A stretch of DNA of 64,000 nt from Mesonia profundi. Its GTDB lineage: Bacteria; Bacteroidota; Bacteroidia; Flavobacteriales; Flavobacteriaceae. The position numbers and the translations under genes were made by a program. The notes beneath the pieces were generated by a model. It saw only the letters and a list, made by a program, of their open reading frames with translations. It did not search any database and was not told the DNA's origin. Of this stretch, positions 1-64,000 are shown one piece after another (position 1 is the stretch's first letter; the number at the start of each line of letters is the position of its first letter). The DNA lies in contig NZ_JAVHUL010000017.1 in NCBI RefSeq assembly GCF_031085155.1, positions 1 through 64,000 on the forward strand. The letters are read 5' to 3'.

Positions 1-72
1 ATCGAGGAAAGGATCTCTTTAAGTTACTAATAAACTTAATAATGAAACCACAATATGCCTTTTTGTAGGAAA

Positions 73-591
73 TTACCCAGCTAAGGGAGTTCCAAAAACA
101 GAAGCAAAACCTGCACTAATTCCGGCAATTAAAACAATCTTTCTGTCACGTTTTGATAGTTTTAAAACTTTTGTAAATCTATCGGCAATGGCTCCGCCAA
201 TTTGTACTGCGGTTCCTTCACGCCCTGCAGAACCTCCAAAAAGATGGGTTAAAATGGTGCCAAACAAAACAAGAGGAGCCATTCTAAAAGGAATTATTTT
301 TTTAGGCGTATGAAATTCCTCCAACAATAAATTATTCCCTTTTACAACACTATTGCCGTATAAATGATAAGATAAACCGACGATAAATCCACCAACAGGT
401 AGTAATGAGATGATCCACAGATGAGATTCTCTCCAGTTGGTTGCCCATTCTAAGGCCAAAAGAAAAAAAGCGGAGACACTTCCTGCAATAGCGCCTAAGC
501 TTAAGCAGATTAGAAGCCATTTTAAAAGATATAGTAGAGAGGGAATTTGTTCAAAGGAGAACAAAAAGTTTTTCAGTTTTGATATTTTCAT
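73..591 (-). pseudogene. Truncated voltage-gated chloride channel (ClC) family gene, N-terminal part only
   Basis: The 172-residue product matches the N-terminal part of ClC-type chloride channels or H+/Cl- exchangers. It has a cytoplasmic start, two or three membrane segments, the selectivity-filter-like segment GGSAGREGTAVQIG, and then GISAGFASVFGTPLAG. Family members run to about 400 residues or more. Here a stop codon directly follows the conserved GTPLAG, where the protein should continue into the next membrane helix. The 72 bases beyond the stop show no recognisable ClC continuation in any frame. The product lacks most of the ion pathway and is very probably non-functional. The stop could also be a frameshift whose remainder lies outside the window. 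Confidence 0.75.
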
Positions 592-1467
592 ATTGCCTTA
601 AATAAATGATTCTACACTGGCATAAGCCATTAAAAATAGAAGTCATTAGCTCCAGATGGAACGGTTTAAGGCAGACATCATTGCCGATTTTGAAATGCAA
701 AGGTAAACGTTTTAAGTAAAGTACCGCAATAAATAATAGCCTTTTCATTTGCTCTATCTCCATCCAAATGAATAAGAATATCCAATTACACTCCCTCAAT
801 TGAATGTAGAAAATACTACCGAAGCCCACTCCTTTCTGATGCATTTTGCATATCCAACGCCTGAGTAATTCTTGTTTTGAACCCTTCTATTGACATTTTT
901 ATAACCTACAGTAGCGTAACGATTGTATTTTTTGAGCATTTACAAAACTGAAAGTCAGCACTAGAATCATACAAGTGAATATTTCTTTCATTTTTTTCTT
1001 CATTATCAGAGCTCTCTTATAATAATTTTCAAAAAATAATTCTCGTGATAAGCCAATCCCAGGCTCCAAATACTTTTCAACGAATTAGAGCTAATCAACT
1101 ATCTATTCTTGAAGCTTTAGGGTATTTTCAAACTCATTGAAAGTTTCCCAAACATCATTTAATTACTTCTGAAGAAAACGAATATATCGTGCATCTAGAC
1201 TGAAAGCCTAATAATTGAATTACGCTTCCCAACCTCTCAAAATTACTCTTTTAAGTGCAAAACACTTCTTCACTTTGTCAAGCTGTTTTTCTTGGTTCAC
1301 ATGGAATCAATCGGGTAATTACTACCCAGTTTTAAATAAATGTCGATATTTGACAGATTTCTAACAGTCAACTTCTTAAGCTTCAAAGCCACAAGAATTC
1401 TCATTTGTGGTACAAAAGTTGGCATGAAGCTGTCTAGAAATAAGCTAACAACCTATTGATAACGTCT
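592..1467. other. Long non-coding stretch with decayed gene remnants
   Basis: About 870 bases without an intact gene. On the minus strand, 1003 down to 899 reads a 34-residue frame beginning with a credible signal peptide (ending FSFVNAQK) that stops soon after the cleavage site. Coding-like text continues in shifted frames down to about 600 but is broken by stops. On the plus strand, around 1048-1205, another frame is interrupted by TGA codons. This fits erosion of one or two former genes next to the truncated ClC gene. No family was recognised. Confidence 0.45.
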
Positions 1468-2550
1468 ATGAAACACCATTTAGGTCTAATTAAAGAACCT
1501 TCTTACGAAACAAGAGTTGCTTTCTTACCTGAAGAGGTAAAAAAACTAATCGACAAATACGAAGTCAAGATTAGTGTAGAAAAAGAGTACGGAATTCAGT
1601 TGGGTATACCCGATACGGATTATACTGCCGCTGGTGCCAGTATGAGTTCTAAAAGTGACATTCTACAACATGCAAACCTCATCCTCTCTATAAATGATGC
1701 GATAGGAGAACAAGAAAGTATCCCTCCAGAAACTTCTTTTATTGGAATTTACAATCCGTTATTTTTTCCTGAACGTCTTCAGAAATATAAAAATCAACAC
1801 GCTTTGGTCTATAGTTTAGACCGGCTACCACGTACCACTTTAGCACAAGCGATGGATGTGCGTTCTTCGTTAGACGCTTTATCGGGTTATAAGGCGGTTT
1901 TAAAAGCCACCGATTATTATTCCAAAGTTTTTCCTATGATTACCACCGCAACAAAAACGCTCAAACCTGCTCGAGTTTTGGTACTTGGAGCTGGAGTAGC
2001 GGGATTGCAAGCGATTGCTACCGCCAAGCGTTTGGGGGCTATTGTGCACGCTTTTGATGTACGAAAAGCGGCAGGAGAAGAGGTGCGAAGCTTAGGTGCT
2101 AAATTTATTGAAATAGAAGGGAATAAAGAAGAGACCAACGCCGGAGGTTATGCTGTAGAACAGGCAGACGACTATAAAAAGCGTCAGCAGGATCGCATTA
2201 ACGAACAACTTCTCGCTACAGATTTGGTGATTTGCACGGCCAATATTCCGGGTAAGAAAGCTCCTATTTTAGTAGATGAAGACGGAGTTAAAAATATGCC
2301 TTCGGGAGCTGTAATTATAGATCTTGCTGCAGAGCAAGGTGGTAACTGCAGTCTCACCAAAAATAATGAAATAGTGAATTACAAATCGGTTAAAATTTTG
2401 GGCGATTCTCACTTATCTAGAGAACTTCCAGATGCTGCCTCTCAATTGTTATCGGGTAACTTTTTCAATTTTATCAAACACATGATAGAAAAAGGAGCAG
2501 ACAACGATCTTATCACTGCCAGTCAAATCATTAATCAAGAAAATACTTAA
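1468..2550 (+). CDS. pntAA: NAD(P) transhydrogenase subunit alpha, part 1 (NAD-binding)
   Basis: NAD(H)-binding domain I of the proton-translocating Re/Si-specific transhydrogenase, which passes hydride between NAD(H) and NADP(H), driven by the proton gradient. The protein opens with the alanine dehydrogenase/PntA-like segment LIKEPSYETRVAFLP. A Rossmann GAGVAG lies near residue 174, followed by the RxxxGEEVRSLGAKF region. The alpha subunit is split, as in many bacteria: this protein lacks the membrane part, which the next gene supplies 7 bases on. ATG 1468 is preferred over an in-frame TTG at 1456 because family proteins start right at this point; the length is then 360 aa. Confidence 0.93.
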   Translation: MKHHLGLIKEPSYETRVAFLPEEVKKLIDKYEVKISVEKEYGIQLGIPDTDYTAAGASMSSKSDILQHANLILSINDAIGEQESIPPETSFIGIYNPLFFPERLQKYKNQHALVYSLDRLPRTTLAQAMDVRSSLDALSGYKAVLKATDYYSKVFPMITTATKTLKPARVLVLGAGVAGLQAIATAKRLGAIVHAFDVRKAAGEEVRSLGAKFIEIEGNKEETNAGGYAVEQADDYKKRQQDRINEQLLATDLVICTANIPGKKAPILVDEDGVKNMPSGAVIIDLAAEQGGNCSLTKNNEIVNYKSVKILGDSHLSRELPDAASQLLSGNFFNFIKHMIEKGADNDLITASQIINQENT

Positions 2551-2557
2551 GCCAATT

Positions 2558-2860
2558 ATGGAGTTTTTAGAAAATAATTTAGAAGCCATTTACATTGTAT
2601 TGCTTTGCGTTTTTATAGGCATCGAGGTACTCTCTAACGTTCCCGCTGTTTTGCACACGCCACTTATGTCTGGTGCCAACGCCATTAGCGGGGTGATTAC
2701 TGTAGGCGCCATTGCTTTGGTGCTTAGTCTGCCAGAAGACGCTCATTGGGGCGCTCAAGTTCTGGGAGGAATCGCCGTGTTTTTAGGAACCCTCAATATT
2801 GCCGGAGGTTTTTTAGTCACCCGCAGAATGTTAAAAATGTTTACTACTAAAAAGTCTTAA
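2558..2860 (+). CDS. pntAB: NAD(P) transhydrogenase subunit alpha, part 2 (membrane)
   Basis: Small 100-residue membrane subunit, corresponding to the C-terminal transmembrane part of E. coli PntA. It holds about three hydrophobic helices and the family-typical stretch VPAVLHTPLMSGANAISG, which contributes to the proton path with PntB. It lies between pntAA (7-base gap) and pntB (4-base gap), so the three are surely co-transcribed. It ends with a short basic tail (TRRMLKMFTTKKS) that should face the cytoplasm. Confidence 0.93.
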   Translation: MEFLENNLEAIYIVLLCVFIGIEVLSNVPAVLHTPLMSGANAISGVITVGAIALVLSLPEDAHWGAQVLGGIAVFLGTLNIAGGFLVTRRMLKMFTTKKS

Positions 2861-2864
2861 GCTT

Positions 2865-4256
2865 ATGAGTATTTTTATGAATATTGGTTATTTAATAGCC
2901 TCGTTTTCTTTTATCATCGGTTTAAAATTAATGAGTTCTCCAAAGCACGCCAATAAGGGTAATACCATTGCTGCTGCGGGAATGTTGATTGCCTTACTTA
3001 GTGTTTTCACCGGAGTTGTTACAGATAATATCAACTACACCAACCTTACGATTATCCTCGTCGCTATTTTACTGGGAGTCGTGGTAGGAAGACAAATGGC
3101 CGTGAAAGTAAAAATGACAGAAATGCCTCAAATGGTATCGCTGCTCAATGCCACCGGTGGTGGTTGTGCGATGCTTTTAGGTTGGATTGAAGCCATACAA
3201 ATAACTTCGTTTATTGGAGTTGGGTCTCAAGCGCTTCTCAATCTAGGAACCCTTACGGGAGCTATCGCTTTTTCTGGAAGTATTGTCGCTTATTTAAAGC
3301 TCGCAGGAAAACTAAAGGATTACAATTCGGTGGTGGTTAATGCAACTTCCAAGCTTTTAATCTTTGTGTGTATTGCACTTCCTGTAGCTTACGCCACGCA
3401 AATTTTATCTATTTCGTTCTTTGAATTGACCATGGTGCTATTAGTGCTAGGTTTAATTTACGGAATTCTATTTGTAGTGCCTATTGGAGGAGCCGATATG
3501 CCTGTGGTAATTTCTTTACTGAATTCTATTACGGGAATTGCTACGGCTTTAGCCGGACTTTTACACGATAACAAAACCATGATTGCGGGTGGTATCTTTG
3601 TGGGAGCGGCAGGAATTTTTCTAACTATGCTAATGTGTAAAGCGATGAATCGTTCCTTATGGAAAGTGATTGCTGGAAACAGCAAAAGCAAAAATGGAGG
3701 AACGCAATCTGCACAAGAGCAAGAGATTCAAGAAACCAATGTTGCCGAAACCGTTACCAAATTACTTCTTGCGAATAAGATTGGAATTATCCCAGGATAC
3801 GGAATGGCTGTTGCCCAAGCTCAACACACGTGTTTTCAGCTTCAGAAATTATTGATGCAACAAGAAAAAATCTTAGATTATATTATTCATCCCGTGGCCG
3901 GAAGAATGCCAGGACATATGAATGTGTTGTTAGCCGAAGCAAAAATTGAGTATGAATACCTCAAAGAAATGCACGAAACCAATGACCATATGGAGGAGTA
4001 TGATTTATTGCTGGTGATTGGAGCAAACGATGTAGTGAACCCTGCGGCGGAAACCAATCCTGAAAGCCCCATTTATGGTATGCCTATTATAAAAGCGCAT
4101 TTAAGCAAAAACGTGATTGTGCTTAAACGTAGTATGAATCCGGGGTATGCTGGGATTCCTAACGAATTATTTGAGAAGGAAAACTGTCAGCTTCTGTTTG
4201 GAGATGCACAAACCAACTTACAAGAAATTGTTCAGCAATTAAAAGTGTTAAGCTAG
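2865..4256 (+). CDS. pntB: NAD(P) transhydrogenase subunit beta
   Basis: 463-residue beta subunit: roughly 270 residues of hydrophobic helices (domain II, proton channel), a variable linker, then the NADP(H)-binding domain III. Domain III carries the signature IIPGYGMAVAQAQ near residue 305 and the downstream GANDVVNPAA and LKRSMNPGYAGI motifs that bind NADP. Length and motif order are those of a complete, functional PntB. It closes the pnt operon. A two-component pair starts 53 bases later on the same strand, so read-through is possible. Confidence 0.95.
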   Translation: MSIFMNIGYLIASFSFIIGLKLMSSPKHANKGNTIAAAGMLIALLSVFTGVVTDNINYTNLTIILVAILLGVVVGRQMAVKVKMTEMPQMVSLLNATGGGCAMLLGWIEAIQITSFIGVGSQALLNLGTLTGAIAFSGSIVAYLKLAGKLKDYNSVVVNATSKLLIFVCIALPVAYATQILSISFFELTMVLLVLGLIYGILFVVPIGGADMPVVISLLNSITGIATALAGLLHDNKTMIAGGIFVGAAGIFLTMLMCKAMNRSLWKVIAGNSKSKNGGTQSAQEQEIQETNVAETVTKLLLANKIGIIPGYGMAVAQAQHTCFQLQKLLMQQEKILDYIIHPVAGRMPGHMNVLLAEAKIEYEYLKEMHETNDHMEEYDLLLVIGANDVVNPAAETNPESPIYGMPIIKAHLSKNVIVLKRSMNPGYAGIPNELFEKENCQLLFGDAQTNLQEIVQQLKVLS

Positions 4257-4309
4257 GGTTTTATAAGATTAATAGTATAATAAAGCCTCATAAAGACAAA
4301 ACGAAATCT

Positions 4310-5398
4310 ATGGATACCAATCAAAATTTAGCAGAGCGGGTGAAGGAATTGACTTGTCTTTATGAGGTTTCTTCTATTTTTCAGGAACACGATCAACAAG
4401 ACACCAAAAGCATTTTAGATAAGGTTGCGCAAGTACTTAAAAAAGCTTTACGTAATTCTGATGAAGCCTGTGTGGAGATTAAAACTCCTAAACATCACGT
4501 AAAAACTGAAGAAATTCCTTCAGATAAAGTAAGCCAATCCAGTACTATTTTTCTGTTTAAAAAACCTTCGGGAACTATTCATATCCACTACCCTGCTTCT
4601 CATTTTCAGGAAGTAGATTTCTTAGAAGAAGAACAAAAGCTGTTGAATAAGGTGGCCTATGAAATCAGTATTTTTATTGAAAAAAGGGAACTTCAAGAAA
4701 AAGAGGAATGGTTGCAACGCAGCGCTCAACGCAACGACCGCTTGGCAATATTAGGAGAAATTACTGCGGGCATAGCGCACGAGCTCAATACGCCTTTAGG
4801 AAATATGTTAGGTTTTGCCGAATTTATTGAAGAACAAACCACAGATGCTTCGATTAGACGGGACAGTAAGAAAATTATAGAAGCTGCTATTTTCTCTAGA
4901 GAAGTGGTAAAAAAATTGATGTTCTTCGCTTGCGAAATGCCGCAAAACCGAGAACACATCAATATAAAACCTGTGGTAGAACAAGCGCTGAGTTTATTGA
5001 GTCAGAGTTTTAAAAAGGGAGAAGTAAATGTGAAGTTGGTAGCGAAAGAAGATGTAGAATCTCAAATTGACAGTATTCAGCTTACGCAAGTATTATTTAA
5101 CTTGCTGATCAATGCAATTTATGCTTCTCCGCCAAACAGCACGATTACATGCAGTTTAACTCAAGATGAAGATCATATTTATATAGATATCGCAGACCAA
5201 GGAAAAGGAATTCCAGATCAATACGCTAAAAAGATATTTGATCCTTTTTTTACGACTAAACCCGTAGGTGAAGGTTCTGGCTTAGGCTTAAGTGTGGTCC
5301 ACGGAATCATAAAAAGTCATAAAGGAACCATTAGCCATAGCCACAATAAACCCAAAGGAACCATTTTTGAAATAAGCATCCCTAAACAATATAATTAA
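4310..5398 (+). CDS. Sensor histidine kinase, soluble, NtrB-like
   Basis: 362-residue kinase without membrane segments. The N-terminal 130 residues look like a small sensory (GAF-like) domain. An H-box follows, GEITAGIAHELNTPLGN, with phosphoacceptor His near residue 157. The ATPase domain has the N-box (NLLINAIYASP), G1 (DIADQGKGIPD), F-box (FDPFFTTKP) and G2 (GSGLGLSVV). Its stop codon shares one base with the start of the next gene, a sigma-54 activator, which is the expected partner. The input signal is unknown; a cytosolic metabolic or redox cue is plausible given the absence of membrane anchoring and the pnt genes upstream. Confidence 0.88.
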   Translation: MDTNQNLAERVKELTCLYEVSSIFQEHDQQDTKSILDKVAQVLKKALRNSDEACVEIKTPKHHVKTEEIPSDKVSQSSTIFLFKKPSGTIHIHYPASHFQEVDFLEEEQKLLNKVAYEISIFIEKRELQEKEEWLQRSAQRNDRLAILGEITAGIAHELNTPLGNMLGFAEFIEEQTTDASIRRDSKKIIEAAIFSREVVKKLMFFACEMPQNREHINIKPVVEQALSLLSQSFKKGEVNVKLVAKEDVESQIDSIQLTQVLFNLLINAIYASPPNSTITCSLTQDEDHIYIDIADQGKGIPDQYAKKIFDPFFTTKPVGEGSGLGLSVVHGIIKSHKGTISHSHNKPKGTIFEISIPKQYN

Positions 5399-6738
5399 TG
5401 ACTTTAAAGCGTGAAAATATTTTAATTGTAGATGATAATTACGATATGCTAGAGGTTTTACAACGTAACCTTAAAGCCTTAGATTATCATGTATACAAAG
5501 CGTCTTCTGTTCAAGAAGCGCTAGATATTCTCAAGCTTTCTGCCATCGACTTATTGATTACCGATATTCAGATGCCCGAAGTAAATGGCATCGAATTATT
5601 AAAATATGCCAATGAGCACTACCCATTTCTTCCTAAGTTAGTGATTACAGGCTTTCCTTCGGTCAATTCTGCAGTAGACGCTATTCAATCTGGCGCAACA
5701 GATTATTTGGTAAAACCTTTTACCAGTAAGGAACTAAAAAACTTGGTTCAAAAATCATTAAAAAACAAGAAAGCGAGTCCAATTCAATTCAGCAAAAAAA
5801 AGGTGGAACGAAGCGAAACTCCGTCGGTTTATGCGGGAATTATTGGTAAATCTACTCCCATTCAAAAAGTCATTGAAAGTATTGAGCGGGTAAAAAATAA
5901 CCGCGCTACGATTTTAATTCAAGGAGAAAGCGGAACCGGAAAAGAACTTATTGCGCGCGCCATTCATTATAAAGGATCTTTTGCGGGTAATCCCTTTATC
6001 GCGGTAAACTGTGGCGCTATTCCAGAAAATTTATTAGAGTCTGAATTGTTTGGGTACGAAAAAGGAGCCTTTACAGGAGCCAATCATACCAAAGAAGGAT
6101 TTTTTCAAGCAGCCAATTCTGGAACCATATTTTTAGATGAAATCGGAGCTGCTTCCGCCAGTGTACAAGTACGCTTATTGCGGGTTTTACAAGAAAAAGA
6201 GGTGACTAAAGTAGGAACTACAAAACCTCAAAAAATTCAAATTAGAGTCATCGCAGCCACCAACGAAGATCTGTATCAGCAAGTAAAACAAGGGACGTTT
6301 AGAGAAGATTTATATTACCGGTTAAACGTGGTAGATATTGATGTTCCCTCCCTTCAGCAACGAAAAGAAGATATTCCTTTATTGGCGCAACACTTTTTAA
6401 CCAAATATGCCAAAGAATATGCTAAAGATAAATTGAAACTAAGCGATCGCATATATAAAGTGTTTCAGCGTTATGCGTGGCCAGGGAATATTCGAGAGCT
6501 AGAAAATTGCATTCAGAAATTAATTATTATGAATGACGATCAGGCCGATTTGCCCCAACTTCCTGCTCATTTTAAGTACAAAATAGAACCTACAGGAGAG
6601 GAGCAGTTTATGGCTTTAGAGCAAATGGAAAAACAATACATTCAAAAAGTATTATCTTCGGTAAATAACAATAAAACCAAAGCTGCGGAAATCTTAAAGA
6701 TTAACCGAAAAACCCTGCGCAATAAGCTAGAATCATAA
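5398..6738 (+). CDS. Sigma-54-dependent response regulator (NtrC/AtoC family)
   Basis: 446-residue activator with the classic three domains. The receiver domain (about 1-120) has the phosphoacceptor Asp near residue 56 (LLITDIQMPEVNG) and VKPF. The AAA+ domain (about 150-380) has Walker A GESGTGKE near 176, the sigma-54 contact loop GAFTGA near 223, and Walker B TIFLDEIG. A Fis-type helix-turn-helix occupies about 405-446 (NKTKAAEILKINRKTLRNKL). All catalytic and sigma-54 contact elements are present. It overlaps the kinase gene by one base, so the two form a cognate pair. I saw no convincing GG-N10-GC sigma-54 promoter next to it, so its targets are unknown. Confidence 0.92.
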   Translation: MTLKRENILIVDDNYDMLEVLQRNLKALDYHVYKASSVQEALDILKLSAIDLLITDIQMPEVNGIELLKYANEHYPFLPKLVITGFPSVNSAVDAIQSGATDYLVKPFTSKELKNLVQKSLKNKKASPIQFSKKKVERSETPSVYAGIIGKSTPIQKVIESIERVKNNRATILIQGESGTGKELIARAIHYKGSFAGNPFIAVNCGAIPENLLESELFGYEKGAFTGANHTKEGFFQAANSGTIFLDEIGAASASVQVRLLRVLQEKEVTKVGTTKPQKIQIRVIAATNEDLYQQVKQGTFREDLYYRLNVVDIDVPSLQQRKEDIPLLAQHFLTKYAKEYAKDKLKLSDRIYKVFQRYAWPGNIRELENCIQKLIIMNDDQADLPQLPAHFKYKIEPTGEEQFMALEQMEKQYIQKVLSSVNNNKTKAAEILKINRKTLRNKLES

Positions 6739-7152
6739 AAGCATATTTTATGATTATTTTTAAGAAGCTTAATGGACTTAATTCCTTGAAATTATACTAC
6801 ATTTATAGTTCCTGAGGAAGAATACGAAAACTTTACTTAAAGTAAATCGGTACATAATTCTTCTTCTGGGTAAATTTAACTCGGCCTAACCAATACATTA
6901 AAAGAGTAATAATTTTCTAATGTATTGATATTCAGTTTTTTTGACTAAATTAAAAATGAATCGAATGATCATGGTACACCTATTGAACACTACATAAGTA
7001 GAAATACTAGAACTTAACGAATACCTATCAATAACCGAATGTAACTGTAGTGCTTGCACTCAAAATCGATTCGGATTTATGCTAACCGCATAAAAAATTG
7101 CTATATTCAAATCATATAACTTAAACTTTTACTGCTAAAATTATACATAATT
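6739..7152. other. Intergenic region upstream of glutamate dehydrogenase, with an inverted repeat
   Basis: 414 AT-rich bases without a supported gene. The one clear structure is a perfect 10-base inverted repeat, CAATACATTA at 6891-6900 and TAATGTATTG at 6918-6927, separated by 17 bases. It has no adjoining T-run, so a terminator is unlikely. It could be an operator or an RNA hairpin in the gdh leader. No promoter of the Bacteroidota type stands out. Confidence 0.4.
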
Positions 7153-8433
7153 ATGAGCAAAATTCAAGAGAAAAAACCAGCTACCATGTACGAAAACGTG
7201 ATGCAACAATACAATCAAGTTGCAGACTCGATGGGGCTAAACAAGAATATAAAAAAAATATTAGGGATCACCAATAACGAGATCATCGTCAACTTTCCTG
7301 TGAGAATGGATAATGACGAGGTGAAGATTTTTACAGGCTACCGCGTTCAGCATAACAATGCTTTAGGACCATACAAAGGAGGCTTGCGTTACCACCCAAC
7401 CATCGATGTAGATGATGCTAGAGCTTTAGCGATGTGGATGACTTGGAAAACTTCTTTAGCTGGACTGCCGTTTGGTGGCGCCAAAGGAGGAATCAAATTA
7501 GATCCTAGAGATTATTCTATTAGAGAATTAGAGAGAATTACAAGAAGATTTACCTATGCTTTAGGAGATAATATTGGACCAGATCAAGATATTCCTGCGC
7601 CAGACGTCAACACGAATGCACAAACGATGGCTTGGATATTAGACACCTATATGTCTACCAAGGCACCCTCTGCTCGTTCTCAAAACAGCCATATTGTTAC
7701 CGGAAAACCTGTAGGATCTGGCGGATTAGAAGGAAGAGATCGTGCCACTGGATTTGGAGTTTTTCTTACCATCAAATTGTTTTTAGCCTCTCAAGGAAAA
7801 GACTTAAAAAATAAAACTTTTATTGTACAAGGTTTTGGTAATGTAGGTCAATGGGCTTCTAAATTTATGGTAGAAGAAGGTGCTAAACTAATTGCGGTAC
7901 AAGATGCCCACGCCACTTTATATCATAAAGAAGGAATTGATCCCGTTGCTTTGGCAGAACATACCAAACCAAGAAAAGGATCTATTGAAGGTTTTGAAGG
8001 AACAGAAGAAATTAAACCAGAAGAATTCTTTGGTTTAGCATGTGATATTCTTATTCCTGCAGCTTTAGGGAACCAAATTAACGGAAGCAATGCCGCCAAC
8101 ATCAAGGCAAAAATTGTTGCCGAAGGTGCCAACGGGCCTGTTACGGGAGAAGGAGAAAAAATACTTTTAGAACGCGAGATCGCCATCATTCCAGATATTT
8201 TATGTAATTCTGGAGGGGTAATTGGTAGTTATTTTGAATGGCTACAAAACAGACACGGTGAGATTTGGCAGTTGGATGAAGTGATGCAAAAAATTGAGAA
8301 AAAACTTACCGAAAACTTTAAAAAAGTAGAGGAAGCTGTAAAAGAAAACAAAGTAGATTGGAGAACTGCAGCATACATTATTGCCATTTCACGTATTGAG
8401 TTGGCATATACGCAAAGAGGTATCTTCCCATAG
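7153..8433 (+). CDS. gdhA: Glutamate dehydrogenase (Glu/Leu/Phe/Val dehydrogenase family)
   Basis: 426-residue enzyme of the hexameric amino-acid dehydrogenase family, interconverting glutamate and 2-oxoglutarate plus ammonium. It has the substrate motif GPYKGGLRYHP, the catalytic-lysine motif LPFGGAKGGIKLDP, PAPDVNTN, and the dinucleotide-binding GFGNVGQWA near residue 227. Length and motifs indicate a complete catabolic or biosynthetic GDH; cofactor preference cannot be read with certainty. It stands alone in its transcription unit, with 400 bases of upstream space and a likely terminator downstream. Confidence 0.93.
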   Translation: MSKIQEKKPATMYENVMQQYNQVADSMGLNKNIKKILGITNNEIIVNFPVRMDNDEVKIFTGYRVQHNNALGPYKGGLRYHPTIDVDDARALAMWMTWKTSLAGLPFGGAKGGIKLDPRDYSIRELERITRRFTYALGDNIGPDQDIPAPDVNTNAQTMAWILDTYMSTKAPSARSQNSHIVTGKPVGSGGLEGRDRATGFGVFLTIKLFLASQGKDLKNKTFIVQGFGNVGQWASKFMVEEGAKLIAVQDAHATLYHKEGIDPVALAEHTKPRKGSIEGFEGTEEIKPEEFFGLACDILIPAALGNQINGSNAANIKAKIVAEGANGPVTGEGEKILLEREIAIIPDILCNSGGVIGSYFEWLQNRHGEIWQLDEVMQKIEKKLTENFKKVEEAVKENKVDWRTAAYIIAISRIELAYTQRGIFP

Positions 8434-8454
8434 TAAGTAATTAAGTTAAAAATG

Positions 8455-8548
8455 CTTGTGGTGCATTATATATGATTTTAGAACGTTTTATAATAAACAA
8501 AAACGCTCTTTTCTCTTAGAATAGTAGCGCACCACAAGTGCTTTTTTT
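8455..8548 (+). terminator. Probable terminator of gdhA (long-loop hairpin)
   Basis: A perfect 10-base stem, CTTGTGGTGC (8455-8464) with GCACCACAAG (8529-8538), is followed by TG, C and seven T. The 64-base loop itself contains a small hairpin (CGTTTT/AAAACG). The T-run supports termination, though the loop is unusually long. Confidence 0.55.
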
Positions 8549-8563
8549 AATGCAAGATTGAAT

Positions 8564-8953
8564 ATGAAATATGAAAATTTAATGATAGAAAAAAAGGAGT
8601 TTGATTTAATTAAAAGAATCATTTCCTTAGGTCGTTATCAACAAGATGATACGTACAGAACCTCTATATCTAAGTTGAAAGAAGAGCTGACGAAAGCAAA
8701 AGTTGTAAAAGAAAAAGACATGCCAGAAGATGTCATTCGCTTCAACTCTTTAGTAACGATCAAAACTCCATCTTTGGAGAAAACATACCAATTGGTAACC
8801 CCAGAACACGGCGATTTAAAAAATAATAAAATTTCTTTTTTAGCTCCTATGGGTCTTGCCTTATTCGGTTACGCCAAGGATGATGAGATTACTTGGCATT
8901 TCCCCTCTGGAGAAAGCGCCATTAAAATTATTGATGTAAAACAGACCACTTAA
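8564..8953 (+). CDS. GreA/GreB C-terminal-domain protein (Rnk-like)
   Basis: 129-residue protein with a helical N-terminal half and a C-terminal FKBP-like domain resembling that of GreA/GreB and the nucleoside diphosphate kinase regulator Rnk: FNSLVTIKTP, then LVTPEHGDLKNNKISFLAPMG, and the closing ITWHFPSGESAIKIID. The long coiled-coil N-terminal domain of true Gre factors is missing, so it would bind RNA polymerase without cleavage-factor activity. ATG 8564 is chosen over an in-frame TTG six bases upstream. The next gene follows after 5 bases and is likely co-transcribed. Confidence 0.75.
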   Translation: MKYENLMIEKKEFDLIKRIISLGRYQQDDTYRTSISKLKEELTKAKVVKEKDMPEDVIRFNSLVTIKTPSLEKTYQLVTPEHGDLKNNKISFLAPMGLALFGYAKDDEITWHFPSGESAIKIIDVKQTT

Positions 8954-8958
8954 ACACC

Positions 8959-9369
8959 ATGGAAAATCCTATACAAGAACACCACGACGACGATGATATT
9001 CAAAGAATAAATCTTGAAAAAGATGTCAATGAATGGAACAAAGAAATTGAGTTTATACAAAAAGAACTTATTTTTTACTCTAAATTATTAGACTCCAAGC
9101 TTGTTAGAAAAGCAAATGCGAATGAAGAAGACGAGTCTTACATCTTATTAAAATCGGTAACACAACTGAAGGAGAAAAACAGTCAATTTCAGTTGCAATT
9201 GTTAGATTTCGAAAACAAATCAGAGGAGATTGTAGAGTGCGAAGACGTGCAATGCGAAACCTTCTTCCTTAACGAACACTTTAGCTTTAAGCAAAAACTT
9301 ATTGCCCACGTAGCAAAAGTAAGAACGGTTAAGAAGATTATTTTTGACTTCTTTGAATCAAATTTATAA
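8959..9369 (+). CDS. Hypothetical coiled-coil protein
   Basis: 136-residue, highly charged, mostly helical protein with no membrane segment. The N-terminus is acidic (EHHDDDDIQRINLEKDV) and the middle has long heptad-like runs. Two cysteines fall in CEDVQCETFF. It starts 5 bases after the GreA/Rnk-like gene and ends before a strong terminator, so the two form a small operon. No family was recognised. Related small helical proteins often sit beside Gre-like genes in flavobacteria, but a function cannot be assigned. Confidence 0.65.
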   Translation: MENPIQEHHDDDDIQRINLEKDVNEWNKEIEFIQKELIFYSKLLDSKLVRKANANEEDESYILLKSVTQLKEKNSQFQLQLLDFENKSEEIVECEDVQCETFFLNEHFSFKQKLIAHVAKVRTVKKIIFDFFESNL

Positions 9370-9388
9370 GGAGAAACTGTTTATAAGT

Positions 9389-9432
9389 CACAAAACCCAT
9401 AAAGCAACTGCTCTATGGGTTTTGTGTTTTTA
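9389..9432 (+). terminator. Rho-independent terminator
   Basis: Perfect 13-base stem CACAAAACCCATA (9389-9401) with TATGGGTTTTGTG (9414-9426), loop of 12 bases, then a T-run. It ends the gene pair 8564-9369 and lies just beyond the end of the convergent arsenic operon. Confidence 0.85.
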
Positions 9433-9435
9433 AAT

Positions 9436-10473
9436 CTATTTGTAATATTTCTTTTTCAACCAAAAAGAGATTCGCACTAATAACATTAATGCTGGCACCT
9501 CAACTAAAGGACCTATAACACCTGTAAAAGCCTGTCCAGAACTTATTCCAAAAACAGCAATAGCTACTGCAATAGCCAATTCAAAATTATTCCCTGCAGC
9601 GGTAAAAGAAATAGCTACGTTTTTATCATATGTTGCTCCCATTGCTTTACTTATGAAGAAGCTAATTAAAAACATTAGCGCAAAATAAATAAGCAGAGGG
9701 ATAGCGATAAGTACAACATCTCCAGGCAATTTCACTATATACTCTCCTTTAAGAGAAAACATTACTATAATAGTAAATAAAAGAGCCACAAGGGTTAACG
9801 GAGATATTTTAGGCAAGAACGTATGCGTATACCAATATTCTCCTTTTAATTTCACTAAAAAAACCCTGCTTAGAATTCCTAATAAAAATGGAATTCCTAA
9901 GTAGATCCCTACACTTTCTGCAATTGCAGCTATTGATATATCTACTATAGAACCATCAAAACCAAAATATGGAGGAAGTACAGTAATAAATAACCACGCA
10001 TAAAAACTATAACCAAATACCTGAAAAATACTATTTAAAGCCACTAAACCTGCCCCATATTCGTTGTTGCCTTTCGCCAAGTCATTCCATACTATAACCA
10101 TTGCAATACAACGTGCTAAGCCTATTAAGATTAGTCCTACCATGTATTCTGGATAATCTTTTAAGAATAGAATTGCCAGAAAAAACATTAGCACAGGACC
10201 AATAATCCAATTGAGAATTAAAGACACCGAGAGCACTTTTACATCTTTAAATACTTTTGGTAAAAGCGCGTAATTTACTTTTGCTAACGGTGGGTACATC
10301 ATTAATATTAAACCTATAGCTATAGGAATATTTGTGGTTCCCTCCTGAAAAGAGTTAATATATTCTGGAAGATTTGGAATAAAATATCCCAAACCTACTC
10401 CTATAAACATCGCTACAAAAATCCATAAAGTTAAATAACGATTTAAAAATCCTAAACGTTTCGTATCACTCAT
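9436..10473 (-). CDS. arsB: Arsenite efflux transporter, ACR3 family
   Basis: 345-residue membrane protein with about ten hydrophobic segments, matching the ACR3 (bile acid/arsenite/riboflavin transporter superfamily) exporter that removes As(III) from the cell. The diagnostic segment [18 protein letters not shown] carries Cys122, which is essential in characterised ACR3 proteins. The late half contains [23 protein letters not shown]. It is the last gene of the ars operon and overlaps the reductase gene by 4 bases. The family is also named acr3; it is unrelated to E. coli ArsB. Confidence 0.92.
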
Positions 10474-11099
10474 TTTTTTAACTCTATCTGGGAAAAGACA
10501 TATTTCATTTCTACGGCAATCTGCTCACTACGTTCTTTATATTTCTCAAATGCATTTGGTAGGCCATCAAACTCTTTAGGATCCTCATAAGTTAAAGCTA
10601 TCCTCTTTTCTGCTCCAGGAATAAAAGGACAAGTTTCCGCTGCTTGTGAACAAGTCATTATTGCGCAAAACTGAGATTGGGGATTAAACTCATCATTAAA
10701 TAATTTAGAAAAACCCATTATATTTGGCAGATTCTTTCCATAACCTACTCTATAGACAACATTCTCACCTTTAGAAAGACTATTTAAAGAAAAGCCCACA
10801 TCCCTCAGTATATAAACTATTTGGGGATGCATTGCAGTAACCTCTGTTCCTCCAGAATAAATAAATACATTAGAAAAATCAAAAAAACTAGCCATACTTT
10901 GAGCCCAAATTTGACATAGATGACTCCTACGTGAATTATGAGTACAGATAAAATTGAGGTTGCACACTTCTTTTTTATCTGTTTTCTTCTGAATAAATTC
11001 TGTTAAAGTATTTAAAACTGTCTTTCTCTCTTGAGGTAAATCTTCTACAGCTAATTGATTGATGTAAGTAATTAAATTTGGAAAAAGTAAATCTTTCAT
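10470..11099 (-). CDS. arsC: Arsenate reductase, low-molecular-weight phosphatase type
   Basis: 209-residue protein with an N-terminal extension and a low-molecular-weight tyrosine phosphatase fold. The active loop CTHNSRRS fits CX5R (Cys52, Arg58). The thioredoxin-coupled ArsC family normally adds further Cys residues: here [14 protein letters not shown] carries a pair, followed by a DPKEFDG loop with the conserved Asp-Pro. It would reduce arsenate to arsenite for export by the next gene. ATG 11099 is preferred over an upstream in-frame ATG (11135) because it begins 11 bases after the preceding gene ends. It overlaps the ACR3 gene by 4 bases. Confidence 0.87.
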
Positions 11100-11109
11100 A
11101 TTTTGAAAA

Positions 11110-11574
11110 TTAACAACAACCCGAATTTGGCGCACATGTATTCGCTGGCAAATCGCTAAGATTCATATTAACTTTCTCCTCTGGAATTCCACACTCCTCT
11201 TTTGCCAAACAGTCTGTTTGTTTAGGAATTAAATAAAAACGCTCCTCTTTAAAATACAAGGCATAAGTTTCTATGGTGTCTCCTTGGTACTCCACCTCCA
11301 CTTCTTGATTCTTTAATTCTAAAGACTTCGTTGCCGTAGTTAAAATGGAAACCAGTTTTTCTGGATGCAAGCGATGATCATAATCTGCAGCTTCCCACAA
11401 TTGAAGGCTTATTTTTTCTTCTTTACGGAATTGTCCTCCACAATCCACAAAACTCTTCTCTACTTTCGCCACTTCGGTGACATGAAAATGTGCCGGCACT
11501 AATTCCCCAGAAGGCAATTGAAATCCTAATTGAGTAAGCTTTTCTAAATGATTTTTAAATTCTTTTAAATTCAT
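11110..11574 (-). CDS. DUF6428 family protein of ars operons
   Basis: 154-residue soluble protein matching the DUF6428 family commonly found in arsenic operons of Bacteroidota. It contains several Cys and His residues (VPAHFHVTEV, VDCGGQF, TDCLAKEECGIP) and ends in a cysteine tail, NTCAPNSGCC. The tail resembles the CC end of the ArsR protein encoded just upstream. The function is not established. The cysteines and the context suggest As(III) binding, sensing or delivery, which is inference. Confidence 0.8.
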   Translation of the reverse strand: MNLKEFKNHLEKLTQLGFQLPSGELVPAHFHVTEVAKVEKSFVDCGGQFRKEEKISLQLWEAADYDHRLHPEKLVSILTTATKSLELKNQEVEVEYQGDTIETYALYFKEERFYLIPKQTDCLAKEECGIPEEKVNMNLSDLPANTCAPNSGCC

Positions 11575-11588
11575 ATTTTAAGTTTTTT

Positions 11589-11604
11589 ATCGTCTGATAA
11601 CGAT
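11589..11604. promoter_or_regulatory. Inverted repeat between arsR and the DUF6428 gene
   Basis: ATCGT and ACGAT flank a 6-base spacer in the 48-base gap between the two genes. The ACGAT half also occurs beside the palindrome in the arsR promoter (11980-11984). It may be a secondary operator or just an RNA hairpin. Confidence 0.25.
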
Positions 11605-11622
11605 GATTCTATTCAAATTTTT

Positions 11623-11952
11623 TTAACAGCAATCAGGCTCGGATAAAGACTGATGTAAGAAAGTAGACAAAATAGCTCTCATCTCTTTCCAATTCTCTTC
11701 ATCAATGCAATAACAAACCCGAGTTCCAGCAATTTCACCTTTAATAAGTCCGATGGTTTTTAACTCTTTTAAATGCTGAGAGATGGTGGGTTGTGCCAAT
11801 CCTATTTCTTTTACCAAGTCTCCGCAAACACACGTATTAATTTTAAACAAATGTTCTAAAATGGCGATGCGCGCAGGATGTCCCAGTACTCTAGCAAAGT
11901 TTGCCAGTTCATTTTGCTGCGGACTAAAAATTTCAGATTTGGTAATTCCCAT
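11623..11952 (-). CDS. arsR: ArsR-family metalloregulator
   Basis: 109-residue winged-helix repressor. The DNA-recognition region LVKEIGLAQPTISQHLKELK is canonical. Possible As(III) ligands are Cys41 and Cys43 (TCVCGDLV, the classic ArsR position), Cys80 and Cys82 in the wing, and a C-terminal Cys108-Cys109. It is the first gene of a four-gene operon with DUF6428, arsC and ACR3, so autoregulation relieved by arsenite is expected. A perfect palindrome overlaps its promoter -7 box. Confidence 0.92.
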   Translation of the reverse strand: MGITKSEIFSPQQNELANFARVLGHPARIAILEHLFKINTCVCGDLVKEIGLAQPTISQHLKELKTIGLIKGEIAGTRVCYCIDEENWKEMRAILSTFLHQSLSEPDCC

Positions 11953-11966
11953 AGTGACTCATTTTT

Positions 11967-11978
11967 ATATTGCAATAT
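11967..11978. promoter_or_regulatory. Candidate ArsR operator
   Basis: Perfect 12-base palindrome ATATTGCAATAT, 15 bases upstream of the arsR start codon, overlapping the proposed -7 box of the ars promoter. Position and symmetry suit a dimeric repressor site. Confidence 0.5.
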
Positions 11979-12001
11979 TACGATAATAAAACAAAATACA
12001 A
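11973..12001 (-). promoter_or_regulatory. Promoter of the ars operon
   Basis: On the minus strand TTG (12001-11999), 18 bases, then TAATATTG (11980-11973), one mismatch from the Bacteroidota -7 consensus TAnnTTTG. It lies 20 bases before the arsR start and overlaps the palindrome at 11967-11978. Confidence 0.5.
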
Positions 12002-12045
12002 TGCGTACTTTAGCGAAGAATTAATAATTCTCTCAAGCAAAAGAT

Positions 12046-12561
12046 ATGAAAGTAGCCCAATTACCCGCATCAGATTTTGAACATTACCTAAAGAACTACC
12101 TGCAAAAAGTGCCCGATCTTACGCTTTTAAAGAGCTTGGAATACAGTAGAGATTTGGTAAAGAATCTGTATCAAGGAATGTCTCCCGAAAAAGCATTATA
12201 TACGTATGCAGATGATAAATGGACGCCTAAAGAAAGGCTGCTTCACCTCATCGATAGCGAAAGAATATTTTGCACCAGAGCCTTGCGCTTTGCGCGAAAA
12301 GATGAAACGGTTTTATCGGGATATAATCACGAAGCTTTTGTAGAGGAATCTTTAGCCAATGAACGCAGCTTATCAAGCTTATTGGAGGAATATAATGCGC
12401 AACGACAGAGTTCTATTTTTCTATTCAAATCCTTTACCCAAGAAATGCTTCAGCGTAAAGGAAACGCCAACGGTCTCGTAGTATCTGTAGCCGCAGTAGG
12501 ATTGGTGATTTCGGGACACGAATTGCATCACGTACAAATTTTAAAAGATCGATATTTATAA
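12046..12561 (+). CDS. DinB family protein (DinB_2 four-helix metalloprotein)
   Basis: 171-residue all-helical protein of the DinB/YfiT superfamily. The usual three metal-binding histidines can be placed at RLLHLIDSERIF in the first half and SGHELHHVQIL near the C-terminus. WTPKERLLHLID is the family-typical core. Members include thiol-dependent transferases and hydrolases, such as bacillithiol S-transferases; the substrate here is unknown. The gene is transcribed divergently from arsR and ends at a bidirectional terminator. Confidence 0.82.
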   Translation: MKVAQLPASDFEHYLKNYLQKVPDLTLLKSLEYSRDLVKNLYQGMSPEKALYTYADDKWTPKERLLHLIDSERIFCTRALRFARKDETVLSGYNHEAFVEESLANERSLSSLLEEYNAQRQSSIFLFKSFTQEMLQRKGNANGLVVSVAAVGLVISGHELHHVQILKDRYL

Positions 12562-12564
12562 AGT

Positions 12565-12602
12565 AAAAAAGCGGAATTGATATGTATCAATTCCGCTTTT
12601 TT
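12565..12602. terminator. Bidirectional terminator
   Basis: A 17-base perfect inverted repeat, AAAAAGCGGAATTGATA then TG then the complementary arm, gives a stable hairpin with A-runs and T-runs on both sides. It separates the convergent DinB and rhodanese genes. Confidence 0.9.
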
Positions 12603-12620
12603 ATTTAGAAGTCTCTAAGA

Positions 12621-13010
12621 TTACTCCAAGTTATCTTTATAAGTCCAAGCTTCATAACCGCCTTCTAGATCGTATATTTTCTCAAAACCAGCCTCTACAA
12701 GAATTTTTACGCATTTTTCGCTTCTTCCGCCTGTTTTGCAGTATACTGCAACCGGTTGAGATTTATCTAACTTAGAAATGTTAAGTTCAAAATCTTCGTC
12801 ATATACAATATTTTGAGCCCCTTCTAAATGCTCAGACTCAAAGTCACTCATTTCTCTTACATCAATCAGCTGTGTGTTGTCCAAATTCATGATCTCTTTC
12901 ATTTCTTCTTGAGAAACCATGGTTACTTGATTATTTTTAGGCTCAGTGCAAGAGCTAGAAATCAATAAAGTACTCAGTACAAAAAGAATTATCCAGTTGT
13001 TATTTTTCAT
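12621..13010 (-). CDS. Rhodanese-like lipoprotein
   Basis: 129-residue exported protein with a lipoprotein signal peptide ending LLISSSC (Cys21) and one rhodanese domain with an intact active loop, VAVYCKTGGRS (catalytic Cys91). Such domains move sulfane sulfur to thiols. Membrane anchoring would place the activity in the periplasm. It is the last of three tandem rhodanese genes and overlaps the one before it by 11 bases, so translation is probably coupled. Confidence 0.87.
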   Translation of the reverse strand: MKNNNWIILFVLSTLLISSSCTEPKNNQVTMVSQEEMKEIMNLDNTQLIDVREMSDFESEHLEGAQNIVYDEDFELNISKLDKSQPVAVYCKTGGRSEKCVKILVEAGFEKIYDLEGGYEAWTYKDNLE

Positions 13011-13383
13011 AAGTAATACTGTTCAAGTCACTCTCCCAGCTAGAATAACTGTTCATTAAAAAGTAAACTAGTTTAAAATCTTCTTTAAATAAAACCGAAG
13101 CCGCTTTCATAGCTTCATCTTCTTTTTCGGCATACAGTATTATGGTTTCATCTTTATCAAACTTCTCCATAGTGTGTTGAAACGTATTTGTAAATTCTAT
13201 ATGTTGCGCTCCATTTATATGGCTTTTTGCATAACTTTTCCTATCCCGAAGATCTATCACAAAAACGCTTTCCTCTTTCATAGTCTCCTGCAATTCTATA
13301 GGAGTGATAGATTTCATCTTCTTGGGCTCACAGCTTATAAATATGACCGCAATAAGTCCTAATAAAAGAAGCTTTCTAAACAT
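13000..13383 (-). CDS. Rhodanese-like lipoprotein lacking the catalytic cysteine
   Basis: 127-residue lipoprotein (signal peptide MFRKLLLLGLIAVIFISC, lipidation Cys18) with a rhodanese fold (VFVIDLRDRKSYAKSHINGA). The active loop reads IILYAEKEDEAMK: the catalytic cysteine is replaced by Ala and the CxxGxR loop is lost. It should be catalytically dead and may bind or scaffold its neighbours. ATG 13383 is chosen because it starts exactly at the signal peptide, 5 bases after the upstream gene ends. An earlier in-frame ATG would add a charged leader. Confidence 0.82.
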   Translation of the reverse strand: MFRKLLLLGLIAVIFISCEPKKMKSITPIELQETMKEESVFVIDLRDRKSYAKSHINGAQHIEFTNTFQHTMEKFDKDETIILYAEKEDEAMKAASVLFKEDFKLVYFLMNSYSSWESDLNSITYEK

Positions 13384-13388
13384 TTGTT

Positions 13389-13703
13389 TTAATCTTGTTC
13401 TGTTTTTCCTTCCCAATCAGAAAAGCCGCCTTGTAAATTATGAGTTTTCTCAAAACCCATTTGATCTAATATTTGACAAGCTTGTGTACTTCTTCCGCCA
13501 GAGCGACAATAAATATAGTACTCTTTAGATTTATCGAGCTGATTAATCGCATCCATAAATTCTTGTGGCTGGTGAATATCTATTAAAGTAGCGCCAGGAA
13601 TATAGCCTTCCTCCCACTCTTCTTGAGTTCTTACATCCAAAATCTCTACGTTAGCTTCATTTTCAATTGCTTTTTGCCACTCTTCTTGTGTTAAGTCTTT
13701 CAT
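13389..13703 (-). CDS. Cytoplasmic rhodanese-like protein
   Basis: 104-residue single-domain rhodanese without a signal peptide. It has the CDC25/rhodanese entry VEILDVRTQEEWEEGYIPGA, and the active loop YYIYCRSGGRST contains catalytic Cys66. It is the first gene of the three-rhodanese operon. A likely -7 element TAAATTTG lies on the minus strand at 13735-13728, but the -33 element is not clear. The role is sulfur transfer, with the physiological acceptor unknown. Confidence 0.88.
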   Translation of the reverse strand: MKDLTQEEWQKAIENEANVEILDVRTQEEWEEGYIPGATLIDIHQPQEFMDAINQLDKSKEYYIYCRSGGRSTQACQILDQMGFEKTHNLQGGFSDWEGKTEQD

Positions 13704-13990
13704 CTATGCATTTATTTTAGTAAAATGCAAATTTACCATTTTAAACTCAATTGAAGAATATGGCGAATACGAAGTTGTAAAAAAGTTGCCTTTCATGTTA
13801 AATTGGGATGGCAGAAAAAACATTAGTGACTCAACAGAAATGTTTTATCCATTCGGAAGATTTTATTATAATTAAATCAGCCCGAGAAAAAACTAACTTT
13901 TACACAGGAAAACTCTCTGATAATCAAAGAGATAATATGATTAAAGATCTTCTTAAACCAGAAATAAATTTTAAGTTTTATTTTAAATTG

Positions 13991-14021
13991 TTGTAGAAAA
14001 AGAAAAACGTTTATATCTTTG
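13991..14021 (+). promoter_or_regulatory. Promoter of the trp operon
   Basis: TTG (13991-13993), 20 bases, then TATCTTTG (14014-14021), a full match to the Bacteroidota TAnnTTTG -7 box. Transcription should start about 4-7 bases downstream, which is at or just before the leader-peptide ATG at 14027. Confidence 0.75.
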
Positions 14022-14026
14022 CATTC

Positions 14027-14083
14027 ATGTTTTCAAAAACTGTATATACTTGGTGGTGGATTAACTTACGTCAAACGTCGTGA
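14027..14083 (+). CDS. trpL: trp operon leader peptide (three consecutive Trp codons)
   Basis: An 18-codon frame, MFSKTVYTWWWINLRQTS, with Trp codons at 14051-14059. It lies between the trp promoter and an intrinsic terminator upstream of trpE. The arrangement is that of a ribosome-mediated attenuator: starvation for charged tRNA-Trp stalls the ribosome on the Trp codons. The predicted transcription start is within a few bases of the ATG, so translation would be leaderless or nearly so. There is no Shine-Dalgarno sequence. Confidence 0.85.
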   Translation: MFSKTVYTWWWINLRQTS

Positions 14084-14136
14084 GCTAGCTACTAGTTTGT
14101 ATAATCTATTATATAAAAAGGCTTGTCATTCACGAC
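14072..14136 (+). promoter_or_regulatory. Alternative pairings of the trp attenuator
   Basis: GTCGTGA (14077-14083, overlapping the leader stop codon) is exactly complementary to TCACGAC (14130-14136), which spans the loop and 3' arm of the terminator. This antiterminator and the terminator exclude each other. A second small stem, CAAAC (14072-14076) with GTTTG (14095-14099), could sequester the 5' strand. A ribosome at the Trp codons leaves 14077-14083 free; a ribosome at the stop codon covers it. Confidence 0.65.
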
Positions 14137-14147
14137 AAGCCTTTTTT
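14115..14147 (+). terminator. trp attenuator terminator
   Basis: Stem AAAAAGGCTTGTC (14115-14127) with GACAAGCCTTTTT (14134-14146), loop ATTCAC, followed by further T. It lies 26 bases before the trpE start codon, so it can stop transcription before the operon. Confidence 0.88.
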
Positions 14148-14172
14148 CATGCCTAAAAATTAAAATATTGCT

Positions 14173-15567
14173 ATGTATACGTTAACCACTTCCTCCAAAA
14201 AAATAATCGCAGATACCATCACTCCAGTGAGTATTTACCTGAAATTAAGAGATAAATATCCTCACAGTCTTTTATTAGAAAGTAGTGATTACCACGCCAA
14301 TAATAATAGTTTTTCCTACATCTGTTGTAACCCGATTGCTTCTATTGAGGTTAAAAATAAAATGATTCATATTCAGTATCCAGATGGGAAATTAGAAAAA
14401 AAGCCGATTACAGATCAAGTTAATGTGATGGAAGAAATTCAAGCTTTCGCGGAAGTATTTCAAACTCAAAATCAGCCGTATTCCTTTATTCATAATGGTT
14501 TGTTTGGATATACTGGCTATGATGCCGTTAGGTATTTTGAAGACGTAACGATTGAGCAAAAAGAAAATAAGTTAGATATTCCTGATATGTACTATGCCGT
14601 ATATCAAAATATCATTGCTATTAATCATTTTAATAATGAAGCTTACTTATTTTCTCATACCTATCAAAAAGAAGACAATCTAGAGGAGATTTATAATTTA
14701 ATAAGCGTTCAAGATTTTGCTGAATTTGATTTTGAACTTAACGGAGAAATCACCTCTAATATAGATGATGAAACTTACCGTAATAATGTCTTAAAAGCAA
14801 AAGAACATTGTGCACGAGGAGATGTATTTCAACTTGTACTCTCCAAACGCTTTTCACAAAAATATAAAGGAGACGATTTTAATGTATATCGAGCCTTAAG
14901 AAGTGTAAACCCATCTCCTTACTTATTTTACTTTGATTATGGTAATTTTAAAATTTTTGGTAGCTCTCCAGAAGCTCAAATTGTGATACAAGGAGATCTT
15001 GCTGAAATTCATCCCATTGCAGGAACTATAAAACGCACGGGGGATGATGAGAAAGATGCCGCTGCTGCACAACAACTGGCGAAAGATCCTAAAGAAAATA
15101 GTGAACATGTGATGCTGGTCGATTTAGCCCGAAATGATTTAAGTAGAAATTCTTCTGAAGTTAAAGTGGAAACCTACAGAGAAATTCAATTTTTTTCTCA
15201 CGTTATTCATTTAGTGAGTAAAGTGACAGGAAAAAAGAAAAAAGATATTCCTAGCTTACAATTAGTAGCAGATACCTTTCCTGCAGGAACACTTAGCGGA
15301 GCACCAAAACACAAAGCGCTTCAACTTATCGAGAAATATGAAACCGTTAATCGTACTTTTTACGCTGGTGCCATTGGAGTAATGGATTTTAAAGGAAACT
15401 TTAATCACGCCATTATGATAAGAACCTTTCTAAGTAAAGATCATCAACTGCATTGGCAAGCAGGAGCAGGAATTGTAACCGATTCTACTCCAGAAAATGA
15501 ATTACAAGAAGTCTATCATAAATTAGCCGCCCTTACAAAAGCTTTAAATATCGCAACACAACTTTAA
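14173..15567 (+). CDS. trpE: Anthranilate synthase component I
   Basis: 464-residue chorismate-binding enzyme that makes anthranilate with TrpG, the first step of tryptophan synthesis. The N-terminal domain contains the LLES motif (residues 34-37), part of the tryptophan feedback site. The catalytic domain (about 200-455) has VLSKRFSQKY, SSPEAQIVIQG, IAGTIKRTGDDEKD, ELVxLARND-type DLARNDLSRN, and PAGTLSGAPK. It is the first structural gene of trpEGDCFBA and is separated from trpG by a single base. Confidence 0.96.
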   Translation: MYTLTTSSKKIIADTITPVSIYLKLRDKYPHSLLLESSDYHANNNSFSYICCNPIASIEVKNKMIHIQYPDGKLEKKPITDQVNVMEEIQAFAEVFQTQNQPYSFIHNGLFGYTGYDAVRYFEDVTIEQKENKLDIPDMYYAVYQNIIAINHFNNEAYLFSHTYQKEDNLEEIYNLISVQDFAEFDFELNGEITSNIDDETYRNNVLKAKEHCARGDVFQLVLSKRFSQKYKGDDFNVYRALRSVNPSPYLFYFDYGNFKIFGSSPEAQIVIQGDLAEIHPIAGTIKRTGDDEKDAAAAQQLAKDPKENSEHVMLVDLARNDLSRNSSEVKVETYREIQFFSHVIHLVSKVTGKKKKDIPSLQLVADTFPAGTLSGAPKHKALQLIEKYETVNRTFYAGAIGVMDFKGNFNHAIMIRTFLSKDHQLHWQAGAGIVTDSTPENELQEVYHKLAALTKALNIATQL

Positions 15568-15568
15568 T

Positions 15569-16135
15569 ATGAAAAAAATATTAGTCATAGATAATTACGA
15601 CAGTTTTGTGTATAATCTAGTACATTATTTAGAAGACCTCAACTGCCAAGTCACCGTTAAGCGGAATGATCAACTTTACTTAGAAGAAGTAGAAGATTAC
15701 GATAAGATTTTACTTTCTCCAGGACCAGGCATCCCTGAGGAAGCAGGTTTATTAAAAGAGATTATCCAAACTTACGCCAGTACAAAACCTATGTTGGGCG
15801 TTTGTTTAGGGCAACAAGCAATCGCTGAAGTTTTTGGAGGAAAACTCAACAATCTAGACAAAGTGTACCACGGGGTTGCAACTTCTATTGACATTATAGA
15901 GGAGGATTCTGTTTTATTTAAAGACCTTCCTAAAAAACTGGAAGTAGGTCGCTACCACTCTTGGATAGTTCAAGAACTTCCTGAGGTTTTAATCCCCACC
16001 TCTTATGATGAAAACGGACAAATTATGTCTATAAAACACAGAGATTTTCCTGTCTTTGCGGTACAATTTCATCCAGAGTCGGTATTGACTCCGTTAGGAA
16101 AAAAAATATTAGAGAACTGGGTAAATCACGCTTAA
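15569..16135 (+). CDS. trpG: Anthranilate synthase component II (glutamine amidotransferase)
   Basis: 188-residue class I glutamine amidotransferase supplying ammonia to TrpE. The nucleophile Cys79 lies in GVCLGQQ, with the catalytic His168/Glu170 in QFHPES. The oxyanion-loop motif LSPGPGIPEEAG is intact. It is a stand-alone subunit, neither fused to trpE nor to trpD. It starts one base after trpE, which suggests coupled translation and equal subunit supply. Confidence 0.95.
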   Translation: MKKILVIDNYDSFVYNLVHYLEDLNCQVTVKRNDQLYLEEVEDYDKILLSPGPGIPEEAGLLKEIIQTYASTKPMLGVCLGQQAIAEVFGGKLNNLDKVYHGVATSIDIIEEDSVLFKDLPKKLEVGRYHSWIVQELPEVLIPTSYDENGQIMSIKHRDFPVFAVQFHPESVLTPLGKKILENWVNHA

Positions 16136-16144
16136 AAAGTAATT

Positions 16145-17137
16145 ATGAAAGAGATTTTAAATAAATTAACTCATCACCAAATCTTAACAAAAGGGGAGGC
16201 TAAAGAAAGCTTAATTCAAATTTCTAAAGGAAACTACAATCCCACACAAATTGCTTCTTTTCTAACCACTTATATGATGCGAAGTATTCGTATTGAAGAA
16301 TTAGAAGGTTTTAGAGACGCTTTATTAGAACTTTGTATTCCTATTGATCTATCGGCTTATCAACCTATTGATTTATGCGGAACAGGTGGAGACCATAAAA
16401 ACACCTTCAATATTTCTACGCTGGCTTCTTTTATTACCGCAGGAGCAGGAATTGCTGTTGCAAAACATGGCAATTATAGTATATCCTCCATTAGTGGAAG
16501 TAGCAATGTTCTAGAATCCTTGGGTGTTAAATTCTCTAGTGAGGAGAAATTTTTACAACACTGTATAGAAGAAACCAATCTTTGCGTTTTACATGCACCG
16601 CTATTTCATCCCGCTATGAAAGCGGTAGCGTCTGTGAGAAAGGATTTAGCAGTTAAAACCTTTTTTAATATGCTAGGGCCCATGGTAAATCCCGCTTTTC
16701 CCAAAAAGCAAGTCGTAGGTGTTTTTAGTCTAGAATTAGCAAGGATGTATCACTACTTATATCAAAAAACCCCAAAATCATATACTATTGTTCACGCTTT
16801 AGATGCTTATGATGAAGTTTCTCTTACTGGTGATACAAAAATTTTCACCGCTAGTAAAGAAAATGTTTTAACACCTCAAGATTTTGGCTATTCCAAAATT
16901 AATCCACAAGAAATTTATGGCGGTAATTCTGTAGAGAAGGCAACAAAACTTTTTTATACTATCCTTAGCGGAAAAGGAACGGAGTCACAAAATGCCGTAG
17001 TGATTGCTAATTCCGCTTTAGCGATAGCAACTGCCAAAAATATAAATTTACCCGAAGCCTTAGCTGCTGCAAAAGAATCTCTACTTTCTAATAAAGCCTT
17101 GGAGGTCTTAAAAAAGGTTCAAAAAATTAGTGCCTAA
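16145..17137 (+). CDS. trpD: Anthranilate phosphoribosyltransferase
   Basis: 330-residue enzyme transferring phosphoribose from PRPP to anthranilate. Diagnostic motifs are DLCGTGGDHKNTFNIST (PRPP-binding GTGGD at 79-83), KHGNYSISSISGSSNVLESLG, and FNMLGPMVNPA. Length is normal for the family. Its stop codon shares one base with the trpC start. Confidence 0.95.
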   Translation: MKEILNKLTHHQILTKGEAKESLIQISKGNYNPTQIASFLTTYMMRSIRIEELEGFRDALLELCIPIDLSAYQPIDLCGTGGDHKNTFNISTLASFITAGAGIAVAKHGNYSISSISGSSNVLESLGVKFSSEEKFLQHCIEETNLCVLHAPLFHPAMKAVASVRKDLAVKTFFNMLGPMVNPAFPKKQVVGVFSLELARMYHYLYQKTPKSYTIVHALDAYDEVSLTGDTKIFTASKENVLTPQDFGYSKINPQEIYGGNSVEKATKLFYTILSGKGTESQNAVVIANSALAIATAKNINLPEALAAAKESLLSNKALEVLKKVQKISA

Positions 17138-17988
17138 TGGAAACGATATTAGAAAAAATAATACATCAAAAAAAGAAAGAGGTTATGCTTAAAGAAAGCC
17201 TCATTTCTCGTAAACAACTAGAAAATAGCGAACTTTTTAAACGTCATACTTTTTCTTTAAGTGAACAAATAAAAACTTCTCCTTTAGGTTTTGGAATTAT
17301 TGCAGAACATAAAAGACGATCTCCGTCTAGGTCTAGCATCAATACATCTCTACTCGTTCAAGAAGTTTTGGAGGCTTATGAGAATGCAGGTGTTAACGGA
17401 GCCTCCATCTTAACAGACAACAGTTTCTTTGGTGGTTCACTAGAAGATTTACTTTTGGCGAGAGCTACTGTAAAACTCCCACTCTTAAGAAAAGACTTTA
17501 TTATAGAGGAATATCAAGTTATAGAAGCCAAAGCTTTTGGTGCAGATGCAATTTTACTTATCGCTGCGACCTTAACTAAACAAAAAGTCAACTCTTTAAC
17601 CAAATTAGCTCAAAACTTAGGTTTAGAGGTATTATTAGAAGTTCATAACTTTAAAGAACTAGAGCAAAATATAGATACTCCCGTACAATTAATGGGCGTC
17701 AATAATAGAAACCTAAAAACTTTTGAAGTAAGCCTAGAGAATAGTTTAAGTTTAGTTCATCATATTCCAGATGGAGTAGTAAAAATTTCTGAAAGTGGAA
17801 TCAATTCTGCGGAAGCAATAAAAACTTTATACGATGTAGGATATGATGGTTTCTTAATTGGAGAACATTTTATGAAAACCAATGATCCAGAAAAAGAAGT
17901 GAAAAATTTTATACATAAAATCTGTCAACTCATTCCTAAAAAAAATGAATCTAAAAATCAAAATTTGCGGCATGAAACACCCAGATAA
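17137..17988 (+). CDS. trpC: Indole-3-glycerol phosphate synthase
   Basis: 283-residue TIM-barrel enzyme converting CdRP to indole-3-glycerol phosphate. It has the IIAEHKRRSPSR (catalytic Lys), LLRKDFIIEEYQV, LEVLLEVH, GVNNRNLKTF and ISESGI motifs. The C-terminus is about 20 residues longer than usual ([12 protein letters not shown] and on) because the frame runs 44 bases into trpF. The basic tail may be incidental to this overlap. Confidence 0.94.
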   Translation: METILEKIIHQKKKEVMLKESLISRKQLENSELFKRHTFSLSEQIKTSPLGFGIIAEHKRRSPSRSSINTSLLVQEVLEAYENAGVNGASILTDNSFFGGSLEDLLLARATVKLPLLRKDFIIEEYQVIEAKAFGADAILLIAATLTKQKVNSLTKLAQNLGLEVLLEVHNFKELEQNIDTPVQLMGVNNRNLKTFEVSLENSLSLVHHIPDGVVKISESGINSAEAIKTLYDVGYDGFLIGEHFMKTNDPEKEVKNFIHKICQLIPKKNESKNQNLRHETPR

Positions 17989-18562
17989 TATCAAAAAGGT
18001 TTCTGCACTTTCTCCAGATTATATAGGCTTTATTTTCTATAAGAAATCACCACGTTACCTTACTCAAATTCCCGAAAATATACCAGAGGGAATAAAAAAA
18101 ACAGGAGTTTTTGTAAATGAAGAATATGATCAAATTTTAGATAAAGTGAGACTTTTTAATTTACAAGCCGTACAGTTACACGGAGAAGAATCTGTAGAAT
18201 TATGTGAGAAATTGAGACATCAAAACTTAGAAGTCATCAAAGCTTTTTCTATAGACGACGACTTTAATTTTGAGAAAATCCATTCTTATCAAAAAGTTAC
18301 CGACTATTTTTTATTTGATACCAAAGGAAAAAATTATGGAGGCAACGGCCTTGCTTTCAACTGGAGTATTTTACAAAATTACAGATTTAGTCATCCATTT
18401 TTTTTAAGTGGAGGAATTGGTTTAGAACACAGCGAAGAAATCAAAAAAATAAATGATTCCTCTCTACCATTAGTAGGAATCGATCTTAACAGCAAGTTTG
18501 AAATAGCTCCAGGATTAAAAGACATCCAAAAATTAAAAAAAATGAAAGAATCTCTCTTATGA
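17945..18562 (+). CDS. trpF: Phosphoribosylanthranilate isomerase
   Basis: 205-residue TIM-barrel isomerase. The start [10 protein letters not shown] carries the catalytic Cys. Further motifs are [34 protein letters not shown] (catalytic Asp) and FLSGGIG. The phosphate-binding end reads [16 protein letters not shown], where most relatives have VDxSSGVE, an acceptable variant. It overlaps trpC by 44 bases and trpB by 4 bases. Confidence 0.93.
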
Positions 18563-19746
18563 AAAATTCATATCATATCAACGAAAAGGGGTATTATGGT
18601 GAGTTTGGAGGTGCATTTGTACCCGAAATGCTTCAACCCAATTTAGCCGAATTAAAAGAGCAATATCTAGAAATTCTTCAGGATAAAAAGTTTCAAGAAG
18701 AATTTCAAGACCTTCTGCAACACTACGTAGGACGACCTACTCCCCTCTACTATGCAAAGCGCTTAAGCGAAAAATATAAAACTCAAATTTACCTTAAGAG
18801 AGAAGACCTTTGCCATACGGGCGCTCATAAAATAAACAATACCATTGGTCAAACCTTGCTAGCCAAACGCTTAGGCAAAAAAAGAATTATTGCCGAAACT
18901 GGTGCAGGCCAGCACGGTGTAGCTACGGCGACCGTTTGCGCGCTCATAGGATTACCTTGCGTCATTTATATGGGCGCTATAGATATGGAAAGGCAAGCGC
19001 CAAATGTTGCCCGCATGAAAATGTTAGGCGCTACAATTATTGCTGCTACATCGGGCAGTAAAACTTTAAAAGATGCCACCAACGAAGCCATTAGAGATTG
19101 GATTCAAAATCCTAGCGACACCCATTATATTATAGGTTCTGTGGTGGGACCGCACCCTTATCCAGATTTGGTGGCGCGATTGCAAGGCGTGATTTCTAAA
19201 GAAATTAAAGTGCAACTTTTAAAAGCCGAAGGTAAAGAAAATCCAGATTATGTGATTGCCTGCGTTGGTGGAGGGAGCAACGCTGCGGGAGCTTTTTATC
19301 ATTTTTTAGAAGAGGAAAAAGTGAAACTTATTGCTGTAGAAGCTGCAGGGAAGGGTATAGATTCTGGCGAAAGTGCAGCTACTTCTATCTTAGGCAACAT
19401 AGGAATCATTCACGGGAGTAAAACTTTATTAATGCAAAGTAAAGACGGTCAAATCACCGAGCCTTATTCTATTTCGGCAGGATTAGATTATCCCGGCGTA
19501 GGCCCCTTACACGCTCATTTATATCAAACCAAAAGAGCAGATTTTATGGCCATTACAGATGATGATGCGATGAAAGCAGGACTTCAATTATCACAACTAG
19601 AAGGCATCATTCCCGCGATAGAAACCTCCCACGCTCTAGCGGTTTTAGAACAAAGAAAGTTTAAAAAAGAAGAGGTTGTAGTAATTAATCTATCTGGGCG
19701 TGGCGATAAAGATTTACAAACCTATATCGATTATTTTAATTTTTAA
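18559..19746 (+). CDS. trpB: Tryptophan synthase beta chain
   Basis: 395-residue PLP enzyme joining indole with serine. The cofactor lysine lies in [14 protein letters not shown] (Lys91). [18 protein letters not shown] and the phosphate-binding [10 protein letters not shown] are intact, as is [11 protein letters not shown]. It belongs to the classical TrpB1 type that works with TrpA. It overlaps trpF by 4 bases. The gap to trpA is 90 bases and filled by a repeat element, unlike the rest of the operon. Confidence 0.96.
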
Positions 19747-19826
19747 GGGCGTTCGAGCGGGTCATCCGCTATATCTTTTGCGTTTTTCAACGCAAAAGGA
19801 TACCGCTTCTACCCCTAACGCAAAAA
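19747..19826 (+). repeat. Dispersed imperfect palindromic repeat, copy 1 (inside the trp operon)
   Basis: Element starting GGGCGTT, containing AGCGGGTC, a central hairpin CTTTTGCGTT-TTTC-AACGCAAAAG (19775-19798), and ending CCTAACGCAAAA. It fills the gap between trpB and trpA, starting right after the trpB stop codon. A second copy with the same ends lies inverted at 55971-56098. From memory, similar elements are common between genes in Flavobacteriaceae. The outer GCGTT/AACGC arms make the whole element an imperfect palindrome. Confidence 0.75.
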
Positions 19827-19836
19827 AACAACAGTA

Positions 19837-20610
19837 ATGAATAGAATACAAACACGATTACAGCATAACAAAAAGATTCTCTCTATATATTTTACAGCAG
19901 GTTTCCCTAATTTAGAGGATACGGTATCTATTATCAAATCTCTAGAAGAGAATGGAGTAGACATGATAGAGATTGGTTTACCTTTTAGTGATCCGCTAGC
20001 AGATGGACCAACCATACAGTCAATTTCTACGAAAGCTCTCAAGAACGGAATGACTACCAAAATTCTTTTTGAGCAACTTAAAGATATCCGCGAAAGCGTA
20101 AAAATTCCTTTATTAATTATGGGTTATTTTAATCCTATTTTTCAATATGGGGTAGAGAAATTTTGTAAAAAATGTAAAGAAATTGGTATTGACGGACTTA
20201 TAATTCCAGATCTTCCTCTAGAAGTCTATGAAGAAGAGTATCACTCTATTTTTAAAAATTATGGGCTTTTAAATATTTTTCTCATCACCCCACAAACTTC
20301 TGAAGTACGTATTAGAAAAATTGATGCCATTTCTAAAGGTTTTATCTATATGGTAAGTTCGGCAAGTGTAACTGGAGGAAAGAATAGTTTTGGAAAAGAA
20401 CAGCTTCATTATTTTGAACGTATTCATAACCTGAAATTAAAAGCCCCACAAATTGTTGGCTTTGGAATTCGTCATCAAGAAAGTTTTTTTCAGGCAACCA
20501 AATTTGCAAATGGAGCAATTATAGGTTCTGCTTTTGTAAATTTCTTAAGAGAAAATTCAATTCAGCAAATAGATACTTTTACACGTAAATTTAATTCTCT
20601 TAAAAAATAA
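19837..20610 (+). CDS. trpA: Tryptophan synthase alpha chain
   Basis: 257-residue TIM-barrel enzyme releasing indole from indole-3-glycerol phosphate. MIEIGLPFSDPLADGPTIQ contains the catalytic Glu45 and Asp56. GLIIPDLPLEVYEEE, YMVSSASVTGGKN and GFGIRHQESF follow in family order. It is the last gene of the trp operon, displaced from trpB by the repeat element. No terminator is visible right after it. Confidence 0.95.
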   Translation: MNRIQTRLQHNKKILSIYFTAGFPNLEDTVSIIKSLEENGVDMIEIGLPFSDPLADGPTIQSISTKALKNGMTTKILFEQLKDIRESVKIPLLIMGYFNPIFQYGVEKFCKKCKEIGIDGLIIPDLPLEVYEEEYHSIFKNYGLLNIFLITPQTSEVRIRKIDAISKGFIYMVSSASVTGGKNSFGKEQLHYFERIHNLKLKAPQIVGFGIRHQESFFQATKFANGAIIGSAFVNFLRENSIQQIDTFTRKFNSLKK

Positions 20611-20722
20611 ACCTCAGACCAACCTCACTACTTCACAAATGCTTAACAAGAAATTACAAGTGTTTTAATACAAATGACTTTTGCGATGAGTTATCTTTAA
20701 ATTGAACTAAAATAATAACATT

Positions 20723-20866
20723 ATGGGACGTATTGAAGATAAGCATAGAGAAAGAAAGCATAAAGACGTAGATAATCCTTTAGGAGAGTTTGGAGATAGA
20801 AACGAGAAAACGAATAAAGTATACATCGATGAAAAGACCATTAAAGGACAACAAAACAAAGAATAA
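20723..20866 (+). CDS. Small charged protein (47 aa), hypothetical
   Basis: 47-codon frame beginning MGRIEDKHRERKHKDVDNPL and ending KTIKGQQNKE, very hydrophilic, with no membrane segment. Support comes from the clean ATG, coding-like codon use, its own intergenic space, and a terminator-like hairpin 23 bases downstream. No family was recognised. It heads a run of very small genes up to 23738. Confidence 0.6.
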   Translation: MGRIEDKHRERKHKDVDNPLGEFGDRNEKTNKVYIDEKTIKGQQNKE

Positions 20867-20888
20867 TTTTTCATTCAAATTATGTTTT

Positions 20889-20960
20889 AAAAGCTATCTA
20901 GAAAGCAAACCACGAGCGTTTAACCTTAAATTCTTGTCTTTTGATTTTAGATAGCTTTTT
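20889..20960 (+). terminator. Probable terminator with long loop
   Basis: Stem AAAAGCTATCTA (20889-20900) with TAGATAGCTTTT (20948-20959) and more T, enclosing a 47-base loop. It follows the 47-residue gene. Confidence 0.6.
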
Positions 20961-21006
20961 TATTTTGGCAGATTTATTGATATGATAAAGGTAAATCCAC
21001 TCTATT

Positions 21007-22791
21007 ATGAAAAATCTACTCTTATTTCTAAGTTTCTCGCTACTCACTTTAGACTCTCTTTGCGCCAAAAGCATTACCGGAAAAATAACCGATAATTCTG
21101 GTGCCCCTCTTCCCAGCGTTCAAATAATTATACAAGGAAACACTTCTGGCACCTTAACCGATTTTGATGGAAACTATAGTATTGAAGCTAAGAAAGGAGA
21201 TATTCTTGTTTTTAGTTACATCGGTTTTAAAACCGAAACTCATAAAGTGACCACTAAAAATATTATAAACGTGAGTTTAGAACCTTCAGGAGCATTAGAA
21301 GAAGTCGTAGTGCAAACAGATATGGCTATGGAAAAAGAAGTTCGTGGGATTGCTATTCATAGACAGCCCATTAGACCTTACCCTAATACAACTCATCGCG
21401 AATCTTATAAAGGAATTGAAGAAAACACGTTTAAAATGGTGAAAGCTTCTCCGCTTTCCACTTTTTCTATAGATGTAGACAAAGCGGGTTATAGCAATGT
21501 GAGACGCATGGTTAATAACGGACAAGAAGTCCCTAAAGATGCAGTAAAAATTGAAGAAATGATTAATTATTTTCATTACAATTATCCGAAACCTCAAGGA
21601 AAACACCCCTTTTCTATCAACACCGAAGTAAATACCACCCCGTGGAATAAAAACAGCAAACTCATTAAAATAGGACTCCAAGGAAAAACCGTTCCTATGG
21701 ACGACATTCCGCCTTCTAACTTAGTGTTTCTCATCGATGTTTCGGGATCTATGAATTCCCAAAATAAACTTCCCTTATTAAAATCGGCTTTTAAATTGCT
21801 GGTCAACCAACTTCGGGACGAAGACAAAATTAGTATTGTCACTTATGCTGGGGCCGCAGGATTAGTCCTACCTCCTACTTCTGGTGATGATAAAAATAAA
21901 ATTATGGATGCCTTAGATAATTTGAATGCTGGAGGTTCTACCGCTGGCGGACAAGGAATTATTTTGGCTTATAAAACTGCGGAAGAAAACTTTATCAAAA
22001 ACGGAAACAACCGTGTTATCCTAGCCACCGATGGTGATTTTAATGTGGGAGCGAGCAGTGACCGAGCGATGCAAGACTTGATTGTAGAGAAAAGAAATAG
22101 CGGAGTCTTTCTAACTTGCTTAGGTTTTGGTATGGGGAATTACCAAGATAGTAAAATGGAAACTTTAGCAGATAAAGGTAACGGAAATCACGCTTATATT
22201 GATACCATGCAAGAAGCGCAGCGCATCTTAGGAACCGAATTTGGAGGTACACTGTATACCATTGCTAAAGATGTGAAAATTCAGGTGGAGTTCAATCCTA
22301 CTTTTGTGCAAGCCTACCGACTTATAGGTTACGAAAACCGATTGTTGAATGATGAAGACTTTAACGATGATAAAAAAGACGCGGGAGAATTAGGAAGCGG
22401 CCACACGGTAACGGCGCTTTACGAAATCATTCCCACAGGCGTTAAAAGTAAATGGTTAAAAGATATTGACGATTTAAAATACAGCGAGAAGAAATCAGTT
22501 AACAAACAAAAAGACTTATTTACGGTTAAATTTAGATATAAACTACCCGACGGAGACCAAAGTAAGCTGATTGAACACGTGGTTTCCGCTAAAGAACTCA
22601 ATAAAAATAAGGCTTCCGCGGATTTTAAATTCGCTTCAGCTGTAGCTATGTTTGGTATGAAACTAAGAGATTCAGAATATATAGAAAACACAACATACGA
22701 AACTATTCAAGACTTAGCCAAAGAAGGAAAAGGGAACGATGAAGAAGGCTATAAAGCAGAGTTTATTCGTTTGGTGAGAGCATCACAATAG
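21007..22791 (+). CDS. Exported VWA-domain protein with carboxypeptidase-regulatory-like domain (YfbK type)
   Basis: 594-residue protein. Order: signal peptide (MKNLLLFLSFSLLTLDSLCAKS); a CarboxypepD_reg-like beta domain (about 23-95, with the SusC-like stretch ITGKITDNSGAPLPSVQIII); a von Willebrand N-domain (about 140-235, TFSIDVDKAGYSNVRRMVN); a VWA domain with MIDAS motif LIDVSGSMNS near 245; and a C-terminal DUF3520 domain. MIDAS suggests divalent-metal-dependent binding. The family is often labelled a calcium-activated chloride channel homologue, without evidence. It is probably periplasmic or surface-exposed. It is transcribed alone and followed by a terminator. Confidence 0.88.
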   Translation: MKNLLLFLSFSLLTLDSLCAKSITGKITDNSGAPLPSVQIIIQGNTSGTLTDFDGNYSIEAKKGDILVFSYIGFKTETHKVTTKNIINVSLEPSGALEEVVVQTDMAMEKEVRGIAIHRQPIRPYPNTTHRESYKGIEENTFKMVKASPLSTFSIDVDKAGYSNVRRMVNNGQEVPKDAVKIEEMINYFHYNYPKPQGKHPFSINTEVNTTPWNKNSKLIKIGLQGKTVPMDDIPPSNLVFLIDVSGSMNSQNKLPLLKSAFKLLVNQLRDEDKISIVTYAGAAGLVLPPTSGDDKNKIMDALDNLNAGGSTAGGQGIILAYKTAEENFIKNGNNRVILATDGDFNVGASSDRAMQDLIVEKRNSGVFLTCLGFGMGNYQDSKMETLADKGNGNHAYIDTMQEAQRILGTEFGGTLYTIAKDVKIQVEFNPTFVQAYRLIGYENRLLNDEDFNDDKKDAGELGSGHTVTALYEIIPTGVKSKWLKDIDDLKYSEKKSVNKQKDLFTVKFRYKLPDGDQSKLIEHVVSAKELNKNKASADFKFASAVAMFGMKLRDSEYIENTTYETIQDLAKEGKGNDEEGYKAEFIRLVRASQ

Positions 22792-22824
22792 AATTTTACA
22801 TTAAGCATTTCGAACCCTATAACT

Positions 22825-22856
22825 AAAGACCTGAAATTGCTCGGGTCTTTTTTTAT
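22825..22856 (+). terminator. Terminator of the VWA gene
   Basis: Stem AAAGACCTGA (22825-22834) with TCGGGTCTTT (22841-22850), including one G-T pair, loop AATTGC, then a T-run. Confidence 0.85.
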
Positions 22857-22975
22857 TCATTATAAGAAAAGCTTTTTTAACATATCAAGCTTTAAATTCC
22901 TAAAAAATGGTTAATTAGGCATTTAAGAGATGACAAAAATCTTAGATTTATTGCTAACCTTAAAAAACTTAAAAG

Positions 22976-23221
22976 ATGGATCAAGAAAAATTAGACCATA
23001 TGCGTTCGGTTTTAAATAAACTGGAAGACATAAAAAACAGTCAGGAAAGTATTATAGATAAAATTAATCATGTCATTACAGATTTATTTCAGCATCCCGA
23101 TAAAAAACTAGAAAAAGTGATGGAAGATGCACATCAAAAATCCTCAGACAATGTAGATGGAGTAAGAGAAGCTTTAGAAGATTATGAAATGAGGATTAAC
23201 AAAATTGAAAATGAAAATTAA
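22976..23221 (+). CDS. Hypothetical helical protein
   Basis: 81-residue soluble protein, strongly charged and almost entirely helical (heptad-like MRSVLNKLEDIKNSQESIIDKI). No signal peptide, membrane segment or recognised domain. It stands among small genes that look stress-related (a small membrane protein and an entericidin-like lipoprotein follow). A structural or regulatory role is possible but not shown. Confidence 0.6.
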   Translation: MDQEKLDHMRSVLNKLEDIKNSQESIIDKINHVITDLFQHPDKKLEKVMEDAHQKSSDNVDGVREALEDYEMRINKIENEN

Positions 23222-23387
23222 ACAAAATATTTGTATATTTTCTATCAAAAAATCAGCAGTACAGCAAATAAGCTTCCTTAAATCTAAAATTATTACTAAA
23301 CTGTAGTTAATTACTCGTTAAATATAATTTACTCAACTGCTTATTTATTTACATTTACTTCATACTAACTAACAAAGAAAAAACATT

Positions 23388-23543
23388 ATGAGAGATTTAG
23401 TTTGGCTGATTGTAGTAATTTTAGTGATAGGGTGGCTTGTAGGTTTTGTTGCCTTCCCAGATTTGGGAGGTATTGTACACATCTTGATTGTATTAGCTGT
23501 TATTTTGATTATCTATAAGCTTATTACAGGAAGAAATGTTTAA
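23388..23543 (+). CDS. Small membrane protein (lmo0937/DUF5670-like)
   Basis: 51-residue protein with two transmembrane helices separated by the turn FVAFPDLGGIVHIL, a pattern characteristic of the lmo0937 family of tiny membrane proteins found in many bacteria. The function is unknown. It has a clean ATG and is followed 54 bases on by a small lipoprotein gene, with a shared terminator after that. Confidence 0.75.
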   Translation: MRDLVWLIVVILVIGWLVGFVAFPDLGGIVHILIVLAVILIIYKLITGRNV

Positions 23544-23597
23544 ATATTAACTTTGAAAGTATTAACTTTATAACTTTAACAACTAAAATTTTAAATT

Positions 23598-23738
23598 ATG
23601 AATTTCAAGAAATTATTTTTAGGACTATTTGCAGTAGGACTCTTATCAACAGCTTTTGTAAGTTGTAGAGACACAGGAGATAAAATAGCAGACGATATTG
23701 AAGACGTTGCTGACGATGTTGGTGATGCAGTAGATTAA
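23598..23738 (+). CDS. Small entericidin-like lipoprotein
   Basis: 46-residue precursor with a lipoprotein signal peptide (GLLSTAFVSC) and a mature part of only about 24 residues, dominated by Asp (DKIADDIEDVADDVGDAVD). This resembles entericidin-type small lipoproteins by architecture only; the charge differs. A perfect terminator follows 4 bases after the stop codon, which supports it as a real, expressed gene. Confidence 0.75.
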   Translation: MNFKKLFLGLFAVGLLSTAFVSCRDTGDKIADDIEDVADDVGDAVD

Positions 23739-23742
23739 ATTG

Positions 23743-23773
23743 AAAAAGCCTCTAAAAGTAGAGGCTTTTTTTT
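23743..23773 (+). terminator. Rho-independent terminator
   Basis: Perfect 12-base stem AAAAAGCCTCTA (23743-23754) with TAGAGGCTTTTT (23759-23770), loop AAAG, then further T. Confidence 0.93.
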
Positions 23774-23797
23774 ACCTTTCTATTAAGAAAAACACCC

Positions 23798-24493
23798 ATG
23801 AAAAAAACACTACTTCTTCCCTTTATCGCAATTTTCACTTTCGTTCTAGTGAGTTGCGAAGAATCAGCAAAAAACAAAACAGAAGAAACTCAAAACCAAG
23901 AACTTAGAAAGATTTCGTTACTCCAAAAAATAGCCAATGCCAATGGTTTTCAAGAATGGGAAAATGTGGATAAGGTCTCCTTTACATTTAATGTAGATCG
24001 AGATACCACACATTTTGAAAGGTCTTGGGAATGGAAGCCTAAAGAGGACAAAGTAAAAATGTTAGCTTCTAATGATACCCTAGAATATCATACCAATCAA
24101 GTAGAAAAAGACTCTACTTTAATGAAAGCAGATCAAGCTTTTGTCAATGATAAATATTGGTTGTTATTTCCATTTCAACTCATTTGGGATGATGGTTTTA
24201 AACATTCTACGAAAGAGAATATAAGCTCTCCGCTTAAGAGTGAAAAAGTCACTGAATTAACGATAGATTATAATTCAGAAGACGGTTACACCCCTGGAGA
24301 TCTTTATAAAGTCTATTTCGATGCTAATTACATGATAAAAGAATGGGCGTATTATCCTGGTGGTAATAAAGAACCTCGCATAATTAGCACTTGGGAAGAC
24401 TACGAAACTCAAAAAGGTATCAAATTTGCTAAAATGCATCAAGATAGCACTGGTAATTTTAAACTTTACTTCACTAAAGTATCAATTCGGTAA
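23798..24493 (+). CDS. Lipoprotein of unknown function (LolA-like or DUF6503-like)
   Basis: 231-residue precursor with a lipoprotein signal (FTFVLVSC, Cys20). The mature part, WENVDKVSFTFNVDRD through YDFDANYMIKEW-like beta strands to TWEDYETQKGIKFAKMHQ, resembles the incomplete beta-barrel of outer-membrane lipoprotein-sorting-like proteins, which bind a hydrophobic ligand. I am not sure of the exact family. It is a single gene, 305 bases after the small-lipoprotein start, and lies upstream of the kynurenine cluster with no evident link. Confidence 0.65.
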   Translation: MKKTLLLPFIAIFTFVLVSCEESAKNKTEETQNQELRKISLLQKIANANGFQEWENVDKVSFTFNVDRDTTHFERSWEWKPKEDKVKMLASNDTLEYHTNQVEKDSTLMKADQAFVNDKYWLLFPFQLIWDDGFKHSTKENISSPLKSEKVTELTIDYNSEDGYTPGDLYKVYFDANYMIKEWAYYPGGNKEPRIISTWEDYETQKGIKFAKMHQDSTGNFKLYFTKVSIR

Positions 24494-24532
24494 TTGAGTT
24501 TCCATTTATGTAGAACACTCATTAATTATTGC

Positions 24533-24540
24533 TAAATTTG
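24533..24540 (+). promoter_or_regulatory. Candidate -7 box upstream of kynU
   Basis: TAAATTTG matches TAnnTTTG and lies 33 bases before the kynU start codon. No TTG is found at the usual -33 distance, only TTATG at 24506-24510, so this is a partial match. Confidence 0.4.
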
Positions 24541-24573
24541 TGGTAAACCCACCTGTTTAGAAAATAATTGACA

Positions 24574-25842
24574 ATGACTAACTACAAAAACACTTTAGAA
24601 TTTGCTAAAGAATTAGATCAAAAAGATCCTTTAGCAGATTTTAGAAACCAATTTCATATCCCTACTAATCCAGATGGTTCTCAGCAAATTTACCTTTGCG
24701 GAAATTCATTAGGCTTACAACCCAAAAAAACCAAAGAATACCTTCAAGAAGAATTAACCGACTGGGCCAATTTAGGCGTAGAAGGGCATACCCAAGCAAA
24801 ACATCCTTGGATGCCTTATCACGAATTTTTATCCGAAAAAATGGCTAAAATCGTAGGTGCAAAACCTAGTGAAGTAGTCATGATGAATACGCTAAGCGTC
24901 AACCTTCATTTGATGATGGTGAGCTTTTTTCGTCCTACTTCAAAAAAATATAAAATTCTTATAGAAAGTGATGCTTTCCCTTCAGATAAATATGCGGTAG
25001 AATCCCAATTGAAACTACACAATATAAATCCTAAAGATGGACTTATCTTATGGAAACCCAGAGAAGGAGAAGAGTTATGCCGATTGGAAGATTTAGAGAA
25101 AATCATGAAAGAGCAAGGTGATGAAATTGCTTTGGTGATGATTGGAACCACTAATTATTATACGGGACAATCTTTTCCAATCAAAGAAATCACTCAGTTA
25201 GCACACCAATACAATTGTAAGGTTGGTTTTGATTTGGCTCACGGAGCAGGAAATATTCAGCCGCAGCTTCACGATAGCGGCGCAGATTTTGCTGTTTGGT
25301 GTAGTTATAAATACCTAAATAGTGGTCCCGGAAGTGTGGGAGGCTGTTTTGTGCACGAAAAACACGCCTACGATAAAAACCTAAAACGATTTGCCGGTTG
25401 GTGGGGGCACAACAAATCTACCCGTTTTAATATGCGCCACGATTTTGATCCTATTCCCGGAGCCGAAGGTTGGCAATTAAGCAATCCGCCTATTTTATCT
25501 ATGGCAGCCATTAGAGCTTCTTTAGATGTGTTTGATGAAGCAGGGTTTGATAACATTAGAGAAAAAGCCGTAAAACTTACTGGCTTTTTAGAATATTTAT
25601 TACACCAAATTAAGGACGATCGCATAGAGTTGATTACGCCTACAAATCCGCAAGAGCGAGGTTCACAAATCTCGATCAAGCTAAAAGGAGTAACCAAACA
25701 ATTATTTAACGATTTGATGAACGCTGGAGTAATCAGTGATTGGAGAGAGCCTAATGTGATTAGGATTGCCCCTATCCCACTCTACAATTCTTACCAAGAT
25801 GTGTTTGGTATGGTTCAAATCTTAAAAAAATTACTAAAGTAA
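24574..25842 (+). CDS. kynU: Kynureninase
   Basis: 422-residue PLP enzyme that splits kynurenine or 3-hydroxykynurenine into alanine and (3-hydroxy)anthranilate. The start IYLCGNSLGLQPK is typical. The cofactor lysine lies in WCSYKYLNSGPGSVGG (near Lys246), preceded by FDLAHGAGN. ATG 24574 is used; an in-frame TTG six bases earlier is less likely. It is the first gene of a seven-gene tryptophan-degradation cluster and is followed by the monooxygenase after one base. Confidence 0.95.
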   Translation: MTNYKNTLEFAKELDQKDPLADFRNQFHIPTNPDGSQQIYLCGNSLGLQPKKTKEYLQEELTDWANLGVEGHTQAKHPWMPYHEFLSEKMAKIVGAKPSEVVMMNTLSVNLHLMMVSFFRPTSKKYKILIESDAFPSDKYAVESQLKLHNINPKDGLILWKPREGEELCRLEDLEKIMKEQGDEIALVMIGTTNYYTGQSFPIKEITQLAHQYNCKVGFDLAHGAGNIQPQLHDSGADFAVWCSYKYLNSGPGSVGGCFVHEKHAYDKNLKRFAGWWGHNKSTRFNMRHDFDPIPGAEGWQLSNPPILSMAAIRASLDVFDEAGFDNIREKAVKLTGFLEYLLHQIKDDRIELITPTNPQERGSQISIKLKGVTKQLFNDLMNAGVISDWREPNVIRIAPIPLYNSYQDVFGMVQILKKLLK

Positions 25843-25843
25843 T

Positions 25844-27241
25844 ATGAAAGAACAAGAACATATTCTAGTTATTGGCGCCGGTCTTTGCGGAAGTCTTTTC
25901 GCTTTAAGATTAGCCCAAAGAGGTTATAAAGTAAGCTTAGTTGAAAAAAGACCCGATTTAAGAAGCACCGATATTTCTGCAGGAAGATCCATCAATTTAG
26001 CATTTTCAGATCGTGGTATAAAAGCCATGAATCTCGTCGGATTAAAAGGAAAAGCAAAAGATTTGTGTATTCCCATGCACGGAAGAATGATTCATAACCT
26101 AGAACAAGAAGAATTTTTATCACGCTACAGCGGATTAGAATCAGAATACATCAACTCCATTTCTAGGTCAGATTTAAATGCTTTGTTACTGGATGAAGCC
26201 GAAAAAATGCCTCACCTAAGTACTCAATTCAATCAAGCTTGCATCGATGTAGATTTACAAAATGCCAAAGCTACTTTTGAAGATTTTAATACTAAAGAAA
26301 AATCTACCATCCAAGCTGATGTTATATTTGGTACGGATGGCGCAGGTTCTGTGGTTAGAAAAAGCATGCTAGACGATCATTTGTTCTTATTTAGTTTTTC
26401 ACAAGATTATTTGTCGCACGGTTATAAAGAACTCACTATTCCTGCCGGAAAAGATGGAGGTTTTAGAATAGAAAAGAACGCTTTACATATTTGGCCTAGA
26501 GGAGAAAATATGGTGATTGCGCTTCCTAACCTTGACGGAAGTTTTACCGTGACTCTATTTTTATCTTACGAAGAAGGAGAGCATAATTTTAAAAATTTAG
26601 ACACTCCAGAAAAGGTGAAAGCTTATTTTGAAAAAATGTATCCTTCCGCGGCAGCGCATATGCCAACTTTAACTGAAGACTTTTTCAACAACCCTACAAG
26701 TCCGTTAGGAACGGTAAAATGTTCTCCTTGGAATAGCTTTGGAAAAGTGATGTTATTGGGAGATTCTGCTCATGCTATTGTTCCGTTTTACGGACAGGGT
26801 ATGAATGCTTCTTTTGAAGATGTGGTTGTCTTCGATGAAATTTTAGATCTTTATGAAGGAGACTGGAATAAGGTTTTCAAAGAATATCAGAAAAAGAGAA
26901 AAGTAGACACCGATGCGATTGCTGAATTGGCGATTGATAATTTTCACGAAATGAAGGAGCACACCGCGGCACCTATATTTCAGAAAAAAAGAAAATTAGA
27001 AACTGCTTTTGAGCAAGAGTTTCCTAAAGAATATGCTTCAAAATACCGATTAGTGACTTTTCAGGAAAACATTAGCTACTCAGAAGCGCTTAAAAAAGGA
27101 AGAGCACAAGACAAAGCCATTCTTAACTTATTGGCGCAGGATAAAATAAATGAAGACGCTTCTTTACAAGAAAAACTTCATTTAGTGAATAAAGAAACGC
27201 AAGAAATATTAGAAGAAGATGCCGTTTTAAAAACAAATTAG
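25844..27241 (+). CDS. kmo: Kynurenine 3-monooxygenase
   Basis: 465-residue FAD-dependent aromatic hydroxylase converting kynurenine to 3-hydroxykynurenine with NADPH and oxygen. The N-terminal FAD-binding fold contains GAGLCGSLFALRLAQRG. The second FAD motif is LLGDSAHAIVPFYGQGMNA near residue 303. RSTDISAGRSINLAFSDRG is diagnostic of KMO over other hydroxylases. The C-terminal part is hydrophilic rather than a membrane anchor, as expected for bacterial enzymes. Confidence 0.95.
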   Translation: MKEQEHILVIGAGLCGSLFALRLAQRGYKVSLVEKRPDLRSTDISAGRSINLAFSDRGIKAMNLVGLKGKAKDLCIPMHGRMIHNLEQEEFLSRYSGLESEYINSISRSDLNALLLDEAEKMPHLSTQFNQACIDVDLQNAKATFEDFNTKEKSTIQADVIFGTDGAGSVVRKSMLDDHLFLFSFSQDYLSHGYKELTIPAGKDGGFRIEKNALHIWPRGENMVIALPNLDGSFTVTLFLSYEEGEHNFKNLDTPEKVKAYFEKMYPSAAAHMPTLTEDFFNNPTSPLGTVKCSPWNSFGKVMLLGDSAHAIVPFYGQGMNASFEDVVVFDEILDLYEGDWNKVFKEYQKKRKVDTDAIAELAIDNFHEMKEHTAAPIFQKKRKLETAFEQEFPKEYASKYRLVTFQENISYSEALKKGRAQDKAILNLLAQDKINEDASLQEKLHLVNKETQEILEEDAVLKTN

Positions 27242-27268
27242 TTTTAAAAACAGTAAAAGCCACCCACT

Positions 27269-28030
27269 ATGAATAACGAAGAAATTGCAAAAATACTCGA
27301 TCAAGCCGCAAAAGATGCAACCGCAATCCAACAAATGGGCGAGAAACACGACTTCTCCTTAGAAGACGCGTATGAAATACAACGCCATTCTATCAATAGA
27401 CGTTTGGATCGCGGAGAGAAAATCACAGGATTTAAACTAGGATTTACCTCGCGTGCAAAAATGGAGCAAATGGGAGTTCACGATCTTATTTGGGGAATTT
27501 TAACCGATGAAATGGAATTAAAACCTCAAGAAGAAGTGAATTTAGACCGATGGATTCATCCAAGAGCAGAACCAGAAATCGCGTTTAGGATCTCTAAAGA
27601 CATTGAAGAGTCTATTGGTTTAAAAGAGATTCACAAGTATGTAGATGCGATGGCTCCAGCCTTAGAAATTATAGATTCTAGGTACGAAAATTTTAAATTT
27701 TCTTTAGAAGATGTGGTGGCAGATAATTGCTCTTCCACAGGATATGTAATTGGCGATTGGTTAGATTTAAATACAGAAATTTCCGATTTAGATATCGATT
27801 TACGTATTGATACGCACGTTGTACAATCAGGGAAAACCTCGGCGATACTTAACAATCCGCTTCAATCTTTAGTAGAATTAAGCCGTTTAGCTTCTAAAGC
27901 AGGAATCATAATTCAAGAAGGTCAAGTTGTACTGGCTGGTGCGGCGACTGCAGCGGTTTATTTAGAAAAGAATCAGCATGTAGAAGCGCAAGTGGAGGAA
28001 TTAGGAAATATTTCATTTCAAACAAAATAA
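27269..28030 (+). CDS. 4-oxalocrotonate decarboxylase / 2-oxopent-4-enoate hydratase family protein
   Basis: 253-residue protein of the fumarylacetoacetase-like superfamily, with GFKLGFTSRAKMEQMGV, PRAEPEIAFRISKDI and the metal-binding Glu cluster, plus DNCSSTGYVIG. In the 2-nitrobenzoate/tryptophan meta-cleavage route a decarboxylase of this fold acts after the aminomuconate deaminase. Its neighbours (a RidA-type deaminase and the semialdehyde dehydrogenase) favour the decarboxylase role over the hydratase role; sequence alone cannot separate the two. Confidence 0.85.
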   Translation: MNNEEIAKILDQAAKDATAIQQMGEKHDFSLEDAYEIQRHSINRRLDRGEKITGFKLGFTSRAKMEQMGVHDLIWGILTDEMELKPQEEVNLDRWIHPRAEPEIAFRISKDIEESIGLKEIHKYVDAMAPALEIIDSRYENFKFSLEDVVADNCSSTGYVIGDWLDLNTEISDLDIDLRIDTHVVQSGKTSAILNNPLQSLVELSRLASKAGIIIQEGQVVLAGAATAAVYLEKNQHVEAQVEELGNISFQTK

Positions 28031-28115
28031 GAATTAGACTTTAGATATAGAAAGTAGGTTTTTTAAAAGGAACCTCTTTTTGATTAAAATCTCTAGTACT
28101 TTACAAGATATAATT

Positions 28116-28547
28116 ATGGATAAAGGGAAAGTAATTGAAGGAAAAGCAACACCAAGAGGAAAATACCCACACATAAGAAAAGTGGGTGATTTTATCTTTG
28201 TTTCAGGAACCAGTTCGCGTCGCGCAGATAATACTTTTGCAGGCGTAGAAGTAGACGAAATGGGAACCACAAGTCTAGATATCAAAAAACAAACCGCAGC
28301 GGTTTTAGAGAATATTGATAGTATTCTTCAACAAGAAGGCTCGAGTTTAAAAGATGTGGTAGACGTGACCAGCTTTTTGGTAAATATGAACGATTTTAAA
28401 GGTTACAATGAAACTTACGGCGAATTCTTTGAGCCCGAAACTGGCCCTACTAGAACCACCGTTGCCGTTCACCAATTACCACATCCTCATTTATTGGTAG
28501 AAATAAAGGTTATGGCTTATAAAAAGCAAGCTTATGCAGGACATTAA
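28116..28547 (+). CDS. RidA-family protein, probable 2-aminomuconate deaminase
   Basis: 143-residue YjgF/YER057c/UK114 protein. [22 protein letters not shown] replaces the usual RidA start and is typical of the aminomuconate deaminase branch; [19 protein letters not shown] and [20 protein letters not shown] are core motifs with the conserved Arg. In this cluster it would hydrolyse 2-aminomuconate to 4-oxalocrotonate and ammonia. ATG 28116 fits the family start better than a TTG at 28080. It overlaps the next gene by 14 bases. Confidence 0.85.
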
Positions 28548-29982
28548 AAATTTTATTGGCGGTAAGCTTCAAAAGCCTTTAGGCGACCAATGGTTGGATA
28601 ATTACAATCCTGCCAAAGGGGAAGTCTACTCAAAAATCCCTGCCAGCAATGCAAAAGATGTAGAGCAAGCATTAGAAGCCGCAAAAGAAGCTTTTCCTAT
28701 TTGGTCAAAATATACGATCGAGCAACGCAGTAAAGCACTTCATGAAATCGCCGATAAAATTGAAGAGAATCTAATCGCTTTCGCGGAAGCAGAATCATTA
28801 GATAACGGAAAACCTTTGAGTTTAGCCTTAACGGTTGACATCCCGCGTGCGATAAGCAACTTTAGATTTTACGCCCAAGCGATTACACAATTTGCCAGTA
28901 AATCTCACGAAACTGTGGGTACCAACAGCATCAATTTTACGTTAAAAAAACCTGTGGGCATAGTAGGTTGTATTTCTCCGTGGAATCTTCCACTTTATTT
29001 ATTCTCTTGGAAAATAGCGCCAGCTCTAGCTGCAGGGAATTGTGTCGTGGCTAAACCGAGTGAAATCACGCCCATGACCGCGTATTTACTCAGTAAAATT
29101 TGTCAGGAAACCAGTTTACCAGAGGGCGTGTTAAATATTGTTCACGGGACAGGTCCAGATACAGGGCAAGCGATTGTAGAACATCCAGAAATTAAGGCTA
29201 TATCTTTTACGGGAGGAACCAAAACCGGAAAAATGATTGCTAGAACTGCAGCGCCTATGTTTAAAAAATTATCTTTAGAACTTGGCGGAAAAAATCCTAA
29301 CCTCATTTTTGCTGATTGCGATTATGATAAAATGCTGCAAACTACATTAAGATCTTCTTTTGCTAATCAAGGACAAATTTGCCTTTGCGGAAGCCGAATT
29401 TTTGTAGAAGAAAGTATCTATGAGAAATTTAAAACCGATTTTGTAGCGGCTGTCAAAGAGTTGAAAGTGGGGCCACCTTCTGAAGCATCCAGCAATTTAG
29501 GCGCTTTGGTTTCTAAAGAACATTTAGAAAAAGTGTACAAGCACATTCAAAGTGCACCTCAACAAGAAGCTACTATTTTATGTGGCGGAAATAAGGTAAA
29601 GGTAAAAGATCATGAAAATGGCTACTACCTAGAGCCTACAGTCATCGAAGTAAAAAGCAATTCTTGTGACCTCAACCAACAAGAAATTTTTGGTCCGGTA
29701 GTTACGATAATGCCTTTCTCTTCAGAAAAAGAAGCCTTAGCTTTAGCCAACGATGTACGTTACGGACTTTCGGCTACAGTTTGGACCAACGACCTTAACA
29801 GAACCATGCGACTTAGCAATAGCCTGGAAACCGGAATTGTTTGGGTGAATACTTGGCTCAACAGAGATTTGAGAACTCCTTTTGGCGGTATAAAAGACAG
29901 CGGAGTAGGTCGTGAAGGCGGCTTTGAAGCTTTAGAATTTTTTACCGAACCCAAAAATATTTGCATACAATATTCTAGCTAA
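28534..29982 (+). CDS. 2-aminomuconic semialdehyde dehydrogenase
   Basis: 482-residue NAD-dependent aldehyde dehydrogenase. It has the catalytic Cys in [12 protein letters not shown], the general base Glu in LELGGKNPN, and the NAD-binding [10 protein letters not shown]. The closing [17 protein letters not shown] is typical of the hydroxymuconic/aminomuconic semialdehyde branch. Context with kmo, kynU, ACMSD and the deaminase indicates oxidation of 2-aminomuconate semialdehyde to 2-aminomuconate. Confidence 0.9.
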
Positions 29983-30012
29983 CCCATTAACCAACCCTAA
30001 ACCCACCACCCT

Positions 30013-31095
30013 ATGAAAAAGAAACTTCGCATAAACGGACACTCGCATTTATTACCTTACCCTCACGAAATTCCCGCTTTTATGAAGGAGAAGGAAATTT
30101 TTTGGGTAGATGAGGAACGTAAATTTATGCTTCAAAAGAATTGGAAAAGACCCGTCACCGATTCTAGTTTCTTTTTAGACGAAAAGTTGGAATGGATGGA
30201 GCGTTATGATATTGATCACGCGGTAGTTCTTAACCTTTCCCAGCTTTACGGAAATGGTTTGCGCGTGGAAGAGATGAAAAAAGCTTTGCGTTTTCAGAAT
30301 GATTTTAATGCCAAAGTACAACGAGATCACCCTTCAAAATTTACATGTGGGTTTGTGGTTCATCCAGGTTTTGTTCGCGGTGCTTTATGGGAAATTGAAC
30401 GTTGTGTAGAGGAGTTGGGAATGCAGTTATTGTGTCTTCCTACGCACTATATGGATAGTATTGGAACGTGGCGTTGTATTTTTGATGAAGAAAATGAACC
30501 CATCTTTGAAATGGCGAGTAAGTATAACTTGGCAGTGGAAATACATCCGTATGACGGAGAAAAATTTATTTTATTAGAGAATACTTCTTGGCGTTTTCAC
30601 TTGATATGGATGCTTGCCCAATGTGCAGATGCGTATCACTTTTTAACGCTAAATGGCTACCCAGATAAATACCCTAATATGCGGGTTTGTTTTGCTCACG
30701 GCGGACAGTTAGCGCAAATTAACTTAGGAAGAAGAATACAAGGTTTTGATGGTCGACCAGATTTGTTTGAAGACAAAACACACCCTAGAAAATCTGTAGG
30801 TCATAAAAATATCTTTTTTGATACTTTAGTTCATGATACCGGTTCGTTAAAATTATTGGTAGAAAATCAAAAGCCAAAACAAATTATTGCTGGTTTAGAC
30901 GATCCTTACCCACTTGGGGAAATGGATAGTGCGCAGCAATCTTCTTATCCAGGTAAAATATTAGACTTAGCGGTAGAAAGAGAAATTTTGACCCTAGAGC
31001 AACGTGATGATATTTGGGAAGATAATGTGATCCAATGGTTGTGTGGTGATGATCAAGCAGCAAAAGATAAATTGGTAAAACGTATTTTGGGCTAA
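30013..31095 (+). CDS. 2-amino-3-carboxymuconate-6-semialdehyde decarboxylase (ACMSD)
   Basis: 360-residue amidohydrolase-superfamily decarboxylase. The first metal motif is NGHSHLLPYP (the HxH of the family), with later ligands in VEIHPYDG, FAHGGQLAQ and LDDPYPLG. It removes CO2 from the product of 3-hydroxyanthranilate dioxygenase, turning the pathway from quinolinate toward catabolism. The protein is about 25 residues longer than the Pseudomonas enzyme, mostly in the insert EKEIFWVDEERKFML and further. Its stop codon overlaps the next gene start by one base. Confidence 0.93.
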   Translation: MKKKLRINGHSHLLPYPHEIPAFMKEKEIFWVDEERKFMLQKNWKRPVTDSSFFLDEKLEWMERYDIDHAVVLNLSQLYGNGLRVEEMKKALRFQNDFNAKVQRDHPSKFTCGFVVHPGFVRGALWEIERCVEELGMQLLCLPTHYMDSIGTWRCIFDEENEPIFEMASKYNLAVEIHPYDGEKFILLENTSWRFHLIWMLAQCADAYHFLTLNGYPDKYPNMRVCFAHGGQLAQINLGRRIQGFDGRPDLFEDKTHPRKSVGHKNIFFDTLVHDTGSLKLLVENQKPKQIIAGLDDPYPLGEMDSAQQSSYPGKILDLAVEREILTLEQRDDIWEDNVIQWLCGDDQAAKDKLVKRILG

Positions 31096-31736
31096 TGCAT
31101 TTTTTATCAGAAGAAATTAATCAATATGTAGAGCAACATTCTCAAAAAGAACCAGAATTGCTCCAGCGGTTGCACCGAGAGACTTTTCAAAAAATCCTGC
31201 AACCGCGCATGTTAAGCGGTCATTTTCAAGGGAGAGTCTTAAGCATGCTTGCAAAACTTATTCGGCCTAAAAACATACTGGAAATTGGCACTTATACAGG
31301 TTATTCTGCGTTATGCTTAGCGGAAGGAATGCAGACTGATGGAAATTTACATACGATCGATAAGAATGAAGAGTTGGTTGATTTTCAGCGGAAATATTTT
31401 GATCTTTCTCCTTGGGGAAGTCAAATTCATCAACATTTAGGAGATGCCCTGGATCTTATTCCTGATTTAAAAGAAAACTTCGATTTGGTGTTTATTGATG
31501 CCGATAAGCAAAACTATCCTAATTATTTTGATATTATTTTACCCAAAATGAATCCTGCAGGAATTATTTTATCCGACAATGTGCTTTGGAGTGGAAAAAT
31601 AATAGAACCCTTAAAAAAAGGAGATTTAGATACTGAAGCTTTACTTCATTACAATAAAATGATCAATGAAGATCCAAGAGTAGAAACTGTACTTCTGCCT
31701 ATAAGAGACGGATTAACGCTTACCCGGGTACTTTAA
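31095..31736 (+). CDS. Class I SAM-dependent O-methyltransferase
   Basis: 213-residue methyltransferase of the caffeoyl-CoA/catechol OMT family. The SAM motif is LEIGTYTGYSALCLAEGM, the metal/substrate motif is VFIDADKQNYPNY, and LSDNVLWSGKI follows. It begins on the ACMSD stop codon, so it is translated with the kynurenine genes. An o-aminophenol- or catechol-like intermediate such as 3-hydroxyanthranilate could be a substrate, but this is inference. Its 3' end overlaps the convergent PAP2 gene by 24 bases. Confidence 0.88.
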   Translation: MHFLSEEINQYVEQHSQKEPELLQRLHRETFQKILQPRMLSGHFQGRVLSMLAKLIRPKNILEIGTYTGYSALCLAEGMQTDGNLHTIDKNEELVDFQRKYFDLSPWGSQIHQHLGDALDLIPDLKENFDLVFIDADKQNYPNYFDIILPKMNPAGIILSDNVLWSGKIIEPLKKGDLDTEALLHYNKMINEDPRVETVLLPIRDGLTLTRVL

Positions 31737-32288
31737 ATTGGTGTCGATAAGTTTTTTATAAAGCAGGTAACAAATAAAGGCACAAATAAGTCCTACGATG
31801 GCTCCGCCTATTAAGTCACTGGGATAATGAACTCCTACGTAAACTCTACTTATAGCGAATAGAAACGGCCATAGGTAAATGATGTAAATCCATTTCCAAC
31901 GTTTTCTTAAAACTAAGACTAAAAATGTGGTTATGGCAACAGAGGTAGACGTATGTCCAGAAACAAAGCTATAATAACTTGGTTCCTGTAATATTCGTAT
32001 CACATCTTTAAACTCGGTTACATTATTGGGTCTGGCTCTAGCTATAGTAGCTTTAATCACACGCGTTACTCCAAAACTAAGAGCAAAACTTGCTAAAAAA
32101 GATAGCACTCCAATAATAATATTCTTTCTGCTGTGGGAAATGATAATTAAGACGAAGAATAAAATATAAAGAGGAATCCAAGTATCTTCTTGCGTGATAA
32201 AAATCCAAAAGCTATCAAAGCGTTCTCCTCCTAACCCGTTAAGATAAATAAAAAAATCCCGATCCCATTGCTTGAGTTGTCCAATCAT
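31713..32288 (-). CDS. PAP2 family membrane phosphatase
   Basis: 191-residue membrane protein with about five or six helices and the three PAP2 motifs: KATIARARPNN, the active-site FVSGHTSTSVA, and SRVYVGVHYPSDLIGG. Such enzymes dephosphorylate lipid phosphates, for instance undecaprenyl pyrophosphate or phosphatidylglycerophosphate. The exact substrate cannot be told. It follows tatA after 6 bases and overlaps the OMT gene tail-to-tail. Confidence 0.9.
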   Translation of the reverse strand: MIGQLKQWDRDFFIYLNGLGGERFDSFWIFITQEDTWIPLYILFFVLIIISHSRKNIIIGVLSFLASFALSFGVTRVIKATIARARPNNVTEFKDVIRILQEPSYYSFVSGHTSTSVAITTFLVLVLRKRWKWIYIIYLWPFLFAISRVYVGVHYPSDLIGGAIVGLICAFICYLLYKKLIDTNLKYPGKR

Positions 32289-32294
32289 AACCGA

Positions 32295-32567
32295 TTATAG
32301 CTTTCTACGAATAGAACCTGTAATCTCATCAATCTCTTCTTTGACCTTATCTACTTCTTCCTTAATATTCTTACCCCCCATTTCACCAATTTGTTTATTG
32401 GAGGTAATCTCTGTCTTGATATCATTGGTCGCGTCTTTGATAGTACGCATTCCTTTTCCTAAACCTTTTGCGATTTCGGGGATTTTATCTGCGCCAAATA
32501 CCATTACCAATATAAATACGATAAAAGCTATCTCGGCACCACTTATAAATAAAGGTATCATTTGCAT
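32295..32567 (-). CDS. tatA: Sec-independent protein translocase TatA
   Basis: 90-residue protein with one N-terminal membrane helix (ISGAEIAFIVFILVMVFGAD), the hinge Gly and an amphipathic helix (KIPEIAKGLGKGMRTIKDAT), then a charged helical tail: the TatA/E architecture for exporting folded proteins. The start may be ATG 32567 or the ATG two codons later. The -7 box ends only 4 bases before 32567, so the mRNA could be leaderless at this site. tatC is not in the window. Confidence 0.88.
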   Translation of the reverse strand: MQMIPLFISGAEIAFIVFILVMVFGADKIPEIAKGLGKGMRTIKDATNDIKTEITSNKQIGEMGGKNIKEEVDKVKEEIDEITGSIRRKL

Positions 32568-32571
32568 GATA

Positions 32572-32579
32572 CAAATATA
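32572..32579 (-). promoter_or_regulatory. -7 box directly upstream of tatA
   Basis: Minus-strand TATATTTG fits TAnnTTTG. It ends four bases before the tatA ATG at 32567, giving a start of transcription at or near the initiation codon. The -33 position falls in the terminator hairpin of the previous gene and shows no TTG. Confidence 0.45.
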
Positions 32580-32582
32580 ACA

Positions 32583-32615
32583 TGAAAAAAAAAGCTGACT
32601 CGTTAAAGTCAGCTT
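32583..32615 (-). terminator. Terminator of the M1 peptidase operon
   Basis: Stem AAGCTGACT (32592-32600) with AGTCAGCTT (32607-32615), loop of six bases. On the minus strand it is followed by about ten T. Confidence 0.88.
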
Positions 32616-32636
32616 AAAAATTAAATCAGTTCCATA

Positions 32637-34952
32637 TTAACCTTTTGTCTTTTCTTTTTTGAATTTTTCAAACTCATTGGTTCCTTCTTCTTGAGGCCAA
32701 GAATTGTTGGAGGTATCCACATCTGCAGTTTCCATATCTGGATCTACTATTACAGACTCTAATTCTTTATTGGTAGCCAATACACGAGTTACTTCTTTAT
32801 CGTTCTTTCTCCAAATTTGTGCTGGGTAAGTCATTCGTTCTGAAGTACCATCTTTATAGTTATATTCCACGATAAGAGGCATCACCAGTCCGCCTGGCTT
32901 ATTAAATGTAATTTGATAGAAGTGTTTAGGAACATCCATACGTTGACGCTCTTGTTCCGTAAAGTTATCCATCATAAAAGATTTTAACTTAGGCGCATTT
33001 TCTTCCGCAGATTTATTTTTCATCGCTGGAGTATACTCATCACTACCCTCTTCTACTACATATAATGCATCCACTTGGGAAGGATCTTCCACCCCGTAGC
33101 GTTCCAACATTTTTTTACCTGCTTTGGTTGGCTGATCTGTTACATAGTACGATTTCACATCTTCTACACCTATATCCACATAGTCGGTAGTATAAAACCA
33201 ACCTCTCCAATACCAGTCTAGATCCATTCCTGAAGCATCTTCCATTGTTCTAAAGAAATCTTCTGGCGTAGGATGCTTAAACATCCATCTTTTAGAGTAA
33301 ATTTTAAAGGCATGGTCAAACATTTCTTTCCCCATTACGGTTTCTCTCAAAATATTTAAAGCCGTTGCTGGTTTCCCATAAGCATTGTTTCCTAATTGGA
33401 AAACTTGCTCTGGATTGCTCATAATGGGAGTGATAAAATCTTGACTCCCTTTCATATAATTAGTGATTTTTGTAGGCTCTCCTCTTCTAGACGGATAGTT
33501 TTCTAAAGGACTAATCGCTTCAGGGTATCTTTTTCCAAACTTCTGTTCAGATACAAATTGCAAAAAGCTATTTAAGCCTTCATCCATCCAACCCCATTGA
33601 CGCTCGTCACTATTCACAATCATGGGAAAAAAGTTATGCCCTACTTCGTGAATAATAACACTCACCATCCCAAATTTGGTGCGTTCGCTATAGGTTCCAT
33701 CTTCGTTAGGACGACCATAGTTCCAGCAAATCATAGGATATTCCATCCCTTGATTTTTGGCGTGCACCGAAATCGCTTTGTGGTAAGGATAATCAAAAGT
33801 CATATCGCTATAGGTCGTTAAAGTATGTGCTACCGCTTTGGTAGAATACTCTTCCCATAATGGATTACCTTCCTTTGAATATAAAGAAACCGCCATCACT
33901 TCGCGATTTCCTACTTTTACGTTTTGCATATCCCAGATGTACTTTCTAGAGCTCGTAAAAGCAAAATCTCTAACCATATTGGCTTCAAACTCCCAGGTTT
34001 TAGTCCGATTAGAAAAACCTTTTTCGGCTTTCTCTGCTTCCTGTTGATTTACGATCACTACAGGCTTATCAAAAGATTTTTTTGCCTGCTCGTAGCGATT
34101 CATCATTTTTTTAGAAAAAACTTTTTTCCGATTTTGTAGCTTTCCTGTACCATCCACTATGTGATCTGCAGGAACTGTAATTTTCACTTTATAATCTCCA
34201 AAGGGTAAGGCAAACTCTCCGTCTCCCCAAAATTGAAAATTTTGCCATCCTTCAACATCATTATAAACCGCCATTCTTGGAAAGAACTGAGCAATGATAT
34301 AAGCGTAATTTCCATCTTTCTCAAAATATTCATATCCAGAGCGTCCTCTATTTACTACATGATCATTAATATTATACCACCATTTAATAGAAAAGTCTAC
34401 CTTATCTCCAGACTCTAAAACCTTAGGAAGATCGATGCGCATCATCGTTTGATTGATGGTATATTTTAACGGAAATCCGTTTTGAGTTACCTTTTCTATG
34501 TTAAAACCACCGTCAAAAGGTTCTTCTATAAATTGAGAAACAAAACGACCTGTCTGGTTCACTTCGCCGATTCCATTACCATCCTGCAATTTGGTTTTAC
34601 TGTCTTTTGCTCGAATATTTTGATCTAATTGCACCCATAAATATTCTAACTTATCTGGAGAATTATTTGTGTATGTGATCGTTTCTTCTCCGCTTATTTT
34701 TTGATTTTTATCATCTAAAACCACTTCCATATCATAATCGGCTGTATTTTGATAATACGCAGGACCTGGAGCTCCAGAAGCCGTCCTATATTGGTTAGGA
34801 GTCGAAAACTCTTGATAAAGCTGCCTAAATTTATTGGTGTTAGTGTGTCCTTGTTCTGCTTCTTTTTTTACAGGCTCATCCTGAGCAAAAACCGCCACAC
34901 TTGCCATCGCAAGAATAAAGGTGATTGCTATTTTAAAATGTTTCCTATTCAT
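32637..34952 (-). CDS. Exported M1-family metallopeptidase
   Basis: 771-residue protein with a signal peptide (ending ASVAVFAQDE) and a gluzincin catalytic site: VIIHEVGHNFFP, then the third zinc ligand Glu in WGWMDEGLNSF 18 residues on. The N-terminal beta domain starts with YYQNTADYDMEVVLDDKNQKISG, typical of M1 peptidases. The exopeptidase motif equivalent to GAMEN appears altered: GMEYPMICWNYG. It is probably a periplasmic peptidase used for peptide nutrition. Upstream lie DUF6702 and three exported paralogues (27-base gap), probably one operon. Confidence 0.9.
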   Translation of the reverse strand: MNRKHFKIAITFILAMASVAVFAQDEPVKKEAEQGHTNTNKFRQLYQEFSTPNQYRTASGAPGPAYYQNTADYDMEVVLDDKNQKISGEETITYTNNSPDKLEYLWVQLDQNIRAKDSKTKLQDGNGIGEVNQTGRFVSQFIEEPFDGGFNIEKVTQNGFPLKYTINQTMMRIDLPKVLESGDKVDFSIKWWYNINDHVVNRGRSGYEYFEKDGNYAYIIAQFFPRMAVYNDVEGWQNFQFWGDGEFALPFGDYKVKITVPADHIVDGTGKLQNRKKVFSKKMMNRYEQAKKSFDKPVVIVNQQEAEKAEKGFSNRTKTWEFEANMVRDFAFTSSRKYIWDMQNVKVGNREVMAVSLYSKEGNPLWEEYSTKAVAHTLTTYSDMTFDYPYHKAISVHAKNQGMEYPMICWNYGRPNEDGTYSERTKFGMVSVIIHEVGHNFFPMIVNSDERQWGWMDEGLNSFLQFVSEQKFGKRYPEAISPLENYPSRRGEPTKITNYMKGSQDFITPIMSNPEQVFQLGNNAYGKPATALNILRETVMGKEMFDHAFKIYSKRWMFKHPTPEDFFRTMEDASGMDLDWYWRGWFYTTDYVDIGVEDVKSYYVTDQPTKAGKKMLERYGVEDPSQVDALYVVEEGSDEYTPAMKNKSAEENAPKLKSFMMDNFTEQERQRMDVPKHFYQITFNKPGGLVMPLIVEYNYKDGTSERMTYPAQIWRKNDKEVTRVLATNKELESVIVDPDMETADVDTSNNSWPQEEGTNEFEKFKKEKTKG

Positions 34953-34979
34953 GAAATATAGTTTTAATTTATAGGTAAT

Positions 34980-35486
34980 TTAGTCAAATTCTATTAGGTC
35001 TGTTGGTTTATCCTTTACCAATAAAAGGGATTCTGTTTCCCCATCTTTCTCAAAATGAACCAAGTTTTTTTGGTCTTCAAACAAATCGGTTAACAAGAGA
35101 TTGGTAATTTTTACTGATGAAAATGCTCTAACATTTTCAATTTCAAAATAACAAATAATAAGATCGTCTTCATAGCGCTTTCCTATAAAATTAAGCTGAA
35201 GATCTTGATTATGGATGTTTATTTTTAATTTTTTTCTGAAATACTTCTCGATATAGGAATTATTTTCGGCAAGATCTTGATCTCTCAACAACTCCACTCT
35301 ACTGTCATAGCGAGTTTGAAGTAATTTCTGAAAGTCATCTACAAAAAGTCGAGTGATGAGTTGAACCGAAGAAGATTCTTCTACATATTCTGCATTGGTG
35401 ACACTTAAGTAAAACTTATGCGCCCCACTAAATGAAAAGCAGGAGCAGATTAGAAATAAAAAAATAAGCTTCTTAAGGTTGTTCAT
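34980..35486 (-). CDS. DUF6702 family exported protein
   Basis: 168-residue protein with a signal peptide (LKKLIFLFLICSCFSFSGAHKF). The mature part starts HKFYLSVTNAEYVEESSSVQLITRLFVDDF, matching DUF6702, a family of unknown function usually placed just upstream of an M1 peptidase in Flavobacteriaceae. It overlaps the preceding gene by 14 bases and is 27 bases from the peptidase, so a joint role is likely but not defined. Confidence 0.82.
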   Translation of the reverse strand: MNNLKKLIFLFLICSCFSFSGAHKFYLSVTNAEYVEESSSVQLITRLFVDDFQKLLQTRYDSRVELLRDQDLAENNSYIEKYFRKKLKINIHNQDLQLNFIGKRYEDDLIICYFEIENVRAFSSVKITNLLLTDLFEDQKNLVHFEKDGETESLLLVKDKPTDLIEFD

Positions 35487-36258
35487 CTTCGATTTCTTTA
35501 AACTTTTGGTAGCTAATAGCGTTTTCCTTTAAAAACTCGATCAAGGCTAAAGTTGGCTTCTCTTTGACTATCAATTCCTTAAAAGGTTTAAAGCTGATGC
35601 AATAATAAAGAAAATCCTCGATAAGAGGTTCAGGTATTTCTAATTCTTCGGTATAAAAGTCAATAGGAAAAATGTAGTAAGCTTTTTCCATCAGTCCTTT
35701 TTCTTTTTCGTAATCCAACTGACGGTAAACCATAGCCAATCTCCCCGAAAAATAATTAATAATAGGATCTACCGGAATAATTCCTCCGCCTGTAATGGTT
35801 GCCGTGTAAATTCTCCTTTCGGCTAAGGTAGATCTATTTCTTACTACCGGTAATCCAAAACTAGCCGCATTTAAATAAGGTTGAGTCTCTATAGTTTCCA
35901 CGTCTTTCTGGAGTAATCCTGTTAGGTTAAGGTCAGAAATATTCACTTCTTCCAACTCATTCACTAATGGAAGCAAATAGATTCTCTTTTCACCTTTAAA
36001 GTCTTCCGCTACGACGGTAATTTGGTAAGGTTCATATTGCAACGAGGAAAAAAATAAGCTGTCTCCCGCTTTCGCGGAAATTTTAAATTTTCCATTGGCT
36101 TGATTGATGGTTCCTTGTTTAGAATTAAGATTCACCACATTCACTTCTCTAAATGAAATCGAATCGGCGATAATTTTTCCTGAAAAAACTCTTTTTTGCG
36201 CCCAAGAAACTCCTGAAAACAACAAAAAAACAATTAAGACAGGAATGTGTGATTTCAT
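35473..36258 (-). CDS. Exported carboxypeptidase-regulatory-like protein, paralogue 3
   Basis: 261-residue protein with a signal peptide (SHIPVLIVFLLFSGVSWAQK) and an N-terminal CarboxypepD_reg-like beta domain (VFSGKIIADSISFREVNVVNL through LEEVNIS), followed by a helical C-terminal part ending YCISFKPFKEL and EFLKENAISYQKF. It shares order and motifs with the two genes upstream, and so arose by duplication. ATG 36258 places the signal peptide at the N-terminus; an earlier ATG at 36288 would add ten residues. No TonB channel is attached. Confidence 0.85.
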   Translation of the reverse strand: MKSHIPVLIVFLLFSGVSWAQKRVFSGKIIADSISFREVNVVNLNSKQGTINQANGKFKISAKAGDSLFFSSLQYEPYQITVVAEDFKGEKRIYLLPLVNELEEVNISDLNLTGLLQKDVETIETQPYLNAASFGLPVVRNRSTLAERRIYTATITGGGIIPVDPIINYFSGRLAMVYRQLDYEKEKGLMEKAYYIFPIDFYTEELEIPEPLIEDFLYYCISFKPFKELIVKEKPTLALIEFLKENAISYQKFKEIEDEQP

Positions 36259-36344
36259 AATTACTCGTTCTATGGTGTTATTTTTCATAAAAAAAAACGC
36301 TTCCGCTGCGACGGAAAACTAAATAATTCTGATTCAGAAAAAAC

Positions 36345-37118
36345 TCATTCAGAATTCTCTTTTTTAAACTTCTGATACGCTGTCACTTGATTTCGAAAAA
36401 AATCAATCATGACAAAAGCATCTTTCTGTTTGACCGTTTTTTTAAACCTTTCTTGATTAGAGCAGAAATACAAGAAATCGTCTATCAAAATGGGATCTAT
36501 GCTCAGGGTTTCTTCTAATAAATTATTAGGAACCAAATGTCTACTTTGCTGAATAAGCAGTTCCAAATCTGCATATTCTTTTTGTCGTTTTAGCATTTCC
36601 ATTCTTCCGCTAAGGACATCAATCAAAACCCCTACAGGTCCGCCAGAAGCTGCCGTATAAAGCCTGCGTTCCTCTACGGTTAATCTAGGAGCAGTTCTAA
36701 TGGGGATGCCTAAATCTTGAGCGCTTAAGATAGGTTGCAGCTCCATATTGTTAGCATCTGCCAATAAATCTCTCGTTAAAGTTAAGGAGGAAATATTCAC
36801 CTCTTCCAACTCATTTACCATTAGAAAAAGCACAATTTGGTTGTTTTCCTTTTGAAGCATTTCTAAATTAACTTCTACGATATGAGGCTCATATTTTACT
36901 GAAGAAAAAATAACTTTATCGCCTTCACTTGCTTGGATAGAAAATTTACCGGAAGCGGCATTTACCGTTCCCAATTTATTAGTGTAATTGACGATATTCA
37001 CCTGAATTTCTGCAATAGAATCGGCTACAATTGTACCAGAAAATTCTTGGCTATTTTGCGCATTACTTCCCCAGAAGCCACAAATACATATAAAGAGAAA
37101 AAGGTAGTTTTTTTGCAT
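36345..37118 (-). CDS. Exported carboxypeptidase-regulatory-like protein, paralogue 2
   Basis: 257-residue exported protein (signal peptide MQKNYLFLFICICGFWGSNAQN). It has the same layout as its neighbours: a beta domain with FSGTIVADSIAEIQVNIVNY, the conserved VNELEEVNISSLTLT, a middle segment with SGRMEMLKRQKEY, and a C-terminal IDDFLYFCSNQERF plus a YQKFK end. The shared VNELEEVNIS resembles the plug-boundary stretch of SusC-like proteins, yet no barrel follows. The function is unknown. Confidence 0.85.
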   Translation of the reverse strand: MQKNYLFLFICICGFWGSNAQNSQEFSGTIVADSIAEIQVNIVNYTNKLGTVNAASGKFSIQASEGDKVIFSSVKYEPHIVEVNLEMLQKENNQIVLFLMVNELEEVNISSLTLTRDLLADANNMELQPILSAQDLGIPIRTAPRLTVEERRLYTAASGGPVGVLIDVLSGRMEMLKRQKEYADLELLIQQSRHLVPNNLLEETLSIDPILIDDFLYFCSNQERFKKTVKQKDAFVMIDFFRNQVTAYQKFKKENSE

Positions 37119-37148
37119 AAAAAGAGTTACTTCTCTCCTAAAGACGCA

Positions 37149-37940
37149 TTAATTGTTTTGTTGTTGCAATTTATAAGCTTTACCTTTTTCAATTAGAAAC
37201 TCGATAAGGTCCAATTCATTGCCTTTTTCTAGCAGCCGCTTTTCCAAACCATTTTCTTGCGCGTAGAAAATAAATTCATTTATATTTTCTTTCTTAATGT
37301 CTAGATTACGCTTAAAAAAATCGTCGTTATAGACTTTTCTAACGGCCACATCTATATCTTCCGTATTAGCATCTTTTCCTTTACTCTTATTTTTAAATAT
37401 GGTTCTAAACATATTGGCAAAATTTAACCCATTGGTTAAATAACCTTTATCTATCGCGATATTATCAACCTTAGAATCTTTATCGTCTCTAAACTTATAA
37501 TTATAGGTGTTCACCATTTCTAAAGAAGATAATTTAGTTCGGTTTACGCCTACTGTTTTTATCTTTGTCACATCGGCTTGCACGTTTCCAGAAAGGTCAT
37601 AAGGTTTTAGAGTCACTTCATCCAATTCATTTACGGCTTCGCTAATTTTTATATTGATGGTTTTATTCTCCAAAACCCCTTCATCAACGATGACAATAAA
37701 TGTTTGGTACTGAATAGAGGAAATCATGAGCCGGTCATTTAAGCCTACTTTAATAATAAACTCCCCATATTTACTAGTGGCAGCACCTTCGGTCGTATTC
37801 ATATTATATATATTAATATCGTCGGCATCCATATAACTATCAACACTCACTTGTCCTTTAATAAATACTCTATTTTCAATTTGAGCATGGACGAAGCTTA
37901 TATTCAGTAAAACAATTATTAAAAACAATCTTTTTTTCAT
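37149..37940 (-). CDS. Exported carboxypeptidase-regulatory-like protein, paralogue 1
   Basis: 263-residue protein with a signal peptide (RLFLIIVLLNISFVHAQIE), a CarboxypepD_reg-like beta domain (VFIKGQVSVDSYMDADDINI, then VNELDEVTLKPYDLSGNVQAD), and a C-terminal helical part with INEFIFYAQENGLEKRLLEKG and IEFLIEKGKAYK. It is the first gene of the five-gene minus-strand unit 37940-32637 and the most divergent of the three paralogues. Confidence 0.85.
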   Translation of the reverse strand: MKKRLFLIIVLLNISFVHAQIENRVFIKGQVSVDSYMDADDINIYNMNTTEGAATSKYGEFIIKVGLNDRLMISSIQYQTFIVIVDEGVLENKTINIKISEAVNELDEVTLKPYDLSGNVQADVTKIKTVGVNRTKLSSLEMVNTYNYKFRDDKDSKVDNIAIDKGYLTNGLNFANMFRTIFKNKSKGKDANTEDIDVAVRKVYNDDFFKRNLDIKKENINEFIFYAQENGLEKRLLEKGNELDLIEFLIEKGKAYKLQQQNN

Positions 37941-38043
37941 AGCGGTTAGGGTTTTTAAGTAAACCTTATAGAAAACTTAAAAAAGTAATAATTCTTTTTT
38001 GTAGCTTTTCAATACTATAAATTTACATAAAAAAACCCGATAT

Positions 38044-38748
38044 ATGAATTGTATTATTGCAAGCACCTCTACCGTTCACGGTAGTAGCTACTTAGGTTAT
38101 TTTCCCGATGCCTTAACGGAATTATTTAAGGGAGTAAAAGAAATTATTTTTATTCCCTACGCAAGACCAGGAGGCATTTCTCATGAGGAGTACACTAAAA
38201 AAGCCCAAGAAGGATTGGAGTTTTTAAATATAAATGTGGTGGGAATTCATCAAAAAGAAAATCCTAAGCAAGCGATTGAAAATGCAGAAGCCATTTTTAC
38301 CGGGGGAGGGAATACATTTTTATTGGTCTCTCAACTGTATCAAAAAGATCTTATGCAAGCTTTAAGCGATAAGATAAAAAAAGGGTGTGCTTATTTAGGT
38401 ACCAGCGCCGGAAGTAACATTTGTGGTAAAACGATGCATACCACCAACGATATGCCTATTATTCATCCGCCATCGTTTGACACGCTGGGACTTTTCTCAT
38501 TTAATATCAATCCACATTATTTAGATCCAGACCCCACTTCTACGCATAAAGGAGAAACCCGGGAAACGAGAATAAAAGAATTTCAGCAACTACATCAAAT
38601 TCCTGTGGTAGGCTTACGAGAAGGAAGCTGGATTCGCATGAAAGATCAAGATTTGATATTAAAAGGAGATTTGGAAGCTCGCGTATTTATTCCGCAGCAA
38701 GAAGCTATAGAAGTGAAGCCTAATCATTCATTTAAAAACCTATCTTAA
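38044..38748 (+). CDS. pepE: Dipeptidase E (Asp-specific, peptidase S51)
   Basis: 234-residue cytoplasmic serine peptidase cleaving N-terminal Asp-X dipeptides. It has FTGGGNTFLL, the nucleophile Ser in YLGTSAGSNICG, and the conserved NPHYLDPDPTSTHKGETRETRI of PepE. Length is typical. The glutaminase gene starts on its stop codon, so the two form an operon for use of acidic and amide amino acids. Confidence 0.93.
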   Translation: MNCIIASTSTVHGSSYLGYFPDALTELFKGVKEIIFIPYARPGGISHEEYTKKAQEGLEFLNINVVGIHQKENPKQAIENAEAIFTGGGNTFLLVSQLYQKDLMQALSDKIKKGCAYLGTSAGSNICGKTMHTTNDMPIIHPPSFDTLGLFSFNINPHYLDPDPTSTHKGETRETRIKEFQQLHQIPVVGLREGSWIRMKDQDLILKGDLEARVFIPQQEAIEVKPNHSFKNLS

Positions 38749-39659
38749 TGGATTATCAAGCCTTACTTAATATCATTGAAAAAGACTTGGAGAGCTTTGA
38801 TCACCAAGGAAAAGTGGCCAGTTACATCCCCGAGCTTGCCTTTGTATCTCCCAATAAATTTGGAATGCACCTACACTGCATCAATGGAAAAGATTATTTT
38901 ATTGGAGATAGTGAAGAGAAATTTTCGATTCAAAGTATTTCGAAGGTGTTCACTCTTACCTTAGCCAAAAAGCATAAAAGTAAAATATGGGATCGTGTAG
39001 ATGTAGAGCCTTCTGGGAATCCTTTTAATTCTCTTATTCAGTTAGAAAAAGAAAAAGGAGTTCCTAGAAACCCTTTTATCAATTCGGGAGCTTTGGTCAT
39101 CGCAGATATTTTAATAAGCTGTTTAGAAAACCCCAAAGAAGAGTTGCTAGCTTTTGTAAGGTATTTAGCCCAAGATCACGATATTTATTACGATGAAAAG
39201 GTTGCAGCTTCAGAAAAAAGTAAAGGATATAGAAATATCGCCTTAGTGAATTATATGAAGTCTTTGGGCAACATCAACAACGATGCAGATGATATTTTAG
39301 ACTTTTACTTTCATCAATGCTCACTTGCGATGTCTTGCAGTCAGCTTTCAAAAGCATTTATGGTATTTGCCAATGAGGGGAAAATTATAGGAACTCAAGA
39401 GCGCGTCCTTAAAACCAAAAGCATTAAACGTATTAACGCGATTATGCAGACTTGTGGATTTTACGATGAAGCAGGGGAATTTAGCTTTAGAGTTGGTTTA
39501 CCAGGAAAAAGTGGTGTTGGCGGAGGCATTGTAGCCATACATCCTCACCAATATGCCGTTGCCGTTTGGAGTCCCAAACTTAATGCGCATGGAAATTCAG
39601 AAAAAGGGATGCGGGCGTTAGAGGAACTGACTAGCCTTACCGGGCTTTCCATTTTTTAA
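38748..39659 (+). CDS. glsA: Glutaminase A
   Basis: 303-residue serine-dependent glutaminase of the beta-lactamase-like fold, hydrolysing glutamine to glutamate and ammonium. The SxxK catalytic pair lies in FSIQSISKVFTL. Other markers are EPSGNPFNSLIQLE, PRNPFINSGALV, and GLPGKSGVGGGIVA. It has no signal peptide. It is translationally coupled to pepE and followed by a tRNA gene on the other strand. Confidence 0.94.
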   Translation: MDYQALLNIIEKDLESFDHQGKVASYIPELAFVSPNKFGMHLHCINGKDYFIGDSEEKFSIQSISKVFTLTLAKKHKSKIWDRVDVEPSGNPFNSLIQLEKEKGVPRNPFINSGALVIADILISCLENPKEELLAFVRYLAQDHDIYYDEKVAASEKSKGYRNIALVNYMKSLGNINNDADDILDFYFHQCSLAMSCSQLSKAFMVFANEGKIIGTQERVLKTKSIKRINAIMQTCGFYDEAGEFSFRVGLPGKSGVGGGIVAIHPHQYAVAVWSPKLNAHGNSEKGMRALEELTSLTGLSIF

Positions 39660-39666
39660 CATAAAA

Positions 39667-39692
39667 AAAAGCCTCTTAAAAAAGAGGCTTTT
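39667..39692 (-). terminator. Terminator of tRNA-Gly (also usable for glsA)
   Basis: Stem AAAAGCCTCTT with AAGAGGCTTTT, loop AAAA. On the minus strand it is followed by eight T, directly after the 3' end of the tRNA. On the plus strand the T-run is short. Confidence 0.8.
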
Positions 39693-39693
39693 G

Positions 39694-39766
39694 AGCGGGA
39701 GACCAGGTTCGAACTGGCGACATTCAGCTTGGAAGGCTGACGCTCTACCAACTGAGCTACTCCCGC
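39694..39766 (-). tRNA. tRNA-Gly (anticodon TCC)
   Basis: The minus strand folds as a full cloverleaf: acceptor GCGGGAG/CTCCCGC, D-arm AGCTCAGTTGGTAGAGC, anticodon loop CTTCCAA (anticodon TCC, reading GGA), T-arm GTTCGAACC, and discriminator T. CCA is not encoded. Variable loop is short (class I). Confidence 0.95.
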
Positions 39767-39776
39767 ATTGCGATGG

Positions 39777-39808
39777 CAAATATACTAACTATCTTTAGTT
39801 TGAAGCAA
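39777..39808 (-). promoter_or_regulatory. Promoter of tRNA-Gly
   Basis: Minus strand TTG (39808-39806), 21 bases, TATATTTG (39784-39777), a full Bacteroidota-type match placed just before the tRNA 5' end at 39766. Confidence 0.75.
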
Positions 39809-39926
39809 GTAAAAAATTAATTTTTTTATAAAGTTGATTTATTTTTTAATCCAAGCAAGCTACTTTCATAAAATAACTTTAAATTAGAAGTGAAGATTAT
39901 TTTCAATTATTAAAAAGCTTCTACTT

Positions 39927-40214
39927 ATGGATCAATCAATTAAGCATAAAGAGAATGAAACCAATGGCATTTTTTATTTAGAAATTGAGAACAAAATAGT
40001 GTCAGAACTCACCTATATAAAAAAAGAGCCTAATATTTTAGTTATTGACCGTACCGAGACCAAAAAGACGGAAGAGGGAAAAGGTTTGGCGTCAAAACTT
40101 TTAGAACATACGGTTAATTACGCCAAAGAAAACAATTATAAAATAGATCCGCTTTGTCCTTTTGCCGAGGTAAAATTTGACGAAAACGAAGCCTATCAAA
40201 AAATAAAAGCATAA
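39927..40214 (+). CDS. Small GNAT-fold acetyltransferase (YjdJ type)
   Basis: 95-residue minimal GNAT protein. IFYLEIENKIVSELTYI starts the fold, and the acetyl-CoA pyrophosphate loop appears as TEEGKGLASKLLEHTVNYAKEN. PLCPFAEVKF is a hallmark of the YjdJ/GTNAT group. Substrates of this group are unknown. The next gene begins 2 bases later. Confidence 0.82.
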   Translation: MDQSIKHKENETNGIFYLEIENKIVSELTYIKKEPNILVIDRTETKKTEEGKGLASKLLEHTVNYAKENNYKIDPLCPFAEVKFDENEAYQKIKA

Positions 40215-40215
40215 G

Positions 40216-40656
40216 TTGAATATAGAAATAAAAGAAGTCGATGTTGCGGTGGTTTTATCCATACGCCAAGAGGTGCTCCGAAATGGAAAACCTATACGCA
40301 TGTGTAAAATGCAGGGAGACGAGCTACCATCTAGCATTCACCTAGGGCTGTTTTACGAAAATAAATTGGCAGGAATTACTAGCTTAATGGTAGAGGCTCA
40401 TCCTGAGTTTCCAGACCTTTCTCAATTACGCTTACGCGGAATGGCGGTATTGCCAGAATTTCAGAAAAAGAAATTGGGAAAATTATTAATGGAAGAAGCG
40501 ATAAGCGTTTCTCAAAAAAAACATGCTGATATTCTGTGGTTCAATGCTAGAGAAGCGGCAGTTGGATTTTATGAGAAATTCGGTTTTTCCGTAAGGGGAA
40601 ATTTATTCAATATTAAAGACGTTGGGGATCACTTTTTGATGTACAAAGAGTTATGA
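40216..40656 (+). CDS. GNAT family N-acetyltransferase
   Basis: 146-residue acetyltransferase with MAVLPEFQKKKLGKLLMEEAI as the acetyl-CoA loop and ILWFNAREAAVGFYEKFGF at the end of the fold. The start is set at TTG 40216, 2 bases after the previous stop codon: the N-terminal strand IEIKEVDVAVVLSIRQEVL is clearly part of the fold and no ATG is available nearby. The substrate is unknown. It overlaps the next gene by 4 bases. Confidence 0.85.
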   Translation: MNIEIKEVDVAVVLSIRQEVLRNGKPIRMCKMQGDELPSSIHLGLFYENKLAGITSLMVEAHPEFPDLSQLRLRGMAVLPEFQKKKLGKLLMEEAISVSQKKHADILWFNAREAAVGFYEKFGFSVRGNLFNIKDVGDHFLMYKEL

Positions 40657-41393
40657 ATAGAAGAAATTTTATTACCAAAAGTGTTGCAACAACAGCAGTT
40701 AGTCTACTTCCACTTTCATTTTGGAGTACTCTTTGGCTTCAGGAATTTACACTAGATGAACTTACAGGAAAAGCAAATCTATCTCTTTATGGCGAAGGCT
40801 ATCAACTGCGAGAAGAAGTAAACAAAGCCTTTTCAAAGATGCAAGCGGAAGCGAAAAAGGAAGGGATTCATATTCAAATCGTTTCTGCCTACCGCAGTTA
40901 CGAACGCCAGAAGCAAATTTTTAATGCTAAATTCAGTCGGTATACTAAACGAGGTTTATCTGGAACGGATGCCGTCAAGAAAATTATTGAATACTCTACC
41001 ATTCCAGGAACTTCTAGACACCATTGGGGAACCGACATCGATATTATTGATGCCAAAGCCAAGCAACCCAAAAATGTTTTAATGCCTAGAAACTACGATG
41101 AAGATGGTCCTTATTGCGAGATGAAAATGTGGCTAAATGAGCATAGTGAAAAATTTGGGTTTTACATTGTGTACACCAACAACCCCAAACGTAAAGGCTT
41201 TCATCCAGAACCTTGGCATTTCTCTTATCAAAAAACATCTTTAGCGATGCTAAAAGCATATCAGGACATTGATTTTCAAAAAATCATTACCCAAGATACA
41301 GACCTTAAAGGAAGAGCATTTTTAAGTGAATCTTTTTTAGAGACTTATAAACAGGAGCATATTTTAGATATTAATCCCGCATTACTTCCGTAA
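40653..41393 (+). CDS. M15-family D-alanyl-D-alanine carboxypeptidase with a Tat-like signal
   Basis: 246-residue protein with an N-terminal twin-arginine pattern, NRRNFITK, and a hydrophobic stretch (ATTAVSLLPLSFW), then a VanY/M15 catalytic domain. Zinc ligands lie in SRHHWGTDIDII (HxxxxxxD) and PEPWHFSY. Such enzymes trim peptidoglycan peptides in the periplasm. The protein overlaps the acetyltransferase gene by 4 bases. Transport by Tat is a prediction; the tatA gene lies elsewhere in this window (32567). Confidence 0.85.
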   Translation: MNRRNFITKSVATTAVSLLPLSFWSTLWLQEFTLDELTGKANLSLYGEGYQLREEVNKAFSKMQAEAKKEGIHIQIVSAYRSYERQKQIFNAKFSRYTKRGLSGTDAVKKIIEYSTIPGTSRHHWGTDIDIIDAKAKQPKNVLMPRNYDEDGPYCEMKMWLNEHSEKFGFYIVYTNNPKRKGFHPEPWHFSYQKTSLAMLKAYQDIDFQKIITQDTDLKGRAFLSESFLETYKQEHILDINPALLP

Positions 41394-41438
41394 AGGAATT
41401 TTAGCATAACTTTATATGAGAAAGAGGACTATCTTCTT

Positions 41439-41446
41439 TAACTTTG
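41439..41446 (+). promoter_or_regulatory. Candidate -7 box of gpmI
   Basis: TAACTTTG fits TAnnTTTG and ends 15 bases before the gpmI ATG. The -33 TTG is not clear. Confidence 0.4.
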
Positions 41447-41461
41447 CGACAAAACAAGATC

Positions 41462-42973
41462 ATGTCGAATAAAGCTATTTTAGTCATTTTAGATGGCTGG
41501 GGAGAGACGAGCGATAAGAGTGTATCTGCTGTAGATCAAGCCAATACTCCATTTATAGATTCTTTATACAAAAACTATCCACACGCCTTATTGCGCACCG
41601 ATGGTGAACATGTAGGGCTTCCTAAGGGACAAATGGGAAATAGCGAAGTGGGGCATCTTAATTTGGGAGCAGGAAGAATTGTTTACCAAGATCTTGCGAA
41701 AATAAATAAAGCTGTGAAGAATAAATCCCTAAGCTCTGAGCCTGTATTAGAACAGGCTTTTGACTTTGCGGTAAGTCACGAAAAACCCATTCACTTTATA
41801 GGCTTACTTAGTGATGGCGGCGTGCATTCTCATATTAATCACTTAAAAGGATTATTGGAAGCGGCACAAGAGTTTGGTGTAAAAGAAAAGTATGTACACT
41901 CCTTTACCGATGGTAGAGATGTAGATCCAAAGTCTGGTTTAGGTTTTGTAGAAGAGTTACAACATAAGCTGGAAAAAACCAACAGTACATTAGCTTCAGT
42001 AATTGGAAGGTATTATGCTATGGACCGTGATAAGCGCTGGGAAAGAACAAAAAAAGCCTATGATTTACTTGTGAATGGCGTGGGAGAAGAAAGCTCTTCT
42101 GTCTTAAGTCATATTCAAAAAAGTTATGATGAAGGCATTACGGATGAGTTTTTAGAACCTATTCTAGTGAATACCGAAGGAAAAACTCATAGCATTGAAA
42201 AAGGAGATGTAGTGATTTTCTTTAATTTTAGAACCGATAGAGGTCGGCAATTAACCCATGCATTGACGCAAGAAGATGTACCTCAATACAATTTAAAAAA
42301 GCTTCCGTTGTATTTTGTGACTATGACGAATTATGACGATACTTTTTCTAATATTAATGTCGTTTTTAACAAAAATCACATCAAAGCCACCTTGGGAGAA
42401 ACCTTAGAATATGTAGGAAAAACTCAGGTAAGAGCCGCAGAAACAGAAAAATATCCGCACGTTACTTTCTTTTTCTCTGGCGGAAGAGAAACTCCATTTA
42501 AAGGAGAAGAACGCATCTTGGTGCATTCTCCAAAAGTAGCGACTTACGATTTACAACCCGAAATGAGTGCGGTAGAATTAACCGATAAACTCGTCGGCTC
42601 AATTGAAGACAACGATAAAGATTTCTTTTGCATTAACTACGCCAATCCAGATATGGTAGGACATACAGGTGTTTTTGAGGCAGCAGTTAAAGCTTGCGAA
42701 ACCGTTGATGCTTGTTTAAAGAGAATTGTTGAAGCTGGAAAAGGCAACTACAACTTTATTATCTTAGCAGATCACGGCAATAGCGAAAAAATGAAAAATG
42801 AAGATGGTTCTGTGAATACAGCGCATACGACTAATCCCGTGCCTGTTATTTTAATCTCTTCTGAAAGAAAACAAATAAAAGACGGAATATTAGGTGATAT
42901 CGCTCCTACTCTTTTAGAGCTTATGGACGTTAATAAACCCGAGTTGATGACTCAAAATAGCTTACTATTATGA
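41462..42973 (+). CDS. gpmI: 2,3-bisphosphoglycerate-independent phosphoglycerate mutase
   Basis: 503-residue glycolytic enzyme of the alkaline phosphatase superfamily. Metal-binding start ILVILDGWG, catalytic serine in GNSEVGHLNLGAGR, IGRYYAMDRDKRWER, and the final metal motifs NPDMVGHTG and LADHGNSEKM are all intact. ATG 41462 is chosen because the metal-binding strand starts seven residues later; a TTG at 41444 would lie in the promoter region. Overlaps the next gene by 4 bases. Confidence 0.96.
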   Translation: MSNKAILVILDGWGETSDKSVSAVDQANTPFIDSLYKNYPHALLRTDGEHVGLPKGQMGNSEVGHLNLGAGRIVYQDLAKINKAVKNKSLSSEPVLEQAFDFAVSHEKPIHFIGLLSDGGVHSHINHLKGLLEAAQEFGVKEKYVHSFTDGRDVDPKSGLGFVEELQHKLEKTNSTLASVIGRYYAMDRDKRWERTKKAYDLLVNGVGEESSSVLSHIQKSYDEGITDEFLEPILVNTEGKTHSIEKGDVVIFFNFRTDRGRQLTHALTQEDVPQYNLKKLPLYFVTMTNYDDTFSNINVVFNKNHIKATLGETLEYVGKTQVRAAETEKYPHVTFFFSGGRETPFKGEERILVHSPKVATYDLQPEMSAVELTDKLVGSIEDNDKDFFCINYANPDMVGHTGVFEAAVKACETVDACLKRIVEAGKGNYNFIILADHGNSEKMKNEDGSVNTAHTTNPVPVILISSERKQIKDGILGDIAPTLLELMDVNKPELMTQNSLLL

Positions 42974-43569
42974 AAACAACATACCCTCTTTTATTCGCGT
43001 TATTAGTTTTAGTTTCTTGTGAAAGTCAAAAAGAAGTTCAGAAAGAAACAAAAACCTTAAGTACAACGAGTACCTCTACAAAAACCGAAACAAAAATTAT
43101 TTCCGAAGAAAAAATATCTCCGCAAGATGATACTTATACAGGTATTCTTAACGAAGAAGACCTAAAGTCTGGCATCTTAAAAGAATGGTTCATGCCAGGT
43201 TATGAAGCCTACGACCCAGACCAAGCTATTGTAGATAAGATTAATAAAAATATTGATGATTACAGTATAAAAGTATTTATGGGAACTTGGTGTTCAGATA
43301 GCCGAAGAGAAATACCTAAACTTTATAAACTTCTAGATCAAATTGATTATAATCAAAACCAATTGGAAGTAATCACTACCGACGAAGATAAAAACACAAA
43401 ACAAGGCTATGAGAAAAAATACAACATAGAATATGTTCCTACCATTCTTTTTATAGACAAAAATGGAAAGGAAGTGAATCGTTTTGTAGAATTTCCTCAA
43501 GAATCCTTAGAAGAAGATATTTTAAAAATTGTAACCAATCAATCTTATAAAAACAGTTACGCAGACTAA
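42970..43569 (+). CDS. Thioredoxin-like lipoprotein with a single active-site cysteine
   Basis: 199-residue lipoprotein (LLVLVSC, Cys17), a Ser/Thr/Lys-rich linker, then a thioredoxin fold (about 85-190) with the active site FMGTWCSDSRREIPKL. The position of the second CxxC cysteine is Arg. A cis-Pro segment, YVPTILFID, is present. It resembles the thioredoxin-family proteins located after gpmI in flavobacteria. A normal disulfide exchange cycle is unlikely; a role in sulfenic acid reduction or binding is possible. Confidence 0.83.
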   Translation: MKTTYPLLFALLVLVSCESQKEVQKETKTLSTTSTSTKTETKIISEEKISPQDDTYTGILNEEDLKSGILKEWFMPGYEAYDPDQAIVDKINKNIDDYSIKVFMGTWCSDSRREIPKLYKLLDQIDYNQNQLEVITTDEDKNTKQGYEKKYNIEYVPTILFIDKNGKEVNRFVEFPQESLEEDILKIVTNQSYKNSYAD

Positions 43570-43575
43570 TTATTT

Positions 43576-43986
43576 ATGGCACATAATAAATCATTTTTGA
43601 TAGCAGTCGATTTTGACGGAACCATTGTAGAAAATAAATATCCTAAAATTGGAGAACCCATAACCTTTGCTTTTGAGACTTTAAAAAAGCTTCAAGAGGC
43701 AGGACATCGTTTAATTTTATGGACTTATCGTTACGGAAAAGAATTAGATGACGCAGTAAAATTTTGTGAAAAACATGGAATTGTATTTTACGCTGTTAAC
43801 CAGAGTTTCCCAGAAGAGGTTTTTGATCCTAGAGTAAGTAGAAAAATTAATGCTGATATATTTATTGATGATAGAAATATTGGGGGACTACTAGGATGGG
43901 GAGAAACCTATCATCATATCATGAACGAAGAACCAGAACACTTAAAACCTACAAAAAAGAAGGGCTTATTTTCCTTTTTTAAATAA
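43576..43986 (+). CDS. BT0820-type HAD hydrolase
   Basis: 136-residue HAD-superfamily protein with motif I DFDGTIV (nucleophile and acid/base Asp), motif II LILWTYR, and a C-terminal motif DIFIDDRNIGG. It lacks a cap domain, matching the compact BT0820 family first seen in Bacteroides. The phosphatase substrate is unknown. It lies 6 bases from the thioredoxin-like gene and from map, in one transcription unit with gpmI. Confidence 0.88.
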   Translation: MAHNKSFLIAVDFDGTIVENKYPKIGEPITFAFETLKKLQEAGHRLILWTYRYGKELDDAVKFCEKHGIVFYAVNQSFPEEVFDPRVSRKINADIFIDDRNIGGLLGWGETYHHIMNEEPEHLKPTKKKGLFSFFK

Positions 43987-43992
43987 AAGCAT

Positions 43993-44796
43993 ATGATTAT
44001 AACTAAAACCAGAGAAGAAATTGAATTAATGAGAGAAAGCGCCTTAGTGGTATCCAAAACTCTCGGAATACTTGCTAAAGAAGTTAAACCAGGTGTTACC
44101 ACCTTACAGTTAGATAAACTCGCCGAAGACTTTATAAGATCTGAAGGTGCCATCCCAGGTTTTCTTGGTCTTTACGACTTCCCTAACTCTCTATGTATGA
44201 GTCCCAATGCGCAAGTTGTTCATGGAATTCCCAATGACCAGCCCATGCAAGAAGGGGATATTATTTCTATTGATTGTGGAGCAATCAAAAATGGCTTTTA
44301 TGGGGATCACGCCTATACATTTGCTGTGGGAGAGATTGATGAGGAAGTAAAGAAGTTATTGCAAGTAACTAAAGACTCGCTATACAAAGGAATTAAAGAA
44401 TTTAAAATAGGGAATCGCGTGGGTGACGTAGGTTATGCCATTCAAAAATATGCTGAAGATCACGGCTACGGAGTCGTAAGAGAGTTGGTAGGACATGGAT
44501 TAGGAAAAAACATGCACGAAGATCCAGAGATGCCCAATTACGGAAAAAGAGGCAGAGGAAAAAAATTCGTAGAAGGCATGGTCGTTGCGATTGAGCCAAT
44601 GATTAATATGGGAACAAAGAACATTAAACAGCTTAAAGATGGTTGGACTATTCTTACTCGAGATGGGAAGCCCAGTGCGCATTTTGAACATGATGTAGCT
44701 TTGGTAGACGGTAAGCCTGAACTCTTATCGACATTTGATTACATTTATGAATCTTTAGGAATTGAAAGTGATGAAGAAAGAGAATTTAGAAAATAA
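43993..44796 (+). CDS. map: Methionine aminopeptidase, type I
   Basis: 267-residue metalloprotease removing the initiator Met. The five metal ligands can be placed: Asp in ISIDCGAIKNG and in GDHAYTFAVG, His in VGHGLGKNMHEDP, Glu in VVAIEPMI, and Glu near the C-terminus (SAHFEHDVAL). The substrate histidine lies in NAQVVHGIP. It is an essential housekeeping gene. The next gene starts within its last 26 bases. Confidence 0.96.
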   Translation: MIITKTREEIELMRESALVVSKTLGILAKEVKPGVTTLQLDKLAEDFIRSEGAIPGFLGLYDFPNSLCMSPNAQVVHGIPNDQPMQEGDIISIDCGAIKNGFYGDHAYTFAVGEIDEEVKKLLQVTKDSLYKGIKEFKIGNRVGDVGYAIQKYAEDHGYGVVRELVGHGLGKNMHEDPEMPNYGKRGRGKKFVEGMVVAIEPMINMGTKNIKQLKDGWTILTRDGKPSAHFEHDVALVDGKPELLSTFDYIYESLGIESDEEREFRK

Positions 44797-45358
44797 AGAA
44801 AGTTTCTACCTAAATAATAATCTTTTAGAAGAATGGAAATTTTACTTTGAAGAAAACTGGGCAAAAGGCTATGAAGTAGCGCTTTCCAGTAAAGGTAGAG
44901 TGATGAATTTCGTGAAGAGCAAACACGGAAAGATTTTAAAGGGAAGCAAGATCAACGGCTACCCTATTTTTAACACGCGTTTAGAAAACGGAAAACGAAA
45001 TAATTTTTACACTCACAAATTAATCGCAAAAGCTTTCTTAGAAAAGCCAAAAGACGGCTTATTTGTTATTCATAAAAATTATGAAAAAACCGATAACAAC
45101 CTAAACAACCTGCAATGGGTGAACCGAAAAGAATGGGAAGCTCATCAAGACAAAAATCCAAAAGTCATTGCCAAAAGAAAAAGTAAAAGCAGGAGTTTTG
45201 CTAAACTCAGCTTTGCTCAAGCGACTGTTCTTAAAAAAAAGCTTTTAGACCCCAATCGAAGAACAAGATTAAAAGTATTGGCTAAACAATTTGGAGTTTC
45301 TGAAATGCAATTGCACCGAATTAAAACCGGAGAAAACTGGGCCGATATAAAAGTATGA
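44771..45358 (+). CDS. NUMOD4/HNH-like protein with a C-terminal helix-turn-helix
   Basis: 195-residue protein with a NUMOD4-like start (GYEVALSSKGRVMNFV), an HNH-like core with HKLIAKAFLEKP, FVIHKNYEKTDNNLNNLQW, and a C-terminal DNA-binding helix-turn-helix (RLKVLAKQFGVSEMQLHRIKTG). The typical VNHxDG is VIHKN here: the His is kept but the preceding Asn is Ile. Homing endonucleases and phage proteins use this set. Its location between map and a methyltransferase, in frame overlap with map (26 bases) and with the next gene (4 bases), suggests domestication. ATG 44771 is favoured over TTG 44762. Confidence 0.75.
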   Translation: MKKENLENKESFYLNNNLLEEWKFYFEENWAKGYEVALSSKGRVMNFVKSKHGKILKGSKINGYPIFNTRLENGKRNNFYTHKLIAKAFLEKPKDGLFVIHKNYEKTDNNLNNLQWVNRKEWEAHQDKNPKVIAKRKSKSRSFAKLSFAQATVLKKKLLDPNRRTRLKVLAKQFGVSEMQLHRIKTGENWADIKV

Positions 45359-46128
45359 TTAAAAAAGGATTTCGGTTTATTCTTAACCACATTCCCAGGC
45401 CTATACTTATCAAATTAAGTTATTTGGCAAAACCCGTTTTGGCGGTTAGTCTTCGAGGTGAAAAATATACAGATCCCATAGACGGGAAAAGCTTTTCCAC
45501 GTTTTTACCTTATGGATATGTACATCAGCGTCCCAATGTACTATCGCCTTCTACCCTATCTTTAGAAAGACACCGGCTGTTGTGGTTATACTTAGAACGA
45601 AAAACAGACTTCTTTACCAAACCTCGAAAAATGCTTCATTTTGCACCCGAGCAAGCTTTTTATAAAAGGTTTAAAAAGATGAATCACCTAGAATACACTA
45701 CCACCGATTTAAATTCACCCTTGGCAGATGTAAAAGCAGATATTTGTGACCTTCCTTTTAAAGACAATAGCTACGATATTATTTTTTGCAACCATGTGTT
45801 AGAGCACATTCCCAATGATGATTTGGCGATGGAAGAGCTATACCGGGTTTTAAAATCGGGTGGCTTTGCCATATTGCAGATTCCGCAGGACCTAAAAAGA
45901 GAAACCACTTTTGAAGACGACAGCATTACAGATCCCAAAAAGAGAGCTGAAATCTTTGGACAATACGATCACGTAAGAATTTACGGTCGGGATTATTTCA
46001 GCAAGTTAAAAGAAAAAGGATTTGAGGTAGAACAAATAGCGCTCGCTAATGAACTTACTCTAGAAGAAATAGACCGTTATCGCATAGATCCTAAAGAAAT
46101 CTTACCGGTTTGCCATAAGCCTATTTAA
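45355..46128 (+). CDS. Class I SAM-dependent methyltransferase
   Basis: 257-residue protein. A basic N-terminal part precedes a methyltransferase domain with LHFAPEQAF, DVKADICDLPFKDNSYDIIFCNHVLEH (motifs II-IV of the Methyltransf_11 type) and LYRVLKSGGFAILQIP. The first glycine loop is degenerate (FAPE in place of GxGxG), as in the group named after ubiE-like proteins of Bacteroidota. The substrate is unknown. It overlaps the NUMOD gene by 4 bases. Confidence 0.85.
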   Translation: MIKKGFRFILNHIPRPILIKLSYLAKPVLAVSLRGEKYTDPIDGKSFSTFLPYGYVHQRPNVLSPSTLSLERHRLLWLYLERKTDFFTKPRKMLHFAPEQAFYKRFKKMNHLEYTTTDLNSPLADVKADICDLPFKDNSYDIIFCNHVLEHIPNDDLAMEELYRVLKSGGFAILQIPQDLKRETTFEDDSITDPKKRAEIFGQYDHVRIYGRDYFSKLKEKGFEVEQIALANELTLEEIDRYRIDPKEILPVCHKPI

Positions 46129-46176
46129 TAATTAGAATACTTCACAGATAAACAGTCAAAATTTTCATTTCTTTTA

Positions 46177-46184
46177 TACCTTTG
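46177..46184 (+). promoter_or_regulatory. Candidate -7 box of the TPR gene
   Basis: TACCTTTG fits TAnnTTTG, 20 bases before the ATG at 46205. No clear -33 TTG. Confidence 0.4.
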
Positions 46185-46204
46185 CGCTTCCTAAAAATGA
46201 CATC

Positions 46205-46720
46205 ATGTATCATAAAAATATAAAACTTTTTTTAGCTGCAGCGATTATCGCTTTTGCAGTGTATCAATTTATTGAAGGGAATATAGGAAATGGAATTGCT
46301 CTTATTCCCCTTGCCGGAATTTTCGTCTTTTTATACTTCAAAAACGAAATGATCTTATTGGCATTTATGCGTTTAAGAAAGCAAGACTTTGAAGGCTCTA
46401 AAAAATGGTTGGATAAAATTAAAGATCCTGAAGCGGCCTTAACCGTGAAACAACAAGGATACTACTACTATTTACATGGTCTTATGTATTCTCAAAAGAA
46501 TATGACTAAAGCCGAAAAATACTTCAAGAAAGCCATTAAATTAGGACTTTCTATGAGTCAGGATTTAGCGATGGCTAAGCTTAACTTAGCTGGGATTGCC
46601 ATGTCTAAAAGAAGAAAAAGAGAAGCTCAAATGCTTTTAAAAGAGGCTAAGAAAGCGGATAAGCATGATATGCTTGCCGATCAAATAAAAATGATGAAGC
46701 AGCAAATGAAAAAAATATAG
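46205..46720 (+). CDS. Membrane-anchored TPR-like protein
   Basis: 171-residue protein with two N-terminal membrane helices (FLAAAIIAFAVYQF; GIALIPLAGIFVFLYF) and a soluble C-terminal half of helical repeats resembling tetratricopeptide repeats (YYLHGLMYSQKNMTKAEKYFKKAIKLG, then LNLAGIAMSKRRKREAQMLL). It probably binds proteins at the inner membrane. It stands alone with its own promoter and terminator. The partner is unknown. Confidence 0.8.
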   Translation: MYHKNIKLFLAAAIIAFAVYQFIEGNIGNGIALIPLAGIFVFLYFKNEMILLAFMRLRKQDFEGSKKWLDKIKDPEAALTVKQQGYYYYLHGLMYSQKNMTKAEKYFKKAIKLGLSMSQDLAMAKLNLAGIAMSKRRKREAQMLLKEAKKADKHDMLADQIKMMKQQMKKI

Positions 46721-46764
46721 TTTTTTTATTAAATTATTGATGATAAATCAACTTGTTAACACTT

Positions 46765-46792
46765 AATCCCGGCTTTGTTGGGATTTTTTTTT
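46765..46792 (+). terminator. Terminator of the TPR gene
   Basis: Stem AATCCC (46765-46770) with GGGATT (46780-46785), 9-base loop, then a long T-run. The stem is short. Confidence 0.75.
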
Positions 46793-46823
46793 ATATCTTT
46801 AAGTAAAGTTTAACAGGGAAAGT

Positions 46824-47522
46824 ATGAAACTATTTCTACAATTTTTATGTATTGGCTTATTTAGTGTTTCTGTTTTAGCACAAGACCGGAAGGTCTTCTT
46901 TTCTGAAGCAGTAAGCATTCATGTACCTAAATATAAAAAGAAAGCACAAAAAGCTTACCGAGAACACAATACCAAATACGCCGAATTTCTATTCGATTCT
47001 ATAGTTAAAAATCATCTTTCTGGCACCTATATCGATAATTTTGATATCAATTGTATAGGTAAAAATAAGAAGTGCATTAACGATTTTAAAAAACCTATTT
47101 ATTTAACTACTTATGCTTCTTGGTGTGTTCCTGGGAAAGGCGAAATCCCCGCTCTAAACGAGCTGGCAAAAAAATACAAAGATGAAATTGATTTTATTGT
47201 CCTTTTTTGGGATAAGAAAAAAAACGTTAAGGAGGTTATTTCCGACTATAAAAGATTTATTGATATTGTATATGTGGATGAGCTTGAAAACAAAGATGCC
47301 TATATTATAAGAACGATGAAGCATTCTTTAGGATTTCCTACCACTTTTTACATCGGTTCTGATAAGAAAATAATTCATATCGATCGTACAGCCAAGCTTC
47401 CCTATACAGATCCTTTTGAAAACTCTTACAATCTTAATTTTAATAATTTGTCTTCGGGCGTTTCTGAAATACTGGCTCATGAAGAAGAACTTTTAGCATC
47501 CACTCCGTTTGCACTCAACTAA
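46824..47522 (+). CDS. Exported thioredoxin-like (TlpA-type) protein with a single active-site cysteine
   Basis: 232-residue protein with a signal peptide (LCIGLFSVSVLAQD) and a TlpA-like thioredoxin domain (about 85-205). The active site reads YASWCVPGKGEIP, so the second cysteine of WCxPC is lost and an insertion is present. The cis-Pro loop is LGFPTTFYIG. Two other cysteines lie earlier, in NCIGKNKKCINDF, and could replace the resolving cysteine. It is probably periplasmic. It is the second single-cysteine thioredoxin-like protein within 4 kb. Confidence 0.82.
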   Translation: MKLFLQFLCIGLFSVSVLAQDRKVFFSEAVSIHVPKYKKKAQKAYREHNTKYAEFLFDSIVKNHLSGTYIDNFDINCIGKNKKCINDFKKPIYLTTYASWCVPGKGEIPALNELAKKYKDEIDFIVLFWDKKKNVKEVISDYKRFIDIVYVDELENKDAYIIRTMKHSLGFPTTFYIGSDKKIIHIDRTAKLPYTDPFENSYNLNFNNLSSGVSEILAHEEELLASTPFALN

Positions 47523-47673
47523 CACCTATTGAATTATTATAGCTTATAATAAATAATCCTCTGGAGGGAGTAAACCTTGGAATGGTTTTTAAATCAAAAA
47601 AACCTTGCTAACTCTGTACTATGATACAGAAAATAAATCTTTTTAAACGGCTTTTAAATGCGTAACAAATTGA

Positions 47674-49128
47674 CTATAACAAAGGAGCCCAAAGTCTACA
47701 AAAAGACTCCTTAAGTCTCTTTACAAGTCCTCTTTCCTTCCATTCATCTATATTTATCTGCTCACAATCTTCTATATCGTCATTGAATATAGCAATCATT
47801 TTCTGACTGAATTCCTTATTATAAATCAAAGCATTGATTTCAAAATTAATCTCAAAGCTTCGGTAATCCATATTAGAAGTTCCTACTGAACTAAATTCTC
47901 CGTCAATTACCATCGTTTTGGCGTGTATCATTCCTTTGCAATAATGATAGACTTCAATATCAGACTCTAAGACATCCAATATATAAGAATTGGTCGCGTA
48001 TTTTGCAGCCCAAGAATCTCCCTTTTTCGGAAGCAAGAGTTTCACTTCAACCCCTCTTCTACTAGCGGTTTTAAGTGCGGTTAAAATTTGATCATTGGGA
48101 ATAAAATAAGGCGTGGTAATATGTATGCTTTTATCAGCAGAATTAATCGCTGTAAATATGGCTTCCATAATATGGGGCCAGTTAGAATCTGGTCCGCTAG
48201 CAGCAATTTGCACCGCTATTTCTCCGCAGTTTTCCATCTTCGGAAAAAAAGAGTCTGTAATTTCTATTTCTTGATTTGAAACAAAATTCCAATTCAGTAA
48301 AAAGTGAGACTGTAAAGATTTTATAGCATTTCCTTTTATACGAAGATGCGTATCTCTCCAGTATCCTTTCTTACAAGGATTCACATAATCATCAGAAACA
48401 TTAATCCCGCCTACATATCCTAAGGTACCATCAATAATTACAATCTTCCGGTGATCTCTATAATTCAATTTTCGGGTTAAATTAGGAAACCAAACGGGCA
48501 TAAAAGGGAAAATTTCTATTCCAGCAGACTGCATTCGCTTTTCTTGTTTTCCGCTAAGAGCACTTCCTACATAATCATAAATCACTCGTATATGAATCCC
48601 CTCTTGAGCTTTTTTACATAGAATATCTATCAACTGAAGTCCAACCTTATCTGAATTAAAAATATAGTATTCTAAATGAATATAATCTTTCGCTTGTTCT
48701 ATATCTTTAAAAAGGGATTCAAATTTCTTTTCTCCGTTAAGAAGAATCCCTACATCGTTCCCAAAAGTGAGTGGCTTCTTTTGATTGTTTTGAAGCAGTT
48801 TCACAATATTTACCTGGTTATCTAAAAAACGATCTTCGTATTGATCTAGTTTTTGTTCTCCCACCAGTAATTTCTTTTCCCATTCTTTTACTTTCTTATT
48901 ATTAAACACTTTTCGGCGTTTAAACATTTTATCTTTTCTATATTCTTGTCCGAAGAAAAAATAAATCAGTAAACCCACAAAAGGCAGTACAATAAGCGAT
49001 AAAATATAAGATACGGTAGTGATGGGATTTCTATTGTTCAAAATAATAAAAAACGCCGTCCCAATGGCTATCACATAATTAATGATAAGCAAGCTAATAA
49101 AGATATTATTTTGAACAAAGTCTAGCAT
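47674..49128 (-). CDS. cls: Cardiolipin synthase
   Basis: 484-residue phospholipase D-superfamily enzyme. Two N-terminal membrane helices are followed by two HKD motifs: YRDHRKIVIIDG and MIHAKTMVIDGEFSSVGTSNMD. Both are intact, so the enzyme should condense phosphatidylglycerol into cardiolipin at the inner membrane. The start codon abuts the stop codon of the lytic transglycosylase gene, so the two are co-transcribed. Confidence 0.93.
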   Translation of the reverse strand: MLDFVQNNIFISLLIINYVIAIGTAFFIILNNRNPITTVSYILSLIVLPFVGLLIYFFFGQEYRKDKMFKRRKVFNNKKVKEWEKKLLVGEQKLDQYEDRFLDNQVNIVKLLQNNQKKPLTFGNDVGILLNGEKKFESLFKDIEQAKDYIHLEYYIFNSDKVGLQLIDILCKKAQEGIHIRVIYDYVGSALSGKQEKRMQSAGIEIFPFMPVWFPNLTRKLNYRDHRKIVIIDGTLGYVGGINVSDDYVNPCKKGYWRDTHLRIKGNAIKSLQSHFLLNWNFVSNQEIEITDSFFPKMENCGEIAVQIAASGPDSNWPHIMEAIFTAINSADKSIHITTPYFIPNDQILTALKTASRRGVEVKLLLPKKGDSWAAKYATNSYILDVLESDIEVYHYCKGMIHAKTMVIDGEFSSVGTSNMDYRSFEINFEINALIYNKEFSQKMIAIFNDDIEDCEQINIDEWKERGLVKRLKESFCRLWAPLL

Positions 49129-50085
49129 CTAGGGCTTATACGTATAAGTTCCTTTTTTAGGAATCTCAATTTGATAGGCTTTTCTAGATTTATTATTAAG
49201 ATGAGCTTCTCTTAACCAAGGGTTATGAATTTTTAAGATTTTATAATTGATTCCAAACTCTTTCGCAAACTTACCAAAATCGGTTACTGCAGTGTCTACT
49301 TTTACCTCTTTCACCTTAATGGTTTGATATAAATCATCTTCGGTAAAATTGAAACCATAGTTTCCTGGATCACTAAGAACCGTTTTTAAGGCTAAGATTC
49401 TAAAAACATATCTTCCAGTCTCACTATTCAATAGCAAATCGTAGTAATCGTGTACGTATTGACGATCTTGTTGTCTAGTAATTCCATAGTTACCTGCGTT
49501 ATACGCCGCTGCGGCTAAGGTCCAACTTCCAAATTTAGCTTTAGACTCCAATAAATATTTACAAGCGGCTTCGGTAGATTTCTGAATATGGTAACGTTCA
49601 TCTACGTTCTCATTTACTTCTAAGCCATGTTCTTTTGCCGTAGATTTCATAATCTGCCAAAACCCTGTTGCACCTGCTGGAGAAACAATTTGCGTAAGTC
49701 CGCTTTCCGCTACTGCTAAATATTTAAAATCATCAGGAATGCCGTGTTTTTTTAAAATAGGCTCGATGATAGGAAAGTACTTTTCTGCTCTTTTAATCAA
49801 AAGCAAACCGTTAGATTGCCAGTAGGTATTCACCATCAGCTCCCTGTCCATACGTTCTTTAATGTCTGGGTTCTCTGTAGGTACTTTTTCTCCCGCAAAA
49901 TTTAAATTTTCAGGAATAGCCAATGCATAAACGTTGTAATCTTTTACGGCTTTTTCTGGATCATTATGTACCCGTACTTGCTCTTTGGGAACCGGAATTT
50001 GGGTAAAAGAGCTTATGGCTTGTACTCCTACTCCCGCCACGGTAACTGCACCTATGATGGTAACTATATTTTTTATTGATTTCAT
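49129..50085 (-). CDS. Lytic transglycosylase (SLT domain)
   Basis: 318-residue exported protein (N-terminal hydrophobic segment IVTIIGAVTVAGVGVQAI) with an SLT/MltD-type domain. The catalytic Glu lies in YLAVAESGLTQIVSPAGATGFWQIM, followed by the substrate-groove motif AAAAYNAGNYGI. It cleaves peptidoglycan glycan strands to 1,6-anhydro products. No LysM domain follows. It immediately precedes cls, linking wall turnover and membrane lipid genes. Confidence 0.9.
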   Translation of the reverse strand: MKSIKNIVTIIGAVTVAGVGVQAISSFTQIPVPKEQVRVHNDPEKAVKDYNVYALAIPENLNFAGEKVPTENPDIKERMDRELMVNTYWQSNGLLLIKRAEKYFPIIEPILKKHGIPDDFKYLAVAESGLTQIVSPAGATGFWQIMKSTAKEHGLEVNENVDERYHIQKSTEAACKYLLESKAKFGSWTLAAAAYNAGNYGITRQQDRQYVHDYYDLLLNSETGRYVFRILALKTVLSDPGNYGFNFTEDDLYQTIKVKEVKVDTAVTDFGKFAKEFGINYKILKIHNPWLREAHLNNKSRKAYQIEIPKKGTYTYKP

Positions 50086-50182
50086 TGCTTATTTTTTTAA
50101 TTTCTTAAAAGAAATTCTCAACTGGTCTTTTCCCGACTTTTAGTTGAAGTTTTCCTCCCTAATTATTTTTTCTAATCTAGTT

Positions 50183-50896
50183 TTATTCTGGTTTTACCGA
50201 CTCTTTATCTATATTTTTATTCTTCAATTTACCGTTTAAAATAAGTTCGGGTAAATGTTCATTAAACCACCTAAACCTGTCAATCACCATAATATGCGTT
50301 CCATTTTTAATGGTGATGCAATCTTTTATATTCTTATGCGGAAAAATAATATCCTTATCTCCATGAATATGAATCACATTCGGCAAGGTTTCTTCTTGAT
50401 CCCAAAACAACATTTGCTCTAAAGCCCAATCGATATAACTTTGGTCACTTACCGATAAATATTGCTGGTACAATTGTGCTCTTTTCGTTAAATAATTTCC
50501 TACTGGCAACTTTTCCAAACCTTCTATCTTGTCTACTAAACTGGTAGGAAAAATCTTATAAAGTGCTGTTTTTCTGGCAAAACGCATTCTTTTTGGTAAT
50601 TCAAACTTATTCTTTACCGTAGAAATTAAAATTAATCGCTTAACGCGGATTTGCTTACTCATCTCTTGAACAATAACCCCGCCAAACGAAACTCCAATCA
50701 AAACAGGATTTTCATGATGAACGTCTGCTAACATTCTGGTCGTATACTCTTTTAAACTTTCCTTCAGAATGGGAATCTTCCATTCTAACCAATGCATCTT
50801 AAACTGATCTTCGGGCAATTTTATATGCTCAAATATACTTGGATTCGCCGCCATACCTGGCATAAAATAAACGTGAATCAACTTATCTTGGATCAT
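50183..50896 (-). CDS. Alpha/beta hydrolase
   Basis: 237-residue alpha/beta-hydrolase fold protein without a signal peptide. The nucleophile elbow is VLIGVSFGGVIVQEM (Ser in GVSFGG), with the Asp and His of the triad probably in IHGDKDIIFP and NGTHIMVID. The N-terminal YFMPGMAAN holds the oxyanion region. Ester or thioester substrate unknown. It lies about 100 bases upstream of the lytic transglycosylase gene on the same strand. Confidence 0.82.
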   Translation of the reverse strand: MIQDKLIHVYFMPGMAANPSIFEHIKLPEDQFKMHWLEWKIPILKESLKEYTTRMLADVHHENPVLIGVSFGGVIVQEMSKQIRVKRLILISTVKNKFELPKRMRFARKTALYKIFPTSLVDKIEGLEKLPVGNYLTKRAQLYQQYLSVSDQSYIDWALEQMLFWDQEETLPNVIHIHGDKDIIFPHKNIKDCITIKNGTHIMVIDRFRWFNEHLPELILNGKLKNKNIDKESVKPE

Positions 50897-51055
50897 TTTT
50901 TAACACGGGTTTACACTAAACTAATAAAATAATAGAGTAAATTTACAGGTAAAAATATTTGATAAAATTGGTTTTACCATATATAAAAGGTTAAAACTAA
51001 AGCAATTTTATTTTTACTCCGCCCCATTTTAGTATAGATCTCAAATTCACTCCTT

Positions 51056-51355
51056 ATGGAAACCATCGAAGTTAAAGACAATGAATTTTTAAGACAGTTT
51101 GAAACCCTTGTGAATGAAGAGTTAATCACCCTTGAATATTCTAAACAAGAAAGAAAAATCTTTTTATCTAAAATACTTATTTCCGATGAAAAAAGAGCAG
51201 ATGGTACTTTAGAAAAATTTTTAACGGGAATTTTCGATCACATTGAGGAAAGAGGTCGCATAAGAGTTGTTCCTACCAGCAAAGAAGTCGTTAATTTTTT
51301 TAGAGCCAACAAATCTAAATACACCGATTTGCTTCCTATTGGAATGAATATTTAA
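51056..51355 (+). CDS. Small GNAT-like (YjdJ-type) protein
   Basis: 99-residue protein resembling minimal GNAT domains: EFLRQFETLVNEELITLEYSKQERKIFLSKI for the first strands, LEKFLTGIFDHIEERG for the CoA-binding helix, and VVPTSKEVVNFFRANKSKY at the end. The canonical QxxGxG loop is weak, so catalytic activity is uncertain. Its stop codon overlaps that of the convergent mtaB gene in a TTAA. Confidence 0.65.
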   Translation: METIEVKDNEFLRQFETLVNEELITLEYSKQERKIFLSKILISDEKRADGTLEKFLTGIFDHIEERGRIRVVPTSKEVVNFFRANKSKYTDLLPIGMNI

Positions 51356-52689
51356 GCAATCACTTTTTCTGAAGCAAATTCAAAACGCACCAATCCATCT
51401 TCATCAATTTTAGATAAGCAAACTTGATGCAGCGTATTCACATAAGAAGGATCCCAAGGCATTTTTACTTTTACGTAATTTTCCGTAAAGCCGTGAATGT
51501 AGCCTTCTTTATTTTCACCTTCAAAAAGCACTTCTAAAGTATTCCCTAACTGACTTTCATAAAAAGCCCGACGCTTTTTGGCAGAAAGACCACGCAACAT
51601 TTTGCTTCTTTTCTTTCTTACCTTCAGCGGAACTGCATTTTCCATTTCGGCGGCAGGAGTATTATCCCTTTCTGAATAAGTAAATACATGTAGGTAAGAA
51701 ATATCAAGCTCGTTTAAGAAATTATAGGTCTCTAAAAAAAGCGCATCGGTTTCTCCCGGAAAGCCTACAATCACATCTACACCAATACACGCATTAGGCA
51801 TCACGCGTTTAATTTGCGTTACGCGATCTACGTACAAACCACTCATATAACGACGTTTCATCTTTTTAAGCAGCTCATCGCTTCCGCTTTGCAACGGAAT
51901 GTGAAAATGCGGCACAAACGTATGGCTTTGGGCTACAAAATCTATGGTTTCGTTCTTTAATAAATTGGGCTCGATAGAAGAAATACGCAATCTTTCTATC
52001 CCCTCAACCTCATCTAGAGCTTTTACCAGATCTAAAAATGTATGCTCGTGGTGTTTGTTGCCAAACTCTCCTTTTCCATAATCCCCAATATTTACTCCGG
52101 TTAACACAATTTCTTTAATGTTTTGCTCAGAGATATCTTTAGCATTTTGAAGCACATTCTCTAAAGTGTCGCTTCTAGAAATCCCTCTTGCCAACGGAAT
52201 CGTACAATAGGTACATTTATAATCACAGCCGTCTTGCACTTTTAAAAAGGCACGCGTACGATCTCCAATACTGTAAGAACCCACATAAAAATCGGCTTCT
52301 TCAATTTCACAGGAATGCACTTCTCCCATGTCATTTTTGGTAAGATCGTTTAGGTAATCGGTGATTTTAAACTTTTCGGTAGCGCCGAGTACTAAATCTA
52401 CGCCGTCTACATCTGCTAACTCTTCTGGTTTTAATTGCGCATAACACCCAATAGCCACTACAAAGGCATCAGCATTTACCTTTTGAGCTTGCTTTACGAT
52501 GGTTTTAAAACGCTTATCGGCATTCTCGGTAACGCTACACGTATTGATCACATAAATATCTGCCTTCTCTGTAAATTCTACCTTAGAAAAACCTTCATTT
52601 TTAAAGGTTCTGGAAATGGTAGAAGTTTCAGAAAAATTTAATTTACAACCTAAGGTGTAAAAAGCGACTTTTTTATTTTCGTGCATCAT
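51352..52689 (-). CDS. mtaB: tRNA (t6A37) methylthiotransferase MtaB
   Basis: 445-residue radical-SAM enzyme turning t6A37 into ms2t6A37 in tRNA. The N-terminal UPF0004 domain supplies three cluster cysteines (YTLGCKLNFSE, NTCSVTENAD, AIGCYAQL), the radical SAM motif is VQDGCDYKCTYCTIP, and a TRAM domain ends the protein. YTLGCKLN distinguishes MtaB from MiaB and RimO. It is convergent with the GNAT-like gene and divergent from the peptide-binding gene; a good promoter lies 171 bases upstream. Confidence 0.95.
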   Translation of the reverse strand: MMHENKKVAFYTLGCKLNFSETSTISRTFKNEGFSKVEFTEKADIYVINTCSVTENADKRFKTIVKQAQKVNADAFVVAIGCYAQLKPEELADVDGVDLVLGATEKFKITDYLNDLTKNDMGEVHSCEIEEADFYVGSYSIGDRTRAFLKVQDGCDYKCTYCTIPLARGISRSDTLENVLQNAKDISEQNIKEIVLTGVNIGDYGKGEFGNKHHEHTFLDLVKALDEVEGIERLRISSIEPNLLKNETIDFVAQSHTFVPHFHIPLQSGSDELLKKMKRRYMSGLYVDRVTQIKRVMPNACIGVDVIVGFPGETDALFLETYNFLNELDISYLHVFTYSERDNTPAAEMENAVPLKVRKKRSKMLRGLSAKKRRAFYESQLGNTLEVLFEGENKEGYIHGFTENYVKVKMPWDPSYVNTLHQVCLSKIDEDGLVRFEFASEKVIA

Positions 52690-52859
52690 AAAGCTCTTTC
52701 GTATTCTTTTAGTAATATTGCTTTTAAAGTAAAATCCTAAAATGTAAAGGAAATTTTTCCGTCAAGCGGAACGAGTTCAATCTTCCTTAGAAACATTTAA
52801 TAAAGGAGTCTCCATCTTTGGTTTACATACCAAACTTTGAATTACTTTAAAAATGCGTG

Positions 52860-52891
52860 CAAATATACGACCTTAAATTTTTATACTCAAA
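52860..52891 (-). promoter_or_regulatory. Promoter reading toward mtaB
   Basis: Minus strand TTTG (52891-52888), 20 bases, TATATTTG (52867-52860): a full match to the Bacteroidota consensus. It leaves a 5' untranslated region of about 165 bases before mtaB and touches the proposed start codon of the divergent gene at 52892. Confidence 0.7.
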
Positions 52892-54508
52892 TTGAATAAA
52901 ATTGCTTGCTTCATAAAAACCAGCTATTTAGCCTTATTACTTCCAATGATGCTTTTCACCTCTTGTGAAAATACCTCAACTGCCAAAAAAGACCATTTGG
53001 TTTTTAGATACAATGAGCACGCTAACATTACTTCTCTAGATCCTGCTTTTGCAAAAGATCAGCGTAATATTTGGCCTTGTAACCAACTCTACAATGGTTT
53101 AATTCAGTTGGATGATGAACTCAATACGCAACCAGATATCGCCAAATCATGGGAAGTTTCTAACGACGCTAAAACCTACACTTTTCAGTTAAGAAAAGAT
53201 GTTTATTTTCATGAACACCAAATTTTCGGAACTCAAAAAACAAGAAAAGTAACTGCTAAAGATGCGGTATACAGTCTCAATCGCTTAACCGATCCTAAGA
53301 TTGCTTCTCCCGGAAGTTGGGTTATGCAGCAAGTAAAAAACATTTCTGCCAAAAATGACTCCACGCTTGTCATCGACTTAAAACAGGCATTTCCCGCTTT
53401 TCTAGGTTTACTTTCTATGAAATACGCCAGTATTATTCCTACAGAAATGGAGCAACTCGATTTTAGAAAAAATCCTATTGGCACCGGACCTTTTCATTTT
53501 AAACGCTGGGAAGCGAATGAGAAGTTAGTCTTTAGAAAAAATAAGCTTTATTTTGAAAAAGATAAAAATGGCAATCAACTTCCTTATCTCGAAGCCGTCG
53601 CCATTACTTTTTTACCAGATAAGCAGAGTGAGTTTCTTCAATTTGCCCAAGGAAAAATAGATTTTCTTAGCGGATTAGATCCTTCCTATAAAGATGAGTT
53701 ATTAAATGCTAAAGGAGAATTACAACCCAATTATCAACAGCGCATTCAAATGCTACGCGCGCCATATTTAAACACGGAATATTTAGGTCTCTACCTTGAC
53801 TATCCCTCTCCGGAATTGAATTCTCAGAAGCTACGTCAAGCGATTAATTACGGTTTTGATAGACATACGATGATCACCTATTTAAGAAACGGAATTGGCA
53901 CTCCAGCTACTTCTGGCTTTATTCCCAAAGGTTTACCGGGGTTTTCAGATGCTACGTATTACGAATACAATCCGCGGAAAGCGAAAAAACTAATCGAAGA
54001 CTTTAAAAAAGAAACGAGAGAACAAAATCCTACAATAAGCATCAGCACCAACGCCTCGTATTTAGACTTGTGCGAATACATTCAGCGAGAGTTGCAAAAA
54101 GTAGGTTTACAGGTAGAAATCGATGTGATGCCGCCCTCTACTTTACGTCAACAACGCTCTGCTGGGAAATTAGCAGCTTTTCGCGCCAGTTGGATCGCCG
54201 ATTATCCCGATGCGGAAAACTACCTCTCTTTATTTTATAGTGATAATTTTTCTCCGCAAGGCCCTAATTACACTCACTTTTCTTCTGAAACTTACGATGA
54301 AATCTACCGCCAATCTTTAGAATTGGGAGATTTAAAGCAAAGAATTCCGCTTTACCAGCAAATGGATTCTATCATTATGACTCAAGCGGCAGTGGTTCCT
54401 TTATATTATGATGAAGTGATTCGGTTTACGCAAAACGAGGTGGAAGGATTAGGGATTAACCCTATCAATTTATTGGATTTAAAACGGGTAAAAAAATTGA
54501 AGGAATGA
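52892..54508 (+). CDS. Peptide-type ABC transporter substrate-binding lipoprotein (SBP family 5)
   Basis: 538-residue precursor with a lipoprotein signal (LLLPMMLFTSC) and the fold of DppA/OppA-type binding proteins: NITSLDPAFAKDQRNIWPCNQLYNGL, LAKSWEVSNDAKTYTFQLRKDVYFH-like region, and the C-terminal SLELGDLKQRIPLYQQMDSII. It would bind oligopeptides in the periplasm; the permease and ATPase genes are not in the window. The start is TTG 52892, as no ATG precedes the signal peptide and the next Met lies inside its hydrophobic core. Confidence 0.88.
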   Translation: MNKIACFIKTSYLALLLPMMLFTSCENTSTAKKDHLVFRYNEHANITSLDPAFAKDQRNIWPCNQLYNGLIQLDDELNTQPDIAKSWEVSNDAKTYTFQLRKDVYFHEHQIFGTQKTRKVTAKDAVYSLNRLTDPKIASPGSWVMQQVKNISAKNDSTLVIDLKQAFPAFLGLLSMKYASIIPTEMEQLDFRKNPIGTGPFHFKRWEANEKLVFRKNKLYFEKDKNGNQLPYLEAVAITFLPDKQSEFLQFAQGKIDFLSGLDPSYKDELLNAKGELQPNYQQRIQMLRAPYLNTEYLGLYLDYPSPELNSQKLRQAINYGFDRHTMITYLRNGIGTPATSGFIPKGLPGFSDATYYEYNPRKAKKLIEDFKKETREQNPTISISTNASYLDLCEYIQRELQKVGLQVEIDVMPPSTLRQQRSAGKLAAFRASWIADYPDAENYLSLFYSDNFSPQGPNYTHFSSETYDEIYRQSLELGDLKQRIPLYQQMDSIIMTQAAVVPLYYDEVIRFTQNEVEGLGINPINLLDLKRVKKLKE

Positions 54509-54553
54509 GAATCCTAAAGTTCTCTACGTATCTTTACAAAAAAATTACATGAA

Positions 54554-55348
54554 ATGAGTCGTCGTATAGAATTGAGAAACGTAAATGTTACGCGCTACAT
54601 CACCCCTTTACGGGAAGGAGGATCGCTTCCCGCGGTAGCCGATGCCGATGACGGATTTAAATATGTGATTAAATTTAAAGGCGCTGGTCACGGCGTAAAA
54701 GCTTTGATTGCTGAATTGATTGGAGGTGAAATTGCACGCGTATTAGGATTTAAAGTTCCAGAATTAGTCTACGCTCATTTGGATGAAGCTTTTGGAAGAA
54801 CTGAGGCCGATGAGGAAATTCAGGATTTGCTAAAGGGAAGTCAGGGTTTAAATTTAGGCTTACACTTTTTAACGGGCGCCATCAATTTTGACCCTGTAGT
54901 TACTACTGTTGATGCGCAATTGGCATCAGAGATTGTATGGTTAGATGCATTTATCACCAATATAGACCGTACGTTTAGAAACACCAATATGCTTATTTGG
55001 AACAAGGAAGTTTGGTTAATTGATCACGGTGCTGCTTTATACTTTCATCATTCTTGGATCCATTGGGAAAAGAGTGCAAAAACCGCTTTTCCTTTTATTA
55101 AAGATCACGTTTTACTGCCTCAAGCCAGTCTGTTAGCCGAAGCAGATCATAAATTAAAGCAACTACTGAGTCCAGAAGTATTGCAGGAGATTGTCAACCT
55201 CATCCCTACAGAGTGGTTAACTTGGGAAGGCACTCCAGAAACTCCAGAAGAAATTAGAAACGTTTACTATAAGTTTTTAACGACACGCTTAAATCATTCT
55301 CATTTATTTTTAAAAGAAGCACAGCATGCAAGGGAAGCACTTATATGA
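54554..55348 (+). CDS. HipA-like kinase family protein (HipA_2)
   Basis: 264-residue protein resembling the HipA-type kinase domain. It has a nucleotide-binding start (YVIKFKGAGHGVKALIAELIGGEIARVLG), a catalytic-type loop WLDAFITNIDRTFRNTNMLIW and a metal loop WLIDHGAALYF. The HipA N-terminal subdomain and a HipB-type antitoxin are missing; instead the next gene, DUF3037, overlaps by 23 bases. This two-gene arrangement recurs in many bacteria, to my knowledge without an assigned function. A kinase role is inference from fold. Confidence 0.82.
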   Translation: MSRRIELRNVNVTRYITPLREGGSLPAVADADDGFKYVIKFKGAGHGVKALIAELIGGEIARVLGFKVPELVYAHLDEAFGRTEADEEIQDLLKGSQGLNLGLHFLTGAINFDPVVTTVDAQLASEIVWLDAFITNIDRTFRNTNMLIWNKEVWLIDHGAALYFHHSWIHWEKSAKTAFPFIKDHVLLPQASLLAEADHKLKQLLSPEVLQEIVNLIPTEWLTWEGTPETPEEIRNVYYKFLTTRLNHSHLFLKEAQHAREALI

Positions 55349-55709
55349 ATATACCATTGTTAGGATTGTACCCAAAATAGAACGCGAGGAGTTCTTTAAT
55401 GTTGGGGTGATTATATATGCTAAACAAAGCAAGTTTATTGATATGCGTTATCACGTAGATCCTCAAAAACTAAACGCATTTTGTCCCGATTTAGATCTAG
55501 AGCAAATCGAAAAAAACTTAGAAGCTTTTAAAGCGATAAGCTTAGGTCAAAAAGAGGCTGGTCGTATTGCCGAAATGGATATGGCTTCGCGCTTTAGATG
55601 GCTTACCGCGACTCGAAGCTCTGTGATACAAACCTCTAAAACCCACCCTGGATTTAGCGATTCTCTTCCCGAAACGGTAGCTTGTCTTTTCAACGAATTG
55701 GTGTTGTAA
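55326..55709 (+). CDS. DUF3037 domain protein
   Basis: 127-residue soluble protein starting KHLYEYTIVRIVPKIEREEFFNVGVIIYAK, the hallmark of DUF3037. It ends HPGFSDSLPETVACLFNELVL. The function is unknown. The 23-base overlap with the upstream HipA-like gene points to coupled translation and a shared complex or a kinase-substrate relation. Confidence 0.85.
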   Translation: MQGKHLYEYTIVRIVPKIEREEFFNVGVIIYAKQSKFIDMRYHVDPQKLNAFCPDLDLEQIEKNLEAFKAISLGQKEAGRIAEMDMASRFRWLTATRSSVIQTSKTHPGFSDSLPETVACLFNELVL

Positions 55710-55970
55710 TATTGTAATGTTCGACTAAGATATAAGAGACAAAACGTAAGATTTAATTTATAAAATGTTGATTATGATAAATATTTTAATCTAGCTTTTA
55801 ATACAAAATTAGATCAATGATATCGCAACTAAATTGTGTCTTTAGGCCTCCTTTTTTTTTAAAAAATTATAGTGATAAAAACTAGGCGAATGATTTCTAA
55901 TTTCAATTAGTCGCAGAGTAATTTATTATCTTAACAGCACATTAGGTTTTTAGAATAATCACAATATTTT
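55710..55970. other. AT-rich intergenic stretch
   Basis: Between the DUF3037 gene and the repeat at 55971. No gene, terminator or clear promoter is visible; it includes a run of nine or ten T near 55852. Confidence 0.4.
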
Positions 55971-56098
55971 TTGCGTTAGGAATTACAGAGGACTTGTCTG
56001 TCGGTAGACAAGAATCCTTTTTCTCTTTTCGAGAAAAAGATTGCAACGTAAAGCCTGCCTTTGTCGGCAGACAGGACCGACCCGCTAGGGAAACGCCC
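55971..56098 (-). repeat. Dispersed imperfect palindromic repeat, copy 2 (inverted relative to copy 1)
   Basis: Read on the minus strand it begins GGGCGTT, contains AGCGGGTC and a central CTTTTTCTC-GAAAA-GAGAAAAAG hairpin, and ends CCTAACGCAAAA, the same skeleton as 19747-19826. It is longer because of inserted sub-hairpins built from GTCTGCCGAC-like and CTTGTCT/AGACAAG units. It lies between convergent genes. Confidence 0.7.
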
Positions 56099-56109
56099 AA
56101 GTAAAAAAA

Positions 56110-57153
56110 CTATCTATTAATCCCCATTTTGTTGATCCAGCGTACATAAGCTTGGCGATTATTATTGTGTTGTCTCAAGGTTTTGGCGAACTTATGATAA
56201 CCAGGATTTTCGGGGTTGGCTACAAAATAAAAGTAATCGTGATCTTCGTTTTGCAGCACTGCATCTATTGATGAAATATCTGGCATTGCAATAGGTCCCG
56301 GTGGCAATTCTTTGTTTCTATAGGTATTATAAGGCGATTCTATCTCTAGATCTTTATACAGAACGCGTTTAATAACGGTGTCAAAATCATTGTTTGCTTT
56401 CTTAATAGCATAAATTACCGTTGGATCTGCGTCTAATTTCCAACCATTTTTATGTCGGTTCATATAAACTCCTGCCACTCTTTTTCTCTCATCTACCTTG
56501 GCGGTTTCCTTTTGTACAATAGAAGCGACTACGCTTACTTCCTTAGGACTCAAGTTTATTTTTTTGGCTTGCTCCAAACGGGAGGTATTCCAAAAGCGAT
56601 GATATTCTTTAAGCATTCTTGCTCTAAACGCTTCCGCGGAAGTGTTCCAATACAATTCATATTGATTGGGAATGTACATAGAAAGTGCGGTCTCTGGAGA
56701 GAAATCGTTTTCTTTTAGAAAAACAGGATCTTGCATCATCGTGAGCAAGCTTAGACTGTCGGGTTCTATTTGTTGCGCCACTCTTCCTGCCAAGTTCTCC
56801 AATCGCTCCTGGTTATTAAAAATCACCGAAACGGGTTCGTTTTTACTTCTAAGCGTGTTGATAATTTCGTTATTATTCATCCCTTTTTTCAGAATAAATC
56901 TTCCCGCTTTTAAATGAACATTATATCCTTTTCGTCTTGCTACTTGATCAAAGTCACTTAAATCTTTTACCAAAGGTTTTAATTGTTCTAATACTTCTTG
57001 GTAAGTATCTTCACTAGACACATACACCGAAGCTTGCTCTGTAGTAAACTGAGTGTTGGGAGAGAAAATGGTGTTATAGATAAAATAACTAAAAATTCCT
57101 ATCGCCACCACTCCAAGAACAGCGATTATGACTAATATTTTTTTAATATACAT
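56110..57153 (-). CDS. mltG: Endolytic transglycosylase MltG
   Basis: 347-residue protein with one N-terminal membrane helix (ILVIIAVLGVVAIGIFSYFI) and a YceG/MltG domain. The catalytic Glu lies in VVASIVQKETAK, with VYMNRHKNGWKLDADPTVIYA and PYNTYRNKELPPGPIAMP completing the site. It cleaves nascent glycan strands and may terminate their elongation. It overlaps the acetyltransferase gene by 11 bases within a dapF-GNAT-mltG operon, all tied to wall precursors or turnover. Confidence 0.94.
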   Translation of the reverse strand: MYIKKILVIIAVLGVVAIGIFSYFIYNTIFSPNTQFTTEQASVYVSSEDTYQEVLEQLKPLVKDLSDFDQVARRKGYNVHLKAGRFILKKGMNNNEIINTLRSKNEPVSVIFNNQERLENLAGRVAQQIEPDSLSLLTMMQDPVFLKENDFSPETALSMYIPNQYELYWNTSAEAFRARMLKEYHRFWNTSRLEQAKKINLSPKEVSVVASIVQKETAKVDERKRVAGVYMNRHKNGWKLDADPTVIYAIKKANNDFDTVIKRVLYKDLEIESPYNTYRNKELPPGPIAMPDISSIDAVLQNEDHDYFYFVANPENPGYHKFAKTLRQHNNNRQAYVRWINKMGINR

Positions 57154-57676
57154 GCTTAATTAATTGGTATAAGATTTCATTTTTATAGGTGCCGTCTACA
57201 AGTATCCAGTCTATTTTTGTTCCTACTTGCACAAAATCAGCTTTTTCAAAAAGCTTTCTACTTGGCAAATTATCCTCTGGAATATTGGCGTAAAGTTGAT
57301 GTAATTTTAAATGGGTAATCGCATAGTTGGTTAGCAATTTTAAACTTTCTAAGGCAAAACCTTTTTGTCGCATTTTAGAAGACGCAATTACAATCCCTAC
57401 TCCTGCCCTGCGATGTGCGGGGTCAAAATCGAATAGATCAATAAATCCCAAAGGTTTTTGAGTTTCTTGCGAGACAATGGCTAAGCGCAATTGCTTGGCT
57501 TCATAAATATCTACATGGCTGTTTTCTAAATACTTTCTCAGTATAAATCTAGAAAATGGAACTTGCGTTGCACTTAATTCCCATAAACTTTCGTTATTCT
57601 CTACCTCTTCTAAAAAAAGTAAATCTTCTGGCTCTAAAGCTCTCAAACAAACCAATTCTCCTTTTAATGTTAACAT
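57143..57676 (-). CDS. RimJ/RimL-type GNAT acetyltransferase
   Basis: 177-residue GNAT protein (Acetyltransf_3 type): start LVCLRALEPEDLLFLEEVENN, an acetyl-CoA loop near RRAGVGIVIASSKMRQKGFALE, and the end LHQLYANIPEDNLPSRKLFEKADF. This group acetylates ribosomal protein N-termini, antibiotics or metabolites; the substrate is not predictable. It is sandwiched between dapF (7-base overlap) and mltG (11-base overlap). Confidence 0.87.
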   Translation of the reverse strand: MLTLKGELVCLRALEPEDLLFLEEVENNESLWELSATQVPFSRFILRKYLENSHVDIYEAKQLRLAIVSQETQKPLGFIDLFDFDPAHRRAGVGIVIASSKMRQKGFALESLKLLTNYAITHLKLHQLYANIPEDNLPSRKLFEKADFVQVGTKIDWILVDGTYKNEILYQLIKHVY

Positions 57677-58449
57677 AGAATAGTCCCTTCAAAAACAAAT
57701 TGAGCCGGCCCGGTAAGCCAAACATTTTTATAACTTCCGTTTTCTTCATCAAAGCTAACGGAAAGACTCCCGCCTTGAGCGACAATTGCTACTTTATCAT
57801 TTTGAATCAGTTTTTCCTTATGTGCCGCTATTGCTACGGCAGTCACGCCTGTCCCACAAGATAAAGTTTCATCTTCCACTCCTCTCTCGTAAGTTCTTAC
57901 CTGCAAGTAATCTTCTTGAGGCGCTACGAAATTTACGTTCACACCATCTTTCTTATAGGTTTCGCTATAACGGATTCTTGCTCCGGTTTCCTTAATATTC
58001 AACTGATCTACATTTTCCATAAAACTCACATGATGAGGAGAGCCCGTATCTAAGAAATAAGCATCATTTATTTTTTCTACGTGTAAAACATCTTGCATTT
58101 GCAGGCTTACCAAGTGCTCATCTATCGTGGCATAATGCTTCCCATCTATCGCTGTAAAGGTCGCTTTACCGTTAATAACTCCTAAAAACTGGGCAAATTT
58201 CACGAGGCATCTTCCGCCGTTTCCACACATGCTACTTTCATTTCCGTCGGAATTAAAATATACCATTTTAAAATCATCTTCCCGATCTTCAGAGGCTTCT
58301 AAAAGTATGAGTCCGTCTGCTCCAATGCCAAATTTTCGATCACACAAGAATGCAATGCGTTTGGTATCATTTTTGAAACTCTTTTTACGATTATCAATCA
58401 TGATAAAATCATTTCCGGTTCCTTGATATTTATAAAATTTTAGCGTCAT
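57670..58449 (-). CDS. dapF: Diaminopimelate epimerase
   Basis: 259-residue enzyme converting LL- to meso-diaminopimelate for peptidoglycan and lysine. The two catalytic cysteines lie in SSMCGNGGRCLVKFAQ and ETLSCGTGVTAVA. KYQGTGNDFIMID at the start and ERGVEDET before the second Cys are standard. A -7 box TATCTTTG lies on the minus strand at 58476-58469, 20 bases upstream of the ATG. Confidence 0.95.
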   Translation of the reverse strand: MTLKFYKYQGTGNDFIMIDNRKKSFKNDTKRIAFLCDRKFGIGADGLILLEASEDREDDFKMVYFNSDGNESSMCGNGGRCLVKFAQFLGVINGKATFTAIDGKHYATIDEHLVSLQMQDVLHVEKINDAYFLDTGSPHHVSFMENVDQLNIKETGARIRYSETYKKDGVNVNFVAPQEDYLQVRTYERGVEDETLSCGTGVTAVAIAAHKEKLIQNDKVAIVAQGGSLSVSFDEENGSYKNVWLTGPAQFVFEGTILC

Positions 58450-58468
58450 GATTTCGTTTTATAAAAAG

Positions 58469-58476
58469 CAAAGATA
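58469..58476 (-). promoter_or_regulatory. Candidate -7 box of dapF
   Basis: Minus-strand TATCTTTG fits TAnnTTTG, ending 19 bases before the dapF start codon. No TTG at the usual -33 distance. Confidence 0.45.
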
Positions 58477-58573
58477 CAATTTCCTTAAAAAGAAGCAGAC
58501 GTTAAAGTGACGTTAACCTAAGAAGGAATAGAAATTGGTTTATTTAATTTTAAGTCTTAAAAGTGAAACAATT

Positions 58574-59989
58574 ATGAAAAAGATTTTGACTCTAGTAATG
58601 GTATCTGTTTTAGGCGGAGCGATTACTTTAGGCGCTTACAAAATATTCTTGGAAGAAGACCACGTGCCAATCACGACCTCTTCACAAGAACAAAACCCAG
58701 CCCTCAACTATGTTTCCCACTCTAATTACAGCAAAAACTTTAACAGTAAAGATGCCGACTTTACGGAAGCTGCCGATAAAACGGTACATGCCGTAGTACA
58801 CGTAAAAAATGTAGCCATAGGAAGAACTCCCGGAAGCATTGCTGAATATATGGAATACATGCGAACCGGAAGAAGAAGTAACCAAACTCAACGTGCCATT
58901 CAAGGGGCGGGATCTGGAGTAATTATTACCGAAGACGGCTACATCGTCACCAATAACCACGTGATTAAAGGAGCTTCAGAACTTGAAGTCACCCTAAACA
59001 ATAATCTTACCTATAAAGCAGAGGTTATTGGTACCGATGAACGTGCTGATATTGCCTTGATAAAAATTAATGCAGACCAATTGGATTACCTTCCTTTTGG
59101 AGACAGTGATCAAATAAAATTAGGAGAATGGGTCTTGGCTGTAGGAAATCCTTTTAACCTTACCTCAACCGTTACTGCAGGGATTGTGAGCGCCAAAGGT
59201 CGTGATCTGAGTCGCGGAGATCAACGTATGCAATCTTTTATACAAACCGATGCTGCCATCAATCCCGGAAATAGTGGTGGTGCTTTGGTAAATATTAACG
59301 GAGAACTCATTGGAATTAATACGGCAATCACATCACAAACCGGAAGTTATATTGGCTATGGTTTTGCCGTTCCTAGCAATAATGCAAGAAAAATTATTGA
59401 AGATATTTTAGAGTATGGAGACGTGCAACAAGCTATTTTAGGAATTACTGGAGGAACCTTAAACCCTGAAGCTGCTAAAAAACACAAGCTTTCCATTTCT
59501 CAGGGCGTTTACATTAGTTCTACCGAAGACGGCGCAAAAAAAGCAGGACTTAAAGAAGGTGATCTTATTACAAACATAGACGGAATAAGAATTAGAAAAT
59601 TAGAAGACCTAACTTCTTACATTCAAACCAAACGTCCTAACGACGAAGTACAAATCAATTATTTACGTAACGGAAGTGAAAAAATCACTAAAGTAAAACT
59701 GACGAAGTTTGAAACTTTTGTCATTGAGGCAGCAGGAATAGAAATCACCAATGCAGGAGAATCTTTCTTAAGTCAATTCAATTCGACTAGCGGAGTAAAA
59801 ATTTACAGACCTTTATCTGATCAAATGGATATTCCTGTGAACGAGTTTATCATCACTCAAGTTAACGATCAACGAGTAAGTAATGTAGAAGACGTTAAAG
59901 AAGTTCTTAAAGATAAGGCACCAAATCAAGTGACTAAACTTACGTTTAGAAACAAGCAAGGTCAAGAAGAAAGCTACATCTTTAGGTAA
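58574..59989 (+). CDS. DegP/HtrA-like periplasmic serine protease
   Basis: 471-residue protein with a signal-like N-terminus (LTLVMVSVLGGAITLGAYK), a trypsin-like domain with the triad His in IVTNNHVIKGA, Asp in DERADIALIKI and Ser in NPGNSGGALVN, and two PDZ domains: one starting about residue 290 with ILGITGG and a shorter one at the C-terminus. It degrades or refolds misfolded envelope proteins. ATG 58574 puts the signal segment at the N-terminus; an earlier in-frame start would add 13 residues. Single gene with a terminator. Confidence 0.93.
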   Translation: MKKILTLVMVSVLGGAITLGAYKIFLEEDHVPITTSSQEQNPALNYVSHSNYSKNFNSKDADFTEAADKTVHAVVHVKNVAIGRTPGSIAEYMEYMRTGRRSNQTQRAIQGAGSGVIITEDGYIVTNNHVIKGASELEVTLNNNLTYKAEVIGTDERADIALIKINADQLDYLPFGDSDQIKLGEWVLAVGNPFNLTSTVTAGIVSAKGRDLSRGDQRMQSFIQTDAAINPGNSGGALVNINGELIGINTAITSQTGSYIGYGFAVPSNNARKIIEDILEYGDVQQAILGITGGTLNPEAAKKHKLSISQGVYISSTEDGAKKAGLKEGDLITNIDGIRIRKLEDLTSYIQTKRPNDEVQINYLRNGSEKITKVKLTKFETFVIEAAGIEITNAGESFLSQFNSTSGVKIYRPLSDQMDIPVNEFIITQVNDQRVSNVEDVKEVLKDKAPNQVTKLTFRNKQGQEESYIFR

Positions 59990-60013
59990 GAATATATGGA
60001 ATTAAAATCTTTA

Positions 60014-60054
60014 AAAAATCCTCTTCCACAAATACGTGAGAGGATTTTTAGTTT
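60014..60054 (+). terminator. Terminator of the degP-like gene
   Basis: Stem AAAAATCCTCT (60014-60024) with AGAGGATTTTT (60039-60049), then AGTTTTT. Inner CAC/GTG pairs extend it. Confidence 0.82.
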
Positions 60055-60081
60055 TTAGTCTATGAATATGGTTTAAATAAT

Positions 60082-60089
60082 TATTTTTG
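60082..60089 (+). promoter_or_regulatory. Candidate -7 box of gap
   Basis: TATTTTTG fits TAnnTTTG, 29 bases before the ATG at 60119. -33 element weak. Confidence 0.4.
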
Positions 60090-60118
60090 CACGACCTTAA
60101 ATCTTAACACAACATAAA

Positions 60119-61564
60119 ATGAGTCAAAACGAAAAATACGAAAAGGAACTTGCTTTTCAAGCAGATAGAAGGAAAGCCACGGTAGAATTTATTAAAACCG
60201 TCAATGATTTATGGTATGATAAAGCGATAGAGCTTGTTCTTTTTAAAAACCAATTGATTGATAAAAGCGTTAGCGAGATACTTAACCTGCACGAATATGC
60301 AGGAGAGTTTGTAGAAAAACCAGTTTCTATATTCGACTCGGTTGAAATTGCTCAGGCCATCAAAACAATCGATCTTCCACCCGCAAAATTGGATATTGGA
60401 AAGTTAACCTATGAGTACCAAAAAGAAGCAGACAAATACAATAATGCAACTGCTTTTGTAAATGGAAAATTAGGAGAGGCTAAAAATTACGAAGATATTG
60501 AGCCAAAAGATGTGGTTTTATACGGTTTTGGTAGAATTGGTAGATTATTGGCTCGTGAACTCATGTCTAAAATGGGGAAAGGAAGTCAGCTTCGTTTAAG
60601 AGCTATCGTTGTTAGAGGCAGTGTAGACAAAACTGTTTTAGAAAAAAGAGCCTCGCTTTTAAGAAGTGATTCTGTACACGGAGATTTTTTAGGAACTGTG
60701 TCTTATTCCGTAGAAAAAAGTGCGTTGATCATTAATGGGACTACGGTTCATATTATTTCTGCCAACCAACCAGAAGACATTGATTATACAGAGTACGGCA
60801 TCAATGATGCTTTAATTATAGATAATACAGGTGCTTTTAGAGATAAAGAAGCTTTAGAAAGACACTTAACAAAAGGGGCTAGCAAAGTGTTATTAACGGC
60901 TCCAGGAAAAGGAGTTCCTAATATTGTACACGGAGTTAATCAGAAAGAACACAATCCAGATGAGGTTTCTATCTTCTCTGCCGCTTCTTGTACTACCAAT
61001 GCGATTACTCCGGTTTTAAAAGCCATTGAAGATTCTTTAGGAGTAGATCACGGACATTTAGAAACCATTCACGCGTATACCAACGATCAAAATTTGGTAG
61101 ACAATATGCACAGTAAATACAGAAGAGGTCGTGCAGCCGCATTAAATATGGTGATTACGGAAACTGGTGCAGGAAAAGCAGTTGCAAAAGCACTCCCTGT
61201 ATTAGAAGGTAAGTTAACATCAAATGCTATTCGTGTTCCGGTTCCTAATGGCTCTTTAGCTATCTTAAACCTAAACATTAAAAAAGCAGTTACTTTAGAC
61301 AAGTTAAACGACATTTTAAAAAAATATGCGTTAGAAGGAGATTTAGTAGAGCAAATTAAATACTCTGTAGATAACGAATTGGTTTCTTCAGATATTGTAG
61401 GTTGTTCGGCTCCGTCTATTTATGACAGTAATGCTACGATTGTTACTGAAGATGGTAAAAATATCATTCTATATATTTGGTACGATAACGAATATGGATA
61501 CAGCCACCAAGTTATTAGATTAGCAAAATACATTGCCAAAGTAAGAAGATTCACTTACTACTAG
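60119..61564 (+). CDS. gap: Glyceraldehyde-3-phosphate dehydrogenase, long form
   Basis: 481-residue GAPDH, about 140 residues longer than the classical enzyme because of an N-terminal helical extension. The catalytic core begins near residue 135 (VVLYGFGRIGRLLAREL). The active site is AASCTTNAITPVLKAI (catalytic Cys near 290) with ETIHAYTNDQNLVDN and WYDNEYGYSHQV. This long type occurs in Bacteroidota and some other bacteria beside a shorter paralogue. Reaction direction (glycolysis or gluconeogenesis) cannot be read from sequence. Confidence 0.93.
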   Translation: MSQNEKYEKELAFQADRRKATVEFIKTVNDLWYDKAIELVLFKNQLIDKSVSEILNLHEYAGEFVEKPVSIFDSVEIAQAIKTIDLPPAKLDIGKLTYEYQKEADKYNNATAFVNGKLGEAKNYEDIEPKDVVLYGFGRIGRLLARELMSKMGKGSQLRLRAIVVRGSVDKTVLEKRASLLRSDSVHGDFLGTVSYSVEKSALIINGTTVHIISANQPEDIDYTEYGINDALIIDNTGAFRDKEALERHLTKGASKVLLTAPGKGVPNIVHGVNQKEHNPDEVSIFSAASCTTNAITPVLKAIEDSLGVDHGHLETIHAYTNDQNLVDNMHSKYRRGRAAALNMVITETGAGKAVAKALPVLEGKLTSNAIRVPVPNGSLAILNLNIKKAVTLDKLNDILKKYALEGDLVEQIKYSVDNELVSSDIVGCSAPSIYDSNATIVTEDGKNIILYIWYDNEYGYSHQVIRLAKYIAKVRRFTYY

Positions 61565-61582
61565 AGTTTTATAACGTACTAG

Positions 61583-61612
61583 AACCTACTGTTTCCGCAG
61601 TAGGTTTTTTTA
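61583..61612 (+). terminator. Terminator of gap
   Basis: Stem AACCTACTG (61583-61591) with CAGTAGGTT (61598-61606), loop TTTCCG, then T-run. Confidence 0.9.
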
Positions 61613-61637
61613 TTAACTACAAGAAAGCATAAATTAG

Positions 61638-61645
61638 TATCTTTG
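61638..61645 (+). promoter_or_regulatory. Candidate -7 box for the 61727-63017 operon
   Basis: TATCTTTG fits TAnnTTTG. It lies 81 bases before the ATG at 61727. The -33 TTG is missing. Confidence 0.4.
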
Positions 61646-61726
61646 CCGCTTTAAAATTCAACCCAACTTCTATACAATAAGTAATAATTTTAAGACGTTG
61701 TGCTTACAAACTATAAAATACCTGAA

Positions 61727-62326
61727 ATGAAAAAATCGTTTTTTAGCTTCTTTCTTGTACTACTTCTTAGCGGAAGTGTTTTCGCTCAAGAGGAAGTTTC
61801 ACAAGAAAAAGAAAAAGATAACTCCATAAACGCGCAGTTTACGGAAATGATTGATGATGCTAACAACTATCAAGAATATAAAGTTGTGAAGCAATTTAAA
61901 CTTACTCAGCTTCAAAAAAATACCGTACAAGAACTTGAAAGTTTAAATAAAACCATCAAGGCTTCTAGCGATACGATTCAAAACCAACGAAAAGAGATTG
62001 CTAAGCTTCAGCAGAAATTAGACGGAACTAATGAAGATTTGGCTAGCATTACTCAAGAAAAAGATGACATCCAATTTTTAGGAGTTGCTACCAATAAAGG
62101 CAGCTACCAAACTACCATGTGGGTGATTATTTTAACGCTTGTACTTATTCTTCTCTTCTTTATCTACAAATTCAAAAACAGCAATGTGTTGACAAAAGAG
62201 GCAAGAAAAAACTTAGCAGAAAATGAAGCTGATTTTGAAGAGTTTCGTAAAATGTCGCTAGAAAAGCAACAGAAACTAGGTAGAATGCTTCAAGACGAGA
62301 AAAACAAACAAGCGAATAAAAGTTAA
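61727..62326 (+). CDS. Exported coiled-coil membrane protein upstream of trmD
   Basis: 199-residue protein with a signal peptide (FFSFFLVLLLSGSVFAQE), a central coiled coil (QLQKNTVQELESLNKTIKAS and on) and a C-terminal membrane helix (MWVIILTLVLILLFFIY) followed by a charged tail. This topology would leave the coiled coil in the periplasm. It is conserved next to trmD in flavobacteria, where it is sometimes given the trmD product name by error. ATG 61727 places the signal at the start. Function unknown. Confidence 0.8.
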   Translation: MKKSFFSFFLVLLLSGSVFAQEEVSQEKEKDNSINAQFTEMIDDANNYQEYKVVKQFKLTQLQKNTVQELESLNKTIKASSDTIQNQRKEIAKLQQKLDGTNEDLASITQEKDDIQFLGVATNKGSYQTTMWVIILTLVLILLFFIYKFKNSNVLTKEARKNLAENEADFEEFRKMSLEKQQKLGRMLQDEKNKQANKS

Positions 62327-62339
62327 ATAGACTTTAGCC

Positions 62340-63017
62340 ATGCGAATAGATATCATCACGGTTGTCCCCGACATTCTTAAAAGTCCTTTTGAAGCTTCTA
62401 TTTTAAAAAGAGCTATAGAAAAAGGACTCGTAGAAGTACACTTGCATAATTTAAGAGATTATGTAACCGATAATTATAAGCAAATTGATGATTATCAATT
62501 TGGCGGAGGCGCAGGAATGGTGATGATGGTAGAACCTATAGACAAATGCATTTCAGACCTGCAGTCGCAACGTGATTATGACGAGGTGATTTATATGACT
62601 CCAGATGGGGAAAAGCTAAACCAGCGGATGGCCAATCAGCTTTCGCTAAAAGGAAATATCATTCTCCTTTGCGGACATTATAAAGGAGTAGATCAACGGG
62701 TTCGCGATCATTTTATCACCAAAGAAATTTCGGTGGGAGATTATGTGCTTTCTGGCGGAGAGCTGGGAGCTGCTATTGTATGTGATGCAATTATTAGATT
62801 GATTCCAGGAGTTCTAGGCAATGAAACCTCTGCGTTAACCGATTCTTTTCAGGATGATTTATTGGCACCCCCTATTTACACCCGACCTGCAGAATATAAA
62901 GGCTGGAAAGTGCCAGAAGTGCTCACCAGTGGCAATTTTGGAAAAATTGAAGCTTGGAGAGAAGAGCAAGCCTACCAAAGAACACAGGAAAAAAGACCCG
63001 ATTTATTAAAAGATTAA
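62340..63017 (+). CDS. trmD: tRNA (guanine37-N1)-methyltransferase
   Basis: 225-residue SPOUT methyltransferase forming m1G37 and preventing frameshifts. It starts with [13 protein letters not shown], has [14 protein letters not shown], the SAM-binding trefoil-knot region [13 protein letters not shown] and [13 protein letters not shown], and ends with [19 protein letters not shown]. Complete. It follows the membrane-protein gene after 13 bases. rplS follows under its own promoter. Confidence 0.96.
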
Positions 63018-63027
63018 ATCGATAAGC

Positions 63028-63057
63028 TTGTTGGTATGAAAATAAATATTATTTTTG
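63028..63057 (+). promoter_or_regulatory. Promoter of rplS
   Basis: TTG (63028-63030), 19 bases, TATTTTTG (63050-63057), a full Bacteroidota-type match. It predicts a leader of about 70 bases before the L19 start codon. Confidence 0.7.
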
Positions 63058-63066
63058 CATTCGCTT

Positions 63067-63106
63067 CTAAATCAACCTCTGGCGATAATCGCGAACGTTG
63101 TTTTAG
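63067..63106 (+). ncRNA. Structured leader of ribosomal protein L19 mRNA
   Basis: CTAAATCAAC (63067-63076) pairs with GTTGTTTTAG (63097-63106): nine Watson-Crick pairs around one T-T mismatch. The 20-base apical part contains a further short GCG/CGC stem. It lies between the rplS promoter and start codon, where an autoregulatory ribosomal-protein leader is expected. A bL19 leader motif specific to flavobacteria has been proposed, as I recall; I could not verify that this sequence belongs to it. Confidence 0.6.
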
Positions 63107-63131
63107 TTTTACTTAAATATAATAAGAAATT

Positions 63132-63488
63132 ATGGAATCGTTAATCCAATTTGTACAAGACGAATTCGTTACTAAAAAAGAATTCCCAAAATTTGATGCA
63201 GGAGATACTATCACAGTATACTACGAAATTGCAGAGGGACAAAAAACACGTACGCAGTTTTTTAGAGGAGTAGTTATCCAAAAGAAAGGATCTGGAACTT
63301 CACAAACATTCACTATTCGTAAGATAAGTGGTACTGTTGGTGTAGAACGTATTTTCCCAGTTAACTTACCTGCTCTTCAAAAAGTAGAAGTTAATAAAAG
63401 AGGTAAAGTTCGTAGAGCTAGAATTTACTACTTTAGAGAACTTACTGGTAAAAAAGCAAGAATTAAAGAACGTCGCTTAAAGCAATAA
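63132..63488 (+). CDS. rplS: 50S ribosomal protein L19
   Basis: 118-residue bL19, located at the 30S-50S interface. It has the typical FDAGDTITVYYEIAEGQKTRTQFFRG start, GVVIQKKGSGTSQTFTIRKI, and the GVERIFPVNLP segment, ending with a basic tail RIYYFRELTGKKARIKERR. The order trmD-rplS is the ancestral arrangement. A predicted hairpin sits in its leader and a terminator follows. Confidence 0.97.
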   Translation: MESLIQFVQDEFVTKKEFPKFDAGDTITVYYEIAEGQKTRTQFFRGVVIQKKGSGTSQTFTIRKISGTVGVERIFPVNLPALQKVEVNKRGKVRRARIYYFRELTGKKARIKERRLKQ

Positions 63489-63509
63489 GTTCTAATTCTC
63501 AAATAAAAG

Positions 63510-63539
63510 AAAGTCTTCCTCTAAGGGAGACTTTTTTTT
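63510..63539 (+). terminator. Terminator of rplS
   Basis: Stem AAAGTCTTCC (63510-63519) with GGGAGACTTT (63525-63534), one G-T pair, loop TCTAA, then a T-run. Confidence 0.88.

Positions 63540-64000
<461 letters not shown>

Follow-up and report, generated by a model that had tools for sequence, protein, structure and literature searches.

A Bacteroid-trp attenuator with a putatively near-leaderless leader peptide upstream of the trp operon of Mesonia profundi

The trp operon in a 64,000-nucleotide stretch of the genome of the flavobacterium Mesonia profundi (hereinafter the window) is preceded by a short frame with consecutive Trp codons, whose start codon lies so close to a promoter box that the question arises of how this leader peptide is read and how its reading could bear on the terminator that follows. 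An earlier note on this DNA had proposed a near-leaderless Trp attenuator with mutually exclusive hairpins. Its two basic observations can be read directly in the sequence (Table 1): the -7 box ends five bases ahead of the leader ATG, and the three Trp codons are followed by GTCGTGA, which runs across the stop codon and forms seven Watson-Crick pairs with TCACGAC in the terminator. We consider it likely that the locus is an RF01692-type ribosome-mediated trp attenuator, with a leader peptide translated from an mRNA that has little or no 5′ untranslated leader.

Table 1. Parts of the trp leader locus and their positions in the window
Feature	Position	Strand	Basis or remark
TTGTTG, -33 element	13988-13993	+	read from sequence
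RF01692 Bacteroid-trp match, model positions 1-131	14007-14127	+	covariance model
-7 box TATCTTTG, consensus TAnnTTTG	14014-14021	+	sequence and relatives
CATTC, five bases between -7 box and ATG	14022-14026	+	sequence
Predicted transcription start, 5′ UTR of 0-1 nt	14026-14027	+	after the box placement in F. psychrophilum
Leader peptide MFSKTVYTWWWINLRQTS and stop, 18-codon frame	14027-14083	+	sequence
Leader start codon ATG	14027-14029	+	sequence
Three Trp codons (WWW)	14051-14059	+	sequence
GTCGTGA	14077-14083	+	overlaps leader stop TGA, 14081-14083
Antiterminator 5′ strand GTCGTGAGCTAGCT (region 2)	14077-14090	+	predicted fold
Intrinsic terminator hairpin, 13 pairs (regions 3 and 4)	14115-14146	+	fold and relatives
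Terminator arms; loop ATTCAC	14115-14127 and 14134-14146; 14128-14133	+	
Antiterminator 3′ strand GGCTTGTCATTCACGAC	14120-14136	+	predicted fold; terminator 5′ arm, loop and first 3 nt of 3′ arm
TCACGAC	14130-14136	+	four terminator-loop bases and three 3′-arm bases
T run	14142-14147	+	predicted termination at ~14147
trpE, trpG, trpD, trpC, trpF, trpB, trpA	14173-20610	+	Pfam scan of seven proteins; trpG, trpD and trpB named by general Pfam family and operon position

The attenuator as such is an already known system, a member of the Bacteroid-trp family, as is apparent from the RF01692 match and the earlier publication of that family. The match is full-length, scores 70.1 bits against a curated cut-off of 49 (E = 1.1e-6 for the whole window), encloses consecutive Trp codons and is followed by trp genes; it is the single match in its genome at E ≤ 0.001. 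A 2010 survey includes Bacteroid-trp among the RNAs of Bacteroidetes that are likely to act in cis as regulators (Weinberg et al. 2010, Table 1, PMC2864571), and it is mentioned ahead of the trp operon of Flavobacterium psychrophilum (PMC6414381). A Bacteroides genome used as a control also matches RF01692. The window itself contains an L19-Flavobacteria ribosomal protein leader (RF03130; 63073-63100, + strand). A Trp-leader pattern gave six matches in the M. profundi genome as compared to nine for the reversed pattern; judged by the matched letters, the one at the trp operon is the sole leader among the six.

Among 395 genomes sampled through the phylum RF01692 is found in 47 (38 over the cut-off), and in the family Flavobacteriaceae 117 of 149 genomes contain it (95 of them with a score over the cut-off), almost every one from a different genus. 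We analysed 156 of the 157 distinct matches, one at a contig edge (G473) being left out; in all but L156 the leader frame carries WW or WWW. Of the 32 family genomes with no Rfam match, 20 were searched for TrpE, which is present with at least 50% identity in 15, while five have distant relatives alone (at most 33%). Eleven of these fifteen are represented by loci, with G396, G427, G438 and G470, which have a strong TrpE, left out; one locus at a contig edge (L168) was dropped, and the ten readable trpE upstream regions (L164-L167 and L169-L174) all show by eye both a terminator and a leader with WW or WWW. Thus, the Rfam model misses divergent members. In a relative of the same genus (G444) the best TrpE has 33% identity, so that the trp operon seems to be missing there; this assembly may be incomplete. 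Several loci in the class, from families other than Flavobacteriaceae, have the leader in front of a gene other than trpE, namely a TrpB-like gene (L002, L007, L028 and L061) or a TrpD-like gene (L066 and L071, called by eye from translations, and L067, L070 and L072, called by their grouping with these two in a tree).

The promoter offers the means of predicting where the mRNA begins. In F. psychrophilum the -7 box, with the consensus TAnnTTTG, occupies positions -12 to -5 (PMC9723704). Accordingly, a spacing of five nucleotides between box and ATG would place the transcription start one base ahead of the ATG; more generally, spacings of 4-5 nt predict a 5′ UTR of 0-1 nt, and those of 16-20 nt a leader of 12-16 nt. 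If +1 is 14026, the second TTG of TTGTTG falls at -35 to -33. Across the relatives, 141 of the 150 parsed leaders have a perfect -7 box and 118 of these 141 have a TTG 17-26 nt ahead of it. A 62-codon frame (13808-13996, + strand) lacking a Pfam family ends inside the trp promoter, just past the -33 element.

The spacing was counted as the nucleotides between the end of the -7 box and the first in-frame ATG. It was parsed in 150 of the 156 loci (the exceptions being L061, L086, L122, L135, L154 and L156; that of L044 was reset by hand from 4 to 18) and read by eye in the ten loci with no Rfam match, giving 160 leaders. The distribution is two-peaked, with 36 leaders at 4-5 nt and 67 at 16-20 nt. 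The short peak is sharp: 29 leaders sit at exactly 5 nt, seven at 4, four at 6 and none at 3, so that the 5-nt leaders make up 29 of the 58 in the range of 3-9 nt. The predicted 12-16 nt leaders of the long-spacing loci look A-rich by eye. As a small control sample, among 61 frames of at least 120 codons in the window only five have a box within 60 nt, at distances of 15-33 nt. The near-leaderless attenuator of the earlier note stands as the best reading of the locus, but Bacteroid-trp is known in the phylum, and the less usual trait, a message that seems to begin at the start codon of the leader peptide, has the spacing that recurs in 36 of 160 leaders. In leaderless members, positions 1 to about 20 of the RF01692 model fall on promoter DNA, so that the model includes bases that would lie outside the transcript.

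We placed the short class (at most 6 nt, 39 rows) on a TrpE tree built with FastTree from partial sequences (163 rows, with L056, L094 and L152 left out owing to a short frame; ten of the rows, L002, L007, L028, L061, L066, L071, L156, L067, L070 and L072, represent another protein). It shows 16 changes as compared to 35 for shuffled labels, at least five of the 16 being forced by well-supported branches. Hence, the short class is clustered in lineages, yet arose or was lost several times, and, as judged from sequence, the near-leaderless trp leader seems to be a recurrent variant in relatives of the family. Leaderless messages make up 5.5% of the mapped mRNAs of F. psychrophilum in the main text of PMC9723704, and about 3.7% of 5′ UTRs are under 10 nt in Bacteroides thetaiotaomicron by the account in PMC7366714; these genome-wide shares contrast with the 36 of 160 trp leaders at a predicted 0-1 nt. 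Our literature search, with supplements and most subscription journals outside its reach, found no paper recognisable as a description of leaderless attenuators in Bacteroidota. PMC9723704 reports leader-peptide attenuation ahead of amino-acid operons, and its supplement may hold leaderless cases.

Downstream of the start, the sequence and its predicted folds present the parts of an attenuator: regulatory Trp codons in a leader, followed by a competing antiterminator and an intrinsic terminator. The leader RNA folds with a z-score of -5.0, none of 200 shuffles being equally good. The mutually exclusive hairpins of the earlier note hold, but the 7-mer pairing it gave as their basis is too small a reason, since GTCGTGA/TCACGAC alone overlaps only three of the 13 terminator pairs. 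With a ribosome on the third Trp codon and the polymerase at 14137-14139, we obtained an antiterminator fold of -18.7 kcal/mol, in which 14077-14085 and 14087-14090 are predicted to pair with 14130-14136, 14125-14126 and 14120-14123. These 13 pairs span the 5′ arm of the terminator, its loop and the top of its 3′ arm. The fold adds GC:GU and AGCU:GGCU pairs to the 7-mer helix; therefore, the core of the terminator 5′ arm is also taken by the antiterminator. The 7-mer pairing as the entire antiterminator was dropped, as the fold showed this longer helix and a fixed-register test of the pairing (see below) was not significant. The 13-pair antiterminator also accounts for parts outside the Rfam model.

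The predicted folds further depend on where the ribosome stands and how far the polymerase has moved, the ribosome edge being assumed to lie about 12-15 nt past the A-site codon. With the ribosome at the stop codon, region 2 is covered and the top of the terminator has a probability of 0.98 once the polymerase is at 14137. With no ribosome, a hairpin of the Trp-codon region holds region 2 and the terminator top reaches 0.99 at 14139. A ribosome on the third Trp codon gives a terminator probability of already 0.62 at 14141; when it sits on the first Trp codon, this probability rises from 0.23 with the polymerase at 14139 to 1.0 at 14141. For the full-length transcript (14147) equilibrium favors the terminator in each of the four ribosome states tried; therefore, the switch must be kinetic, dependent on timing.

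We accordingly favor the following order of events as a working model. Transcription would start at about 14026-14027, leaving the first codon at the 5′ end to be loaded by a ribosome directly, with no untranslated leader. When Trp-tRNA is ample, the ribosome would reach the stop codon inside region 2 and cover that region, allowing the terminator to form. When Trp-tRNA is scarce, it would stall on the WWW codons and expose region 2, which, with the polymerase at about 14137, could pair with the terminator 5′ arm, loop and top of the 3′ arm and so let the polymerase pass into trpE. If the leader is not translated, base pairing of the Trp-codon region with the region-2 side could leave the terminator free to form.

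The relatives were examined for the loss of the frame or of the pairing, which had been set beforehand as a refutation of the attenuator; neither search refuted it, although within Flavobacteriaceae the pairing proved to be conserved rather than covarying. Region 2 and the terminator apex can form a contiguous helix of at least six pairs in 155 of 164 loci (L109 and L154 being dropped from this and the fixed-register test) as compared to 25% with shuffled region 2; it is weak in L062, L145, L147 and L155 and short in L066, L067, L070 and L072. A plain count of at least six pairs, reached by 152 of 153 loci (with L156 dropped in addition to the above two, as also in the swap test), is weakly specific, as 896 of 1530 shuffled elements also reach it. 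In the swap test, with kinship uncorrected throughout, the terminator of the same locus is a better partner for region 2 than the terminators of other loci (-12.87 versus -12.05 over all loci; 0 of 5000 permutations), and so it is among 24 divergent loci (-12.21 for own versus -9.90 for swapped partners; 0 of 20,000 permutations); another swap test with a divergent set of 29 likewise favored own partners. In individual divergent loci the sequence is replaced with complementarity kept: GGATTCAG/CTGAATCC in L174, ATGTGGC/GCCACAT in L073, TTTGTCGCAAT/ATTGCGACAAG in L121, and likewise in L170. Moreover, the TCGTGA-like core of region 2 persists where the leader stop is elsewhere (L039, L040, L049, L077 and others), indicating that region 2 is not kept as a stop codon.

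The covariation that the earlier note had suggested looking for across Flavobacteriaceae leaders was found in one of the two helices. In a set of 63 leaders (64 chosen for our model R1, with L060 falling out) the terminator stem covaries, ten pairs being paired in 100% of 630 cells and four of them changed on both sides, but the 7-mer pairing is conserved with no two-sided change and no excess over shuffles, its first pair being missing in 25 of the 63. The fixed-register test on 35 distinct combinations gave 75.5% versus 72.3%, with the highest shuffle at 77.6%, and was not significant.

These results bear on three other explanations. The near-invariance of the 7-mer in Flavobacteriaceae, lacking two-sided changes, is what one might expect if the pairing of region 2 with the terminator loop had some other purpose, such as a protein site or a sequence-specific terminator loop, with antitermination proceeding via a different pairing. 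We hold this to be quite improbable, as the divergent loci replace the sequence yet stay complementary, and the predicted antiterminator pairing includes the terminator 5′ arm. A constitutive promoter-proximal terminator, with the WWW frame as chance or relic, would also suit the equilibrium result, in which the finished transcript adopts the terminator whichever of the four ribosome states is tried; this notion is hardly credible against the retention of the WWW frame, region 2 and terminator together across 117 family genomes, nearly all of different genera.

An ordinary Bacteroid-trp attenuator, transcribed from further upstream by another promoter or by read-through from the 62-codon frame, would have a normal leader and render the 5-nt spacing irrelevant. 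The end of that frame just ahead of the leader and the longer spacing of most relatives (over 5 nt in 124 of 160 leaders) fit such an upstream start; in turn, both promoter boxes are present and conserved, a peak as sharp as that at 5 nt would be left unexplained and the 62-codon frame belongs to no Pfam family. We regard an upstream start as a minor possibility and retain the leaderless or nearly leaderless attenuator as the preferred reading.

In the trp leader of E. coli a Shine-Dalgarno-led start precedes tandem WW codons, and the antiterminator uses the 5′ arm of the terminator. The present leader resembles it in its Trp codons, stop, and competing antiterminator and terminator, but differs in that the terminator loop and the top of the 3′ arm are also used by the antiterminator. 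Since leaderless trp leaders are known in Sinorhizobium meliloti, an Alphaproteobacterium, and in Streptomyces, the leader described here is a variant within a known kind. In S. meliloti, which we liken to it by published description rather than by sequence, the trp leader transcript begins with the ATG of the 14-codon trpL, as described in PMC7298713. By the description in PMC8079986, trpL1 of Streptomyces lividans is comparable in being leaderless, having 18 residues with WWW (MFAHSTRNWWWTAHPAAH) and standing before trpE, but it belongs to an Actinobacterium in which that source calls trpE monocistronic. Leaderless Cys attenuators of mycobacteria are the subject of a paper cited in PMC13236596. 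As for the RF01692 model itself, the M. profundi locus shares with it the full length, the Trp leader frame, the downstream trp genes and a hairpin between the Trp codons and the region-2 side; in contrast, the model ends at the terminator 5′ arm and so lacks the terminator loop and the antiterminator. The sections of Weinberg et al. 2010 (PMC2864571) that treat Bacteroid-trp and were consulted do not discuss the translation start.

The his leader of Flavobacteriaceae, from the same family of organisms, likewise has two spacing classes; unlike in the trp leader, its short class lies mostly at 6-10 rather than 5 nt, and the RNA is different. A 5′ structured element of hisG is already reported in the main text of PMC9723704. 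Of the hisG upstream regions of 40 family genomes, 36 have a His-rich leader and a box, often imperfect, with 12 spacings at 4-10 nt (the single 4 belonging to an imperfect box), 22 at 14-21 nt and two outliers, L187 at 24 and L189 at 27, better read by eye as 17 and 7. The rows with no spacing are L200 (a leader with no box) and L176, L180 and L203 (none). In M. profundi itself hisG is preceded by a His leader (MRTFNLHHHFHFHA) whose box and ATG are 8 nt apart (G000:C32:14400-15500, L175). The trp and his spacings show a rank correlation of 0.66 over 34 genomes with kinship uncorrected and with some values taken by eye (his of L187, used as 15 and 17 on re-reading, and of L189; trp of G407, G445 and G455). 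In a tree-controlled test (33 rows) the supported branches gave a single usable pair and the full set of branches up to 4-6; hence, this link is not established.

Model R1 also served to look for the module outside the trp operon. Matches came from 97 of 100 family genomes, and ten of the non-trp places among those listed all look by eye like gene-end terminators. One exception came from the RF01692 matches: L156 (and L225) of genome G415, with 38.9 bits, falls below the cut-off, lacks WWW and precedes a gene that by eye is aspartokinase-like. Its region 2 and terminator are the same as in the trp leaders, but a lysine-rich frame KLINILNKKDKKVHLRRTS follows a TTG (by eye), which would suit a switch transferred to a different amino acid.

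Elsewhere in the window, kynureninase-like and kynurenine monooxygenase-like frames for Trp breakdown (24568-27241, + strand; by eye) lie a few kb from the trp operon. Three adjacent rhodanese-like frames, of which the central one lacks the cysteine loop typical of such domains (by eye), occupy 12621-13703 (- strand), and a fluoride riboswitch (RF01734, 46 bits) lies at 630-694 (- strand).

The mode of ribosome loading bears on control in such leaders, because the first ribosome loads with RNA polymerase only tens of bases ahead. We tentatively propose, though somewhat more inclined to doubt than to accept it, that the trp attenuator of Flavobacteriaceae has switched repeatedly and in both directions between a leaderless start and a short A-rich leader, with the downstream switch unchanged, and that other amino-acid attenuators have perhaps done likewise. 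If so, these loci would be natural pairs for testing the effect of start mode on coupling and attenuation, and the measurement would be made in bacteria that do not use Shine-Dalgarno sequences.
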